NCBI GenBank assembly: GCA_017305535.1
Contig: JAFKKN010000005.1
Coordinates: 310,001 to 374,000, forward strand
Source: Hyphomicrobiales bacterium
GTDB lineage: Bacteria; Pseudomonadota; Alphaproteobacteria; Rhizobiales; Xanthobacteraceae
Length of the DNA: 64,000 nucleotides
Reading direction: 5' to 3'
A program made the translations under genes and the position numbers. The notes beneath the pieces are model-generated. The model made no database searches. It saw only the letters and a list, made by a program, of their open reading frames with translations, and was not told where the DNA came from. Positions 1 through 64,000 of the stretch are shown here, one piece after another. The first letter of the stretch is position 1, and each line of letters begins with the position of its first letter.

Positions 1-3
1 CAA

Positions 4-333
4 TCAGATGTCATCAGCGGCTTTGGTTGCCACCAGAGCCTTCAGCGTCTCGCCGAGCCGGCGCGGATCGCCGTCGACCGCGACCTGCTTTAGTCGCGAA
101 GTCGCGCCAGCCAGCAGACGAACGTTGCGCTTTGGCACCCCGAGAGCCTTGGCGAGCAGTTCCATCACGGCGCGGTTGGCTTCGCCGCCTTCGGCGATAG
201 CCCGGACCCGGACTTTGACGACGCTCTTGCCGTTGGCCAGCGTTTCAACGCCGTCGATGTCGTCCCGCCCGCCACGGGGCGTCACCCGCAATGCGACACT
301 GATGCCTTCCGTGGAATAGCGCCAAGGCTCCAT
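4..333 (-). CDS. DUF167 (YggU-family) protein
   Basis: A 109-residue protein of the DUF167/YggU family, small cytosolic proteins of unknown biochemical role. The family core is visible: a VTPRGGRDDIDG stretch (about residues 18-29) and the motif RAIAEGGEANRAVMELLAKALG (about 44-65), followed by the basic VPKRNVRLLAGATSRLK region. Length matches the family. It starts at ATG 333, 31 bases after the stop of the YggT-like gene, so the two are probably one operon; yggT-yggU pairing is common in proteobacteria. The family assignment is firm, the function unknown. Confidence 0.88.
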   Translation of the reverse strand: MEPWRYSTEGISVALRVTPRGGRDDIDGVETLANGKSVVKVRVRAIAEGGEANRAVMELLAKALGVPKRNVRLLAGATSRLKQVAVDGDPRRLGETLKALVATKAADDI

Positions 334-364
334 TAGACCGGATCCATCAGCGGCCCGATAAGGC

Positions 365-655
365 TCAGAACACGGCGGGATAGATGTAGTAGGTGATCAC
401 CCGTTGAATGAACATGATGATCAGGATCAGGATGATCGGCGAAATGTCGAGGCCGCCGAGATTGGGCATGAAATTGCGGATCGGCCGCAGCAGTGGCTCG
501 GTGATCCGGTACAGGAACTCGGCGACCGAAGCTACGAACTGGTTGCGGGTGTTGACCACATTGAACGCGATCAGCCACGACAAAATGGCGGAGGCGATGA
601 GCAGCCAGACGTAGAGATCGAGGATGATGAGAACGATATCGAGAATGGCGCGCAT
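365..655 (-). CDS. YggT family membrane protein
   Basis: A 96-residue integral membrane protein with two long hydrophobic segments (about residues 4-31 and 71-96) joined by the typical YggT linker RPIRNFMPNLGGLDISP. YggT proteins are inner-membrane proteins of poorly defined role, linked in the literature to osmotic tolerance and cell division. It lies directly upstream of the DUF167 gene on the same strand. One YggT repeat is present, the short form of the family. Assignment is by motif and topology. Confidence 0.88.
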   Translation of the reverse strand: MRAILDIVLIILDLYVWLLIASAILSWLIAFNVVNTRNQFVASVAEFLYRITEPLLRPIRNFMPNLGGLDISPIILILIIMFIQRVITYYIYPAVF

Positions 656-859
656 GGCGGGATAGGCTCGCGGGGTTGGTCGCGGGTTTCGAAAGGTTCG
701 GTGGGGCGGAAACTATCGATTCAACCCCCGCTAAACAAGGGAAGTTCCGGCCCTTTTTGCGGCGGACACCCGGATGCGCGGCGTCCTTGACTTGGGGTCG
801 GGCGGGATTTAAATGACGCCCACTTGCCGTTGGTGCAGTTCCAGTCGCCACGCTGCAAT

Positions 860-935
<76 letters not shown>

Positions 936-936
936 G

Positions 937-1007
937 CCTTCGCTGGCTTCGCCAGCTACGGCTCGGCGAGCCACACTCCAACCTATCGAAGGCGAAGCCA
1001 GTGAAGG
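937..1007. repeat. Imperfect 17-bp inverted repeat after tRNA-Ala
   Basis: CCTTCGCTGGCTTCGCC (937-953) is matched by GGCGAAGCCAGTGAAGG (991-1007), with one mismatch, starting just after the tRNA CCA end. A further GAAGGGCGAAGCC string follows at about 1025. It could form a hairpin ending the tRNA transcript, but no T-run follows. It resembles small intergenic palindromes of this lineage rather than a gene. Confidence 0.6.
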
Positions 1008-1065
1008 CTGCCGCGGCGTAGCCCGAAGGGCGAAGCCGGGCCGCTTCTGGACAGATCAATCCCCC

Positions 1066-1881
1066 TCACTTCCCCGTAAATCGCGGCGGGCGCTTTTCCA
1101 TGAAGCTCGCGACACCCTCGCGAAAATCCGCGCCAGCGAGCGCGACCGCCATTTCGCGGTTGGCGTCGATGGTGGCTTCCGCAAGCGTCTGGAACGGCAC
1201 GTCGTAAAGCTGCCGCTTGATCACTGCCATGGCCGACGGCGAGACGTTGTCGGCGAGATCGCGGGCGTAGGCATACGTCTGTTCGCGAAGCTGGTCCGGC
1301 GCATAGAGCCGGTTGACCAAGCCGATCCGCAGCGCTTCCTCACTCGACACCCGCCGCGCCGACAGTAGCAGATCGAGTGCGTTGGCGTGACCGACGATGT
1401 GCGGCAGCATCCAACTGATGCCGTGTTCGGCGATCAGGCCGCGCCGCGCGAAGGCGGTCGTGAACACGGTGTTGTCGGCGGCGAAGCGCACGTCGCAATA
1501 GAGCGCGTGCACCAGGCCGATGCCGGCGGTAGCGCCGTTCAGCATGCCGATGATCGGTTTCGCGATCGATGGATAGAAACCGTAGCGCGATTGCCAGTCC
1601 GGCCGCCGGTTCATGTCGAACGCCGGAATTTCATTGCCGCGCTTCTTGATGTCGGCGGGATCGAGGCCCTTCAGCGCATCCATGTCGGCGCCGGCGCAGA
1701 AACCGCGGCCCGCGCCAGTCAGCACGATGACGCGGACGCTGTCGTCGTTCGCCGCCTGCCCCATCGCTTCGCGCACCTCGCGCTCCATGGTCGGCGTCCA
1801 TGCATTCATGCGATCCGGCCGATTGAGCGTGACGGTCGCGACGCGATCCTCGACGCCGTAGAGAATGTCCTGATAGCCCAT
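1066..1881 (-). CDS. Enoyl-CoA hydratase/isomerase family protein
   Basis: A 271-residue crotonase-superfamily protein, probably acting on a CoA thioester in fatty or aromatic acid degradation. The two oxyanion-hole segments are clear: GFCAGADM (about 60-67) and NGATAGIGL (about 115-123). The two classical hydratase glutamates do not align well: the first site reads GIGLVHALYCD, and the usual PE motif is replaced by RRGLIAEHG. The AEHG glutamate may be the working acid/base, so the exact reaction is uncertain. The start is supported by a strong GGGAGG ribosome site. The NTF2-like gene lies 12 bases upstream, so the two form an operon. Confidence 0.87.
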   Translation of the reverse strand: MGYQDILYGVEDRVATVTLNRPDRMNAWTPTMEREVREAMGQAANDDSVRVIVLTGAGRGFCAGADMDALKGLDPADIKKRGNEIPAFDMNRRPDWQSRYGFYPSIAKPIIGMLNGATAGIGLVHALYCDVRFAADNTVFTTAFARRGLIAEHGISWMLPHIVGHANALDLLLSARRVSSEEALRIGLVNRLYAPDQLREQTYAYARDLADNVSPSAMAVIKRQLYDVPFQTLAEATIDANREMAVALAGADFREGVASFMEKRPPRFTGK

Positions 1882-1893
1882 CGTGTCCTCCCG

Positions 1894-2397
1894 TTATTTG
1901 TCAGTCGTGCCGGCTTTCGGCCGCGCCAGATAGGCGACGGTCTCCGGCCGCTCTTTCAGCCAGCCGGTCCAGCGGTTGAAAACCTTGTTCATGCGCTCCG
2001 GCGCGACGCCGAGTTGCGCCATCGCCACGCCGCCATTCACCGACTCGCGATATTCCGCGATCAGCCCGTCGCGCACGATGAAGCGGCTCATGCCGTCGAT
2101 GACGATACGCTGCCCCTTGAATTGCGGAATCGTCGAGGTGAAGCTCGACAGCGACCACGCGTAACCCATGTTGCCGTTGATCACCGGATCGAACATCTCC
2201 CAGCGATAGTCGGTGGCATCGCGGTGAAACATGTCTTGCAGCATGTGCGCGATTTCGGCGCGGCCCTGATGCGGACCGTAGATGTAATCGTGGTAGATCG
2301 CGTCCTCGGTGAAGTGCGCGGCGAAGCGGGCGCCGTCGCCGGATTCGGCGGAGAGTGCGAAAGCGCGCAGCAATGCGGCGAAATCATCAGTCGTCAT
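1894..2397 (-). CDS. NTF2-like/SnoaL-type protein
   Basis: A 167-residue protein with the look of the NTF2-like fold: an N-terminal helix (DFAALLRAFALSAESGD), the FAAHFTEDAIYHDYIYGPHQGRAEI segment typical of SnoaL-type cone folds, then beta strands with a conserved tyrosine/tryptophan pattern. Members bind or isomerise small hydrophobic substrates. Its gene precedes the enoyl-CoA hydratase by 12 bases, so it probably serves the same CoA-linked catabolic step. A GGGAG sequence sits about 10 bases before the ATG. The specific substrate cannot be read from the sequence. Confidence 0.75.
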   Translation of the reverse strand: MTTDDFAALLRAFALSAESGDGARFAAHFTEDAIYHDYIYGPHQGRAEIAHMLQDMFHRDATDYRWEMFDPVINGNMGYAWSLSSFTSTIPQFKGQRIVIDGMSRFIVRDGLIAEYRESVNGGVAMAQLGVAPERMNKVFNRWTGWLKERPETVAYLARPKAGTTDK

Positions 2398-2497
2398 GCG
2401 GCGAGGCTCCCGGCGTTGTACAACGATCGGGAAACCTATCGGGCTTTGGCGGGAAGTGAAACGGGGTCTGCTGCGCAGTATTCCCGTGTCACGAAAA

Positions 2498-3286
2498 TCA
2501 CTCGGCGGCTTGCGCCAGAATGAGATCGTCCGCGCGCGCCTGGCCGCAACGCAGCCAATGTTGCAGGAAGGCGGTCAGCCAGCTTCGCTCGGCGATGTCG
2601 TGAACCGCGCGGCCGGCGAAATGCGCCGCGCGCGGCTGTGCGCCCGGCAGCGACAAGCGCTCGGCGCCGTGCGTGGTCCAGCGATGCATCATCGCGGTGG
2701 TGACATCGGGATGAAATTGCAGTCCGAACGCGGTGTCGTCACGGAACGCCTGAGCGGGAAATTCGTCGCATTCGGCAAGAAGCTCGCTGCCATGGGGCAG
2801 GGTGAATCCCTCGCCATGCCACTGATAGACCTGCGCGGGCCACGGTCCGCACAGCGCACGGCCGGCGGCAGTGAGGCGGATCGGATAGTAACCGATCTGC
2901 GCCCGGCCATCGGGACGCGGCGCGACGGTGGCGCCGAGTTGCTTGGCCAGCATCTGCGCGCCAAGGCAGATGCCGAGATAAGGCCGCCGCTCCTTCAGTG
3001 GCAGCGCGATCCAGTCGATCTCCCGCCGGAGATAGGCGTCCGGATCGTTGGCGCTCATCGGCCCGCCGAACACGATCGCGCCGGCATGATCGTCGAGCGA
3101 CGACGGCAGCGGATCGCCGAAGCGCGGCTTGCGGATATCGAGGGTGTAACCAAGGGCGCGCAGCGCGTTGCCGACCCGGCCCGGCGTCGACGATTCCTGA
3201 TGCAGCACCACCAGTACCGGGCGGCGGTCGTCGCCGAAATCCTCCAGCGTCGCGGCAGTCTGACAGTTGGCCGAGCGAATCGACAT
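2498..3286 (-). CDS. Class I glutamine amidotransferase-like protein
   Basis: A 262-residue single-domain GATase. The nucleophile elbow YLGICLGAQML places the catalytic cysteine at residue 107, and the distal motif AFGLQFHPDV supplies the histidine. The usual third residue, Glu in FHPE, is Asp here. Stand-alone GATases of this type are often annotated as GMP synthase-like, but no synthetase domain or partner gene is adjacent, so the acceptor is unknown. I start at ATG 3286 because the family fold begins near PVLVVLHQE; an in-frame start at 3325 would add 13 basic residues. Confidence 0.82.
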   Translation of the reverse strand: MSIRSANCQTAATLEDFGDDRRPVLVVLHQESSTPGRVGNALRALGYTLDIRKPRFGDPLPSSLDDHAGAIVFGGPMSANDPDAYLRREIDWIALPLKERRPYLGICLGAQMLAKQLGATVAPRPDGRAQIGYYPIRLTAAGRALCGPWPAQVYQWHGEGFTLPHGSELLAECDEFPAQAFRDDTAFGLQFHPDVTTAMMHRWTTHGAERLSLPGAQPRAAHFAGRAVHDIAERSWLTAFLQHWLRCGQARADDLILAQAAE

Positions 3287-3396
3287 CGTGCGCTCTTGTT
3301 GGGCGCGTCGTGCGCGCGAAATCATGATTCGAGGATTATCCCGGTTGGTAAATTTTTAATAACCGGGAGAGCGGCCGAAACAAGGCAATCGTTGTT

Positions 3397-4173
3397 TTAA
3401 CGATTGCGCTGGATCAGCCCCACCATCATCAGCACGAAGCCGCGCGGGACGAAGCGCAGCAGGAACGGGATCGCGCGAATGCCGAGGCCGGGCAACACGA
3501 CCCGTTTGCCGCGCATCACGCCGCGATAGCCAGCCAGCGCGACATCTTTCGCGCTGACATTGAGCACGGCGGAATCCATGCCGGGCGTGAATCCGGCGCG
3601 ACTCTGGAATTCCGTTTGTACGGGGCCGGGGCAGAGCGCGGTGACGCGAACGCCGTGACGCCCGAGTTCGTTATGCATCGCGTCGCTGAACGACAGCACA
3701 TAGGCCTTGGAGGCGTAATAGACCGCCATGCCCGGTCCGGGCAGAAACGCCGCCACCGAGGCGACGTTGAGCAGACCGCCGCGATGGCGGATCAGGCTGT
3801 CCGAGAAGCGCAGCGACAGGTCGGTGAGGGCGCGGATATTGACCGCGATCATGTCCAGTTGCTGGGCGCGGTCGAGCGTGCGCGATGGGCCGAACAGGCC
3901 GAAACCCGCATTGTTGACCAGAATATCGATTTCGACGCCGGCGGCATCGAGGGCTGTGGCGATGATGTCGCCGGCGTCGGGCTGTGTCAGGTCGCATGGA
4001 ATGACGAGCGGCCGCGCGCCGCCTGCGGTGGCGATCGCAGCGGCAAGGGCGTTGAGCCGGTCCTCGCGGCGCGCCACCAGCGCAACGTGGTGGCCGTTCG
4101 CGGCGAAGATGCGCGCCAGATCAGAGCCGATGCCCGACGACGCGCCGGTGATCAAGGTTACGCAAGTGGCCAA
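3397..4173 (-). CDS. Short-chain dehydrogenase/reductase
   Basis: A 258-residue classical SDR. The cofactor motif TGASSGIG is at residues 9-16, LVNNAGFG near 86-93, a serine in LLNVASVAAF and the catalytic YYASK (YxxxK) follow, and CPGPVQTEF is the usual post-catalytic loop. The TGASSGIG type plus an Arg-rich segment after strand 2 (ARREDRL) suggests NADP(H). A hydrophobic C-terminus resembles SDRs of the DltE/YdfG-like group. The only in-frame start is TTG at 4173. Substrate is not predictable. Confidence 0.87.
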   Translation of the reverse strand: MATCVTLITGASSGIGSDLARIFAANGHHVALVARREDRLNALAAAIATAGGARPLVIPCDLTQPDAGDIIATALDAAGVEIDILVNNAGFGLFGPSRTLDRAQQLDMIAVNIRALTDLSLRFSDSLIRHRGGLLNVASVAAFLPGPGMAVYYASKAYVLSFSDAMHNELGRHGVRVTALCPGPVQTEFQSRAGFTPGMDSAVLNVSAKDVALAGYRGVMRGKRVVLPGLGIRAIPFLLRFVPRGFVLMMVGLIQRNR

Positions 4174-4288
4174 ATCATCACGCTCTTAAATGGGCGAACG
4201 CGCGAATGCGTCCTGTGAAAGCTCAAGTGAAATGTCGGAGTGAAAAACAGCCAGATAAAATCGTCGACGGGTTCAAAATGAAATTGGA

Positions 4289-4774
4289 TCAGGAGGTCGG
4301 GTCGGTCTGCTCCTCAGCAATATCCTGGGCGATGCGATGCTTGAGCTGGATGCGGTCGCGCGATGATACGCCGAGCAGATCGGCCGCACGCCACACGACA
4401 TTGTCCTCGAATTCGCTGACATTGCCATCGGCATAGACCAGTTCCCACATCATCTCGACAATGCGCTTGCGGCCCTCCTCATCGACCGAGCGCATGATGA
4501 CGCTGGTGAAATGATAGAGGTCGACAGCCTCGCCCTCCACCAGCGTCGCTTCCGCGATCAGTTGAGTAGCGGTCGCGGCGTCGAGCTGGAAGCGGGCTTG
4601 CAGCACGCTGTGCAGCTTCTGTTTCTCGACCTCCGACGGTTCGCCGTCCAGTGACACCACATGGATCAGCAGCGCCGTGGCGGCGAGGCGATAGTCGGTG
4701 TCGCTGAAGGGGCGGTTGTCCTGCGTGAGCGGCGAGGCGATCTCGGCGATAAACTGACGTAACTTATCCAGCAT
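4289..4774 (-). CDS. TerB-family protein
   Basis: A 161-residue helical protein of the TerB/DjlA-type family. Two acidic helical repeats are visible: HVVSLDGEPSEVEKQKL (about 38-54) and WELVYADGNVSEFEDNVVWRAADLLGV (about 110-136), the DG-x-x-x-x-E pattern that binds a metal in TerB. Genes of the tellurite-resistance operon (terC, terD and others) are absent nearby, so a stress-signalling or membrane-associated role is more likely than tellurite resistance. It is monocistronic. Confidence 0.8.
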   Translation of the reverse strand: MLDKLRQFIAEIASPLTQDNRPFSDTDYRLAATALLIHVVSLDGEPSEVEKQKLHSVLQARFQLDAATATQLIAEATLVEGEAVDLYHFTSVIMRSVDEEGRKRIVEMMWELVYADGNVSEFEDNVVWRAADLLGVSSRDRIQLKHRIAQDIAEEQTDPTS

Positions 4775-5006
4775 CCATGGTTCCGTCGTTGACCTGAAGG
4801 TGTTGCGGCGAAAGGCGGCGCTCTATGGCCTGAAAATGCAACGGTGGCAATCCATTTCGAGTTCCGTTTGCCGGCATTACGGTTCCGTAACCTCGCACCG
4901 AAGCAACCATGGCGGTTTCAAGCGAAGTCGAATCCGGCTTTGCGTGAAAAAAGACATCAAAACAAGAGGTTATGGCTCGTTTCGATCTTTCGAAACGGAA
5001 ACGACT

Positions 5007-6398
5007 CTAGCGACGAACCAACCGGAACGGCGGCGAGCGGTCGGGCTGGGTGGTGACGACGCCCATCGGCATCACCGGCGTGTCGTCGAGCAGTTCGACA
5101 CGGAACGCGCCGATGATCTTCGCGAGCGCCAGCGTCGCCTCGACGATGGCGAAATGCGCGCCGATGCAGACGCGGGGGCCGACGCCGAATGGCAGATAGG
5201 CGAAGCGGTCGGGTGCCGCCGTGCCGGGCGCGAAGCGCTCCGGGACGAAGGCATTGGGATCGTGCCAGAGCTTTTCATGCCGGTGCAGCAGCCATGGCGC
5301 GATCAGGATGACGTCGCCCCTGGCGACGTCCAGGCCGTTGCCGAGCGTGTCGGGGCCTGCGGCCGCGCGCGCGATCAGGAATGCCGGCGGATAAAGCCGC
5401 ATCGTCTCGTCGATCACCGCACGGGTGAATTTCAGACGTTCGATATCCGCGTTGTCGCCGGCCATGCTGCCGCGCACTTCCGCGGCCACTCGATCCTGCG
5501 TCGCAGGGTCGAGCGCCAGCATATAGAGCGACCAGAACAGCGCCGTCGCAGTGGTCTCGTGTCCGGCAAGGATCATCGTTGCGACCTGATCGCCGAGCTG
5601 TTCGTCGGAGAAGGCCTGCCCGGTTTCCGGGTCGCGCGCCGCCACCATCAGTTCGAACAGGTCGCGCGGCGGGGCGTCCCCGGCCTTGCCGGCGGCGCGG
5701 CGCTCGGCGATCAGTGCCTGGATGAAGCGCGTCCAGCGCCTGCGGAAGAACGCGCGTGAAATATCCTGCGGGCTCGGCCAGCCGGTCGGCAGCACCAGAT
5801 CGAAGAAGTGCGGCCGCGCCAGCCGCGAACCGTATTCGATCACGAAGTCGCGTAAGGTTGCGCCGTGGTGTGCCATGCTGAAGGAAAACATGGTGCGGCC
5901 GGCGATCTCCAGCGTCATGCGTTGCATCACCTCGCGCAGATCGACCGGCGCGTCGCGCTGCCGGTCGAGTGCCGCGACGGTCTCGTCGATGGCCGAGACC
6001 ATGTGCGGCACCAATGTCGTCACCGCGCGCGGGGTGAAGGCCGGGGCGAGCGTGCGGCGCTGGTGCTTCCAGTTGCGGCCTTCCGCCAGCAGCAGACCCT
6101 CGCCGAGCATCGGACGCAGCACGCGGATGCCGGCGGGGGTACGGGTGTAATTCTCGTAGTTCTCTACCAGCACATGGCGGATCGTCGCCGGCGTGTTGAG
6201 GATGAAGCTGCCGTGACCGAAGAAGCGGCCCCGGATCACATCGTCTTCGTAGGCCCGCTGACCCCAGCTTCCGATGGTACTCTTGCGGATCGCCGCGATG
6301 CGTGCGAGCCGCCCCATGTTCTCAGGGGCGCGTGGCGGGAACGGCGGTACCAGTGGTGGATGGCTGACCGGCAGATCGATGACTTCGGCAATGCTCAC
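5007..6398 (-). CDS. Cytochrome P450
   Basis: A 463-residue cytochrome P450 monooxygenase. The heme-ligand loop FGVGPRVCIG puts the axial cysteine at residue 411. The I-helix oxygen-activation motif AGHETTATA and the K-helix ExxR (ETMRLYPP) are intact. No transmembrane anchor is seen, and no ferredoxin or reductase gene is next to it, so electrons must come from elsewhere. I chose GTG 6398 (reading MSIAEVIDLP) over an in-frame start at 6509, whose 37 extra residues are low in family-like character. The CYP family and substrate cannot be assigned here. Confidence 0.9.
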   Translation of the reverse strand: MSIAEVIDLPVSHPPLVPPFPPRAPENMGRLARIAAIRKSTIGSWGQRAYEDDVIRGRFFGHGSFILNTPATIRHVLVENYENYTRTPAGIRVLRPMLGEGLLLAEGRNWKHQRRTLAPAFTPRAVTTLVPHMVSAIDETVAALDRQRDAPVDLREVMQRMTLEIAGRTMFSFSMAHHGATLRDFVIEYGSRLARPHFFDLVLPTGWPSPQDISRAFFRRRWTRFIQALIAERRAAGKAGDAPPRDLFELMVAARDPETGQAFSDEQLGDQVATMILAGHETTATALFWSLYMLALDPATQDRVAAEVRGSMAGDNADIERLKFTRAVIDETMRLYPPAFLIARAAAGPDTLGNGLDVARGDVILIAPWLLHRHEKLWHDPNAFVPERFAPGTAAPDRFAYLPFGVGPRVCIGAHFAIVEATLALAKIIGAFRVELLDDTPVMPMGVVTTQPDRSPPFRLVRR

Positions 6399-6741
6399 GG
6401 TACGGCCCCGTCGTTCTCGGGTTTGCGCTTCGGACGATGATCTATCCGCATGGCGGTCTGGCGATGTGGTCTGGGCATCCTCGGGGCTCCACGGAGAGCC
6501 CGCGAACATAAGTCTATCCGAGCTTGGGTTAACCAGTCAGGCCATCGTCGCGACCACTCCGCACGATATTTTTATCGCGCGTCGCCGGGTGCGTATGGGG
6601 CATCGATGATCGCGCCCGCGAAGTGTCCGCGGGCCGAGGCTCGCGCGGCTTGCCTCCCGCCGATATTCGACTCTAGATTTTGGTCGCGCCGATTCATCGC
6701 CACCCGTTACGGGGCAACCCAGACACAGGCACCCACGCCCC
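6399..6741. other. Divergent P450/MFS intergenic region
   Basis: About 340 bases separate the divergently read P450 and MFS genes. I see no convincing coding frame and no strong hairpin. It should hold both promoters. The segment near 6560-6600 (ATATTTTTATCGCGCG) is locally AT-rich and is a plausible regulatory site, but no consensus promoter can be defended. Confidence 0.4.
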
Positions 6742-8436
6742 ATGACCGAGCCGCCGAAACGATCGCCGCTTCCCGCCAACGGTCTTGCCGCCCCGCTGCG
6801 GATCAAGCTGTTCCGGCGCATCTGGTTGGCCAGCCTGTTGTCGAATCTCGGCCTGATGATCCAGAGCGTCGGCGCGGCCTGGGCGATGACGCAGATGACA
6901 TCGGCCGCCGACAAGGTGGCGCTGGTCCAGACCGCGCTGATGATGCCGATCATGCTGATCTCGATGCCGGCCGGCGCCATCGCCGATATGTACGACCGGC
7001 GCAAGGTCGGGCTGGTGTCGCTGACGATCGCGCTGATCGGCGCGACCGGCCTCACGGTTTTGACCTGGAGCGGACACGTCACGCCGAACCTGCTGCTGCT
7101 GTTCTGCTTCCTGATCGGCAGCGGCATGGCGCTGTTCGGTCCGGCCTGGCAGGCGTCGGTCGCCGAGCAGGTGCCGCCGGAAACGTTGCCCTCGGCGGTG
7201 GCGCTGAACGGCATCAGCTACAACATTGCGCGCAGTTTCGGCCCGGCCATCGGCGGCATCGTGGTGGCGGCCGCCGGCGCGGTCGCGGCCTTCGCCGCCA
7301 ACGCGTTGTGTTACGTGCCGCTGTTGATCGTGATGTATCTGTGGCGCCGCGTTACCGAACCTTCGCGGCTGCCCCGCGAACGGCTGCCGCGCGCGATGGT
7401 GTCGGGGTTTCGCTACATCACCAACGCGCCCTCGATCCGCATCGTGCTGGGACGGACGCTGGCGACCGGCATCGCCGGCGGCTCGATCTCGGCCTTGATG
7501 CCGCTGGTGGCGCGCGACCTGCTGCACGGCGGCGCGCAGACTTACGGCATCATGCTCGGCGCGTTCGGCATGGGCGCGGTGATCGGGGCGCTGAATATCG
7601 GGGAGATCCGCAAGCGGGTGAACAGCGAAACGGCGGTGCGGCTGTGCTCGCTGGTGATGGGCATCGCCATTGCCATCGTCGCCATCAGCAAGATGGCGGT
7701 GATCACGGCGGCGGCGCTGGTGGTGGCCGGCGCGGTGTGGATGCTCGCGGTCGCGCTGTTCAATATCGGGGTGCAGTTATCGGCGCCGCGCTGGGTCGCC
7801 GGACGTTCGCTGGCGGCCTTTCAAGCCGCGGCCGCCGGCGGCATCGGCATCGGCAGTTGGATCTGGGGGCACCTTGCCGACGGCATCGGTGTCGAGGGCG
7901 CGCTGCTGGTGTCCGGCGTCGCGATGTTCGTCTCGCCGGTCCTCGGACTCTGGATGAGGATGCCGTCGGTGGAGGGGCGCGATGAGGCAGGCGACATGCT
8001 GGCGGACCCCGAGGTGCGACTGCCGCTCACCGGCCGCAGCGGGCCGGTCATCGTCGAGATCGAGTACCGCGTCGACCTCAACCGCGCCCGCACGTTCTAT
8101 CGGTTGATGCAGATGGTTCAGCTCAGCCGCAAACGCAACGGCGCCTATGGCTGGTCGATCGCCCGCGACATCGCTGATCCGCAACTGTGGACCGAGCGCT
8201 ATCACTGCCCGACCTGGAACGACTATCTGCGACAACGCAATCGCGCCACCCAATCGGAACGCAAACTGCATCTGCGGGCGATGAAATTTCATCGCGGGCT
8301 GGAGCCGGTGAAAATTCGCCGGATGCTCGAGCGGCCGTTCGGCTCGGTGCGGTGGAAGGAAAACTCGCCCGATTACGCCGGCGCGGCGGCGGTGGAAGTG
8401 TTGCCGGCGGCGACACCGGCAGGTGGAAGCACCTAG
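6742..8436 (+). CDS. MFS exporter (MFS_3 type) with C-terminal ABM-like domain
   Basis: A 564-residue protein. Residues about 15-410 are an MFS transporter with around 12 hydrophobic helices and the loop-2 signature DMYDRRKVGL after helix 3, typical of the MFS_3/enterobactin-exporter (EntS-like) group. Residues about 430-545 are soluble (VIVEIEYRVDLNRARTFYRLMQ...GAYGWSIARDIADPQLWTERYH) and resemble the antibiotic-biosynthesis-monooxygenase (dimeric alpha+beta barrel) tail known in this group. The cargo is unknown; the divergent P450 makes export of a small product possible but unproven. Confidence 0.87.
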   Translation: MTEPPKRSPLPANGLAAPLRIKLFRRIWLASLLSNLGLMIQSVGAAWAMTQMTSAADKVALVQTALMMPIMLISMPAGAIADMYDRRKVGLVSLTIALIGATGLTVLTWSGHVTPNLLLLFCFLIGSGMALFGPAWQASVAEQVPPETLPSAVALNGISYNIARSFGPAIGGIVVAAAGAVAAFAANALCYVPLLIVMYLWRRVTEPSRLPRERLPRAMVSGFRYITNAPSIRIVLGRTLATGIAGGSISALMPLVARDLLHGGAQTYGIMLGAFGMGAVIGALNIGEIRKRVNSETAVRLCSLVMGIAIAIVAISKMAVITAAALVVAGAVWMLAVALFNIGVQLSAPRWVAGRSLAAFQAAAAGGIGIGSWIWGHLADGIGVEGALLVSGVAMFVSPVLGLWMRMPSVEGRDEAGDMLADPEVRLPLTGRSGPVIVEIEYRVDLNRARTFYRLMQMVQLSRKRNGAYGWSIARDIADPQLWTERYHCPTWNDYLRQRNRATQSERKLHLRAMKFHRGLEPVKIRRMLERPFGSVRWKENSPDYAGAAAVEVLPAATPAGGST

Positions 8437-8451
8437 TTTGTTCGCGCGCGA

Positions 8452-8730
8452 TTACAGGCCGGTGAAGCCGGCCTTGACCGAATCGATACTGCCGTCGCGT
8501 TCGCGCAAGTAAGTCAGCCCGCAGACCGTGAGCCGGTCGAGGTCGGTTTCCCCTGCGGCATGGAGTTTTGCGAGATAGTCGATGACTCGCTCGCGGGCCT
8601 CGACGCGCTCATCGTCGGTGCGCGTCGCGAGCAGATCGTAAGTCATCATCACGCGGTCGATCGCTGCTTGCACGGTGGCGGCGCTCGCGGAGCGATCCGG
8701 AATTGACGCGGGGATTTGTTCAGGCGCCAT
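8452..8730 (-). CDS. Hypothetical protein, 92 aa
   Basis: A 92-residue soluble protein without a recognised domain. Two helical stretches are evident (ATVQAAIDRVMMTYDLLATRTDDERVEA and EARERVIDYLAKLHAAGE), then LTVCGLTYLRERDGS. I chose ATG 8730 because it overlaps the stop of the upstream small gene (ATG at 8730-8728, TGA at 8722-8720), a translational-coupling arrangement; the in-frame extension upstream is Ser-rich and reads through that other gene. Function unknown. Confidence 0.6.
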   Translation of the reverse strand: MAPEQIPASIPDRSASAATVQAAIDRVMMTYDLLATRTDDERVEARERVIDYLAKLHAAGETDLDRLTVCGLTYLRERDGSIDSVKAGFTGL

Positions 8731-8944
8731 GGACGGCCTGATAACGGCGGATCGCGCGGTTGGCGATCCGAATTCGGTTGCGGTCGCCGAACTCGAACAG
8801 TTCGACGATGATTTCCAGCAGCGACTGATCGGTTCGGTGTGGGTCGATAAGGACACCACTTCTGTTCAAGTAGTCGGCGGCAATGGAATAAGCCTGTCCG
8901 ATTACATCGATGTTGATTACCTGGACGTCGCGTTCAACCAGCAT
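8720..8944 (-). CDS. Hypothetical protein, 74 aa
   Basis: A 74-residue protein reading MLVERDVQVINIDVIGQAYS at its start, with a basic C-terminus (FGDRNRIRIANRAIRRYQAVHGA). No known domain is recognised. A GGAGGG ribosome-binding sequence lies 8 bases upstream of ATG 8944, which supports the start; the in-frame extension further upstream runs into the leuC terminator and is not coding. Its 3' end overlaps the next gene by 11 bases. The pair may act together, but no function is indicated. Confidence 0.55.
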   Translation of the reverse strand: MLVERDVQVINIDVIGQAYSIAADYLNRSGVLIDPHRTDQSLLEIIVELFEFGDRNRIRIANRAIRRYQAVHGA

Positions 8945-9020
8945 GGCGATGGCCCTCCAGTGTCGAGACAAGTCGCGACCCCGCGTTCCAGTTCCATCGC
9001 CGCGATTCGAATTCACACAT

Positions 9021-9055
9021 AAGAAAACGGCGGCCCCGCGAAGGACCGCCGTTTG
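9021..9055 (-). terminator. Rho-independent terminator of leuC
   Basis: Read on the minus strand, a stem AAACGGCGG/CCGCCGTTT with a short GC-rich loop is followed by TTTTCTT. It lies 20 bases past the leuC stop and separates leuC from the two small genes downstream. Confidence 0.8.
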
Positions 9056-9075
9056 CGATCGAGGTGCGAACCGGA

Positions 9076-10491
<1,416 letters not shown>

Positions 10492-10833
10492 GGTGTCGGC
10501 CTCGAACGGAAATGAAATGGTGTGGTACGGGCGGGCGGCGCGCGGGCGCCGAATATCAGCCCGCGAGGAGCGCGGTGGTCGTCAGGCGGCCGAAGAAGCG
10601 CCACGGCAACCGCGAGCGGTCGTCGAGCACAATCCGGGCAACGATCTCTTTGCGATCTGGAACCATTCCACATCCTAGCACAGGCACGATTGCGCCGACA
10701 ACGAGGCCCGCGGCATGGCGCCATGCTTGCTCGGAGTTATGTCCGTTCAGATAGGCGCGGCACGACCCGTTTGCACGCAACAAAAAAGCGCGGGTAAGCC
10801 CCGCGCTTTTCGACGTCGCGATGCGACGGGAAA
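10492..10833. other. leuC-rplS intergenic region
   Basis: About 340 bases between the rplS stop and the leuC start. The distal part holds the rplS terminator (10782-10810). A 75-codon minus-strand frame at 10556-10783 begins with TTG inside that terminator and is not accepted as a gene. The leuC promoter must lie here; no leader-peptide or T-box structure was recognised. Confidence 0.5.
10782..10810 (-). terminator. Rho-independent terminator of rplS
   Basis: On the minus strand an AAAAGCGCGGG/CCCGCGCTTTT hairpin with a short loop is followed by TTTTTTG. It lies about 24 bases beyond the rplS stop codon and is symmetrical enough to work in both directions. Confidence 0.85.
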
Positions 10834-11223
10834 TTACTCGCCGACGGCGGCAGCCTGCGCGCGGTCCTGCTTCTTCTCGACGATGCGGGCCGACTTGCCG
10901 CGCAGGTTGCGGAGGTAATACAGCTTGGCGCGACGCACCTTGCCGCGACGCACGACCTTGATCGAGTCGATCATCGGGGACAGCAGCGGGAAAACGCGCT
11001 CGACGCCCTCGCCGTAGGAAATCTTGCGGACGGTGAAGCTCTCGTTGAGCCCGCCGCCGGAACGGCCGATGCAGACCCCTTCATAGGCCTGCACGCGGGT
11101 GCGCTCGCCTTCGACCACCTTGACGTTGACGATCACAGTGTCGCCGGGACCGAATTCCGGAATGGTCTTGCCGGCCGACAGCTTGTCGAATTGCTCTTTT
11201 TCGAGCTGCTGGATGATATTCAT
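10834..11223 (-). CDS. rplS: 50S ribosomal protein L19
   Basis: A 129-residue bL19 protein located at the 30S-50S interface. Typical segments are [53 protein letters not shown] and the basic [23 protein letters not shown]. The C-terminal tail after ARI is a lineage extension. It is the last gene of the ffh-rpsP-rimM-trmD-rplS block, about 210 bases after trmD, and ends in a strong terminator. Confidence 0.96.
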
Positions 11224-11282
11224 TGCAAAACTCCATCGACGGCGCGCCAGCCCTTCCGAGGCGGCTGCGTGAAACTGGTTAT

Positions 11283-11327
11283 CCCAAGATCCTTTACCGT
11301 TCCCGTGGAGCGGTAAAGGATCTTGGG
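11283..11327. repeat. Perfect 17-bp palindrome between trmD and rplS
   Basis: CCCAAGATCCTTTACCG (11283-11299) and CGGTAAAGGATCTTGGG (11311-11327) are perfect inverted repeats around an 11-base loop. A T-rich CTTTTATT follows on the plus strand. On the minus strand it is in the trmD-rplS spacer, where it could act as a processing site or partial terminator. It abuts a copy of the composite dispersed repeat (11339-11385). Confidence 0.8.
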
Positions 11328-11338
11328 CTTTTATTCTG

Positions 11339-11385
11339 ACGCGTTTTCTTCACGCGAACCGGCGACCACTTCGCTTGAAAACGCT
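11339..11385 (+). repeat. Composite dispersed repeat, copy A
   Basis: One of four copies of a 47-base module beginning ACGCGTTTTCTTCACGCGAA and ending GCTTGAAAACGCT. The other copies are at 24306, 28966 and 49916. The ends ACGCGTTTTC and GAAAACGCT are themselves inverted. Here a perfect palindrome (11283-11327) precedes the module. Confidence 0.85.
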
Positions 11386-11430
11386 TCTGGTGCGGATTTC
11401 GCGCTCCTATACGGCAAAGCAAAGGCGTTG

Positions 11431-12159
11431 TCACCCGTCTGTCGTGCTTTTTGGTCCTTTTTGGTTGCCGAGTTGCCCACCATGCGCCGCCCACAGGTCC
11501 GGGCGGCGGTTCCGGGTCAGATTTTCGGCCTCCGCCCGCCGCCACGCCGCGACCTTGGCGTGGTCGCCGGACAGCAGGATATCCGGGATCGGGTGACCCT
11601 CGAAGCTCTGCGGCCGGGTGTATTGCGGGTATTCCAGTAGTCCGGCGGAAAAACTCTCGTCGGAACCGGATTCCAGCTTGCCCATGACGCCCGGCAGCAG
11701 CCGGACGCAGGCGTCGAGCAGCACCATGGCGGCGATTTCGCCACCCGAGAGCACATAATCGCCGATCGAGACCTCCTCGAGGCCACGGGCATTGATCACC
11801 CGCTGGTCGATGCCCTCGAACCGGCCGCAGACGATCAGCGGGCCGAGACCTGCGGCGAATTCCGCAACCCGCGACTGGGTCAATGGCCGACCGCGGGGGC
11901 TCATCACAAGGCGCGGCCGCTCCGGCGCGATGGCGGCGTTATCGATGGCGGCGGCGAGCACGTCGGCGCGCAGCACCATGCCGGGGCCGCCCCCGGCCGG
12001 GGTATCGTCGACGCTGCGATGCTTGTCGGTGGCAGAGTCGCGGATGTCCCGCACCTCCATCTCCCACAGACCGGTCGCCAGCGCCCGCCCCGCCAGACTC
12101 GCGCCGAGCGGACCGGGGAACATGCCCGGAAACAGGGTCAGGATCGTCGCGCGCCACAT
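11431..12159 (-). CDS. trmD: tRNA (guanine-N1)-methyltransferase
   Basis: A 242-residue SPOUT methyltransferase that makes m1G37 in tRNAs with G36, preventing frameshifting. The knot region is recognisable: [36 protein letters not shown] and the S-adenosylmethionine loop [23 protein letters not shown] start at ATG 12159 ([14 protein letters not shown], the conserved N-terminus); an in-frame start at 12219 would run into an intergenic palindromic repeat. It is the fourth gene of the ffh-to-rplS block, with 125 bases between it and rimM. Confidence 0.95.
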
Positions 12160-12188
12160 AGTGTTGATCGCCAGAGATAATTTTCCCG

Positions 12189-12264
12189 CGTCATACGCGG
12201 GCTTGACCCGCGTATCCATCGCCTTCTCAAAAGATGGATCGCCGGATCAAGTCCGGCGATGACG
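12189..12264. repeat. Palindromic intergenic repeat (degenerate copy)
   Basis: Two facing hairpins (CGTCATACGCGGGCTTGACCC... and ...GGATCAAGTCCGGCGATGACG) about 76 bases end to end. The layout is that of the GTCATG-CCGGGCTTGTCCCGG elements elsewhere in the window, but it is diverged. It fills the trmD-rimM spacer. Confidence 0.7.
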
Positions 12265-12284
12265 TAAATGCAAGAACGAAACGA

Positions 12285-12806
12285 TTATGCCTGATCGGGC
12301 GTATCGCCGTCGACCTCGCCCGGCAGGTCGATCACCACCCGCCCGCCGGCGACGTCGACGGTCGGCACCACGGCGTCGGTGAAGGGCAGCAGCAGCGTCG
12401 CGCCTTTCGGTGGCGCGATCTCGATGACGTCGCCGGCGCCGAAATTATGGATCGCGACGACGCGACCGATCGGCGCGCCATCGGGAGCAACGGCGGCGAG
12501 ATCGATCAGGTCGACATGATAGTATTCGCCGTCTTCAGCCGGCGGCAGCTTTTCACGCTGGACGTGCAGCTCGATACCGTTGAGCTTCTCGGCGTCGTTG
12601 CGCGTGGTGACGCCCTGCAATGTCGCGACCAGATGATCCCCGGCCTCGCGTGCATTGCTCACTTCGAATTGACGCGTGCCGTCCTTGGTCGAAAGCGGTC
12701 CGTAATCGAGGACCGCAAGCGGGTCTTCGGTGAAGGTCCATAACTTCACCGCGCCGCGCACGCCATGCGCGGCGCCGATGCGGGCGATGCAAACGAGCTT
12801 TGTCAT
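12285..12806 (-). CDS. rimM: 16S rRNA processing/30S maturation protein RimM
   Basis: A 173-residue RimM, which binds ribosomal protein S19 and helps mature the 30S head. The N-terminal domain opens [25 protein letters not shown], the standard RimM start. The C-terminal PRC-barrel has [20 protein letters not shown] and a [17 protein letters not shown] segment. It lies 15 bases after rpsP and upstream of trmD, the conserved order, so it is co-transcribed. Confidence 0.95.
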
Positions 12807-12821
12807 CGCCCCGACGAAGCC

Positions 12822-13142
12822 TTACTTCGCCTCGGCGGCCTTGCGCTCCTTGCGCGGCACGGCCTTTTCCGGGTTGTTGCGCGCCGCGCGCTTGATGACG
12901 CCGGCGGCGTCGAGGAAACGCGACACGCGGTCGGACGGCTGCGCGCCCTTGGCGAGCCATGCCTTCACCTTCTCCATGTCGAGCTTCAGGCGCAGGTCAT
13001 TGTCCTTCGGCAGCAGCGGATTGAAATAGCCGAGGCGCTCGATGAAGCGGCCGTCACGCGGAAAGCGCGAGTCGGCGACGACGACATGGTAGACCGGACG
13101 CTTCTTGGTGCCGGCACGGGCGAGGCGGATAACGACGGACAT
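12822..13142 (-). CDS. rpsP: 30S ribosomal protein S16
   Basis: A 106-residue bS16 that stabilises the 30S body. Signature parts: [41 protein letters not shown] and [20 protein letters not shown] basic tail ([22 protein letters not shown]) extends the core as in other Rhizobiales. It is 60 bases from ffh and 15 bases from rimM on the same strand. Confidence 0.96.
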
Positions 13143-13202
13143 GGAATTCTCCTTTGAAGGTCTGTTCGAGTCTGTTGTTGGGTTTGTTTGAGTTGGATGT
13201 GA

Positions 13203-14750
13203 CTATTTCTTCTTCCCTAAACCGGGAAAGCCGCCGAGGCCCGGCAGTGTCGGTTTGCCGCTGAGGCCGGTGAGACCCGGCAAGTTCGGCAATCCACCAC
13301 GCAGGCCGGCGGGAAGATCTTTCGGCAGTTGCGGCATGCCGTCGGCGCCTTTCGGCAGCTTGTCGGCCATGGCCTTCATCTGCTCCGGCGAAGGCATGCC
13401 GCCGCCGCCAAATCCCATGGCCTGGGCGATGCCGGCCATCGGGCCACGCTTGCCCGATCCCATCATCTTCATCATGTCGGCCATGTTCCGGTGCATCTTG
13501 AGGAGCTTGTTGATGTCCTCGACCTTCTGGCCGGCGCCGGCGGCGATGCGCTTCTTGCGGCTGGCCTTGAGAAGGTCGGGATGCTTGCGCTCCTGCCGCG
13601 TCATTGAATCGATGATCGCGGTCTGACGCTTAAGAATCTTGTCGTCGATGCCGGCGGCGGCGATCTGGTTCTTCATCTTGGCGATGCCGGGCATCATGCC
13701 CATCAAGCCGCCGATGCCGCCCATGTTCGCCATCTGCTGCAACTGATCGCGCATGTCGTTGAGGTCGAACTGACCCTTGCGCATTTTCTCGGCGACGCGC
13801 GCCGCCTTCTCGGCGTCGATATGCGCGGCGGCCTTTTCGACGAGGGAGACGACGTCGCCCATGCCGAGGATGCGGCCGGCGATGCGGTCCGGATGGAAGT
13901 CTTCGAGCGCATCGGTCTTTTCGCCGGTGCCGATCAGCTTGATCGGCTTGCCGGTGACAGCGCGCATCGACAGTGCCGCGCCGCCACGGCCGTCGCCGTC
14001 CACGCGGGTGAGCACAATGCCGGTGAGGCCCACGCGCTGGTCGAACGAGCGCGCGAGATTGACGGCATCCTGACCGGTCAGCGAATCCGCGACCAGCAGC
14101 ACTTCATGCGGATGGGCGGCGGCTTTGATGTTCGCCGCCTCGGACATCATGTCTTCGTCGAGCGTGGTGCGGCCGGCGGTGTCGAGCAGCACGATGTCGT
14201 AGCCGCCGAGCTTGCCCGCCTCGATGGCGCGGCGGGCGATCTGCTCCGGCTTCTGGCCTTCGACGATCGGCAGCGTCGCGATTTCGAGATCGCGGCCGAG
14301 CACGGCCAACTGCTCCATCGCCGCCGGGCGATAGATATCGAGCGAGGCCATCAGCACCTTGCGCTTGTCGCGCTGGGTGAGGCGGCGGGCGAGCTTTGCG
14401 GTGGTGGTCGTCTTACCGGAGCCTTGCAGACCGACCATCATGATCGGCACCGGCGCCGGCGCGTTGAGGTCGATGGTCTGGCCGTCGGAGCCCAGCGTCG
14501 CAATGAGCTGGTCGTGGACGATCTTGACCACCATCTGGCCCGGCGTCACCGACTTGACGACGGTGGCGCCGACCGCCTGCTCGCGGACCTGTTCGGTGAA
14601 GCTGCGCACCACTTCCAGCGCGACGTCGGCCTCCAGCAATGCGCGACGCACTTCGCGCATCGCCGCATCGACGTCCGCCTCGGTCAGCGCGCCGCGGCGC
14701 GTCAGCCGATCGAGAATGCCACCAAGCTTTTCCGACAGATTGTCGAACAT
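13203..14750 (-). CDS. ffh: Signal recognition particle protein Ffh
   Basis: A 515-residue SRP54 GTPase that binds 4.5S RNA and signal peptides and docks on FtsY. The N domain is followed by the G domain with P-loop GLQGSGKT (107-114), DTAGRTT and TRVDGDGRGGAA. The Met-rich M domain (GLMGMMPGIAKMKNQIAA, MHRNMADMMKMMGSGKRGPMAG) follows, then a Gly/Leu/Pro-rich tail ending GFPGLGKKK. I chose ATG 14750 (MFDNLSEKLGGI, the family N-terminus); 14789 is an in-frame alternative. It heads the rpsP-rimM-trmD-rplS block. Confidence 0.96.
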   Translation of the reverse strand: MFDNLSEKLGGILDRLTRRGALTEADVDAAMREVRRALLEADVALEVVRSFTEQVREQAVGATVVKSVTPGQMVVKIVHDQLIATLGSDGQTIDLNAPAPVPIMMVGLQGSGKTTTTAKLARRLTQRDKRKVLMASLDIYRPAAMEQLAVLGRDLEIATLPIVEGQKPEQIARRAIEAGKLGGYDIVLLDTAGRTTLDEDMMSEAANIKAAAHPHEVLLVADSLTGQDAVNLARSFDQRVGLTGIVLTRVDGDGRGGAALSMRAVTGKPIKLIGTGEKTDALEDFHPDRIAGRILGMGDVVSLVEKAAAHIDAEKAARVAEKMRKGQFDLNDMRDQLQQMANMGGIGGLMGMMPGIAKMKNQIAAAGIDDKILKRQTAIIDSMTRQERKHPDLLKASRKKRIAAGAGQKVEDINKLLKMHRNMADMMKMMGSGKRGPMAGIAQAMGFGGGGMPSPEQMKAMADKLPKGADGMPQLPKDLPAGLRGGLPNLPGLTGLSGKPTLPGLGGFPGLGKKK

Positions 14751-15021
14751 GAGCCACTGATCCAAACACGTTTGCGCCCGAGGGCGCACAGCGCTGTCGG
14801 GCGTTGGCCTCCGGTCTCAAGGGCCGGGCGGCGGGTCGAAAAGAACATCTTTCCGAGAAGTTGGGCGGTTAAACGCCGGTTGCCCGGCAAAGTCAACAAA
14901 AGTTGACGGAATGCGCGGGTAACGCACTGAGCGGTATCGCGATAAGTTTCGTAAAATCAAGAGCTTGAAATGATGTGGCCGCCGTCTTGCCGAATCCCGC
15001 GATTTTTGGCCCAATCCGCCG

Positions 15022-16083
15022 ATGACAATCACCCGCCGCCGGTTTCTTGCTTCCATGGCCGGCATTGCCGCCTTGCTCGGCGGTTCCGCGTTCTGGGCCT
15101 CCTTCATGAAAACCTACAACGGGCCGGTGTCGGATCATTTCGACGGGCTTCGCTTCTTCGATCCGCACGGGTCCCCGCCCAAGAGCCTCGCCGAGGTGCT
15201 GCGCTGGCAGTTCGGTGGCGACCGCGAGCGCCACGCATGGCCGGACTGGGTGCCGAGCCCCCATGCCGATACCCCGCCGCCCCGCGTGCTGAGCGGCATC
15301 CGCCTGGCGTTCGTCGGCCACGCGAGCTGGCTGATCCAGACCGCCGGGCTCAACATCCTGATCGATCCGGTGTGGTCGGAGCGCGCCTCGCCGTTCTCGT
15401 TCGCCGGGCCGAAGCGTCACAACGATCCCGGCATCGCCTTCGAGGCATTGCCGCCGATCGACGCCGTACTGGTGTCGCACGGCCATTATGATCACCTCGA
15501 CGTGGCGACGCTGTCGCGGTTGCAGGCGGAGTTCGCGCCGCGTGTCATCACGCCGCTCGGCAACGACGTGACCATGCGCGCGGCCGACGCCGCGATCCGT
15601 GCCGAGGCGTTCGACTGGCATCAACACGTCGAACTCGGCAACGGCGTAACGGTGACGCTGGTGCCGACGCGGCACTGGTCGGCGCGCGGCCTGTTCGACC
15701 GCAACAAGGCGCTGTGGGCGAGCTTCGTGTTGAAGACGCCGGCCGGCAATCTCTACGTCGTCTGCGATTCCAGTTATGGCGACGGTGGCCACTTCCGCCG
15801 CGTGCGCGACGCGCACGGGCCGTTCCGGCTGGCGATCCTGCCGATCGGCGCCTACGAGCCGCGCTGGTTCATGCGCGACCAGCACATGAATCCCGAGGAA
15901 GCGGTGAAGGCGTTTTCCGACTCTGGCGCCGAACGCGCGCTGGCGCATCACCATGGCACGTTTCAACTTACGGACGAGGCGATCGACGCGCCGGTGCAGG
16001 CCTTGCAGGTTGCGCGCGAAGCCGCGGGCATCGCACCCGAGACGTTCGTGGCGTTGCAGCCGGGGCAGGTGGTGGAGGTTTAA
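15022..16083 (+). CDS. Tat-exported metallo-beta-lactamase-fold hydrolase
   Basis: A 353-residue MBL-fold protein of the UlaG/NAPE-PLD-like group. The metal-binding motif SHGHYDHLD places ligands at His153, His155, Asp157 and His158. Later metal-site segments are PTRHWSARG and DSSYGDGGHF, and LAHHHGTFQLTDE supplies the last histidines. The N-terminus TRRRFLASMAGIAALLGGSA fits a twin-arginine signal, so it probably folds with metal before export to the periplasm. The group contains N-acyl phosphatidylethanolamine phospholipase D and L-ascorbate-6-P lactonase, so the substrate is open. It is read alone. Confidence 0.88.
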   Translation: MTITRRRFLASMAGIAALLGGSAFWASFMKTYNGPVSDHFDGLRFFDPHGSPPKSLAEVLRWQFGGDRERHAWPDWVPSPHADTPPPRVLSGIRLAFVGHASWLIQTAGLNILIDPVWSERASPFSFAGPKRHNDPGIAFEALPPIDAVLVSHGHYDHLDVATLSRLQAEFAPRVITPLGNDVTMRAADAAIRAEAFDWHQHVELGNGVTVTLVPTRHWSARGLFDRNKALWASFVLKTPAGNLYVVCDSSYGDGGHFRRVRDAHGPFRLAILPIGAYEPRWFMRDQHMNPEEAVKAFSDSGAERALAHHHGTFQLTDEAIDAPVQALQVAREAAGIAPETFVALQPGQVVEV

Positions 16084-16096
16084 GGAGCCTCCCCCT

Positions 16097-16189
16097 CCGT
16101 CATGGTCGGGCTTGTCCCGGCCATCCACGTCTTGCTTGCCGATAGGGTGTTAGAACGTGGATGCCCGGGATAAGCCCGGGCATGACGGA
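16097..16189. repeat. Palindromic intergenic repeat, subfamily 1
   Basis: A 93-base element of two hairpins: CGTCATGGTCGGGCTTGTCC... and ...GATAAGCCCGGGCATGACGG, enclosing ATCCACGTCTTGCTTGCC and its reverse-oriented ACGTGGAT. A close copy is at 20093-20184. It sits between two convergent genes and may terminate both. Confidence 0.85.
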
Positions 16190-16192
16190 TAA

Positions 16193-16906
16193 CTACTGCG
16201 CTGCCTTGATGGCCCACGACACGCTGACATTGATATGCAGCGTTTCCTCGCCCGGTGCGACCGGCGCGGCGGCGAAATCCATCGATGCCTTGCGCATCAT
16301 CGGCATCGGCGGCAGGGCGCCGCCTTCGCTGATGCTGACCGGATCGCCCAGCGTTACGCCGGCGGCCTTCGCATAAATCTCGGCCTTGCGCCGTGCGTCG
16401 GCAATGGCTTTCGGCCGCGCCTCGTCGAGCAGTTTTGAGGTGTTCGACACCGCGAAGTGGATGCCGCCGATATCGTTGGCGCCGGCCGCGACCAGCGCAT
16501 CGATGATGCCGGCGACCTTGGTGACGTCGCGCAGCTTGATGGTGACGCGGTTGCTGGCGCGATAGCCGCTCACCACTGGCGGGCCGTTGCGGTTCGGACC
16601 GGTGTTGGCGTATTGCGGCGAGAGCGACAGCCGCGAGGTCTGGTAATCCTTCTCGGCGAGGCCCGCGCCTTGCAGCGCCAGCAGCACGCGGCCCATCGCG
16701 GCGTTGTTGGCGTCGCTGGCCTCGCGTGCGGTCTTGGCGTCGGTGGTGACGCCGCCGTCGATCTGCGCCAGATCCGGCGTGGCGTTCACGGTGGCTTCGC
16801 CGGTCACGGAAATCATCGGCGGCAAGGTCGTATCGGCCATCGCGGCTCCGGACAGGCTCAGGAAGGTGGCGGCAAGCGCGGCGGTCAGGGTGCGGGTTGC
16901 GATCAT
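16193..16906 (-). CDS. SIMPL (DUF541) domain protein, secreted
   Basis: A 237-residue exported protein. The N-terminus (MIATRTLTAALAATFLSLSGAAMA) is a signal peptide with an AMA-type cleavage site. The rest is the SIMPL/DUF541 domain: ISVTGEATVNATPDLAQIDGGV, the AREASDANNAAMGRVLLALQGAGLAEKDYQT helix, then AIADARRKAEIYAKAAGVTLGDPVSISEG. These periplasmic proteins are of uncertain role (some are linked to oxidative stress). The upstream GyrI-like gene's stop lies at 16912, so the two genes nearly touch. An in-frame GTG at 16915 is an alternative start. Confidence 0.87.
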   Translation of the reverse strand: MIATRTLTAALAATFLSLSGAAMADTTLPPMISVTGEATVNATPDLAQIDGGVTTDAKTAREASDANNAAMGRVLLALQGAGLAEKDYQTSRLSLSPQYANTGPNRNGPPVVSGYRASNRVTIKLRDVTKVAGIIDALVAAGANDIGGIHFAVSNTSKLLDEARPKAIADARRKAEIYAKAAGVTLGDPVSISEGGALPPMPMMRKASMDFAAAPVAPGEETLHINVSVSWAIKAAQ

Positions 16907-16911
16907 GGCTC

Positions 16912-17664
16912 TCACTTCAGCGGGACGTAGACGTTGATCACCAGCTTGTCTTCCGCGGTCTTCAGCGGATCTGTGGTGTATTCCTCGATGAACAGGTCTT
17001 TCGCTTCGAGCTTCTTGTCGTCGAGGTGATTGGTGATCGCCTCGTAGGTGTTGTCCATGTTGTCGTAAGACCCGCGATGCACGAACTTCAGTGCCTTGCC
17101 TTCCGGCGATTTGCCCATGCTCATGTTTTTCGGCAGGTTCTTCGGCTCCTGATCCACGGGCATTTCGGCCTGGAACACGAAGCCGTTGTCGTCAGTCGAG
17201 GTGTAGACGATCATCGGGTTGCCGGCCGGCTTGATGCCCTGTTTGTCGAGCAGCGAAGACACCGCCTTGAACGCGTCGATCAGGCTTTCGAACGCCGAAT
17301 CCCAAGTCGCGTTGCCGGTGTAGATCAGCACCGTCTTGGGCGTCAGCGTGATCTCCTCGCCGAACGGATCGGCGGTCTGGGTCGCCGGCGGTGAGGCTGG
17401 CGCCGTGGCGCTGGCCGGCGGCGGTGTCGGAGTGGGCGTTGCGGGCGCGGCGGTCGTTGGCGCGGTCTGATCCGGTTTGTCCGGCGTCGGCGCGGCCGGG
17501 GTTGTATCCGAAGGCGCGGAGGTCGTCGGAGGTGTGGTGGCCGGCGGGGTCGTGGTTGCGGGAGCCGTTGCCGGCGGCGCCTGCGCCAACGTCGCCGCCG
17601 GGGCGAAGGCGAGCGCCGGAGCCAGAACAACCAAACCGAGACGAAGCAGGCGGGACCGAATCAT
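16912..17664 (-). CDS. Secreted protein with GyrI-like domain
   Basis: A 250-residue protein in three parts. Residues 1-27 are a signal peptide (RLGLVVLAPALAFAPAATLAQA). Residues about 28-95 are almost pure Pro/Ala/Thr, a disordered linker. Residues about 100-250 look like a GyrI-like/AraC effector-binding domain (VLIYTGNATWDSAFESLIDAF, FQAEMPVDQEP, FVHRGSYDNMDNTYEAITNHL, FIEEYTTDPLKT). GyrI-like domains bind small molecules, usually in the cytoplasm; an exported one suggests periplasmic ligand sensing or sequestration. It is immediately followed by the SIMPL gene. Confidence 0.78.
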   Translation of the reverse strand: MIRSRLLRLGLVVLAPALAFAPAATLAQAPPATAPATTTPPATTPPTTSAPSDTTPAAPTPDKPDQTAPTTAAPATPTPTPPPASATAPASPPATQTADPFGEEITLTPKTVLIYTGNATWDSAFESLIDAFKAVSSLLDKQGIKPAGNPMIVYTSTDDNGFVFQAEMPVDQEPKNLPKNMSMGKSPEGKALKFVHRGSYDNMDNTYEAITNHLDDKKLEAKDLFIEEYTTDPLKTAEDKLVINVYVPLK

Positions 17665-17863
17665 TCCGAAGTCTCCATGGCTGGACCGGCGGGCCAGCGG
17701 CTGAACAGGTGTTCCATTGTCATGCTTAACACGCCGATTCGGCTTTCGTCCCGCGCGGACCTGTCATCCCTGTAGAGCATGGAAGCTGTCCCGGGCATGA
17801 ACGCGGCCACTGGCCAATCCGTCGCTGTTCGCCATATAACACGGCACAAATATGGAATTTGTG

Positions 17864-18736
17864 ATGAGCGCGCTGGCCAACCATAGCTTCAGCAAGATGA
17901 ACGGCATCGGTAACGAGATCGTCGTGCTCGACCTGCGGGATTCTGCCGCAGCGATCACGCCGGACGACGCGCGCGCCATCGGCTCGCCGTCCGGCGTGGC
18001 TTACGATCAATTGATGGTGTTGCTGCCGCCGCGCGCGGCCGGCACCGAGGCGTTCGTCCGCATCTACAACAACGACGGCTCGGAGGCGGGCGCCTGCGGC
18101 AACGGCATGCGCTGCGTGGCGCGGCAGACCTTTGCCGCCACCGGCCAATCGGCGCTGACCTTCGAGACCCGCGCGGGCCTCATCAACTGCTGGCAGGGAC
18201 CGGCGGCCGATCTCTATACGGTCGACATGGGCGCGCCAAAGTTCGGCTGGCAGGACATTCCGCTCGCGGAAGAGTTTCGCGATACCCGCTACATCGAATT
18301 GCAGATCGGGCCGATCGACAAGCCGATCCTGCATTCGCCGTCGGTCGTCAGCATGGGCAATCCTCACGCGATCTTCTGGGTGGACGATATCCACGCCTAC
18401 GATCTCGAACGGCTCGGGCCGCTGCTGGAAAACCATCCGATCTTTCCGGAGCGCGCCAACATCACGCTGGCGCATATCGTCGATCGCGATCGCATCGTGA
18501 TGCGCACCTGGGAGCGCGGCGCGGGCTTGACCCTCGCCTGCGGCTCGGCGGCCTGTGCCACGGCGGTAGCGGCAGCGCGGCTCAAGCGCACCGGCCGCGT
18601 CGTGCACATGACTTTGCCGGGCGGCGAACTCACCATCGAATGGCGCGAGCGCGACGATCACGTGCTGATGACGGGGCCGGCGGCGTTCGAATACGAAGGC
18701 CACCTCAATCCGGCGCTGTTCGCGCCTGCCGCCTGA
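17864..18736 (+). CDS. dapF: Diaminopimelate epimerase
   Basis: A 290-residue DapF, the PLP-independent epimerase converting LL- to meso-diaminopimelate for lysine and peptidoglycan. The two catalytic cysteines are present: Cys78 in [15 protein letters not shown] and Cys226 in [12 protein letters not shown]. The MNGIGNE N-terminal motif is intact. I start at ATG 17864 (MSALANHSF); an ATG at 17852 in frame adds four residues. mtaB starts one base after the dapF stop, so they form one operon. Confidence 0.95.
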
Positions 18737-18737
18737 T

Positions 18738-20009
18738 ATGGCCGTCGACGTCGTCACCTTCGGCTGCCGGCTCAATGCGTTCGAGTCCGAAGTGATCCGA
18801 CATGAGGCGGAAGGCGCCGGCGTCGACGATGTCGTGGTCATCAACAGTTGTGCCGTCACCAACGAGGCGGTGGCGCAGGCGCGGCAATCGATCCGCAAGC
18901 TGAAACGCGAACGGCCCGGCGCGCGCATCGTCGTTACCGGTTGCGCCGCGCAGACGCAGGCCGCGATGTTCGCAGCAATGCCGGAAGTGGCGCGCGTCGT
19001 CGGCAACGAGGACAAACTGCACGGCGCGGCGTGGCGCGACACGCGCGCGGCGCTGGATCGCGGTGCCGATTTCGGCGTTTCGAGCGAGGAAAAGATCGCC
19101 GTCGCCGACATCATGGCGGTGCGCGAAATGGCGCCGCATCTGATCGACGGCTTTCAAACAGGTTTGCCGCGCGTGTTCGTGCAGGTGCAGAACGGCTGCG
19201 ATCATCGCTGCACCTTCTGCATCATTCCCTACGGGCGCGGCAATTCGCGCTCGGTGCCGATGGGCGGCGTGATCGATCAGGTGCGCGCGCTGGTCGAGCG
19301 CGGCCACGCCGAAATCGTCCTCACCGGCGTCGATCTCACCAGCTATGGTGCCGACCTTCCGGGCACGCCCAGGCTTGGCATGCTGGTCAAGCGCATTCTC
19401 AAGCATGTGCCGGAGTTGCGGCGGCTGCGTATTTCGTCGATCGATTCCATCGAGGCCGATCGCGACCTGCTCGATGCCATCGCGAGTGACGACCGCCTGA
19501 TGCCACATCTGCATCTGTCGTTGCAGGCCGGCGACGACATGATCCTCAAGCGGATGAAGCGACGGCATTCGCGCGCGGACGCGGTGGCGTTTTGCGACGA
19601 GGTGCGGCGGCTGCGGCCGGATATCGTGTTCGGCGCCGATATCATTGCCGGCTTTCCGACAGAAACCGAAGACATGTTCGCGCGCTCGCAGTCGCTGGTG
19701 GAGGACTGCGGCCTGACCTTCCTGCACGTGTTTCCTTACTCGCCGCGTCCCGGCACGCCGGCGGCACGGATGCCGCAGGTCGATGGCCGCGTCATCAAGG
19801 AACGCGCGAAGCGTCTGCGCGATACAGGCGAGGCGGCGTTGCGGCAGCGCCTCGATGCGGAGATCGGTGCAACGCGTTCCGTCCTGATCGAGAGCGCGAC
19901 GCAAGGCCGCACCGAGCATTTCGTTCCGGTGGCAATTGCGGATAGAGTGGCGGGTGAAGTGCGCGCGATGACAATCACCGGCCACGACGGTGCACGGTTG
20001 CTGGCATAA
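18738..20009 (+). CDS. mtaB: tRNA t6A37 methylthiotransferase
   Basis: A 423-residue radical-SAM methylthiotransferase of the MtaB group, which converts t6A37 to ms2t6A37 in tRNA. The UPF0004 domain provides cluster ligands Cys10 (VTFGCRLNAFE), Cys38 (VINSCAVTNEA) and Cys69 (VVTGCAAQ). The radical-SAM triad CDHRCTFC is at 154-161. A C-terminal TRAM-like segment follows. The missing Asn-Gly motifs of RimO/MiaB and the FGCRLN opening favour MtaB over MiaB. It is coupled to dapF. Confidence 0.92.
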   Translation: MAVDVVTFGCRLNAFESEVIRHEAEGAGVDDVVVINSCAVTNEAVAQARQSIRKLKRERPGARIVVTGCAAQTQAAMFAAMPEVARVVGNEDKLHGAAWRDTRAALDRGADFGVSSEEKIAVADIMAVREMAPHLIDGFQTGLPRVFVQVQNGCDHRCTFCIIPYGRGNSRSVPMGGVIDQVRALVERGHAEIVLTGVDLTSYGADLPGTPRLGMLVKRILKHVPELRRLRISSIDSIEADRDLLDAIASDDRLMPHLHLSLQAGDDMILKRMKRRHSRADAVAFCDEVRRLRPDIVFGADIIAGFPTETEDMFARSQSLVEDCGLTFLHVFPYSPRPGTPAARMPQVDGRVIKERAKRLRDTGEAALRQRLDAEIGATRSVLIESATQGRTEHFVPVAIADRVAGEVRAMTITGHDGARLLA

Positions 20010-20037
20010 CACCAGCAACCTATTGGCATCGACTCTC

Positions 20038-20070
20038 CATCGTCATGCCGGCGAAGGTGGGCATCCAGTA
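20038..20070. repeat. Fragment of palindromic repeat
   Basis: CATCGTCATGCCGGCGAAGGTGGGCATCCAG is a common short relic of the GTCATGCC family, just upstream of a complete element. It is a partial copy with no gene content. Confidence 0.5.
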
Positions 20071-20092
20071 ACCTTCAACATTGACCTCTCTG

Positions 20093-20184
20093 CCGTCATG
20101 GCCGGGCTTGTCCCGGCCATCCACGTCTTGCTTGCCGCGATGTTGTTCAAGACGTGGATGCCCGGCATAAAGCCGGGCATGACG
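20093..20184. repeat. Palindromic intergenic repeat, subfamily 1
   Basis: A near-identical relative of the 16097-16189 element: CCGTCATGGCCGGGCTTGTC...CATCCACGTCTTGCTTGCC, then AAGACGTGGATGCCCGG and CCGGGCATGACGA. It lies between the convergent mtaB and rluA-type genes. Confidence 0.87.
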
Positions 20185-20205
20185 AGCCAGTGTGTTGGCG
20201 TAGTC

Positions 20206-20904
20206 CTACTCCCCGTTCCACCCGCACGCCTTTAACCGCTCGTGCAGATGCAACGGTGCAGGCGCGATGACGCGCACTGGCGGTTTGTTCTTCGACAGCG
20301 GAATCACGATCTCGCGCGCGTGCAGGTGCAGCGACGGCTCGCCGAAGCGCGGACCGTTGCCGTAAATGTTGTCGCCGACGATGGGCCAGCCGCTCGCCGC
20401 GCAATGCACGCGCAATTGATGGGTACGGCCGGTGACCGGTTCGAGCGCCAGCCACGTCAGCCCGTCGCCGCGTCCTAGCACTTTCCAGTTGGTCAGCGCT
20501 GGCTGCCCCTCGGGATCTGGCTTCTGCCACCAGCCGCGCTCCGCATTGAGGCGGCCGAGCGGAATGTCGATAGTGCCTTCGTCGTCGGATGGTCCGCCTT
20601 CCACCACGGCCCAATAGGTCTTGTCGATCTTGCCGTGCTTGAACAACAGCCCGAGCGAGGCGGTGGCCTTGCGATGGCGTCCGAGCACCAGACAGCCGGA
20701 GGTGTCGCGGTCGAGCCGATGCGCCAGCACCGGCGGGCGCGGCAGGCCGAAGCGCAGCGCGTCGAACGAATCCTCCAGATTGGCGCCGCCCTTGGGGCCG
20801 CGATGCACCGGCAGGCCGGCGGGTTTGTCGATCACCAGCATCAGGCCGTCGCGATGCAGGACGCGGGCCTGAATATCTTCGGCGCTGAGTTGCGGGGTAT
20901 CCAT
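20206..20904 (-). CDS. RluA-family RNA pseudouridine synthase
   Basis: A 232-residue pseudouridine synthase without an S4 domain. The catalytic motif HRLDRDTSG places the aspartate at residue 65; LVIDKPAGLPVH (23-34) and GRTHQLRVHCAASGWPIVGD are the other family motifs. The absence of S4 and the short length match RluA/TruC-type enzymes. Which rRNA or tRNA position is modified cannot be told. It sits between convergent mtaB and divergent ftsY. Confidence 0.88.
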   Translation of the reverse strand: MDTPQLSAEDIQARVLHRDGLMLVIDKPAGLPVHRGPKGGANLEDSFDALRFGLPRPPVLAHRLDRDTSGCLVLGRHRKATASLGLLFKHGKIDKTYWAVVEGGPSDDEGTIDIPLGRLNAERGWWQKPDPEGQPALTNWKVLGRGDGLTWLALEPVTGRTHQLRVHCAASGWPIVGDNIYGNGPRFGEPSLHLHAREIVIPLSKNKPPVRVIAPAPLHLHERLKACGWNGE

Positions 20905-20956
20905 AAGGGGAAGGTGTCTTTCGTTTGCGGCGCAAAGTGTTTAGAGCATTCTCGCT

Positions 20957-21904
20957 ATGAGCGACAACAACCCTGACCAACCGAAACAGAGCTGGTGGCG
21001 CCGGCTCTCCAGCGGCCTCAAGCGCACCTCGGCCTCATTGGGAACCGCAGTCGCGGATCTGGTGATCCGCCGCAAGCTCGACCGCGCCATGCTGGACGAC
21101 ATCGAGGACGTGCTGCTGCGCGCCGATCTCGGTTCCGACGTCGCGGCGCGGATCGCGGCTGCGGTCGGCCATGGCCGCTACGACAAGGCGATCTCGGCCG
21201 ACGAGGTCAAGGGCGTGGTCGCGACCGAAGTGGAGAAGGTGCTGACGCCAGTGGCGAAGCCGCTGGTGGTCGATCCTGCGCAAAAACCGTTCGTGATCCT
21301 GATGGTCGGCGTCAACGGTTCCGGCAAGACCACCACCACCGGCAAGCTCGCCTCGCGCTTCGCGGCAGAAGGTCGCAAGGTGATGCTGGCGGCGGGCGAC
21401 ACCTTTCGCGCGGCGGCGATCGAGCAGTTGAAGGTGTGGGGCGAGCGCACCGGCGCGCCGGTGATCGCGCGGCCGCAAGGCTCCGATGCCGCAGGGCTTG
21501 CGTTCGATGCGCTGACCGCTGCCAAGAATGAAGGCAGCGACGTGCTGCTGATCGACACCGCCGGCCGCTTGCAGAACAAATCAGAACTGATGAGCGAACT
21601 CGAGAAAGTCATCCGCGTGATGCGCAAGGTCGATGCCACCGCGCCGCACGCGGTGCTGCTGGTGCTCGACGCCACGGTGGGCCAGAATGCGCTGTCGCAG
21701 GTCGAGGCGTTCCATCGCACCGCCGGCGTCACCGGTCTTGTGATGACCAAGCTCGACGGCACCGCGCGCGGCGGCATTCTGGTGGCGCTCGCGGAGAAGT
21801 ATAAACTGCCGGTGCATTTCATCGGCGTCGGCGAAGGCGTCGACGATCTGTCGCCGTTCACCGCGGCGGATTTCGCCAAGGCGATTGCGGGAATCGAGAG
21901 CTGA
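20957..21904 (+). CDS. ftsY: Signal recognition particle receptor FtsY
   Basis: A 315-residue FtsY, the SRP receptor GTPase at the inner membrane. The NG domain has the P-loop GVNGSGKT (118-125), [22 protein letters not shown] and the closing [12 protein letters not shown]. The acidic A domain is missing: before the N domain there are only about 20 residues ([19 protein letters not shown]), an amphipathic membrane-contact helix, as in other alphaproteobacteria. yciB follows two bases after the stop. Confidence 0.95.
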
Positions 21905-21906
21905 GT

Positions 21907-22509
21907 ATGGACAAGAAGCAGCCGCATCCGATGTTCAAGCTGGCGACCGAGCTTGGGCCGCTGCTGATCTTTTTCTTCGCCAACGCCAAATTCAATCTGT
22001 TCGTCGCGACCGGCGCCTTCATGGTGGCGATCGTGGTGGCGTTGGTCGCCTCGTGGATGGTGACGCGGCACATTCCCGTGATGGCGTTGGTCACCGGCGT
22101 TATCGTGCTCGTGTTCGGCACGCTGACGCTGGTGCTGCACGACGAGACCTTCATCAAGGTCAAGCCGACCATCATCTACGGCCTGTTCGCGGCGGTGCTC
22201 GGCGGCGGTTTGCTGTTCGGCCGCTCCTTCATCGCCATCCTGTTCGATCAGATGTTCAACCTCACGCCGGAAGGCTGGCGCAAGCTGACCTTGCGCTGGA
22301 CCTTGTTCTTCGTCGCCATGGCGCTGTTGAACGAAGCGATCTGGCGTACGCAGACCACCGACTTCTGGGTCGCCTTCAAGGCGTTCGGCGTGATCCCGAT
22401 CACCATGGTGTTCGCGATGCTGCAAATGCCGCTGATCAAACGCTACAGCCGCGAACCCGCGACGCTGGAAGCCAGCGACGCACGCGAGGGCGATATCGGG
22501 AAGAGGTAA
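21907..22509 (+). CDS. Inner membrane septation protein YciB/IspZ family
   Basis: A 200-residue polytopic membrane protein with five or six hydrophobic segments. The family opening [21 protein letters not shown] and the later [14 protein letters not shown] and [21 protein letters not shown] identify YciB/IspZ (intracellular septation protein A). These interact with division and envelope-elongation proteins. It is 2 bases from ftsY, so the pair is translated from one message. Confidence 0.92.
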
Positions 22510-22687
22510 CCGGTGTTCCGGGCGCGGTGCAGCGTGCCAAAAGCGCGTTCAAGCGCGTCTTCGACGCGCTATGGCGCCGCAGAACCGGGACCGTACCGAC
22601 GGCATCATTTGTAATGGTCCCGGCTTAGCGAAGTGGCACGGCGCTGGCGCTTGCGCCGCATCGCATCCGGGACACGCGCCGCGTTGC

Positions 22688-23281
22688 TTACGACCCGGCC
22701 TTCAGCGCCTTCTCGATCTCGCGTTTCAACACGCTGTCGATGTTCTCCGGCGTGATCGCGCCGATCAGTTTGTAGGCGATCTTGCCGTCGCGGCCGACGA
22801 TGAAGGTTTCCGGCACGCCGTAGACGCCCCATTCGATGGCGGCGCGACCATTGGCATCGACGCCCACATGGCTGAACGGATTGCCGTAGCGGCCGAGGAA
22901 GCGGCGGGCGTTGTCGGCCTTGTCCTTGTAGTTGATGCCGACGATCTGGATGCGGCTGTCGCCGGCGAGTGCGGTCAGCAACGGCGCTTCCTCATGGCAC
23001 GGCACACACCACGACGCCCAGACGTTCACAAGACTGACCTTGCCCTTGAACACGTCGGGCGAAATACCCGGCACCGTCGCGCCGTTGCGCGTCAGTTCTT
23101 CGAGCGCGGGCAGGGTGGTTTGCGGCGCGGGCCGTCCGATCAGCGCCGAGGGAATCCGTGAGACGTCACGGTCACCGAGCCGCACCCAGAACAGCGCCGC
23201 CAGCGCCGCGAATACGACGAGCGGCAGCGCCACCAGCCAGCGCCGTCTCTGCGGCGCGCCTTCGCGCGGCGTTTCGCTCAT
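22688..23281 (-). CDS. ccmG: Thiol:disulfide interchange protein CcmG/DsbE
   Basis: A 197-residue membrane-anchored thioredoxin that reduces apocytochrome c or CcmH for heme ligation. There is one N-terminal TM helix (15-34), the redox motif [13 protein letters not shown] (Cys92 and Cys95) and the cis-proline-containing [11 protein letters not shown] loop. The start ATG overlaps the TGA of ccmD (CATGA), giving translational coupling. It is the last gene of the ccmABCDG run. Confidence 0.94.
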
Positions 23282-23457
23282 GACAGGTCCGCCGCGCCGC
23301 GCCCGGAGCGGCGCGTCACGCCGCTGGCTTCGAGTTCGCGCAATCGCGCGCGTTGCTGGCGATAGTCGAGCGCGATCCAGCCGATCAGGATCAGCACCAC
23401 CAGTGCCACAAGCAGGTAGGACCAGACGATGAAGGAGGCGTAAGGGCCGAGCGACAT
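23278..23457 (-). CDS. ccmD: Heme exporter protein CcmD
   Basis: A 59-residue CcmD found by translating the ccmC-ccmG gap. It begins [19 protein letters not shown], has one TM helix (about 8-30) and a basic tail ([16 protein letters not shown]), the standard CcmD layout. CcmD keeps the heme chaperone CcmE bound to CcmABC. Its stop overlaps the ccmG start by 4 bases; ccmC ends 4 bases before its ATG. Confidence 0.9.
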
Positions 23458-23461
23458 CGGA

Positions 23462-24193
23462 TCAGGCTCGCGGCTGGCTGGCTTGCTGCATTTGCAGCGC
23501 GCGGACGCGGCGGCGCAAAATCTCGTTGCGCATGGCGGCGAGATGCAGCGTGATGAACAGCAGCGAGAACGCCACCGCCATTACCAGCAAGGGAATCAGA
23601 AAGGCCTTGTCGAGCGTCGAGCCGCCCATGCGCAGCACCGACGCCGGTTGATGCAGCGTGTTCCACCAATCGACGGAAAACTTGATGATCGGAATGTTGA
23701 TCGCGCCGACCAGCGTCAGCACGGCGGCGGCGCGCGCCGCGCGCGAGGGGTCTTCCACCGCGCGCCATAGTGCGATCAGGCCGAGATACATCAGGAACAG
23801 GATCAGCACCGAGGTCAGCCGCGCGTCCCACTCCCAATAGGTGCCCCACATCGGGCGGCCCCACAGCGAGCCGGTAACCAGCGCGAGGAAGGTGAAGGCC
23901 GCGCCGATCGGCGCCGCCGCCTTGGCGGAGACGTCGGCGAGCGGATGCCGCCACACCAGCGTGCCGAGCGCGGAGAGGCTCATCACCCCCCACACGAACA
24001 TCGACAGCCACGCGTTCGGGACGTGGATGAACATGATCTTGACGGTCGCGCCTTGCTGGTAGTCGTCCGGCGCCATCGCCGATTGATAGAGGCCGATGGC
24101 GAGCAGGATGGCGGTCGCCGCCGCGAGCCACGGCAGAATCTTGGCCGTCAGCGACAGGAACCGGGTCGGATTGGCAAGGTCGATCAGCGTCAT
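23462..24193 (-). CDS. ccmC: Heme exporter/heme-loading protein CcmC
   Basis: A 243-residue CcmC, which loads heme onto CcmE. Six hydrophobic helices and the tryptophan-rich periplasmic loop [17 protein letters not shown] are visible, with flanking heme-ligand histidines ([10 protein letters not shown] and [10 protein letters not shown]). I use ATG 24193 ([14 protein letters not shown]); an upstream in-frame start at 24238 crosses into the composite repeat region. It is followed closely by ccmD. Confidence 0.93.
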
Positions 24194-24250
24194 GGCTGTC
24201 CTGATAGTCGCCGCGCGCCCCGCAGGCAATGCGCCCAAGGTGTGTTCCCT

Positions 24251-24352
24251 CTAGAGCAGTTTCCGTTCCAATCAAATCGGAACGGGGCTCTAGACTCTTG
24301 TTTCGACGCGTTTTCTTTACGCGAACCGGTAGCCACTTCGCTCGAAAACGCT
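24251..24352 (+). repeat. Composite dispersed repeat, copy B
   Basis: Two modules. A hairpin CTAGAGC...CGTTCC/GGAACG...GCTCTAG occupies 24251-24294. The 47-base conserved module (ACGCGTTTTCTTTACGCGAA ... CTCGAAAACGCT) follows at 24306-24352. It fills the 200-base gap between ccmB and ccmC. Confidence 0.85.
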
Positions 24353-24392
24353 TTGGCCTCCGCGAGAGTTGATAGGGGAAATGCCTGCATTG

Positions 24393-25061
24393 TCAGTCGA
24401 GTCCATGCCGCAGGCTGGCCGCCGCCGCCAGCGGGCCGATGACGAGGCCGGCGAGCGACAGCGCGCACAGGATCGAGAGCGGCGCGCCGAAGCCGGCGGG
24501 CTCCAGCACGGCGGCGTTGGAGGCCGCGACGCCGAAGATCAGCACCGGGATCGACAGCGGCAGCACCAGCACCGCCAGCAGCAGGCCGCCGCGCCGCAGC
24601 GCCACCGCCAGCGCCGCGCCGATCATGCCGGTAAAGGTGAGGGCCGGCGTGCCTGCCAGCAGCGTCAGCGCCACGGCGACGGTGGCGTCGCCGTCGAGGT
24701 TGAGCAGCAGTCCGAGGATCGGGGTTGCGACAATCAGCGGCAGCCCGGCCACCAGCCAGTGCGCGATCGCCTTGGTGAGGCAGATCAGTTCGAGCGGGGT
24801 GCGGCTCATGGTCAGGAGATCGAGCGAACCGTCGTCGTGGTCGGCGGCGAACAGCCGGTCCAGCGTCAACAGGCTCGCCAGCAGCGCGCCGAGCCAAAGA
24901 ATCGCGGGGCCGAGTTTCTTCAACAGCGCGAGGTCGGGGCCGACCGCGAACGGCATCAGTACCACCACGATCAGGAAGAACAGCACGCCGATCAGCGCGC
25001 CGCCGCCGACACGCAGCGCCACCTGAATATCGCGGCGGAGCAATGCGAGGAGCGCGGTCAT
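24393..25061 (-). CDS. ccmB: Heme exporter protein CcmB
   Basis: A 222-residue polytopic permease with six hydrophobic segments. The opening LLRRDIQVALRVGGGALIGVLFF, the cytosolic loop LDRLFAADHDDGSLDLLTMSRTPLELICLTKAIAHW and VATPILGLLLNLDG are standard for CcmB. It pairs with the ATPase CcmA in the CcmABCD complex, which releases holo-CcmE. A low-complexity repeat (25110-25214) splits it from ccmA. Confidence 0.94.
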   Translation of the reverse strand: MTALLALLRRDIQVALRVGGGALIGVLFFLIVVVLMPFAVGPDLALLKKLGPAILWLGALLASLLTLDRLFAADHDDGSLDLLTMSRTPLELICLTKAIAHWLVAGLPLIVATPILGLLLNLDGDATVAVALTLLAGTPALTFTGMIGAALAVALRRGGLLLAVLVLPLSIPVLIFGVAASNAAVLEPAGFGAPLSILCALSLAGLVIGPLAAAASLRHGLD

Positions 25062-25109
25062 GACGCTGCGTTCCGCGGCTTGGCTTTATCGATGGCTTGT
25101 CCGTGTGGA

Positions 25110-25214
25110 CCCCCACCCCCGGCCCCTCCCCACAAGGGGGAGGGGCGAGGAAGGGCGGCGGCAAGCGCGGAGCGCTCCCTCCCCCCTTGTGGGGGAGGGT
25201 TGGGGAGGGGGGTG
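25110..25214. repeat. CCCTCCCC-type inverted repeat
   Basis: About 105 bases: CCCCACCCCCGGCCCCTCCC with CACAAGGGGGAGGGG, then the mirrored CCCTCCCCCCTTGTGGGGGA and GGGGAGGGGGG. A related element lies in the atpA-atpG gap (56852-56955). No open frame is credible through it. Confidence 0.85.
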
Positions 25215-25236
25215 GCACGGAATGCAGGCGCCTCGG

Positions 25237-25842
25237 TCACGATACCCGCTCCCCGATTCGCAATTCCCGCGCGGCGATGCCGAGCGGCAGGTGAGTTGCA
25301 GCCACGATGACGCCGCCACGCGAAAGATGAGCGCGCATCAGGTCGGCCATCATCGCCTGCCCATTGGCGTCGAGCGAGGAGGTCGGCTCGTCGAGCAGCC
25401 AGATCGGCCGCTTCACCGCCAAGAGCCGGGCGATCGACAGCCGCCGCCGCTGTCCCGCCGAAAGATAGGCCGCCGGAAGTTGTGCGATATGATCGAGCCC
25501 GACCGCGTTCAACGCGGCGTCCAAGTCGGTCGCTTCGCCGCCCAGCGCGGCGCGCCAGAATGTGAGATTCTCCATCACGCTCAGCGCCGATTTCAGCGCG
25601 TCGCGATGGCCGAGATAGTGCGCCTGTTCGGCGGGAGAGAGATCGTCCTCGCCGCCGGCGAAGGTCACGCTGCCGCCGGCCGGCGCGATCAGCCCGGCGA
25701 TCAGGCGCAGCAGCGAGGTCTTGCCCGCGCCGTTGGCGCCGACCACCGCCAGCGGTTCGCCGGCGTCAGCGGTGAAATCCAGGCCGGCGAAGATTTCGCG
25801 CCCGCCCCGCACGCATCTGAGCTGGCTTCCGGTGAGCCGCAT
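25237..25842 (-). CDS. ccmA: Heme exporter ATP-binding protein CcmA
   Basis: A 201-residue ABC ATPase that powers release of heme-loaded CcmE. Walker A is GANGAGKTS, the signature [15 protein letters not shown], and Walker B with the catalytic glutamate reads [13 protein letters not shown] start at ATG 25842 ([18 protein letters not shown]), which matches the usual CcmA N-terminus; ATG 25857 adds five residues. It heads the minus-strand ccm cluster and is divergent from acnA, with 205 bases between. Confidence 0.93.
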
Positions 25843-26047
25843 CGCTGCACGTCCCATGATTCTGCGGCTCTTCTATCCCGCACCGTCAAACAACCGATGG
25901 TCGATGTGGCGGTGCCCCTAGAAACATTCTATAAGCCCGGTCTTGATGCAGCACACAATGCGCGCCTGCAAGTCAGTCGGCTCAGCCTAGATGGTGTTTT
26001 AATACCATTCGCCAGGTGTCCGTCACGGAAAATTGGGATCGCTCCAC

Positions 26048-28768
<2,721 letters not shown>

Positions 28769-28909
28769 GTGCATTGCGGCAGTTTGCCTCACCGTGAAGT
28801 GAGTGGAGCGTGACGGGAAGGCGGCCTATGAAAAGGTCGCCTTCTCGCGTTTGATGGCTTGGTATCGCCGATCCGATATCGTTGGCCCGGATGCCGTGAG
28901 AGCGTGGCT

Positions 28910-29012
28910 CCTGGAGCCATTTGCGTTCCGGTGGAATCGGAGCGAGGCTCGGGATTCTAGTTATGACGCGTTTCCTTTATGCGAATCGGTGCCCGCTTCG
29001 CTTGAAAACGCT
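28910..29012 (+). repeat. Composite dispersed repeat, copy C
   Basis: An imperfect GAGCC...GTTCC/GGAATC...GGCTC hairpin at 28910-28950 is followed by the 47-base module (28966-29012) with several substitutions (ACGCGTTTCCTTTATGCGAA). Its end lies only 11 bases before the next gene's start, so it forms that gene's leader. Confidence 0.75.
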
Positions 29013-29023
29013 CTAATGGAAAC

Positions 29024-29782
29024 ATGATGGCGATCACTGATTTGCTGCGATGGTCTGGAATGCTCGGCGTCGTCGCGATGACGGCGACGATTCAGCCGGC
29101 CATCGCCCAGTCGCCGCGTGCGGTGGTTGAGCTGTTCACGTCGCAAGGCTGTTCGTCGTGTCCGCCCGCCGACAAGATTCTCGGAGAGCTAGCCCATGAT
29201 CCGTCCGTCGTCGCGCTGACGATGCCGATCGACTACTGGGATTATCTGGGCTGGAAAGACACGCTGGCGGATTCGCGCTTCAGCAAACGGCAAAAAGCCT
29301 ATTCGCGGATGCGTGGCGATCGCGACGTCTACACGCCGCAAATGATCGTCAACGGCGAGCGTCATCTGATCGGCAGCGATCGTGCCGCCATCGATGTGGC
29401 GATGCGGGAAACGAAACATCAGGACGACGTGATGTCGGTGCCGGTCTCGATGTCGGTATCGGGCAAGCAACTCAACGTGACGGTGACGGCGGCGTCGCCT
29501 GCGCACGCCGCGCGCCAGGGTGAAATCTGGATTTGCGCGGTTTCGCGGGCAGTGCCGATTTCGATCGCGCGCGGCGAAAATCGCGGCCGTGAAATCGTCT
29601 ATCACAACGTCGTGCGCAACTGGCTGAAGGTTGGCGACTGGTCCGGCAAGACCGCGAGCTGGAGCGTGCCGATGGAAAACATCGCGCGCGACGGCGTCGA
29701 TGCCGCCGTGGTCTATGTGCAGGACGGCACCCATGACAGGCCGGGCGCGATGCTGGGTGCGGCCTTCACGTCGCTGCGCTGA
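29024..29782 (+). CDS. DUF1223 family protein, thioredoxin-like, secreted
   Basis: A 252-residue DUF1223 protein. A signal peptide (about 1-29, ending TIQPAIAQS) is followed by [20 protein letters not shown], a thioredoxin-like CxxC (Cys43, Cys46), and by [25 protein letters not shown] and [20 protein letters not shown]1223 members are periplasmic with thioredoxin-type folds and unknown partners. Its promoter region is a composite repeat copy. Role in disulfide chemistry is inferred from the motif. Confidence 0.87.
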
Positions 29783-29795
29783 TTCCCACTGCCAT

Positions 29796-30122
29796 ATGAC
29801 GACGCTTCCCGCTTACATTGGAGCCGCGCTGGCTGAGATTGCCGGTTGCTTCGCGTTCTGGGCGTGGCTGCGGCTCGACAAGTCGGCGTGGTGGCTGGCG
29901 CCGGGCATCGCCTCGCTGATGTTGTTCGCGTATCTGCTGACGCTGGTTGATTCGCCGGCGGCCGGTCGCGCCTACGCGGCCTATGGCGGCATCTACATCG
30001 TCGCGTCGCTGGGTTGGCTATGGATGGTGGAAGGCGTGCGGCCAGATCGTTGGGATATCAGCGGCGCGGCGCTTTGTCTCGCGGGTGCCGTCCTGATTCT
30101 CGCGGGGCCGCGGCCAGCCTGA
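29796..30122 (+). CDS. YnfA family membrane protein
   Basis: A 108-residue protein with four hydrophobic helices, the YnfA (UPF0060) layout. Signatures: [20 protein letters not shown], the [22 protein letters not shown] helix and [21 protein letters not shown]. YnfA is related to small multidrug-resistance transporters but its own substrate is unsettled. It starts 13 bases after the DUF1223 stop, so the two are co-transcribed. Confidence 0.93.
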
Positions 30123-30143
30123 AATCGAGAAAAACAGAACCTC

Positions 30144-30173
30144 AAAAGAAAAAGGACCAACTTTCGTTGGCCC
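30144..30173 (-). terminator. Intrinsic terminator of candidate sRNA
   Basis: On the minus strand GGCCAAC, a GAAA tetraloop and GTTGG-T-CC form a hairpin, followed directly by TTTTTCTTTT. No T-run follows on the plus strand, so it acts on minus-strand transcripts only. Confidence 0.8.
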
Positions 30174-30274
30174 GGAGTGGGGGGATTAACCTCCCTGCGT
30201 ACTGGCCCGGTCCCGACGACCCCGGGGGGCTGGGGGCTGAGGAAACCGGGACCGAAAGAACCGGGCCGACGCAG
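30145..30274 (-). ncRNA. Candidate structured small RNA
   Basis: On the minus strand, about 130 bases fold into a long arm: CTGCGT/ACGCAG at the ends (30269-30274 with 30195-30200), GGCCCGG/CCGGGCC inside (30261-30267 with 30204-30210), and GGGACC/GGTCCC deeper. A C-rich apical region (runs of C at about 30221-30236) is left unpaired. A final GGCCAAC-GAAA-GTTGG hairpin is followed by TTTTTCTTTT, a textbook intrinsic terminator. Upstream is TTGGAC, 17 bases, CAACAC. It lies antisense between ynfA and the DUF2794 gene. I cannot assign it to a known family from memory. Confidence 0.62.
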
Positions 30275-30279
30275 TGATG

Positions 30280-30308
30280 GTGTTGTCGCAAGTCAGCGCG
30301 GCGTCCAA
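30280..30308 (-). promoter_or_regulatory. Possible promoter of candidate sRNA
   Basis: On the minus strand TTGGAC (30308-30303) and CAACAC (30285-30280) are separated by 17 bases and would start transcription near 30274, where the sRNA's outer stem begins. The -10 match is weak, as is common in this lineage, so this is a supporting clue only. Confidence 0.35.
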
Positions 30309-30433
30309 TGGGCGGAAGTTAGGCGGTATTATGATTTGCTTAACGTTCCTGTGAGTCGCGGAGCTCAAGCACTGAACCCTTGCGGTGGAGACGAGTCAGG
30401 GCGATCATGTCAATGACATGACAGGAGGCGCCG

Positions 30434-30799
30434 ATGAGTTTGACGTCGGGGGAGTCCGGCCCGGAGGACAGCCGCGGATCGGAGCGCATGGCGGCAACGC
30501 CGCCAAGCAACGTCACGTTCAATCGTCTTGAACTCAATCGAATCCTGAATCTCTACGGGCGCATGGTCGCCGACGGCGAGTGGCGCGACTACGCCATCGA
30601 CTTCCTGAAAGACAAAGCGGTGTTCTCGATCTTCCGCCGCGCTTCCGAAGTGCCGATCTATCGTATCGAGAAGGACCCACGCCTTGCGCGCAAGCAAGGT
30701 GCCTACAGTGTCGTCTCGGCGGGCGGCCTGATCCTGCGCCGTGGCCACGATCTCGACCGCGTGCTGCTGGCGATCGATCGCAAGCTGGCGCTGGTGTAG
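30434..30799 (+). CDS. DUF2794 family protein
   Basis: A 121-residue protein of the alphaproteobacterial DUF2794 family. The family core runs from VTFNRLELNRILNLYGRMVADGEWRDYAIDFL through AVFSIFRRASEVPIYRIEKDPRLARKQGAYSVV and ends GHDLDRVLLAIDRKL. It is soluble and its function is unknown. The first 20 or so residues (SGESGPEDSRGSERMAAT) are probably disordered; the internal Met at residue 19 is an alternative start. It has a 311-base upstream gap holding the sRNA candidate. Confidence 0.87.
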   Translation: MSLTSGESGPEDSRGSERMAATPPSNVTFNRLELNRILNLYGRMVADGEWRDYAIDFLKDKAVFSIFRRASEVPIYRIEKDPRLARKQGAYSVVSAGGLILRRGHDLDRVLLAIDRKLALV

Positions 30800-30843
30800 C
30801 GCCTTCCGCTGTTTGGTTATGATTGGCGATCGGGATGATCCGT

Positions 30844-30863
30844 CGTCATGCCCGGCCATGACG
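30844..30863. repeat. Short relic of palindromic repeat
   Basis: CGTCATGCCCGGCCATGACG is a 20-base perfect palindrome equal to the fused outer arms of the longer GTCATGCC elements. It lies between the convergent DUF2794 and GNAT genes. Confidence 0.7.
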
Positions 30864-30873
30864 GGGAAGGGGA

Positions 30874-31407
30874 TCAACTGCCCGCCGGCACCGTCTGCGC
30901 GCCGTCGCCCAGCGCGCGCTGCATCATCACGGTGTCGAGCCAGCGGCCGAACTTGAAGCCGACGTCGGGATGCGTGCCGATCATCGCGAAACCGCAGCGG
31001 CGGTGCAGGCCGATCGAACCGGCGTTGGCGGAATCACCGATCACCGCGATCATCTGGCGATGACCGCGCGCCTCGCATTCGGCGATCAATCGTTGCAACA
31101 GTTGCGTGCCGATACCGCGCCGTTGCGCGGACAGCGCGAGATAGACCGAGTTCTCGACGGTGAAGCGATAGGCCGGGCGCGGCCGGTAGGAGCTGGCGTA
31201 GGCGTAGCCGGCCACATCGCCGTCGATGGTCGCGGCCAGATATGGAAAGTCGCCGTCTTGCAGCACGCGAAAGCGGCGCGTCATCTCGGCCAGATCCGGC
31301 GGTGTCAGTTCGAACGTCGCGGTGTTCTCGCGCACCTCGCGGTCGTAGATGGCGGTGATGGCGGGCAGGTCGGCTTCGCGCGCCGGCCGGATTTCAATGG
31401 AAGACAT
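30874..31407 (-). CDS. GNAT family N-acetyltransferase (phosphinothricin-type)
   Basis: A 177-residue GNAT enzyme of the Pat/Bar/YncA-like group. The opening IEIRPAREADLPAITAIYDREVRENTATFEL, the YAYASSYRPRPAYRFTVENSVYL strand pair and the acetyl-CoA loop AQRRGIGTQLLQRLI (Q/RxxGxG/A) are present. This group acetylates phosphinothricin, methionine sulfone or similar amines. I start at ATG 31407 (MSSIEIRP); in-frame starts lie at 31419 and 31503. It follows the Bax-inhibitor gene after a terminator. Confidence 0.88.
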   Translation of the reverse strand: MSSIEIRPAREADLPAITAIYDREVRENTATFELTPPDLAEMTRRFRVLQDGDFPYLAATIDGDVAGYAYASSYRPRPAYRFTVENSVYLALSAQRRGIGTQLLQRLIAECEARGHRQMIAVIGDSANAGSIGLHRRCGFAMIGTHPDVGFKFGRWLDTVMMQRALGDGAQTVPAGS

Positions 31408-31502
31408 GACGGGGGACATGATGGAGCGACATGCGCCCGAGGCTATTTTTCTCGCGACGAAAAGAAAAGAGCATAAAACGGGCAACCGAGCGCAAAACGG
31501 CA

Positions 31503-31533
31503 AACAAAAAGCCCCGGCGCAAGGCCGGGGCTT
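31503..31533 (-). terminator. Terminator after Bax-inhibitor-1 gene
   Basis: On the minus strand AAGCCCCGGCC/GGCCGGGGCTT-type hairpin with a short loop is followed by TTTTTG. It lies about 30 bases past the stop of the BI-1 family gene and before the GNAT start. Confidence 0.85.
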
Positions 31534-31561
31534 CGGTGTCAGGCTCGTATGAGCCGGCGAT

Positions 31562-32353
31562 TTAGTCGCGCTGTCCGAGAAGCTGCAGCAGCAGCGTGAA
31601 CAGGTTGATGAAGTTCAGATAGAGCGACAGCGCTCCTGAGATGGCGGCGCGCTCGGCGATGTCGCCGCCCTGGCCGGCATACCCGTAGATGTAGTCGTTC
31701 TTCAGCCGCTGGGTATCCCAGGCGGTGAGGCCCGCGAACACCAGCACGCCGATCACCGACACCACGAACTGCAACATCGAGGAGCCGATGAAGATATTCA
31801 CCAGGCTGGCGATGATGATGCCGAACAGGCCCATCATCAGGAACGAGCCCATCCCGGTCATGTCACGCTTGGTGGTGTAGCCGTAGAGGCTCAGCGCGCC
31901 GAACGATGCGGCGGTGATGAAGAACACGCGCACGATCGAGGTGTGGGTGTACACCAGGAAGATCGACGACAGCGAGATGCCCATCAGCGCCGAGAAGGCC
32001 CAGAACAGCATTTGCGCGGTGGCCGGCTTCAGCCGGTTGATGCCGAAGGAAATAACGAACACCATCGCCAGCGGCGCCAGCATGAACACCCACTTCAAGG
32101 GGCTCACGAACATCGCGACGCCGAACGAGGTCAGGTAGGTATTGCCGACCTTCGCGGCGGCGGCCGAGGCGTCGCCGGTGACGGCGGCCATGTAAACGCC
32201 GAGCGCGGCAAGGCCGGTGATGGCCAGGCCGATCGCCATGTAGTTGTAGATGCGCAGCATGTAAGCGCGCAGGCCGGCATCGACGGCGGCGGCATCAGCC
32301 CGCCCGGCGGCCCGGCCGAAAGGTGAAGTGTAGTTACGGTCCAAGTCCGACAT
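31562..32353 (-). CDS. Bax inhibitor-1/YccA-YbhL family membrane protein
   Basis: A 263-residue protein with seven hydrophobic helices. The family parts are seen: YMLRIYNYMAIGLAITGLAA, the loop INRLKPATAQMLFWAFSALMGISLSSIF, and the C-terminal GLTAWDTQRLKNDYIYG with acidic residues that form the proton-linked channel in the bacterial homologue. BI-1 (LFG/YbhL/YetJ) proteins leak Ca2+ or protect against proteolysis (YccA). A terminator follows. The about 330-base region upstream may be a regulated leader. Confidence 0.92.
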   Translation of the reverse strand: MSDLDRNYTSPFGRAAGRADAAAVDAGLRAYMLRIYNYMAIGLAITGLAALGVYMAAVTGDASAAAAKVGNTYLTSFGVAMFVSPLKWVFMLAPLAMVFVISFGINRLKPATAQMLFWAFSALMGISLSSIFLVYTHTSIVRVFFITAASFGALSLYGYTTKRDMTGMGSFLMMGLFGIIIASLVNIFIGSSMLQFVVSVIGVLVFAGLTAWDTQRLKNDYIYGYAGQGGDIAERAAISGALSLYLNFINLFTLLLQLLGQRD

Positions 32354-32680
32354 GGTCGAAACCCTCTAGGTTGTCTGGCGAGGTGCGAAGGGCTCGCGCC
32401 GCCAGCGCGAAACTCTATCCCAGATACCGCCATCCGTGACATGAATTCGGGGACATGAATTCAGTGCCATCAAACCGGCGTCTGACCCAAGCTGGTATGT
32501 GGTAAACTAACACATTCACCGCAAGCTTCCACGCGCGGCTGAATGTCGCTCCGCAGCATGCCGTATGACGGAATCGTGCGCCGTTCTGGCGCGAAATCCA
32601 CCGTAAACAAGCGCCGTTGCACAATTCGTTAACGCCGGGAACCCGCATGGGTGGAGAGTCCCGGCGCCTGCTTCATATTG
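32354..32680. other. BI-1/ABC-permease intergenic region
   Basis: 327 bases between the ABC permease stop and the BI-1 start, both on the minus strand. The gene-proximal part has the leader hairpin. The rest has a near-duplicated ATGAATTCGGGGAC/ATGAATTCAGTGCC (32440-32470) and no credible gene; a 77-codon minus frame (32415-32648) has no family-like feature. Confidence 0.45.
32375..32405 (-). promoter_or_regulatory. Hairpin in 5' leader of BI-1 family gene
   Basis: CTGGCG (32405-32400 on the minus strand) pairs with CGCCAG (32380-32375), enclosing a GC-rich 19-base loop. It lies 22 bases before the gene's ATG. A ybhL leader motif has been described upstream of this gene family in Rhizobiales; I cannot confirm the match without the covariance model. 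Confidence 0.4.
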
Positions 32681-35251
32681 TCATAAGCTGCGCAGCACGG
32701 AGGCCGGCTTGCGGTTGAGCGCGCTCAGGGTGCCGGCAAGGCCGAGGCCCACCGTCACCGCCAGCGCGGCGGCGACCACGGCGGCGGCATTGCCGGCCTG
32801 CCAGACGAAGCCGAGCGTCATCAGGCGCGTGACGATCAGCCATGCCGCCACCGAGCCGGCCAGTACGCCGAACACCGCCGTCGCGATGCCGATCATCAGG
32901 TATTCCAGTGCGTAGGCGCCGAGCAGGCGCGCGCGGGTCGCGCCCAGCGTCTTGAGAATGACGGCATCGTAGACGCGATGACGGTGCCCCGCTGCCAGCG
33001 CACCGCCGAGCACAAGAATTGCTGCCAGCAGCGTCACGGCGCTGGCGCCGCGAATCGCCAGCACCAGATTGGTCACGACGGTGCCGATGGTCTGCAACGC
33101 CTCGCGCACCCGCACGCTGGTCACCATCGGAAAGGCGTCCGCGACCGTCTTGATGATGCGGGCGTCCTCATCCGCGTTTGTCGTCGTCGGCGTCAGTGTC
33201 GCGATGTGAGTGTGCGGCGCGCCGCGAAATGCATTGGGCGAGAACACCAGTACGAAATTGATGCCGAGACTCTGCCAGTCGACGCTGCGCAGGTTGCTGA
33301 TGGTGGCGGAGATGTTGCGGCCGAGCACGTTCACAACCACTTCGTCGCCGATCTTGAGGCCCAATCCGTCGGCGAGTTTCTTCTCGAACGACACCAGCGG
33401 TGGCCCGCTGTAGTCGGGCGCCCACCACTCGCCTTCGACCACTTTCGAGCCGCGCGGCACTTCGCTGGTGTAGGTGAGGCCGCGATCGCTTTGCAGCACC
33501 CATTCGGCGTCGTGGGTCGGCTTGAGGTCCTCGGCCTTGACGCCGCGCGCGGCGACGATGCGCCCGCGCAGCATCGGCACGTCCTCGACGGTCGCGTTCG
33601 GCGCCTGTTGCTTGAGGAAGGCATCGAAGCGGGCGGCGTCGGTGGAGGGAATGTCGATGAAGTAGAACGACGGCGCATGATCCGGCAGCGCCGCCATGAA
33701 TTGCCGCCGCAGGTTGCCGTCGATTTGCGTGATGGTCACCAGCACCGCCAATCCGAGACCGAGCGACAGTACCACCGAGGGTGTCAGCGCACCGGGCCGA
33801 TGGATGTTGCTGAGCGCGAGCCGCAGCATGGTGCCGCGCGGACGCGGCAACCGTCGCGCGAGCGCCATCAACCCGGCGGCGAGCGCGCGCAGCAAGACGA
33901 ACACCACGATGGATGCGGCGACGAAGATCGCGGCGATACGCTTGTCGAAAGCCAGCGCGATCACCACGGCGATCAAAAGTGCGATCACCGCCGCCATCCC
34001 GATCAGATAGGGCAGGCGCGGGCGTCGTCGCTCCTCGCTGACGGTGTCGCGAAACAGCGCCGCGACCGGAACGTCATGAATGCGCGCCAACGGCCACAGC
34101 CCGAACGCCAGCGCGGTTAACAAACCGTAAACGAAGGCCATCGCCAGTTCGCCGCCATGCAGCGCCGGCTCCACCGGCAGTGGCAACAGCTTGCCGAACA
34201 ATCCGACGATAACGAACGGCAGCGCCGCACCGACCGCAAGCCCGATCAGCGAACCGATCGCCGCCAGCATCATCACCTGCGTCAGGTAGATCGCGAAGAT
34301 GCGGCTTGCCGGCGCGCCGAGCGATTTGAAGGCGGCGATGACGTCGCGGCGGCGGTCGATGTGGCTTTTCACCGCGTTGGCGACGCCAACGCCGCCGACC
34401 AGGAGCGCGGCGAGGCCGACCAGCGTGAGGAATTGCGTGAAGCGCTTGATGGTCCGCTCCAGCTGCGGCGAGGCGTTGCTTTGCGAACGAATCTCCCAGC
34501 CGGCGTTGGGCAATGCGGCGCGGGTGGCATCGATGAAGGCTTTTGCGCCGGCATCGGTGGCGTTGTTGTCGGGCAGGCGCACGCGATAGATCCAGCGCAC
34601 CAGACTGCCGGGCTGTAACAGATGCGTCGCGCGCAAGGCTTCCTCGCTGACCAGAACGCGTGGCGCGAAGCCGATGCCGCCGGCGAGTTTGTCGGGCTCC
34701 GAGGTGACGGCGCTGCGGATATCGAATGTCGCCTCGCCGATGGTGACGCGATCGCCGATCTTCAGTCCGAGCCGCGCCAGCAATACCGGATCGACGGCGG
34801 CACCAAACGCGCCGTTACGTTCGGCAAGAAGATCGGCAACCGGCATCGGCGGCTCGAGGGTCAACTCGCCCAGCATCGGATAGGCGGCGTCGACCGCTTT
34901 CATTTCGGTCAGCGCCAGTTGTCCGTCTGGCGCGCGCACCATCGCGCGCAAGGTCGCGGCGACGGAAACGGTGCCGTGCGCGCGGAGAAACGCGAGCTCA
35001 TCGGGCTTGGCCTCGCGCTGGATCAGTGACAGCGCGACATCGCCGCCGAGCAAGGTGCGGCCCTGCTCGCTCAATCCTGCCGCAAGACTCCCGGCGACGG
35101 AGCCGACACCGGCGATCGCCATCACCCCGAGCGCGATGCAGGCGATGAAGACATAGAAACCACGCAGGCCGCTGCGCAACTCGCGGATCGCATAACGCAG
35201 CGGCAGCAGCGATGTGACGGAATGCGACGGGGAATCGACAGCGAGGCTCAT
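32681..35251 (-). CDS. FtsX-like ABC transporter permease (YbbP family)
   Basis: An 856-residue permease with the YbbP design: one TM helix near 28-48, a large extracytoplasmic domain (about 50-265), a block of three helices, a central helix group, a second extracytoplasmic domain (about 500-700) and three C-terminal helices. FtsX motifs VGVANAVKSHIDRRRDVIAAFKSLGA and YDAVILKTLGATRARLLGAYALEYLMIG flank the helices. It pairs with the YbbA-type ATPase 4 bases upstream and the TesA-like esterase. Role in extracting substrates from the membrane is inferred from the family. Confidence 0.9.
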   Translation of the reverse strand: MSLAVDSPSHSVTSLLPLRYAIRELRSGLRGFYVFIACIALGVMAIAGVGSVAGSLAAGLSEQGRTLLGGDVALSLIQREAKPDELAFLRAHGTVSVAATLRAMVRAPDGQLALTEMKAVDAAYPMLGELTLEPPMPVADLLAERNGAFGAAVDPVLLARLGLKIGDRVTIGEATFDIRSAVTSEPDKLAGGIGFAPRVLVSEEALRATHLLQPGSLVRWIYRVRLPDNNATDAGAKAFIDATRAALPNAGWEIRSQSNASPQLERTIKRFTQFLTLVGLAALLVGGVGVANAVKSHIDRRRDVIAAFKSLGAPASRIFAIYLTQVMMLAAIGSLIGLAVGAALPFVIVGLFGKLLPLPVEPALHGGELAMAFVYGLLTALAFGLWPLARIHDVPVAALFRDTVSEERRRPRLPYLIGMAAVIALLIAVVIALAFDKRIAAIFVAASIVVFVLLRALAAGLMALARRLPRPRGTMLRLALSNIHRPGALTPSVVLSLGLGLAVLVTITQIDGNLRRQFMAALPDHAPSFYFIDIPSTDAARFDAFLKQQAPNATVEDVPMLRGRIVAARGVKAEDLKPTHDAEWVLQSDRGLTYTSEVPRGSKVVEGEWWAPDYSGPPLVSFEKKLADGLGLKIGDEVVVNVLGRNISATISNLRSVDWQSLGINFVLVFSPNAFRGAPHTHIATLTPTTTNADEDARIIKTVADAFPMVTSVRVREALQTIGTVVTNLVLAIRGASAVTLLAAILVLGGALAAGHRHRVYDAVILKTLGATRARLLGAYALEYLMIGIATAVFGVLAGSVAAWLIVTRLMTLGFVWQAGNAAAVVAAALAVTVGLGLAGTLSALNRKPASVLRSL

Positions 35252-35255
35252 GCGT

Positions 35256-36011
35256 TTACGCCGTCTCGGTCCAGCGCCGTTCGGGCTCCGGCGTTTCGAT
35301 CTGACCGGAGCGCAGGCGCACCACGCGGTCGCATTTGTGCGCCAATGCGGCGTCGTGAGTCACCAGCACCATCGTCATGCCGCGCGCGGCGTGCTGCGCG
35401 AACAGAAGATCAACGATCTGCTGGCCGGTGGTTTCGTCGAGATTGCCGGTCGGCTCGTCCGCGACGAGAATTGCCGGATCGGGCGCGAGTGCGCGGGCAA
35501 TGGCGACGCGTTGTTGTTCACCGCCGGAGAGTTGGCGCGGATAGTGATGCAGCCGTTCGCTCAAGCCCACCAGTTCGAGTTCGCGCGCGGCGCGCGCGGC
35601 GGCATCGGGATGGCCGGCGAGTTCGAGCGGCACCGATACGTTTTCCAGTGCCGTCATGGTCGGGATCAGGTGGAACGATTGAAACACGATGCCGACATGG
35701 CGGCCGCGAAACCGTGCCAGCGCATCCTCGTCGAGGGCATTGAAGGCGGTCCCGTTCACCACCACCTCTCCGCTATCCGGACGCTCCAGCCCCGCCATCA
35801 CCATCAGCAGCGTGGATTTGCCGGAGCCGGATGCGCCGACGAGGCCGATCGCTTCGCCGGTGGCGATCCGCAACGAGATGTCTTTCAGGATATGAACGCG
35901 GGCGGCCCCCGTCCCCAGCGAAAGGTCGAGGTTGGTGATTGAAATCGAAGGCGTCGCGTCGCGGTTGGCTGACGGGACCGATGAAGCGGGGGATTCGATG
36001 AGACTGTCCAT
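35256..36011 (-). CDS. ABC transporter ATP-binding protein (YbbA/LolD-like)
   Basis: A 251-residue ATPase of the MacB/LolD/YbbA group. Walker [12 protein letters not shown], signature [15 protein letters not shown], Walker [12 protein letters not shown], and a switch histidine in LVTHDAA. The [13 protein letters not shown] segment is the family's usual motif. I start at ATG 36011 ([11 protein letters not shown]); a longer frame to 36146 runs opposite the tesA gene and lacks support. It ends 4 bases before the permease start, so they form one operon. Confidence 0.92.
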
Positions 36012-36714
36012 GCTTCGGTCATATGGCGATTGGCGCGCGGCGGTCGAGGGGGCGGTGCGGATGTTTGTGGCGATGGCCGTGCTGATGCTCACGCCGCTGC
36101 TCACGGCCGGCACTGTACAGGCGCAGACGCCTGCCGCTGCGGCCAAGCCACTGAAGGTCGTGGTGCTGGGGGATTCGCTCAGCGCCGGTTACGGGCTGCC
36201 GGCCGGTGCGGCATTTCCCGCAAGGCTGCAAATTGCCTTGCGCGCCAAGGGGATAGCGGCCGACATCGACAATGCCGGGGTGTCCGGCGACACCAGTTCC
36301 GGCGGTCTCGGCCGGCTCGACTGGTCGGTGCCGGACGGCACCGATGCGGTGATCGTCGAACTCGGCGCCAACGACGCGCTGCGTGGCATCGATCCGGACG
36401 TTACCCGCAAGGCACTCAGCGAGATCATCCAGCGGCTGCAAGCCCGCCACATATCGGTATTATTGTGCGGGATGCTGGCGCCGCCGAATTACGGCGCGGA
36501 TTACGCGGCGCGGTTCAACGCGATCTATCCCGATCTGGCGAAGCAGTTCGGCGTGCCGTTCTATCCGTTCTTTCTCGACGGCGTAGCGGCGGACGCTTCA
36601 CTCAACCAGGCCGACGGGATGCACCCAACCGCCGCTGGTGTCGATCGCATCGTCGAGCGGATTTTGCCCGCGGTGGAAGCCTTTCTCGGGAACATCAAGA
36701 CCGCGCGCGAATAG
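35998..36714 (+). CDS. tesA: TesA-like GDSL arylesterase/lysophospholipase
   Basis: A 238-residue SGNH hydrolase. Nucleophile Ser60 lies in VLGDSLSAGYG, block II/III residues in NAGVSGDTSSGG and ELGANDALRG, and the acid/base pair in DGMHPTAAG. A signal peptide is present (MFVAMAVLMLTPLLTAGTVQA). Starts are ambiguous: ATG 35998 gives a 21-residue n-region, while ATG 36061, preceded by GAGGGGG, starts right at the hydrophobic core. It faces the ybbA gene head to head, the usual tesA-ybbAP neighbourhood. Confidence 0.9.
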   Translation: MRLSMLRSYGDWRAAVEGAVRMFVAMAVLMLTPLLTAGTVQAQTPAAAAKPLKVVVLGDSLSAGYGLPAGAAFPARLQIALRAKGIAADIDNAGVSGDTSSGGLGRLDWSVPDGTDAVIVELGANDALRGIDPDVTRKALSEIIQRLQARHISVLLCGMLAPPNYGADYAARFNAIYPDLAKQFGVPFYPFFLDGVAADASLNQADGMHPTAAGVDRIVERILPAVEAFLGNIKTARE

Positions 36715-36838
36715 AGCACTCGCGACGGCTGCGTGCCGTTGTCCACCGACCGAACGGTCGTCGCTTCGCTCTGTCATGTATCTGCGGTAGAAATAGCTAT
36801 CGGTGATTCGTTGCCGGGTTCAGCATCGGGGGTTCGCG

Positions 36839-37375
36839 ATGCCGCGTTTGTTTACTGGACTGGAAATTCCCGTCGAGGTCGGACAGACACTGTCCCAGTT
36901 GCGCGGCGGGTTGCCGGGTGCGCGCTGGATCGACCCGGAAAACTATCACGTCACCCTGCGCTTCATCGGCGATATCGACGGCCTCGCGGCCAACGAGATC
37001 GCGTCGCTGCTGCCGCGGATCAATCGCAAGCCGTTCGATGTCACCCTTCAGGGCCTGTCCAGCTTCGGCGGCAAGAAGCCGCGCGCGGTGGTTGCCTCGG
37101 TGGTGCCAAGCCGGCCGCTGAGCGAACTGCACGCCGAACTCGAACGGTTGATGCAGCGGATCGGGCTCACGCCGGAAGGCCGGAAATTCACCCCGCACGT
37201 CACGCTGGCGCGGCTGCGCACCGCCTCCAACCAGGATGTCGCTGACTACCTGTCGCTGCGCGGCTATTTCCCCACGCGAGTGTTCCGGGCGTCACGGTTC
37301 GTGCTGTTTTCGTCGCGGGCTTCGGTGGGCGGCGGGCCTTACGTGGTCGAGGACGCCTACGCGCTCAGCGCATGA
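36839..37375 (+). CDS. thpR: RNA 2',3'-cyclic phosphodiesterase ThpR/LigT
   Basis: A 178-residue 2H phosphoesterase. The two catalytic HxT motifs are His37-Val-Thr39 (NYHVTLRFIGD) and His120-Val-Thr122 (TPHVTLARL). The N-terminus MPRLFTGLEIP is standard for the family, which selects ATG 36839 over the upstream in-frame start at 36803. These enzymes hydrolyse 2',3'-cyclic phosphate ends or ligate tRNA halves in vitro. It is followed 63 bases later by zapE. Confidence 0.9.
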   Translation: MPRLFTGLEIPVEVGQTLSQLRGGLPGARWIDPENYHVTLRFIGDIDGLAANEIASLLPRINRKPFDVTLQGLSSFGGKKPRAVVASVVPSRPLSELHAELERLMQRIGLTPEGRKFTPHVTLARLRTASNQDVADYLSLRGYFPTRVFRASRFVLFSSRASVGGGPYVVEDAYALSA

Positions 37376-37438
37376 GGGGTGCGAAACGGCCTCATTTCCG
37401 GCTTGCATTTTTGCGCGCGCTGAGGCCGTTAGCAGCCT

Positions 37439-39725
<2,287 letters not shown>

Positions 39726-39733
39726 GACATCTC

Positions 39734-39762
39734 ACCGCGCGGGCCCGGCCCGCGCGGTTTTC
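39734..39762 (+). terminator. mdh-sucC hairpin terminator
   Basis: ACCGCGCGGGCC and GGCCCGCGCGGT, separated by one base, form a very strong hairpin followed by TTTTC. It lies 9 bases past the mdh stop. Partial readthrough would still connect mdh with sucC. Confidence 0.85.
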
Positions 39763-39792
39763 GTATCGGACGATGGACTCTAAGGGGCGCGG

Positions 39793-40991
<1,199 letters not shown>

Positions 40992-40992
<1 letters not shown>

Positions 40993-41876
40993 TGTCCGTT
41001 CTGATCGACAAGAATACCAAGGTGATCACGCAAGGGTTCACCGGCAAGAACGGCACGTTCCATTCGGAAGCGGCGATCGCCTACGGCACCAAGCTGGTCG
41101 GCGGCACCTCGCCCGGCAAGGGCGGCTCCACCCATCTCGGCCTGCCGGTGTTCGATACCGTGCGCGAGGCGCGGGAGAAGACCGGCGCCGACGCCAGCGT
41201 GATCTACGTGCCGCCGCCGGGCGCGGCCGACGCCATCTGCGAGGCGATCGACGCCGAGATCCCGCTGATCGTCTGCATCACCGAGGGCATTCCGGTGCTC
41301 GACATGGTGCGGGTGAAGCGCTCGCTGTCGGGCTCGAAGTCGCGGCTGATCGGGCCGAACTGCCCCGGCGTCGTCACCGCCGGCGAATCCAAGATCGGCA
41401 TCATGCCGGCGAACATCTTCCGCCCCGGCAATGTCGGCATCGTCTCGCGTTCCGGCACCCTGACCTATGAAGCGGTGTTCCAGACCACCCAGGAAGGCCT
41501 CGGCCAGACCACGGCGGTCGGCATTGGCGGCGATCCGGTCAAGGGCACCGAATTCATCGACGTGCTGGAAATGTTCCTCGCCGACCCGAAGACCGAGTCG
41601 ATCGTCATGATCGGCGAGATCGGTGGTTCCGCCGAGGAGGACGCCGCCCAGTTCCTCAAGGACGAAGCCAAGCGCGGCCGCAAGAAGCCGATGGTCGGCT
41701 TCATCGCCGGGCGCACCGCCCCTCCGGGCCGCCGCATGGGTCATGCCGGCGCGATCATCTCCGGAGGCAAGGGTGACGCGGGTTCCAAGATCGCGGCGAT
41801 GGAATCCGCCGGGATCGCGGTATCTCCGTCGCCGGCGCGGCTCGGAAAAACCCTTGTCGAAAAATTGAAATATTGA
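40992..41876 (+). CDS. sucD: Succinyl-CoA synthetase alpha subunit
   Basis: A 294-residue SucD. The active-site histidine, phosphorylated during catalysis, is His251 in [13 protein letters not shown]. CoA-binding segments [18 protein letters not shown] and the [13 protein letters not shown] loop are present, along with [20 protein letters not shown]. It is coupled to sucC through a one-base overlap. A hairpin with a T-run lies between sucD and sucA. Confidence 0.97.
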
Positions 41877-41935
41877 TTCAGTTTTTTGCTCTTTTGAGCG
41901 GGAAACTTCATCCTAAATAGGGTAAAAGATGCCAA

Positions 41936-41980
41936 GGAGAGGCCGATCCGTGCGCGGATCGGCTCTCCTGCCTCATTTTT
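41936..41980 (+). terminator. Hairpin between sucD and sucA
   Basis: GGAGAGGCCGATCCG and CGGATCGGCTCTCC pair with one bulged G around a TGCG loop, then TGCCTCATTTTT. It is an intrinsic-terminator shape 59 bases past sucD and 32 bases before sucA, probably setting the ratio of the two parts of the operon. Confidence 0.75.
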
Positions 41981-42011
41981 ATGTGTGGCATCAAAACCTT
42001 AGGACGAATCA

Positions 42012-44972
42012 ATGTCTCGCCAGGACGCCAACGCCGCCTTCGCCCTCTCTTCCTTCCTCTACGGCGCCAACGCCGCCTATATCGACGACATCTATGCCCG
42101 GTATGAGAAGGACCCCGGGTCTGTCGATCCGGAATGGCAGGAGTTTTTCGGCAGCCTGAAGGACAAGCCGGCCGACGTTCAGAAGAACGCCGAGGGGCCA
42201 TCCTGGGAGCGGGCGAACTGGCCGCTGACCCCGAGAGACGACCTGACCTCGGCGCTGGACGGCAACTGGGCACAAGTTGAAAAGGTCGTCGGCAGCAAGC
42301 TGCAGGCGAAGGCGGCGGCTGTCGCCGCGCCCGGCGTCACCCCGGCCGACGTCCATCAGGCGACCCGGGATTCGGTCCGCGCCCTGATGCTGATCCGCGC
42401 CTACCGGATGCGCGGGCATTTCCACGCCAAGCTCGACCCGCTCGGTCTGGAGCCGGCCAAGGATCACGAAGAGCTCGATCCGCGCAGCTATGGCTTCACC
42501 GACGCCGACCTCGACCGCAAGATTTTCCTCGATCACGTGCTGGGCCTCGAATACGGCACCCTGCGCGAGATCGTCGCGCTGTGTGAGCGAACCTACTGCC
42601 AGACGCTCGGCGTCGAGTTCATGCACATCTCCAACGGTGCGCAGAAGGCCTGGATTCAAGAGCGTATCGAGGGGCCGGACAAGGAAATCTCGTTCACGCC
42701 CGAGGGGCGCCGCGCCATCCTGATGAAACTGATCGAGGCCGAGGGCTTCGAGAAGTTCTGCGACCTCAAGTTCACCGGCACCAAGCGCTTCGGCCTCGAT
42801 GGCGGCGAGTCGCTGATCCCGGCGCTGGAGCAGATCATCAAGCGCGGCGGCAATCTCGGCGTGAAGGAAATCGTCATCGGCATGCCGCATCGCGGCCGCC
42901 TCAACGTGCTGACCCAGGTGATGGGCAAGTCGCACCGCGCGTTGTTCCATGAGTTCAAGGGCGGCTCGGCCAATCCCGACTCGGTCGAAGGCTCCGGCGA
43001 CGTCAAGTATCACCTCGGCGCGTCGAGCGACCGCGAGTTCGACAGCAACAAGGTCCATCTGTCGCTGACCGCGAACCCGTCGCATCTCGAGATCGTCGAT
43101 CCGGTGGTGCTCGGCAAGGTCCGCGCCAAGCAGGATCAGCACGGCGATCCGCCGGACCAGCGCACCTCCGTGCTGCCGTTGTTGATGCACGGTGACGCCG
43201 CGTTTGCCGGCCAGGGCGTGGTGGCGGAATGCTTCGCGCTGTCGGACCTCAAGGGCTACCGCACCGGCGGCTCGATCCACTTCATCGTCAACAACCAGAT
43301 CGGCTTCACCACCTATCCGCGCTATTCGCGCTCCTCGCCATATCCGTCGGACGTGGCGAAGATGATCGATGCGCCGATCTTCCACGTCAACGGCGACGAT
43401 CCGGAAGCGGTGGTGTTCGCCGCCAAGATCGCGATCGAATTCCGGCAGCGCTTCCACAAGCCGGTCGTGATCGACATGTTCTGCTACCGGCGGCATGGTC
43501 ACAACGAAGGCGACGAGCCTGCGTTCACCAATCCGCTGATGTACAAGAAGATCGCGACGCATTCGTCGGTGCTGGACGTCTATTCGAAGCGTCTGATCGC
43601 CGACAACGTCATGACCGAAGCGGAGATCGACAAGGCCAAGGCGGACTGGCGCGCCAAGCTCGACATCGAACTCGAGGCCGGCACCAGCTACAAGCCGAAC
43701 AAGGCGGATTGGCTCGACGGCAAGTGGGCTGGCTTCAAGACCGTCGGTGAAGACGACGATCCGCGCCGCGGCATCACCGGCGTCGACGTCGCGGTGCTCA
43801 AGGACATCGGCCGCAAGATCACCAGGGCGCCGGACGGTTTCCGCGTTCACCGCACCGTGCAGCGCTTCCTCGACAATCGCGAGAAGGCGATCGAGAACGG
43901 CGTCGGCATCGACTGGGCGACCGGCGAGGCGCTGGCGTTCTGCACCTTGATGCTGGAAGGCCATCGCGTCCGCCTGTCAGGACAGGACAGCGAGCGTGGC
44001 ACCTTCTCGCAGCGCCATTCGGTGCTGTTCGACCAGGAAGACGAGAGCCGCTACACGCCGTTCAATCACCTCAGCCCCGATCAAGGTCACTACGAGGTCA
44101 TCAACTCGCTGCTGTCGGAAGAAGCCGTGCTCGGCTTCGAATACGGCTACACGCTGGCCGAGCCGAAGGCGCTGACGATGTGGGAAGCGCAGTTCGGCGA
44201 TTTCGCCAACGGCGCGCAAGTGGTGTTCGACCAGTTCATCTCGTCGGGCGAACGCAAGTGGCTGCGCATGTCGGGCCTCGTCTGCATGTTGCCGCATGGT
44301 TATGAGGGGCAGGGGCCGGAGCATTCCTCGGCGCGGCTTGAGCGTTACTTGCAGATGTGCGCGGAAGACAACATGCAGGTGGCGAACTGCACCACGCCAG
44401 CCAACCACTTCCATATCCTGCGTCGCCAGTTGCGCCGCGAATTCCGCAAGCCGCTGATCCTGATGACGCCGAAGTCGCTGCTGCGCCACAAGCGCGCGGT
44501 GTCGCGGCTCGACGAACTCGGCGACGGCACCTCGTTTCACCGCATCCTGCACGACGATGCGGCGATGCTGCCCGACGAGCCGATCAAGCTGGTCGCCGAC
44601 GAGAAGATCCGTCGCGTCGTGCTGTGCTCTGGCAAGGTCTATTTCGACCTCTACGAGGAGCGCGAGAAGCGCGGCATCGAGGACATCTATCTGCTGCGCA
44701 TCGAGCAGCTCTATCCGGTGCCGCTCAAGGCGCTGGTGCAGGAGCTGTCACGGTTCAAGAACGCCGAAGTGGTGTGGTGTCAGGAAGAGCCGCGCAACAT
44801 GGGCGCGTGGCACTTCATCGAGCCGTATCTCGAATGGGTACTGAACCAGGCCGGCGCCACGAACCGGCGGCCGCGCTATACCGGCCGCGCCGCCTCCGCG
44901 GCCACCGCGACCGGTCTGATGTCGAAGCATCTCGCACAACTCAAGGCGTTTCTCGACGATGCGCTGGGATGA
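42012..44972 (+). CDS. sucA: 2-oxoglutarate dehydrogenase E1 component
   Basis: A 986-residue thiamin-diphosphate E1. The N-terminal segment SSFLYGANAAYIDDIYARYEKDPGSVDPEWQEFF is the OdhA opening. GMPHRGRLNVLTQVMGK, the ThDP/Mg part GDAAFAGQGVVAECFALS, FIVNNQIGFTTYP and the C-terminal LLPHGYEGQGPEHSSARLERYLQ are all present. Length is normal for the family. It decarboxylates 2-oxoglutarate and passes succinyl groups to SucB, encoded 114 bases downstream. Confidence 0.97.
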   Translation: MSRQDANAAFALSSFLYGANAAYIDDIYARYEKDPGSVDPEWQEFFGSLKDKPADVQKNAEGPSWERANWPLTPRDDLTSALDGNWAQVEKVVGSKLQAKAAAVAAPGVTPADVHQATRDSVRALMLIRAYRMRGHFHAKLDPLGLEPAKDHEELDPRSYGFTDADLDRKIFLDHVLGLEYGTLREIVALCERTYCQTLGVEFMHISNGAQKAWIQERIEGPDKEISFTPEGRRAILMKLIEAEGFEKFCDLKFTGTKRFGLDGGESLIPALEQIIKRGGNLGVKEIVIGMPHRGRLNVLTQVMGKSHRALFHEFKGGSANPDSVEGSGDVKYHLGASSDREFDSNKVHLSLTANPSHLEIVDPVVLGKVRAKQDQHGDPPDQRTSVLPLLMHGDAAFAGQGVVAECFALSDLKGYRTGGSIHFIVNNQIGFTTYPRYSRSSPYPSDVAKMIDAPIFHVNGDDPEAVVFAAKIAIEFRQRFHKPVVIDMFCYRRHGHNEGDEPAFTNPLMYKKIATHSSVLDVYSKRLIADNVMTEAEIDKAKADWRAKLDIELEAGTSYKPNKADWLDGKWAGFKTVGEDDDPRRGITGVDVAVLKDIGRKITRAPDGFRVHRTVQRFLDNREKAIENGVGIDWATGEALAFCTLMLEGHRVRLSGQDSERGTFSQRHSVLFDQEDESRYTPFNHLSPDQGHYEVINSLLSEEAVLGFEYGYTLAEPKALTMWEAQFGDFANGAQVVFDQFISSGERKWLRMSGLVCMLPHGYEGQGPEHSSARLERYLQMCAEDNMQVANCTTPANHFHILRRQLRREFRKPLILMTPKSLLRHKRAVSRLDELGDGTSFHRILHDDAAMLPDEPIKLVADEKIRRVVLCSGKVYFDLYEEREKRGIEDIYLLRIEQLYPVPLKALVQELSRFKNAEVVWCQEEPRNMGAWHFIEPYLEWVLNQAGATNRRPRYTGRAASAATATGLMSKHLAQLKAFLDDALG

Positions 44973-45086
44973 CGTGATCGAAAGCTGCGATGTCCGGTGC
45001 CAGCCGGGCGTCGCGGTCCGCCGTTGATTTGAATAACGACATGATATGGCGGGCAGGCTCCGCGCTTATCGTAAGAGGACATGACA

Positions 45087-46325
<1,239 letters not shown>

Positions 46326-46335
46326 GGATGTGTCG

Positions 46336-47097
46336 ATGACCGACGCCGCGCGCGAGTCCCGCGTCGCCATCATCACCGGCGGCAGTCGCGGCATCGGCCG
46401 TGCGGCGGCAATGGCTGCCGCCAAGCACGGCTGGCGCGTGGTCATCGGTTACGTCAGCAACGAGAAGGCCGCGTACGAAACGGTCGCGGCTATCGAGGCC
46501 GGCAACGGCAAGGCCTTGGCGGTGCGCTGCGATGTCGGGATCGAGTCCGACATTCTCGGCCTGTTCAAGGTGGCGGATGGTTTCGGTGCGCTCGGCGCGC
46601 TGGTCAATAACGCCGGCATCGTCGGGCAGACCGCACGCGTCGAGGCGCTGACGGCGGATCGCATCAATCACATGCTGCGCGTCAACGTCACCGGCAGCTT
46701 TCTTTGCGCGCGTGAGGCGGTGAAACGCATGTCGACGAAACACGGTGGCAGGGGCGGCGTCATCGTCAACCTGTCATCGGTTGCGGCGACACTCGGCTCC
46801 GCCAACACCTATGTCGATTATGCCGCATCGAAGGGCGCGATCGATACCTTCACCATCGGGCTCTCCAACGAGGTCGCGGCGGAGGGCATTCGCGTCGTCG
46901 GCATCCGGCCGGGCCTGATCGATACCGAAATTCATGCCAGCGGCGGCGAGCCTGATCGTCACTTCCGCCTGGCGAAGACCGTGCCGATGCAGCGCGTCGG
47001 CACCGCGGAGGAAATCGCCAATGCCATCGTCTGGCTGATGTCGGACGAGGCGTCCTACGTCACCGGCACTACAATGAACGTTTCCGGCGGTCGCTGA
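46336..47097 (+). CDS. Short-chain dehydrogenase/reductase in odh operon
   Basis: A 253-residue classical SDR of FabG-like design. Cofactor loop IITGGSRGIGRAAAMA, LVNNAGIVGQ, VNLSSVAATLG, catalytic YVDYAASKGA, and GIRPGLIDTEI. It lies 10 bases after sucB and 30 bases before lpdA in the same direction, so it is co-expressed with the 2-oxoglutarate dehydrogenase genes although it is not part of that complex. ATG 46336 has GAGG 8 bases upstream; GTG 46330 is an alternative. Substrate unknown. Confidence 0.88.
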   Translation: MTDAARESRVAIITGGSRGIGRAAAMAAAKHGWRVVIGYVSNEKAAYETVAAIEAGNGKALAVRCDVGIESDILGLFKVADGFGALGALVNNAGIVGQTARVEALTADRINHMLRVNVTGSFLCAREAVKRMSTKHGGRGGVIVNLSSVAATLGSANTYVDYAASKGAIDTFTIGLSNEVAAEGIRVVGIRPGLIDTEIHASGGEPDRHFRLAKTVPMQRVGTAEEIANAIVWLMSDEASYVTGTTMNVSGGR

Positions 47098-47127
47098 TCC
47101 CGCCTCTGTACCGACAGGATTGATATC

Positions 47128-48531
47128 ATGGCTTCCTACGATCTCGTTGTCATCGGCACCGGCCCCGGCGGCTACGTCTGCGCGATCCGCGCGGCGCAAC
47201 TCGGCATGAAGGTCGCTGTCGTCGAGAAGAACGCGACGCTCGGCGGCACCTGCCTCAACGTCGGCTGCATGCCGTCGAAGGCGCTGCTGCATGCGTCCGA
47301 GCTGTTCGAGGAGAGCGCGCACTCGTTCGCCAAGATGGGCATCGCGGTCGGCAAGCCATCGCTCGATCTGCCGGCGATGATGAGCTTCAAGCAGGAAGGC
47401 ATCGATGGCAACGTCAAGGGCGTCGAATTCCTGATGAAGAAGAACAAGATCGACGTGCTGCGCGGCACCGGCCGCATCGTCGCCGCCGGCAAGGTCGAGG
47501 TGAAGGCCGTCGACGGCGCGGCGCAGACCGTCGACACCAAGAACATCGTCATCGCCACCGGCTCCGATGTCGCCAAGCTGAAGGGCATCGAGATCGACGA
47601 GAAGCGCGTCGTCTCCTCCACCGGCGCGCTGGCGCTGGACAAGGTGCCGGGCAAGCTCCTGATCGTCGGCGCCGGTGTCATCGGCCTCGAACTCGGCTCG
47701 GTGTGGCGACGTCTCGGCGCGCAGGTTACGGTCGTCGAATTCCTCGACCGCATCCTGCCGGGCATGGACGGCGAGGTGGCGAAACAATTCCAGCGCCTGC
47801 TGGAGAAGCAGGGCTTTGCCTTCAGGCTAGGCGCCAAGGTGACCGGCATCGACTCGAGCGGGGCGACGTTGAAGGCGCAGATCGAGCCCGCCGCTGGCGG
47901 TGCCGCGGAAACGCTCGAAGCCGACGTGGTGCTGGTTGCCATCGGTCGTGCGCCGCACACCGAGGGGCTGGGCCTCGCGGAAGCCGGTGTCGCGCTCGAC
48001 AATCGCGGCCGTGTCGAGATCGACAACCACTTCGCGACGAACGTGAAGGGCATCTACGCCATCGGCGACGTGGTGCGCGGCCCGATGCTGGCCCACAAGG
48101 CCGAGGACGAGGGCGTCGCGGTAGCGGAAATGATCGCCGGTCAGGCCGGTCATGTGAACTACGACGTCATTCCGGGCGTGGTCTACACCACGCCGGAAGT
48201 GGCCAGCGTCGGCAAGACCGAGGAAGAGCTCAAGCAGGCCGGTGTTGCCTACAATGTCGGCAAGTTCCCGTTCACCGCCAACGGCCGTTCCAAGGTGAAC
48301 CAGACCACCGACGGTTTCGTGAAGATTCTGGCCGACGCCAAGACCGACCGCGTGCTCGGGTGTCACATCATCGGCCGCGAGGCGGGCGAGATGATCCACG
48401 AAGCCTGCGTGCTGATGGAATTCGGCGGTTCCGCCGAGGATCTGGCCCGCACCTGCCACGCGCATCCGACGCGCTCGGAAGCGGTCAAGGAAGCCGCGCT
48501 TGCGGTGGGGAAACGCGCCATCCATATGTAA
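47128..48531 (+). CDS. lpdA: Dihydrolipoamide dehydrogenase (E3)
   Basis: A 467-residue flavoprotein that reoxidises dihydrolipoamide using NAD. The FAD loop [19 protein letters not shown] (9-27), redox disulfide Cys42/Cys47 ([13 protein letters not shown]), NAD loop [15 protein letters not shown] and the C-terminal His-Glu dyad ([14 protein letters not shown]) are present. AGGA lies 9 bases before the ATG. It completes the sucA-sucB-SDR-lpdA operon. Confidence 0.96.
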
Positions 48532-48570
48532 GTCAAGTCCGGCATCCCGCCGGAGCGGGGTACCTTGTCG

Positions 48571-49098
48571 ATGCGACGCCTGCTGCAACCGGTCTGGTTT
48601 CTGCTCGCGCTGATCTTCCTCGTCGAGGCGTGGCTGTGGGATCACCTTCAGCCTGTCGTCGCGCGCGTGGTGGCGTGGATTCCGCTGCGCGAGATCAAGT
48701 CCTGGATCGCCGAGAAGGTCGAACACCTCTCGCCGCCGCTGACGTTGATCGTGTTCCTGATTCCCGTCGTGCTGCTGTTTCCGCTGAAGGTCGCCGGGCT
48801 CTGGCTGCTGGCGCATCATTATTGGTTCAGTGCGATGGCGATTGTCGTGTTCGCCAAGCTGATGGGCGTCGGCGTCGCCGCCTTCATCTTCGACGTGACG
48901 CGGCCGAAGCTGTTGCAGATGGCGTGGTTCAAGTGGGTCTATGAATTCGTGCTGATGATCCGCGCCAAGGCGCACGAACTGGTCGCGCCGGTGATGGCGC
49001 GGATCAAGGCCAGGCTGCGATGGCTGCGCGCCGGCTCATCCTCGCGCTGGGTCCGCATGATCCAGCGCATCCGTCACCGGGTGCAATCGGCGCGCTGA
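48571..49098 (+). CDS. Hypothetical membrane protein
   Basis: A 175-residue protein with three hydrophobic segments: residues about 8-22 (LLALIFLVEAWLW), 50-75 (LTLIVFLIPVVLLFPLKVAGLWLLA) and 81-101. A strongly basic C-terminus (ARIKARLRWLRAGSSSRWVRMIQRIRHRVQSAR) follows. It is read 39 bases after lpdA in the same direction. ATG 48571 is chosen; a TTG at 48565 is also in frame. I do not recognise a characterised family. Confidence 0.72.
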   Translation: MRRLLQPVWFLLALIFLVEAWLWDHLQPVVARVVAWIPLREIKSWIAEKVEHLSPPLTLIVFLIPVVLLFPLKVAGLWLLAHHYWFSAMAIVVFAKLMGVGVAAFIFDVTRPKLLQMAWFKWVYEFVLMIRAKAHELVAPVMARIKARLRWLRAGSSSRWVRMIQRIRHRVQSAR

Positions 49099-49132
49099 CG
49101 GCGTTAGTATTTCATCGCGATCGCCACGCTCT

Positions 49133-49264
49133 CCGTCGTCATGCCCGGGCTTGTCCCGGGCATCCACGTCTTAAAATACGGCGCGGCATCAAGAACGTGG
49201 ATGGCCGGGCATAGGCGAGCAAAGCGACGCCGTTCTTCGAACGGCTATGCCCGGCTATGACGGA
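49133..49264. repeat. Palindromic intergenic repeat, subfamily 2
   Basis: About 132 bases. The left arm is GTCATGCCCGGGCTTGTCCC...ATCCACGTCTT. The right arm differs from subfamily 1: GTGGATGGCCGGGCATAGGC, then GCGACGCCGTTCTTCGAACGGC, then TATGCCCGGCTATGACGGA. A related copy is at 53344-53478. It lies between convergent genes. Confidence 0.87.
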
Positions 49265-49304
49265 TAGTTTGAGGCATACGGATTCCAGAACAGCAGTGGC
49301 GCCG

Positions 49305-49895
49305 CTACATCAAGTGCACCGCATGCGGCGCGAACAGGCCGATGGCGGTGAAGGCGATGCCGGCGAGCATCAAGAGGCCGGCGCCCCAGCCCAGTACCAT
49401 CATGCCGGTGATGATGGTAGCCGACGCCAGCACGATGGCGATCTGGAACGCGGCCGAGGCGACCTCGAAGTGGTGATACTTCGCCATCGCCAGATCGCGG
49501 GCGTGCTCGGCGTGCTTGGCGCGCTCGGCGAGTTGCTTGCGGCCTTCGCCGGTATCCGGTTCGTCGTCGTAGCGTGCGGCGGTCTTCTGCCAGCTTTCGA
49601 TCCGCTTGGTCAGCGCGGCTTTCACCGCCGCATCGGTGGCGGCATCGGCCTGCACCTGAAGCTGTTCGGCGGCGGTCTTGATCGTGGTCAGGCGGATGCT
49701 CTTGGCCTGGAAGAACGCCCAGAGGTTCGCGGAGGCGACGTTCTCGCTGATCGATTCGGTCTGTGCGCCCTTGCCCAGTGTTTCCGAGAGCGCGAGGCAC
49801 AGCGCGATGACAGCGATCAGCAACGCGATCTTCTTGTTCGAGCCGGACGCATGTTCGGCGTGCTCGGCGTGTTCCATGCTTTCGTGGGCGCTCAT
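49305..49895 (-). CDS. DUF4337 family membrane protein
   Basis: A 196-residue DUF4337 protein. The N-terminus is rich in His/Ala/Glu (MSAHESMEHAEHAEHASG), then TM 1 (KIALLIAVIALCLALSE). A long soluble helix follows (ESISENVASANLWAFFQAKSIRLTTIKTAAEQLQ) before two C-terminal TMs (about 153-172 and 176-196). The family occurs widely in proteobacteria with no known function. A second AKHAEHA string lies near residue 133. It is convergent with the lpdA operon. Confidence 0.85.
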   Translation of the reverse strand: MSAHESMEHAEHAEHASGSNKKIALLIAVIALCLALSETLGKGAQTESISENVASANLWAFFQAKSIRLTTIKTAAEQLQVQADAATDAAVKAALTKRIESWQKTAARYDDEPDTGEGRKQLAERAKHAEHARDLAMAKYHHFEVASAAFQIAIVLASATIITGMMVLGWGAGLLMLAGIAFTAIGLFAPHAVHLM

Positions 49896-49915
49896 TGGCG
49901 GTTTCCATTTGCAAT

Positions 49916-49962
49916 AGCGTTTTCGAGCGAAGTGGTTACCGGTTCGCGTGAAGAAAACGCGT
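49916..49962 (-). repeat. Composite dispersed repeat, copy D
   Basis: The 47-base module in inverted orientation: AGCGTTTTCGAGCGAAGTGG at the left, GAAGAAAACGCGT at the right. The hairpin module is absent. It lies directly upstream of the DUF4337 gene. Confidence 0.85.
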
Positions 49963-50085
49963 CAAAAATAAAACGAGGGCGCGCACGATCCATCCGAGCG
50001 CCCCACATTCGCAAGAGGGGCGATGCTCACTTCGGGTGAAATATTTTCGCTGTGATCGGAAATCCGCAGCCCGGAACGCCGCCGG

Positions 50086-51057
50086 TCAGGCGCGGGGGTG
50101 TGCCGTCTTGTAGACCTCGAGCAGCCGTTCGGTGTCGATGCCGGTATAGATCTGGGTGGTGGAGAGCGAGGCGTGGCCGAGCAATTCCTGAATGGCCCGC
50201 AAGTCGCCGCCTCGGCCGAGCAGATGCGTGGCGAAGGAGTGGCGCAGCGCGTGCGGGGTGGCGCTGTCGGGCAGGCCGAGGCCGCCGCGCAGCCGCGCCA
50301 TCGCCAGTTGAATGATGCGCGGGCTGAGTGGTCCGCCGCGCGCGCCGACGAAGATCGGCCCGTCCGCCGGTAACGGATGCGGGCACATCGCCACGTAGTC
50401 CTGAATCAGCGCCAGCACGTTTTGCAGCACTGGCACCATGCGGGTCTTGTTGCCCTTGCCGAGCACGGTAAGGGTATCGCCCTTGCCGGGCAGCGGCACG
50501 TCGCGCTTCTTCAGGCCCAACGCTTCCGAAATACGCAGCCCGGAGCCGTAGAGCAGCGCCATGACGGCGGCGTCGCGCGCGAGCACCCATTGCTCGCGAT
50601 CCTCGCCGGCGCGGATGTCGGCGTCGGCCAATAGTTTCGCTGCCGTCACCCCGATCGGCTTCGGCAGACTCTTGCCGATCTTCGGCGCGCGGATCGCCGA
50701 CAGCGCCCCGACCTTGCCGCGACCCTCGCGTTCGAGGAAGCGGCCGAACGAGCGCAGGCCGGCAAGCGCGCGCATCAGGGAACGGCTGCCGATGTCGTCG
50801 GCGCGGCGCGCCGCCATGAAGGCGCGGACGTCGCTGGCCTCCAGCGTGGCGAAACGCTTCAGGGTGATAGTGGTGCCCCAGTGTTCGCCGAGGAACGTCA
50901 GCAACTGCCGGACGTCGCGGGCGTAGGCCTCTTGTGTCTTCGGCGACAGCCGCCGCTCGGAACGCAGATAGGCTTGCCAGTGCACCGCTTCCGCGAGCAG
51001 CCGCGGTTCGGCGCAGGCGAGTTCGAACAGGGCTGGGTCGGCGGCTGGTTTCGCCAT
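50086..51057 (-). CDS. xerC: Tyrosine recombinase XerC
   Basis: A 323-residue tyrosine recombinase. Catalytic residues are Arg175 (YGSGLRISEAL), His269 and Arg272 (HALRHSFATHLL), His295 (LLGHASLSTTQ) and nucleophile Tyr304 (IYTGID). The N-terminal core-binding domain begins about residue 25 (VHWQAYLRSERRLSPKTQEAYARDV). Together with XerD it resolves chromosome dimers at dif. The adjacent divergent priA and typical length favour XerC over a phage integrase. I chose ATG 51057 (MAKPAADPALF). Confidence 0.92.
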   Translation of the reverse strand: MAKPAADPALFELACAEPRLLAEAVHWQAYLRSERRLSPKTQEAYARDVRQLLTFLGEHWGTTITLKRFATLEASDVRAFMAARRADDIGSRSLMRALAGLRSFGRFLEREGRGKVGALSAIRAPKIGKSLPKPIGVTAAKLLADADIRAGEDREQWVLARDAAVMALLYGSGLRISEALGLKKRDVPLPGKGDTLTVLGKGNKTRMVPVLQNVLALIQDYVAMCPHPLPADGPIFVGARGGPLSPRIIQLAMARLRGGLGLPDSATPHALRHSFATHLLGRGGDLRAIQELLGHASLSTTQIYTGIDTERLLEVYKTAHPRA

Positions 51058-51126
51058 AGTCTGCGGCCTCGAATCGTTTCCACTATATCGCCTGAGCAAT
51101 ATTGATCCTTCGCTAATCGCCGCCGC

Positions 51127-53331
51127 ATGGACCGTTCAACGCCCGAAAAGCAGCCGTCAGGCCCGCACATCGTCGATGTGCTGGTGCCGGTGGCGCTCGA
51201 CCGGGCCTATTCCTATCGCGTGCCGCGCGGCCTCGATCTGAAGCCCGGCGATGTGGTCAGCGTTCCGCTCGGCGCTCGCGAGGTGACGGCGGTGGTGTGG
51301 GCCGAGAACCACAATCCCGATCCGCGCCTGCATAACCGGCTCAAGGATATCTCGGAGCAGATCGAGGTGCCGCCGCTGCGCACGGAACTGCGCACGCTGG
51401 TGGATTGGGTTGCGAATTACACGCTGTCGCCGCGCGGCATGGTGCTGCGCATGACGTTGCGGATGGGCGAGCATCTCGGCCCCGAGCGCGTGCGCCCCGG
51501 CGTGCGGCTGGTCGGGCCGCCGCCGCAACGGATGACGCCGGCGCGCCGCCGGATCGTCGAGTGCCTCAGCGACGGCCTGCTGCACGGCAAGTCCGACGCG
51601 GCGCGTGAGGCCGGCGTCAGCGTCGGTGTCATCGACGGGCTGGTGGATGAGGGTACGCTGGCGGTGGAGCCGTTGCCGAAGCCGCCGCCACCGCCGGCGC
51701 CGGACCCGACCTTCGTGGAGCCCGACTTCTCGCCCGATCAAAAAATCGCCGCGCAGACGCTGCGCGAGATGGCGGCGGGCGAAGCCTTCGCGGTGGCGCT
51801 GCTCGACGGCGTCACCGGCTCCGGCAAGACCGAAGTGTATTTCGAGGCGGTGGCCGAGACGGTGAGGCGCGGCAAGCAGGTGCTGATCCTGATGCCGGAG
51901 ATCGCGCTCACCGGGCAATTCCTCGACCGCTTCGCGCAGCGCTTCGGCGTGAAGCCGATCGAGTGGCATTCGGAACTGACGCCGCGCACCCGCGCGCGCA
52001 ACTGGGCGGCGATCGCGGCGGGCGAGGCGCATGTCGTGGTCGGCGCGCGCTCGGCACTGTTTCTGCCGTATGCCAATCTCGGCCTCATCATCGTCGATGA
52101 AGAGCACGACCAGGCCTACAAGCAGGGCGACGGCGTGCATTATCACGCCCGCGACATGGCGGTGGTGCGGGCGCACATCGCGAAAATCCCCATCGTGCTG
52201 GCGTCCGCGACGCCGTCGGTCGAAACCGAAGTGAACGCGCGCAAGGGCCGCTATACGCGCGTGCCGTTGCCGTCGCGGTTCGGCGGCCAGCACATGCCGC
52301 AGATCGAGGCCATCGATCTGCGCCGCGCGCCGCCGCCGCGCGGGCGCTTCATCTCGCCGCCGCTGGCGGAAGCGATCAACCATGCCGTCGAGCGCCGCGA
52401 ACAGGCGCTGCTGTTTCTCAACCGGCGCGGCTACGCGCCGCTGACCTTGTGCCGCGCCTGTGGCCATCGCTTCTCCTGCAACATCTGCGATGCGTGGCTG
52501 GTCGATCATCGCTTCCGGCAACGGCTGGTGTGCCATCACTGCGGCTTTTCGATTCCGCGCCCGCATCAGTGCCCGCATTGCGGCGCGGAGGAATCGCTGG
52601 CCGCCATCGGCCCCGGCGTCGAACGCTTGCAGGAAGAAGCCGCCGCGCTGTTTCCCGACGCGCGCACGATGGTACTGTCGAGCGATCTCATCACCTCGAT
52701 CGAGACCATGCGCGCGGAGTTGAACGCAATCGCGGAAGGCCGCGTCGATATCATTATCGGCACGCAACTCGTCGCGAAGGGTCACAACTTCCCGCGCCTC
52801 AATCTGGTCGGCGTGGTCGATGCGGATCTGGGCTTGAGCAACGGCGATCCGCGCGCGGCGGAACGCACCTTCCAACTGCTCAATCAGGTGATCGGCCGCG
52901 CCGGGCGCGAACAGGGGCGCGGTGTCGGTTACTTGCAGACCTATCAGCCGGAACATCCGGTGATGAAGGCGCTGGTCGCGAGCGACCGGCAGGCGTTTTA
53001 CGACACCGAGATCGAATTGCGCGAGCGCACGCTGTATCCGCCGTTCGGCCGGCTCGCGAGCATGATCATCTCGGCGGGCGATCGCCCGACCGCCGAAGGC
53101 TTCGCGCGCAAGCTGGCCTCGGCCGCGCCACATGATGAGGCGGTGCAAGTGCTGGGCCCGGCGGAAGCGCCGCTTGCGGTGGTGAAAGGCCGGTATCGCT
53201 TTCGCCTGCTGATCAAGTCGGCGCGCGGCGTCGATCTGTCCGGTTATTTGCGCGACTGGCTCGCCGTGGCCCCGAAGACCAAGGGCAATCTCAAACTGGA
53301 AGTCGACGTCGATCCGCAGAGTTTTTTGTAG
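51127..53331 (+). CDS. priA: Primosomal helicase PriA
   Basis: A 734-residue PriA that restarts stalled replication forks. The DNA-binding domain opens VLVPVALDRAYSYRVP. Helicase motif I is GVTGSGKT (228-235), motif II DEEH near 324, with LLDGVTGSGKTEVYFEAV and FLNRRGYAPLTLCRACGH. A Cys-rich zinc insertion spans about 442-484 (pairs CRACG, CNIC, CHHCG, CPHCG). It is divergent from xerC, with 69 bases between. Confidence 0.95.
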   Translation: MDRSTPEKQPSGPHIVDVLVPVALDRAYSYRVPRGLDLKPGDVVSVPLGAREVTAVVWAENHNPDPRLHNRLKDISEQIEVPPLRTELRTLVDWVANYTLSPRGMVLRMTLRMGEHLGPERVRPGVRLVGPPPQRMTPARRRIVECLSDGLLHGKSDAAREAGVSVGVIDGLVDEGTLAVEPLPKPPPPPAPDPTFVEPDFSPDQKIAAQTLREMAAGEAFAVALLDGVTGSGKTEVYFEAVAETVRRGKQVLILMPEIALTGQFLDRFAQRFGVKPIEWHSELTPRTRARNWAAIAAGEAHVVVGARSALFLPYANLGLIIVDEEHDQAYKQGDGVHYHARDMAVVRAHIAKIPIVLASATPSVETEVNARKGRYTRVPLPSRFGGQHMPQIEAIDLRRAPPPRGRFISPPLAEAINHAVERREQALLFLNRRGYAPLTLCRACGHRFSCNICDAWLVDHRFRQRLVCHHCGFSIPRPHQCPHCGAEESLAAIGPGVERLQEEAAALFPDARTMVLSSDLITSIETMRAELNAIAEGRVDIIIGTQLVAKGHNFPRLNLVGVVDADLGLSNGDPRAAERTFQLLNQVIGRAGREQGRGVGYLQTYQPEHPVMKALVASDRQAFYDTEIELRERTLYPPFGRLASMIISAGDRPTAEGFARKLASAAPHDEAVQVLGPAEAPLAVVKGRYRFRLLIKSARGVDLSGYLRDWLAVAPKTKGNLKLEVDVDPQSFL

Positions 53332-53343
53332 CCGTCACCCATT

Positions 53344-53478
53344 CCGTCGTCATCACCGGGCTTGTCCCGGTGATCCACGTCTTGCTTTATTTAGTGAGCA
53401 AGAAGCGCGTGGATGGCCGGGTCATAGGCGAGCGCAAGCGACGCCGTTTTTCAAACGGCTATGCCCGGCCATGACGAA
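53344..53478. repeat. Palindromic intergenic repeat, subfamily 2
   Basis: A close relative of 49133-49264: GTCATCACCGGGCTTGTCCC...ATCCACGTCTT, then GTGGATGGCCGGGTCATAGGC and GCGACGCCGTTTTTCAAACGGC, ending TATGCCCGGCCATGACG. It lies between the convergent priA and rlpA genes. Confidence 0.87.
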
Positions 53479-53511
53479 CTGAGAGGCCGCAATTTACGGC
53501 ATCACGAACAT

Positions 53512-53545
53512 GAAAAAGGCCGGTGCGATCAGCACCGGCCTTTTC
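53512..53545 (-). terminator. Terminator of rlpA (bidirectional)
   Basis: AAAAGGCCGGTGC (53514-53526) and GCACCGGCCTTTT (53532-53544) form a perfect 13-bp stem around GATCA, with A/T runs on both sides. It can stop rlpA transcripts on the minus strand and any priA readthrough on the plus strand. Confidence 0.88.
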
Positions 53546-53546
53546 A

Positions 53547-53600
53547 ACTCAACGCGACGTGAACTCAACAGAACTCAACGCGACGCTACTCAACGCAACG
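53547..53600. repeat. Irregular ACTCAAC direct repeats
   Basis: ACTCAAC occurs at 53547, 53563, 53573 and 53588, three times as ACTCAACGCGACG or ACTCAACGCAACG. Spacing is 16, 10 and 15 bases. It lies between the rlpA terminator and the rlpA stop, so it is transcribed as the rlpA 3' untranslated part. Confidence 0.7.
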
Positions 53601-53626
53601 CTTACGCAACTAGGCTTGCGACCTGC

Positions 53627-54115
53627 TTACTGCACTTCCGCGACGACACGGCCGACGCCGCGGCCGGTGAGGCCGATGGCATGCGCGGCGCCCTTGGAGA
53701 GGTCGAGCACGCGGCCGCGAATGAACGGTCCGCGATCATTGATGGTGACGACGACGCTGCGGCTGCCATGGGTGACCTTCAGCTTGGTGCCGAACGGCAG
53801 CGAGCGATGGGCGGCGGTCATGGCGTGCTGATTGAAGCGCTGGCCGGAGGCGGTCTTGGAGCCGGCTTCGTTGCCGTAATACGACGCGATTCCCGAGAAG
53901 CTGCGGTGGCCGGTCGGGCCGATCGACGCATTGGCGTTCAGCCAGGAATTCTCGGCCTTGTGCTTGTGGTGATGATGGTGGTGGCTGCGGTGATGCCGGG
54001 TCTTGGCCGCCGCTGGAGCGATGCTTCCGCCGATCAGGAGAGAGGCGGCGATCAGGGCGACAGTCGTGCGCGATCTGTCGAGACGTCGCGGTGCAGATGA
54101 TTTGGATTGAAGCAT
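53627..54115 (-). CDS. rlpA: RlpA-like septal ring protein (DPBB domain)
   Basis: A 162-residue exported protein. The signal segment (SRTTVALIAASLLIGGSIAPAAA) is followed by a His-rich run (HHRSHHHHHHKHK) and then a double-psi beta-barrel: GIASYYGNEAGSKTASGQRFN, AHRSLPFGTKLKVTH and VVTINDRGPFIRGRVLDLSKGAAHAIG. RlpA enzymes cut denuded peptidoglycan at the septum. There is no lipobox cysteine and no SPOR domain, so it is a short soluble variant. ATG 54115 has GAGGGG upstream; longer frames to 54310 are unlikely. Confidence 0.85.
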   Translation of the reverse strand: MLQSKSSAPRRLDRSRTTVALIAASLLIGGSIAPAAAKTRHHRSHHHHHHKHKAENSWLNANASIGPTGHRSFSGIASYYGNEAGSKTASGQRFNQHAMTAAHRSLPFGTKLKVTHGSRSVVVTINDRGPFIRGRVLDLSKGAAHAIGLTGRGVGRVVAEVQ

Positions 54116-54753
54116 TAGAAAATAACCCCTCGATAAAACAAGTATTGCCGCCTGTGCGGCAAGTGAAACCCCCATACCTGTTGGCGGCGAAAGCGTTGGC
54201 TGCTTAATAAGGCGTAAAATGGGCGGGAGCGCCAAGCAACACACGCATGAAATATCTTGTGATGGACTCGGGCGCCCGGGCAAGATTGAACGATTCTTAT
54301 GGTTAATCATTTATTAACTAATTATTACTTCCGTATAAAATAGATAATTGGACGAATACTGTATTTTTAGGATTTGCTAAGTATTCGCCCGACGTGAATT
54401 GTGCGCTGCACGCGCTTCAGTGGCGCGAAAATTAGCGCGCGAAACGTGCGGACCTTGGATCGTCATCGTTGTCCCCATTTCAATTGTGGTGTGGGGCGTC
54501 GCCACCACCGCCCGCGGTCCATGCGACAAACCGCCCGAACGGCAAATGCAACATCGCCGTCATGTTTGCGGCCGTCATGTTGCGCCTGCGCGCGCGCTAT
54601 GTTAGCAAAGCCGCGATTTTGACGTCGCCGGGACACTCCGTCCCGGTTAGAAATCGAAGTTCCGTTTGAATTCCAAAGGGTTAGATCGATTGGCGCCGCA
54701 ATTTCCGGCGACGGTTTCACCCTTGCGAATTTGACAGCTTAAAGAGCGCGCGA
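54116..54753. other. rlpA-atpH intergenic region, AT-rich
   Basis: 638 bases with no convincing gene. The rlpA side has a hairpin TTGCCGC/GCGGCAA (54145-54162) in the rlpA leader. A strikingly AT-rich block (54285-54385) carries GTTAAT/ATTAAC (54302-54318) and a dyad CGAATACT/AGTATTCG (54353-54387). The atpH side (54400-54753) should hold the atp promoter; CGGGACACTCCGTCCCG near 54628 is a small hairpin. Confidence 0.6.
54353..54387. promoter_or_regulatory. 8-bp dyad in AT-rich block
   Basis: CGAATACT (54353-54360) and AGTATTCG (54380-54387) are exact inverted repeats 19 bases apart inside the most AT-rich stretch of the window. Arm length and spacing suit a dimeric regulator. Which of rlpA or atpH it serves cannot be told. 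Confidence 0.4.
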
Positions 54754-56843
<2,090 letters not shown>

Positions 56844-56851
56844 TTTCTTTA

Positions 56852-56955
56852 CCTCTCCCGCTTGCGGGGGAGGTCGACCGGCGCAGCCGGTCGGGTGGGG
56901 GCCCTTCGTGCGTGGAATGCCCCCTCCCTAACCCTCCCCCGCAAGCGGGAGAGGG
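56852..56955. repeat. CTCTCCCGCTTGCGGGGGAG-type repeat in atpA-atpG gap
   Basis: Short hairpin CCTCTCCCGCTTGCGGGGGA at the left, GACCGGCGCAGCCGGTC in the middle, and CCTCCCCCGCAAGCGGGAGA at the right end, making a long inverted repeat overall. It belongs with the 25110-25214 element and lies between co-transcribed genes. Confidence 0.85.
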
Positions 56956-56992
56956 GACAAGCTGTGCCCAGGGATGAACAGAGACCGACGAA

Positions 56993-57871
56993 ATGGCTTC
57001 TCTAAAAGACATGCGTGTCCGCATCGCCTCGACCAAGGCGACGCAGAAGATCACCAAGGCCATGCAGATGGTGGCAGCGTCGAAGCTGCGCCGCGCGCAG
57101 AGCGCTGCGGAAGCCGCGCGGCCCTACGCCGAGAAAATGGATTCGGTTATTTCCAACATCGCCAGCGCCGCGGCGGGTTCGCCCGGCGGCTCGCCGCTGT
57201 TGATCGGCACCGGCAAGAATCAGGTGCACCTGCTGCTGGTCTGCACCGGCGAGCGCGGTCTCTCCGGCGCGTTCAACTCGGCGATCGTCCGTCTCGCCCG
57301 CGAGAAGGCTTACGCCCTGATGAACCAGGGCAAGGACGTGAAGTTCTTCTGTGTCGGCCGCAAGGGCTACGAGCAGCTTCGCCGCACCTTCGACAAGCAG
57401 ATCATCGGCAATGTCGAGCTGCGCTCGGTGCGTCAGCTCGGCTTCGTCAACGCCGAGGACGTCGCCAAGAAGGTGCTCGCACTGTTCGACGCCGGTGAGT
57501 TCGACGTCTGCACGCTGTTCTATTCGCGCTTCCAGTCGGTGATCTCGCAGGTCCCGACCGCGCAGCAGGTGATTCCGCTGGAGGTTGCTCCCGCCGCGAA
57601 TGCCACCGCCGCCAAGACCTCTTACGAATACGAGCCGGAAGAAGACGAAATCCTCGCCAGCCTGTTGCCGCGCAACCTCGCGGTACAGATCTTCCGCGCG
57701 CTGCTCGAGAACAACGCCTCGTTCTACGGCGCGCAGATGACCGCGATGGACAACGCCACCCGCAACGCCGGCGAAATGATCCGCAAGCAGACCCTGATCT
57801 ATAACCGCACCCGACAGGCGATGATTACGAAGGAACTGATCGAAATCATCTCCGGCGCCGAGGCGGTCTGA
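56993..57871 (+). CDS. atpG: ATP synthase subunit gamma
   Basis: A 292-residue F1 gamma, the rotating central shaft. The N-terminal helix [36 protein letters not shown], the middle [21 protein letters not shown] and the C-terminal helix [41 protein letters not shown] are standard. It starts 149 bases after atpA because of the repeat. The ohr gene follows at 34 bases. Confidence 0.96.
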
Positions 57872-57905
57872 CGCGAGCAACCGAGTAAGCACGAGGAGCA
57901 AGCCG

Positions 57906-58307
57906 ATGGCCTATGTGACTTCTGCAACGACCAAGGGCGGCCGCAACGGCCGCGCGATGCTCGACAACGGCGCGCTGGCTCTGGCGATGGCGCTGCCGAA
58001 GGAACTGGGCGGCGCAGGCGACGGCCACAATCCGGAGCAACTGTTCGCGCTCGGTTATTCGTCGTGCTTCGGTCAGGCCATTCTGGTGGTGGCGAAGAAG
58101 CACGGCATCGACGGTCAGGCGGCGAAGGTTACGGCAGACGTTACGCTCGACGTCGCCAACGGTTTCTCGCTCGCGGTTGAACTGAAGGTTTCGATCCCCG
58201 GCGCCGACAAAGACAAGGTGCAGGCTCTGGTCGAGGAAGCTCACACGGTGTGCCCGTATTCGAAGGCCACCAAAGGTAACATTCCGGTCAAGCTGACCGT
58301 CATCTAA
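57906..58307 (+). CDS. ohr: Ohr/OsmC-family organic hydroperoxide reductase
   Basis: A 133-residue OsmC-fold thiol peroxidase of the Ohr type. The peroxidatic and resolving cysteines are Cys54 (LGYSSCFGQA) and Cys116 (HTVCPYSKAT). The Glu44 (NPEQLF) and Arg (GGRNGRA) that orient the peroxide are present. Ohr detoxifies organic and fatty-acid hydroperoxides using lipoylated proteins as reductant in some bacteria. A GAGGAG site lies 9 bases upstream. It lies between atpG and atpD (34- and 25-base gaps), an unusual place. No OhrR regulator gene is near. Confidence 0.9.
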   Translation: MAYVTSATTKGGRNGRAMLDNGALALAMALPKELGGAGDGHNPEQLFALGYSSCFGQAILVVAKKHGIDGQAAKVTADVTLDVANGFSLAVELKVSIPGADKDKVQALVEEAHTVCPYSKATKGNIPVKLTVI

Positions 58308-58320
58308 ATTCGGGTTCTAA

Positions 58321-59763
<1,443 letters not shown>

Positions 59764-59784
59764 GCTGATCTGCGAAGCTGCGCC

Positions 59785-59873
59785 GTCACCCTGAGGTGCG
59801 AGCGCAGCGAGCCTCGAAGGGTGGCCGCATGTCATCCTTCGAGGGCCGCAACAGCGGCCACCTCAGGATGACG
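59785..59873. repeat. GTCATCCTTCGAGG-type repeat in atpD-atpC gap
   Basis: GTCACCCTGAGGTGCGAGCG with CCTCGAAGGGTGGCCGCATG, then the mirrored TCATCCTTCGAGGGCCGCAA and GGCCACCTCAGGATGACG. It is an inverted repeat of about 89 bases, different from the other families here. Confidence 0.85.
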
Positions 59874-59899
59874 ATTGTGCGTTTTGGCGAAGGCTGACC

Positions 59900-60310
59900 A
59901 TGGCTACCTTCCACTTTGATCTTGTCTCTCCTGAAAAGCTCGCCTTCTCCGGCGAGGTCGATCAGGTCGACGTGCCCGGCATCGAGGGTGATTTCGGCGT
60001 GCTCGCTGGTCATGCGCCCGTGGTTGCGGTGATCCGGCCGGGGATTCTCACCATCATCACCGGCTCGACCCGGCAGAAGGTGATCGTGCTCGGCGGTCTG
60101 GCGGAAGTCTCGGAGAGCGGCCTCACCGTGCTCGCCGACGTCGCCACCTCGCTGGAAGAACTCGATCGCGCCGCGTTCGCGAGCCAGATCGACGAGATGG
60201 AAGAAAATCTCAAGAACACCGAGCCCGGCCACGAGCTTGACCGCGAGATCGAGCGGCTCGATCACTTCAAGAGCATCCAGACGCAGGTTAATTCGACCGC
60301 GATGCACTAA
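59900..60310 (+). CDS. atpC: ATP synthase subunit epsilon
   Basis: A 136-residue F1 epsilon, which couples rotation and inhibits ATP hydrolysis. The beta-sandwich has [39 protein letters not shown] and [20 protein letters not shown]. The C-terminal helices are present but short. GAAGG precedes the ATG by 7 bases. It closes the atp operon, 136 bases after atpD because of the repeat. Confidence 0.94.
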
Positions 60311-60316
60311 TGGATT

Positions 60317-60339
60317 TGGCGCCGATTTGATCGGCGCCA
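60317..60339 (+). terminator. Hairpin after atpC
   Basis: TGGCGCCGAT and ATCGGCGCCA form a perfect 10-bp stem around TTG, 6 bases past the atpC stop. There is no T-run, so termination would have to be of the hairpin-only or Rho-assisted kind. Confidence 0.5.
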
Positions 60340-60451
60340 GTTGCCCGGACCATCGACATCAGCCTGGACATCGAGGGGGCGCGGGGAAGTCCGTCGGCCC
60401 CCTTAATCGTCTCTTGCAAAAGTCGCAGTCGGCGGTCATGAGAGGGCGTTC

Positions 60452-60541
60452 GGAGGGATGGCCGAGTGGCTTAAGGCGCACGCTTGGAAAGCGTGTGTGC
60501 GGGAAACCGTACCGTGGGTTCGAATCCCACTCCCTCCGCCA
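60452..60541 (+). tRNA. tRNA-Ser (anticodon GGA)
   Basis: A 90-nt class II tRNA: acceptor GGAGGGA/TCCCTCC, D arm GCCGAGTGGCTTAAGGC, anticodon stem CACGC/GCGTG with loop TTGGAAA (anticodon GGA, serine UCC/UCU), a long variable arm (TGCGGGAAACCGTACC) and T arm GTGGG-TTCGAAT-CCCAC. The discriminator is G and CCA is encoded (60539-60541). Confidence 0.95.
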
Positions 60542-60722
60542 TATCCCGCCGATTACCCTCTATAGTGCGGTATTGCCGCCGATCACCGCATTCCACGGGG
60601 TGAGATAGCAAACCACCGATTCCACGCTGGAGCCCGATATATATTGGGGCTGCGACGGCCGCTTCCGACCCTAAAGGGGCTCGACCAATGCTGCCTCTTT
60701 TTACGATGACGGGGATCAAAAG

Positions 60723-61451
60723 GTGCCAAAATATTACAAGTTGATAACCGAGGGTACGACCCTCGCTCGACAATCGGGAGCGGGCACCGTCATTCCCGCA
60801 GGCTTCAGGGACCTGAGTGCTTCTATAGTCTCGACATGCACATTCCTGCAGAGTCTTCTCCAGCAGATAATCTACGTGACGCACGGGTCTGAACTTCTTG
60901 CGGCGAAGCGCACACTGAAGGAATTTCCGAATCCCAGGGCGAGAATAGATTTCCTATGTTCATTTCCATACAGCGAAGCTGACCCGATCGTTTCGTCCGT
61001 ATTTGAGTATGCGAGACTTCTGTTCCGGGACTTATACGAACTCAGGAACATTCTGTCGCACGAGGTATGGGCATCTAGCGACGTTTATGGTGATGCCGTC
61101 ATCTTCTCCGGCTTGGACGAAGAAGCCAGGTTGTTGATGGTCTCTGGTCGGATCTGGCACACGGAGAATGCGACCCCCCAAGAGGTCTTCGACGCCACGG
61201 TCCGGTATATTCGGAGCGTGAAAATCGTAACCAGCGCTGACCTCCAAGCTGCGATGGGCGATGCCAATTTGTGTTCATGGATTCTCATGCACATAGGCAC
61301 TGTTCTCAATGAGCAGGACGCTACGAGAAAGGGAAAAGCGCGACAGCTTTTCCTTCAATACAAGGGAACATCGCATCTCTTTGCAGGCACCCCACCGAGC
61401 GCTGGAATCCGAACTTTCACCGCTTCCAGGAGCAAAAACATTCAGGGCTGA
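60723..61451 (+). CDS. Orphan protein with HEPN-like Rx4H motif
   Basis: A 242-residue, mostly helical protein. Its central helices end in ELRNILSHEVW, where Arg108 and His113 fit the Rx4H motif of HEPN nucleases. The preceding helix (VSSVFEYARLLFRDLY) and the amphipathic FLQSLLQQIIYVTHG helix suit a HEPN four-helix bundle. Base composition is visibly lower in GC than the neighbours and codon use differs, suggesting acquisition; it lies just after tRNA-Ser. Start is GTG 60723 with a weak ribosome site. No partner nucleotidyltransferase or antitoxin gene is adjacent. RNase function is an inference. Confidence 0.6.
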   Translation: MPKYYKLITEGTTLARQSGAGTVIPAGFRDLSASIVSTCTFLQSLLQQIIYVTHGSELLAAKRTLKEFPNPRARIDFLCSFPYSEADPIVSSVFEYARLLFRDLYELRNILSHEVWASSDVYGDAVIFSGLDEEARLLMVSGRIWHTENATPQEVFDATVRYIRSVKIVTSADLQAAMGDANLCSWILMHIGTVLNEQDATRKGKARQLFLQYKGTSHLFAGTPPSAGIRTFTASRSKNIQG

Positions 61452-61771
61452 ACCGGGGACGACAAGCATTTTCGCATCTCTCGATCGGATGAAGAGCGAC
61501 GGTCAACGTAGAGAAATCTCAATGTGGTCTGCCGCTTTGCAAACAGGTGGAAGTCGATTCGCACACGGATGAATTCGTTCAGTTGCTTTCGCTCGTTCAT
61601 CAAGGAGCCCAGCGCGTTAGCGAGCGGCTTTCCGCCAATGCGCGCAGGTATTTACAGATATATTTAGGAGGACCATAGAGGGCCACGGCGTAAACATATT
61701 GCCCGTCATCATCGTTCATGGTCCGCCACTAACGCCTCCGTCGTGACTTTGATTCCCTCTATCCCCGCAGG
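61452..61771. other. Intergenic region after orphan gene
   Basis: 320 bases of the same lower-GC character as the orphan gene. I see no credible frame, no repeat of the tRNA-Ser 3' end, and no integrase remnant. A GTGGTTGG-type terminator was looked for and not found. Confidence 0.4.
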
Positions 61772-62998
61772 TCAGGCCGATGCGCGGGAGGGATGTGCCG
61801 TCGTCGGACGGATCACCGCCGGCACGAGATTCGTTAAACCGGCCCTGCCCTCGACCTCGATGCGATTGCGTCCAGATGCCTTCGCCCGATAGAGGCACCG
61901 GTCCGCCCGCTCCAGCAGGTGCGGGAACGTTTGTGCATCGACGACGCCGTAGCTGATGCCAATTCCAAAACTGGCGGTGAGCCTGATGCTGAAGCCCTGG
62001 AAGACAAGAGGCTCGGACTCCATCGCGCAGCGGAGTCTCTCGGCGAGCCGATAGGCGTCGCTGACGTCCTTCCCCGGCAGCAGAACGATGAATTCCTCGC
62101 CGCCGATGCGCGCGATGAAATCATCGTCGCGAAACGTGTGCCGGATCAGATCGGCGCAGCGTTTGATCGCCTCGTCGCCCGCCGCATGTCCGTAACTGTC
62201 GTTGACGCTCTTGAAATGGTCGATGTCGAGCAGCACGAGGGCTGTCTCCTCACGCGTGCCGCGATGTTTGACGATCTCGGGCAGCGCCTGGATGCTCAAC
62301 CGGTTGTAGAGCCCGGTCAGGGGATCGCGCAGCGCTGTCTCCCGCAATCCGGCGACGCTTCGTTCATAGGCGAGCGACAAGGAGAACGCGCCGCTGGCGC
62401 TGATATGAACGGCGGCGGCGATCAGGTTGAGATCCAGGAAAATGTCGGCCGGCAGCAGGCTGTCCATCCCGCGATCCAGCAGCAGGCCCTGAACGACGCG
62501 CAACAGCGACGAGGCAGCAATCGTTCCGTAGGCGAACACCAATCCCCAGCGGGATGGAAGGTGTTCCCGTTCCAGCGCAAGCGAGAGCATGATGGCGCCG
62601 ATCTGCGCCGCGACGATGGCGTTGGTCAGGCCGAAGACCAGTCCCTTGCCGAAAACGGGGGAGAGCATGAGCCCCAGGACCATGACGAGGCTGAGCACAA
62701 GAAACCACGCGGACGACGAAGGATGACCGAAGAATATCCTGACGGCCCGCCATCGCAGGCCAAGGCCGATCACCAGCAGGCTGTTCGGCAGCAGCAGGGC
62801 TTCCGGCGTGCCGTTGATCTGGCGCGAGAAAATCATGAACGCGACGGCGAAAATCGCGTTCGACGCCACGAGGTAACCCCAGTAGCGGCGATCCTTGTGT
62901 CCAAGCCCCGCGAATGCGAAGGCGACCGCGAACACGATCAGCAGCAACGCGTTCACCTTGAACATCGTTTGCTGGTCGAGACCGAACAGAGGCTCCAT
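61772..62998 (-). CDS. Membrane-bound diguanylate cyclase (GGDEF)
   Basis: A 408-residue protein. The first about 205 residues hold six or seven hydrophobic helices. Residues about 240-385 are a GGDEF domain: DPLTGLYNRLS, LLDIDHFKSVNDSYGHAAGDEAIK, the active-site GGEEF (299-303) and SFGIGIS. The inhibitory I-site RxxD is at RDDD (290-293), five residues before GGEEF, so product inhibition is likely. It should make c-di-GMP at the membrane in response to an unknown signal. ATG 62998 (MEPLFGLDQQ) is chosen; 63064 is also in frame. Confidence 0.92.
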   Translation of the reverse strand: MEPLFGLDQQTMFKVNALLLIVFAVAFAFAGLGHKDRRYWGYLVASNAIFAVAFMIFSRQINGTPEALLLPNSLLVIGLGLRWRAVRIFFGHPSSSAWFLVLSLVMVLGLMLSPVFGKGLVFGLTNAIVAAQIGAIMLSLALEREHLPSRWGLVFAYGTIAASSLLRVVQGLLLDRGMDSLLPADIFLDLNLIAAAVHISASGAFSLSLAYERSVAGLRETALRDPLTGLYNRLSIQALPEIVKHRGTREETALVLLDIDHFKSVNDSYGHAAGDEAIKRCADLIRHTFRDDDFIARIGGEEFIVLLPGKDVSDAYRLAERLRCAMESEPLVFQGFSIRLTASFGIGISYGVVDAQTFPHLLERADRCLYRAKASGRNRIEVEGRAGLTNLVPAVIRPTTAHPSRASA

Positions 62999-63152
62999 CA
63001 AAATCGCCAACTCGCATCGTTTGTTCGAGACACGGTGGGGAAAAAACTTGAACAATCCGATCATCGGCAATCGAGCAATTTGAGTCTCATTTAAATTAAA
63101 ATGGACGTGCCTCCAGTTCGTGTGCGAGGCATGATCTCCGGACGAAGGCCGG

Positions 63153-63869
63153 ATGACGGAGACGCCCTTGCGCGGCATCGATTTCAGTTCGTGGCAGAGT
63201 TTGCTCGCGACCTTGATGGGGCTGGCGCTGTTTGTATTCATCAGCATCGGCATTCGTCTGCTGATCATGTTCACGATCCAGCAACGCCGCGAGCGCATGA
63301 ACCGCCAGATCAACGAGCGCCTGCGCACATTGATCGCGGCTTACAAAACGCTGGGCGGTTCGTTCACCGGCGATCTGGCGGTTGACCCGGCGCATCTGCG
63401 CGATTTGCGCCAACGTGGCCCATCTGCCGGTGAAAACGAGCCGCCGGATGACGTGGGCGCTTCCGTCGAGATTGAAACCGGCTCGGATCGCAAGCGTCGC
63501 ATTCGCGACGCGGTCGAGGCGGCGTTGTCGGATATCATCCTGCTCGGGACCGAAGACCACGTCCGCCTGGCCGAGCGCGCGGTGCGCGAACTGATCGCCG
63601 GCCGCCCGGTTCATACCGCTGAACTCGTGGTGTCGCTGCGCAACTTCATTCGCGAGGCGCTCGATCTCGGGCCGATCCCGTCCGATCTCACGATCCCGAT
63701 GCAAGGTCCGGCACGGCCGTCGAATGGCGGCGGGCGCGGCAAGGGCGAGGGAGGACGCGAACGCTCACGCGGCGGTGGTGGTGCTGGCGGGATGGGCACG
63801 GGGATGGGGATGGGCGGAGGTGGATTGGGAATGGACGGCGACGACCCGTTGTCGGATCATCATCGCTAG
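63153..63869 (+). CDS. Hypothetical membrane protein with Gly-rich tail
   Basis: A 238-residue protein. One TM helix (about 17-41: LLATLMGLALFVFISIGIRLLIMF) is followed by a basic helix (QQRRERMNRQINERLRTLIAAYKTLGGSFTGDL), an acidic linker, a helical segment (RRIRDAVEAALSDIILLGTEDHVRLAERAVRELIAGRPVHTAELVVSLRNFIREALDL), and a Gly/Met-rich C-terminus (about 190-230). I do not recognise a characterised family. It is divergent from the GGDEF gene, with 154 bases between. Confidence 0.8.
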   Translation: MTETPLRGIDFSSWQSLLATLMGLALFVFISIGIRLLIMFTIQQRRERMNRQINERLRTLIAAYKTLGGSFTGDLAVDPAHLRDLRQRGPSAGENEPPDDVGASVEIETGSDRKRRIRDAVEAALSDIILLGTEDHVRLAERAVRELIAGRPVHTAELVVSLRNFIREALDLGPIPSDLTIPMQGPARPSNGGGRGKGEGGRERSRGGGGAGGMGTGMGMGGGGLGMDGDDPLSDHHR

Positions 63870-63937
63870 GGTGAGATCACGCGGCGCAAGGCCGTATAGT
63901 CGATGTCTATTGCGGGAGTTGAGAAAGCCGTGAACAG

Positions 63938-64000
63938 ATGAGCAAAAGCCCTTCGCCTCCGATGCCGGCCGATGTCGCGGCCGCTTTCGATGCGTTTCCG
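63938..64000 (+). CDS. Start of a gene cut by window edge
   Basis: An ATG at 63938 opens a frame reading MSKSPSPPMPADVAAAFDAF up to the last base of the window, 21 codons with no stop. GGGAG lies about 23 bases upstream. The opening resembles short DUF1801-type proteins that begin with a PMPxDVxxAFDxFP string, but the part seen is too small for a firm call. Confidence 0.45.
   Translation, partial: MSKSPSPPMPADVAAAFDAFP

Follow-up and report, generated by a model that had tools for sequence, protein, structure and literature searches.

A BjrC174-family small RNA with a covarying hairpin and a nearly constant C-rich loop, commonly encoded beside DUF2794 in alphaproteobacteria and possibly controlled by ChvI

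The window analyzed here is a stretch of 64,000 nucleotides from a Hyphomicrobiales bacterium of the Xanthobacteraceae (GenBank assembly GCA_017305535.1, contig JAFKKN010000005.1, positions 310,001 to 374,000), and coordinates refer to the window unless stated otherwise. The genes acnA, DUF1223, ynfA, DUF2794 and a GNAT gene flank the locus of interest, a gap of 311 bases (30123-30433) between the stop of ynfA (30122) and the ATG of the DUF2794 gene (30434), as measured in the initial annotation. On its minus strand the gap is a full-length match to the Rfam family RF02355 (BjrC174), running from 30355 to 30150 and covering model positions 1 to 201 of 201 (cmscan, 157.5 bits, E-value 1.4e-30, against a gathering score of 45 bits). 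The gap almost certainly holds an sRNA gene of the BjrC174 family. The element in the window is thus an already named RNA, and at the level of the family this copy does not differ from BjrC174. R1, a covariance model that we built from 38 sequences, matches at 30203-30334 (124.8 bits), and the full RF02355 span (30150-30355) probably includes the promoter. The features of the locus are as follows.

29796-30122, plus strand: ynfA (PF02694), beside the sRNA only in the window copy and two relatives of the same genus (L006-L008)
30144-30275, minus strand: putative sRNA transcript of ~130 nt, BjrC174 homologue, with an inferred 5′ end and the U tract as 3′ end (RF02355, R1, −10-like block, CC3664 start)
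30144-30153, minus strand: terminator U tract TTTTTCTTTT (terminator scan; homologues)
30154-30173, minus strand: intrinsic terminator hairpin of 8 bp with a GAAA loop (terminator scan; homologues)
30195-30200, minus strand: 3′ side of the basal helix, ACGCAG (minimum free-energy [MFE] fold)
30204-30213, minus strand: 3′ arm of the outer conserved helix, GGACCGGGCC (covariation)
30217-30225, minus strand: 3′ arm of the inner helix, CCGGGGTCG (MFE fold; helices 2 and 3 of the covariation analysis)
30226-30245, minus strand: C-rich apical loop UUUCCUCAGCCCCCAGCCCC, proposed mRNA-pairing seed (loop conservation; homologue folding)
30246-30254, minus strand: 5′ arm of the inner helix, CGGTCCCGG, pairing with CCGGGGTCG (MFE fold; helices 2 and 3 of the covariation analysis)
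30258-30267, minus strand: 5′ arm of the outer conserved helix, GGCCCGGTTC, pairing with GGACCGGGCC (covariation)
30269-30274, minus strand: 5′ side of the basal helix, CTGCGT (MFE fold)
30280-30287, minus strand: −10-like block GACAACAC; consensus gAnaa in near homologues, cATATT in far ones and GATAGT at two CC3664 loci (logo)
30303-30308, minus strand: −35-like TTGGAC, weakly conserved (logo)
30300-30324, minus strand: GCC-N8-GCC-N8-GCC array with a period of 11 bp, proposed ChvI-type site (homologue counts; quoted ChvI consensus)
30328-30334, minus strand: TCATAAT box immediately preceding the GCC array, with tCacaat as class consensus (logo of 97 homologues)
30342-30354, minus strand: upstream block TCACAGGAACGTT, a possible extra regulator site, conserved in 32 near homologues and not in 65 far ones (logo)
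30434-30799, plus strand: DUF2794 gene (PF10984), head-to-head neighbor outside the RNA (Pfam, 1.8e-40; linkage counts)

The initial annotation had proposed a structured sRNA on the minus strand, equipped with a terminator of its own, and had named a cmscan run against Rfam as a check. Both the RNA and its terminator are borne out by the RF02355 match, by covariation and by terminators in homologues, but membership in an Rfam family had been missed. Its view that nothing protein-coding explains the gap also stands, since homologues carry indels in the loop and stems that are incompatible with a reading frame. Madhugiri et al. reportedly verified BjrC174 itself in Bradyrhizobium japonicum in 2012, using gel-blot, microarray and sequencing evidence, and are said to have seen more of it in nodules; the window RNA has the same structure, loop and terminator. 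Elsewhere in the window lie an ffh sRNA (RF01793; 14767-14818, minus strand, 56.8 bits) and two tRNA genes (RF00005; 860-932 and 60452-60538, both on the plus strand).

We are highly confident that the hairpin with its exposed loop is real. None of 200 dinucleotide shuffles folded as stably as the native sequence (z of −3.04 for 30308-30145 and −2.88 for 30322-30145). Among the nested arms described initially, CTGCGT/ACGCAG and GGCCCGG/CCGGGCC hold, whereas GGTCCC/GGGACC, despite being complementary, is used neither in the MFE fold nor in the conserved structure; the unpaired C-rich apical part is recovered in the MFE fold of the minus strand. In an alignment of 38 sequences (A2), 95.9% of cells are paired and double changes occur in 12 of 16 pairs, the outer helix (helix 1) alone reaching 99.7% with double changes in 7 of its 9 pairs. 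No shuffle out of 500 scored as high, and slid structures were only 18 to 67% paired. A2 omitted near-duplicate, hard-to-align or incomplete loci (L006, L015, L025, L027, L034, L041, L049, L050, L055, L057, L058 and L061), and L059 stayed outside because it does not carry the exact motif used for cutting. The larger alignment A3, in which 98 distinct sequences were fitted to the model, is 94.3% paired with double changes in all 16 pairs; 1 of 500 shuffles equaled the double-change count and none the other measures. A comparison of arms that requires no model gave the same picture in 57 homologues outside A2, whose own arms pair with a mean of −37.7 kcal/mol versus −22.5 when swapped and −19.8 when shuffled. 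A homologue's own arms were better than those of other members in 56 of the 57 cases, at a 5′ arm identity of only 0.29. Compensatory changes among relatives, by which the initial annotation had wished its arms to be judged, are therefore abundant.

While the stems covary, the loop is nearly constant in the homologue alignments, with the form CAGCCCCC(C)AGCCCC. UCCUCAGCCCCCAGCCCCCC is present in 16 of 16 aligned close homologues, and CAGCCCCCCAGCCCC is the class-wide form, with small variations. In the window the loop has a mean unpaired probability of 0.85; when 97 homologues were folded one at a time, 87 placed it at the apex and left it mostly unpaired. This set, which also served for the logo and the GCC array, consists of 97 of 99 R1 matches after the two weakest had been dropped (96 were used for counting terminators), and the 99 came from the window plus 95 loci, including only part of the 80 loci of the pattern scan described below. 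As first described, the final hairpin is capped by GAAA; it has 8 bp (30173-30154) and is followed by TTTTTCTTTT at 30153-30144. The terminator scan at the window is by itself within chance (1 found versus 0.6 expected). Downstream of the core, 36 of 42 RF02355-found homologues carry a terminator-like hairpin, against 1.7 expected in shuffled sequence, as do 25 of 54 further homologues, against 1.6.

How widely does this RNA occur? RF02355 was detected at an E-value of 0.001 or below in 43 of 61 relatives, 34 of them over threshold, and eight of the nine below it belong to other families of the order. Within the order, R1 matches 180 of 249 genomes, spread over 89 of 112 genera, and within the class 37 of 385 genomes, in scans with strict filters by which weak matches are lost. 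In a sample of the phylum, for which the number of genomes from outside the class is not given, it matches 34 of 299 genomes, and all 34 belong to the class, which argues against chance matches. A DNA pattern scan of named genomes yielded at least 80 loci, and R1 confirms 79 of the 80 listed; because the pattern required TTGCC-N8-GCC, the scan is no census and cannot serve as a test of that motif. Parvibaculum, Roseibium, Bosea, Microvirga, Ancylobacter, Methyloligella, Stappia and Algimonas are among the genera of the pattern matches listed, which also include Hyphomonadaceae. None of 20 distant R1 loci had an Rfam match over threshold; with E-values of up to 1 admitted, RF02355 turned up at 10 of 14 distant loci and at 1 of another 12. 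Two further hits that overlap the sRNA, SorY at L030 (25.2 bits against a threshold of 111) and FsrA at L155, were taken as chance, and a search of plasmids and phages gave no match. Judged from these models and patterns, the BjrC174 RNA is far more widespread than Rfam's naming after the Bradyrhizobiaceae implies and extends through much of the alphaproteobacteria.

Some genomes hold more than one copy. In one lineage (G227, G099 and G324) the sRNA is multicopy (L236 and L239; L237 and L238), and two of its members, G227 and G099, have a tandem pair next to DUF2794 and additional, unlinked copies elsewhere. A second, weaker copy lies near the locus L042. One metagenome-assembled genome (MAG) labeled Planctomycetota has the sRNA together with a DUF2794 gene (L145, 69% identical), which probably is alphaproteobacterial DNA that was binned wrongly, and the pattern match in a Phycisphaerales MAG (L183), which R1 does not match, is probably due to chance.

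Upstream of the hairpin, the logo of the 97 homologues reads CACAAT-n-TTGCC-N8-GCC-N8-GCC, strongest in the far set, followed by the −10-like block. In far homologues GTTG comes after this block, and the RNA probably begins at the corresponding position. The promoter-like pair TTGGAC-17-CAACAC of the initial annotation is present and sits at the −10-like block of the family, but its TTGGAC is not conserved and would be weak alone; the 5′ end predicted there (30274) agrees with the mapped start of the CC3664 model at 30274-30275 (see below). We infer from the sequence the ~130-nt transcript, its start site and its transcription in the window organism. In B. japonicum, BjrC174 counts as an abundant sRNA whose start site has been validated; no RpoD or RpoN motif was mapped at this site, and of all tested sites for which no promoter had been mapped it gave the strongest promoter activity (PMC4842269). 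Strong activity without such a motif, as far as that source describes it, is expected of an activator-dependent promoter.

The candidate activator site is the GCC array. Taken one by one, its three slots hold GCC in 29, 23 and 26 of the 32 near homologues and in 26, 19 and 25 of the 27 class homologues. All three are present in 17 of the 32 near homologues versus 2 of 13,808 control registers, and in 17 of the 27 class homologues versus 3 of 11,759, with one base of play allowed in the family and none in the control registers. Both RF02355 and R1 span the GCC positions, and most of these counts are not independent of how the loci were selected. Among 8 loci that were found by DUF2794 and the loop only, 7 have at least two GCCs in register and 3 have all three; the chance of at least two is ~0.07 per locus, and two pairs among the 8 are near-duplicates. 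The array is not specific genome-wide, as TTGCC-N8-GCC-N8-GCC occurs 9 times in the organism's own genome versus 7 times for the backwards control.

A second Rfam family, the Caulobacter sRNA CC3664 (RF01530), bears on the start site. Its consensus has the same long hairpin as the window RNA, with the loop CUGAACAGccccccCaGcccCC. Among the 385 class genomes searched, RF01530 exceeds its threshold in only one, G416; it also does so in Caulobacter vibrioides, which served as control, and matches weakly at two R1 loci, L179 (32.9 bits) and L059 (28.3 bits). G416 has two RF01530 loci (L293, 1501-1637, minus strand; L294, 1501-1585, plus strand), one of which is a place that R1 had already found independently, and R1 matches both in the same register (40.4 and 30.4 bits; E-values of 1.1e-7 and 1e-5 in 6 kb). 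The CC3664 model starts 59, 59 and 60 positions after R1 position 1 at L293, L294 and L179, respectively, which corresponds to 30275-30274 in the window; hence, the mapped CC3664 start lies downstream of the GCC array, where the −10-like block predicts a start. Unlike the window copy, the G416 loci have no DUF2794 gene within ~1.5 kb, and their GCC array is weaker, with one GCC in register at L293, the over-threshold locus, and two of three at L294. The window itself stays below the RF01530 gathering score of 60 bits, and RF01530 has no match in its genome (G000). From few sequences, namely one genome and two weak loci, a common origin of RF02355 and RF01530 as branches of one RNA appears probable.

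ChvG-ChvI is an envelope and acid-stress system, and the genome carries its own ChvI-ChvG-HprK operon, comprising an OmpR-type response regulator (Response_reg and Trans_reg_C domains), a ChvG-like kinase and HprK. The kinase contains Stimulus_sens_1, and its best NCBIfam match is ChvG with 477 bits, below the model cut-off of 740 bits. The array in the window (30324-30300) agrees with the consensus N-GCC-N8-GCC of Sinorhizobium meliloti ChvI as quoted from Ratib et al. 2018 (PMC9731502). The same source gives a different ChvI motif for Caulobacter, TTGC-N3-GCAA, and reports a ChvI ChIP-seq peak at CCNA_R0088, which we do not count as evidence on CC3664. With the consensus and the host operon as grounds, we consider control of sRNA transcription by ChvI an evenly balanced proposition. 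One sRNA copy that is not linked to DUF2794 (L090) adjoins a lipid A acyltransferase gene (PF03279; 1762-2742, minus strand), an envelope context that would suit ChvI control.

The same sRNA could also be governed differently: another OmpR-family regulator might bind the array, or the RNA might be ~180 nt long, start just after TCATAAT and include the array. A longer RNA would fit the reach of the RF02355 model to 30355, it folds with a closing helix CUAACUUCC/GGGAGGUUAA, and our scan found a single sigma-70-like site, CTCACA and CATAAT separated by 16 nt, in which CATAAT makes a fair −10. Yet beyond the near homologues the TCATAAT box changes to TCACAAT, the near and far sets share an aligned A in the −10-like block closer to the hairpin, and the CC3664 model starts downstream of the array. 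Regarding the regulator, repeats of 11 bp are used by further response regulators of the OmpR family, such as CenR (TGA-N8-TGA), and the CC3664 locus L293 has a degenerate array; against this, GCC-N8-GCC is exactly the consensus quoted for S. meliloti ChvI. We regard this pair of alternatives as unlikely, though worth keeping in mind, and the mapped CC3664 start lowers its odds slightly.

The initial annotation placed the RNA between ynfA and DUF2794. DUF2794 is indeed the usual neighbor, but ynfA lies in the flanks (~1.5 kb) of only 3 of 43 loci, the window included (at L015 the contig is too short for a judgment), and it appears to have been gained recently between DUF1223 and the sRNA. A head-to-head DUF2794 gene accompanies 40 of 43 RF02355-found loci (at 74 to 405 bp), 69 of the 80 DNA-pattern loci listed (58 to 500 bp; the scan had no protein criterion) and 21 of 30 R1-found loci (57 bp to 1.35 kb); these three sets overlap, and some of the misses are contig ends. 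Of the remaining RF02355-found loci, two have no DUF2794 neighbor and one (L023) has the gene downstream on the same strand, unlike the other linked loci, so that the sRNA seems to be inverted there. Might the RNA then act on or with this neighbor, either by controlling the head-to-head gene or by being bound by the DUF2794 protein? The linkage would favor it, but 9 of the 30 class loci are not beside DUF2794, and five genomes (G183, G186, G229, G284 and G287) have the sRNA elsewhere and a DUF2794 locus that R1 does not match. Extra unlinked copies also speak against it, as do the different distributions of DUF2794 (129 of 240 class genomes) and R1 (37 of 385, with filters that lose weak matches), and by eye no evident loop complement is found in the DUF2794 leader. 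The structure of the DUF2794 protein offers no help to this idea either. The predicted model (helix, five strands, helix; pLDDT of 83.5) has no Foldseek match at an E-value of 0.001 or below, a sequence search found no close solved structure, and VIA-align 2 gave Z scores of up to 7.2 with unlike proteins and of ~5 to 6 with frataxins, from which we draw no function. We consider an action on or with the neighbor improbable.

Two observations on these neighbors may be added. The Brucella DUF2794 gene BAB1_0087 is tabulated among MucR-affected genes (PMC10746212). Around six copies that are not linked to DUF2794 (L090, L091, L095, L096, L098 and L104; 10 proteins), DUF2189 is found beside L095 and L098, which are of one lineage, and an ABC-transporter ATPase beside L090 and L104; the neighbors of the six have nothing else in common.

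What might the RNA do in the cell? We hypothesize that transcription of the minus strand, pointing away from DUF2794, yields an RNA of ~130 nt and stops at the terminator that this RNA carries. The compensatory stem of the RNA would keep the nearly fixed loop (UUUCCUCAGCCCCCAGCCCC in the window) exposed for G-rich mRNA sites, for example, Shine-Dalgarno sequences, and the usual outcome would be that translation is blocked. Transcription would be driven by an OmpR-family response regulator bound to the GCC array beside the weak −35, with ChvI as the best candidate. For the reading as a whole, a trans-acting sRNA of the BjrC174 family that is probably activated by ChvI and pairs with G-rich mRNA sites through its loop, we estimate a probability of roughly 0.55. 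By analogy with the C-rich loop of GsrN, a role of the loop as the pairing seed for G-rich mRNA appears fairly likely, and the initial suggestion that such a loop can pair with G-rich sites was right as a possibility. Repression at ribosome sites as the usual outcome is a more tentative proposal, which we slightly doubt.

GsrN of Caulobacter has an exposed C-rich loop with six tandem C residues that is predicted to meet G-rich sites, and pairing has been proven on the G-tract of the katG mRNA leader (PMC5869019). It depends on sigma-T, and its homologues typically lie near the general-stress locus, C. crescentus gsrN itself being an exception (PMC5869019). The window RNA resembles GsrN in its exposed C-rich loop and differs in its location, as its neighbors are acnA, DUF1223, ynfA, DUF2794 and GNAT and not ecfG, nepR or phyR. 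EcfG-type promoters follow the consensus GGAAC-N16/17-cGTT; a GsrN-like promoter was rejected for the window RNA, because a loose pattern of this consensus is absent from the minus strand of 30270-30433 (the 164 nt 5′ of the hairpin). A precedent for an sRNA that depends on ChvI is ChvR, reportedly confined to C. crescentus; its gene is located upstream of recF/gyrB, and two stem-loops mediate its pairing with chvT (PMC6237742). The window RNA would share the dependence on ChvI, and the pairing elements of ChvR, two other stem-loops, are different.

In the organism's own genome, 10-mer complements occur at 7 sites for the 5′ half of the loop and at 9 for its middle (each count including the sRNA locus), versus 1 and 9 for the backwards controls. 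One of them lies at the ribosome site, GGGCTGAGGAGG, of a gene for a 54-amino-acid glycine-rich membrane protein (L248, 1330-1491, minus strand, contig C1). The predicted pairing has −26.0 kcal/mol, against a background of 49 genes with a mean of −12.6 and a standard deviation of 4.5. The complement is kept in several genera, though not in all relatives, and in G030, which has no RF02355 match, the energy is −23.9 kcal/mol. Due to this incomplete conservation and the similar energy in G030, we do not claim the gene as a target and list it as a weak candidate.

The RNA could instead sequester a protein, in the manner of 6S RNA or a CsrA-type sponge, and the long hairpin and nearly fixed single-stranded loop could form a protein site, but this is the least probable of the alternatives, as the C-rich loop has no repeated GGA motifs and the 6S-like identity offered initially had to be dropped: the long hairpin is shared with 6S RNA (RF00013), which has no over-threshold match in the window and is encoded on another contig of the genome (G000:C3).

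In the open-license full texts we found no account of the function or targets of BjrC174 or of a link to ChvI or DUF2794, which does not prove absence from print. Likewise, the wide spread, the linkage to DUF2794, the covarying stems with an almost fixed loop and the GCC array are described in none of the sources consulted. With them, an orphan sRNA of Bradyrhizobium gains wide conservation, a usual partner gene, a probable second Rfam branch (CC3664) and a promoter motif that points toward a two-component system. A rebuilt RF02355 model could annotate the RNA where Rfam misses it outside near relatives. The findings open to test whether ChvG-ChvI acts through an RNA, which targets BjrC174 has and why DUF2794, a widespread domain with no assigned function, travels with the sRNA.

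More speculatively, and on balance doubtfully, the RNA might be the alphaproteobacterial counterpart of the enterobacterial envelope-stress sRNAs: an ancient, ChvI-activated RNA, comprising the BjrC174 and CC3664 branches, that many families would have inherited together with DUF2794 and some would have duplicated. Its loop would silence mRNAs with G-rich leaders, probably of envelope genes. If this were true, the ChvI regulon would be joined to a general riboregulator, and DUF2794 would gain its first functional context.
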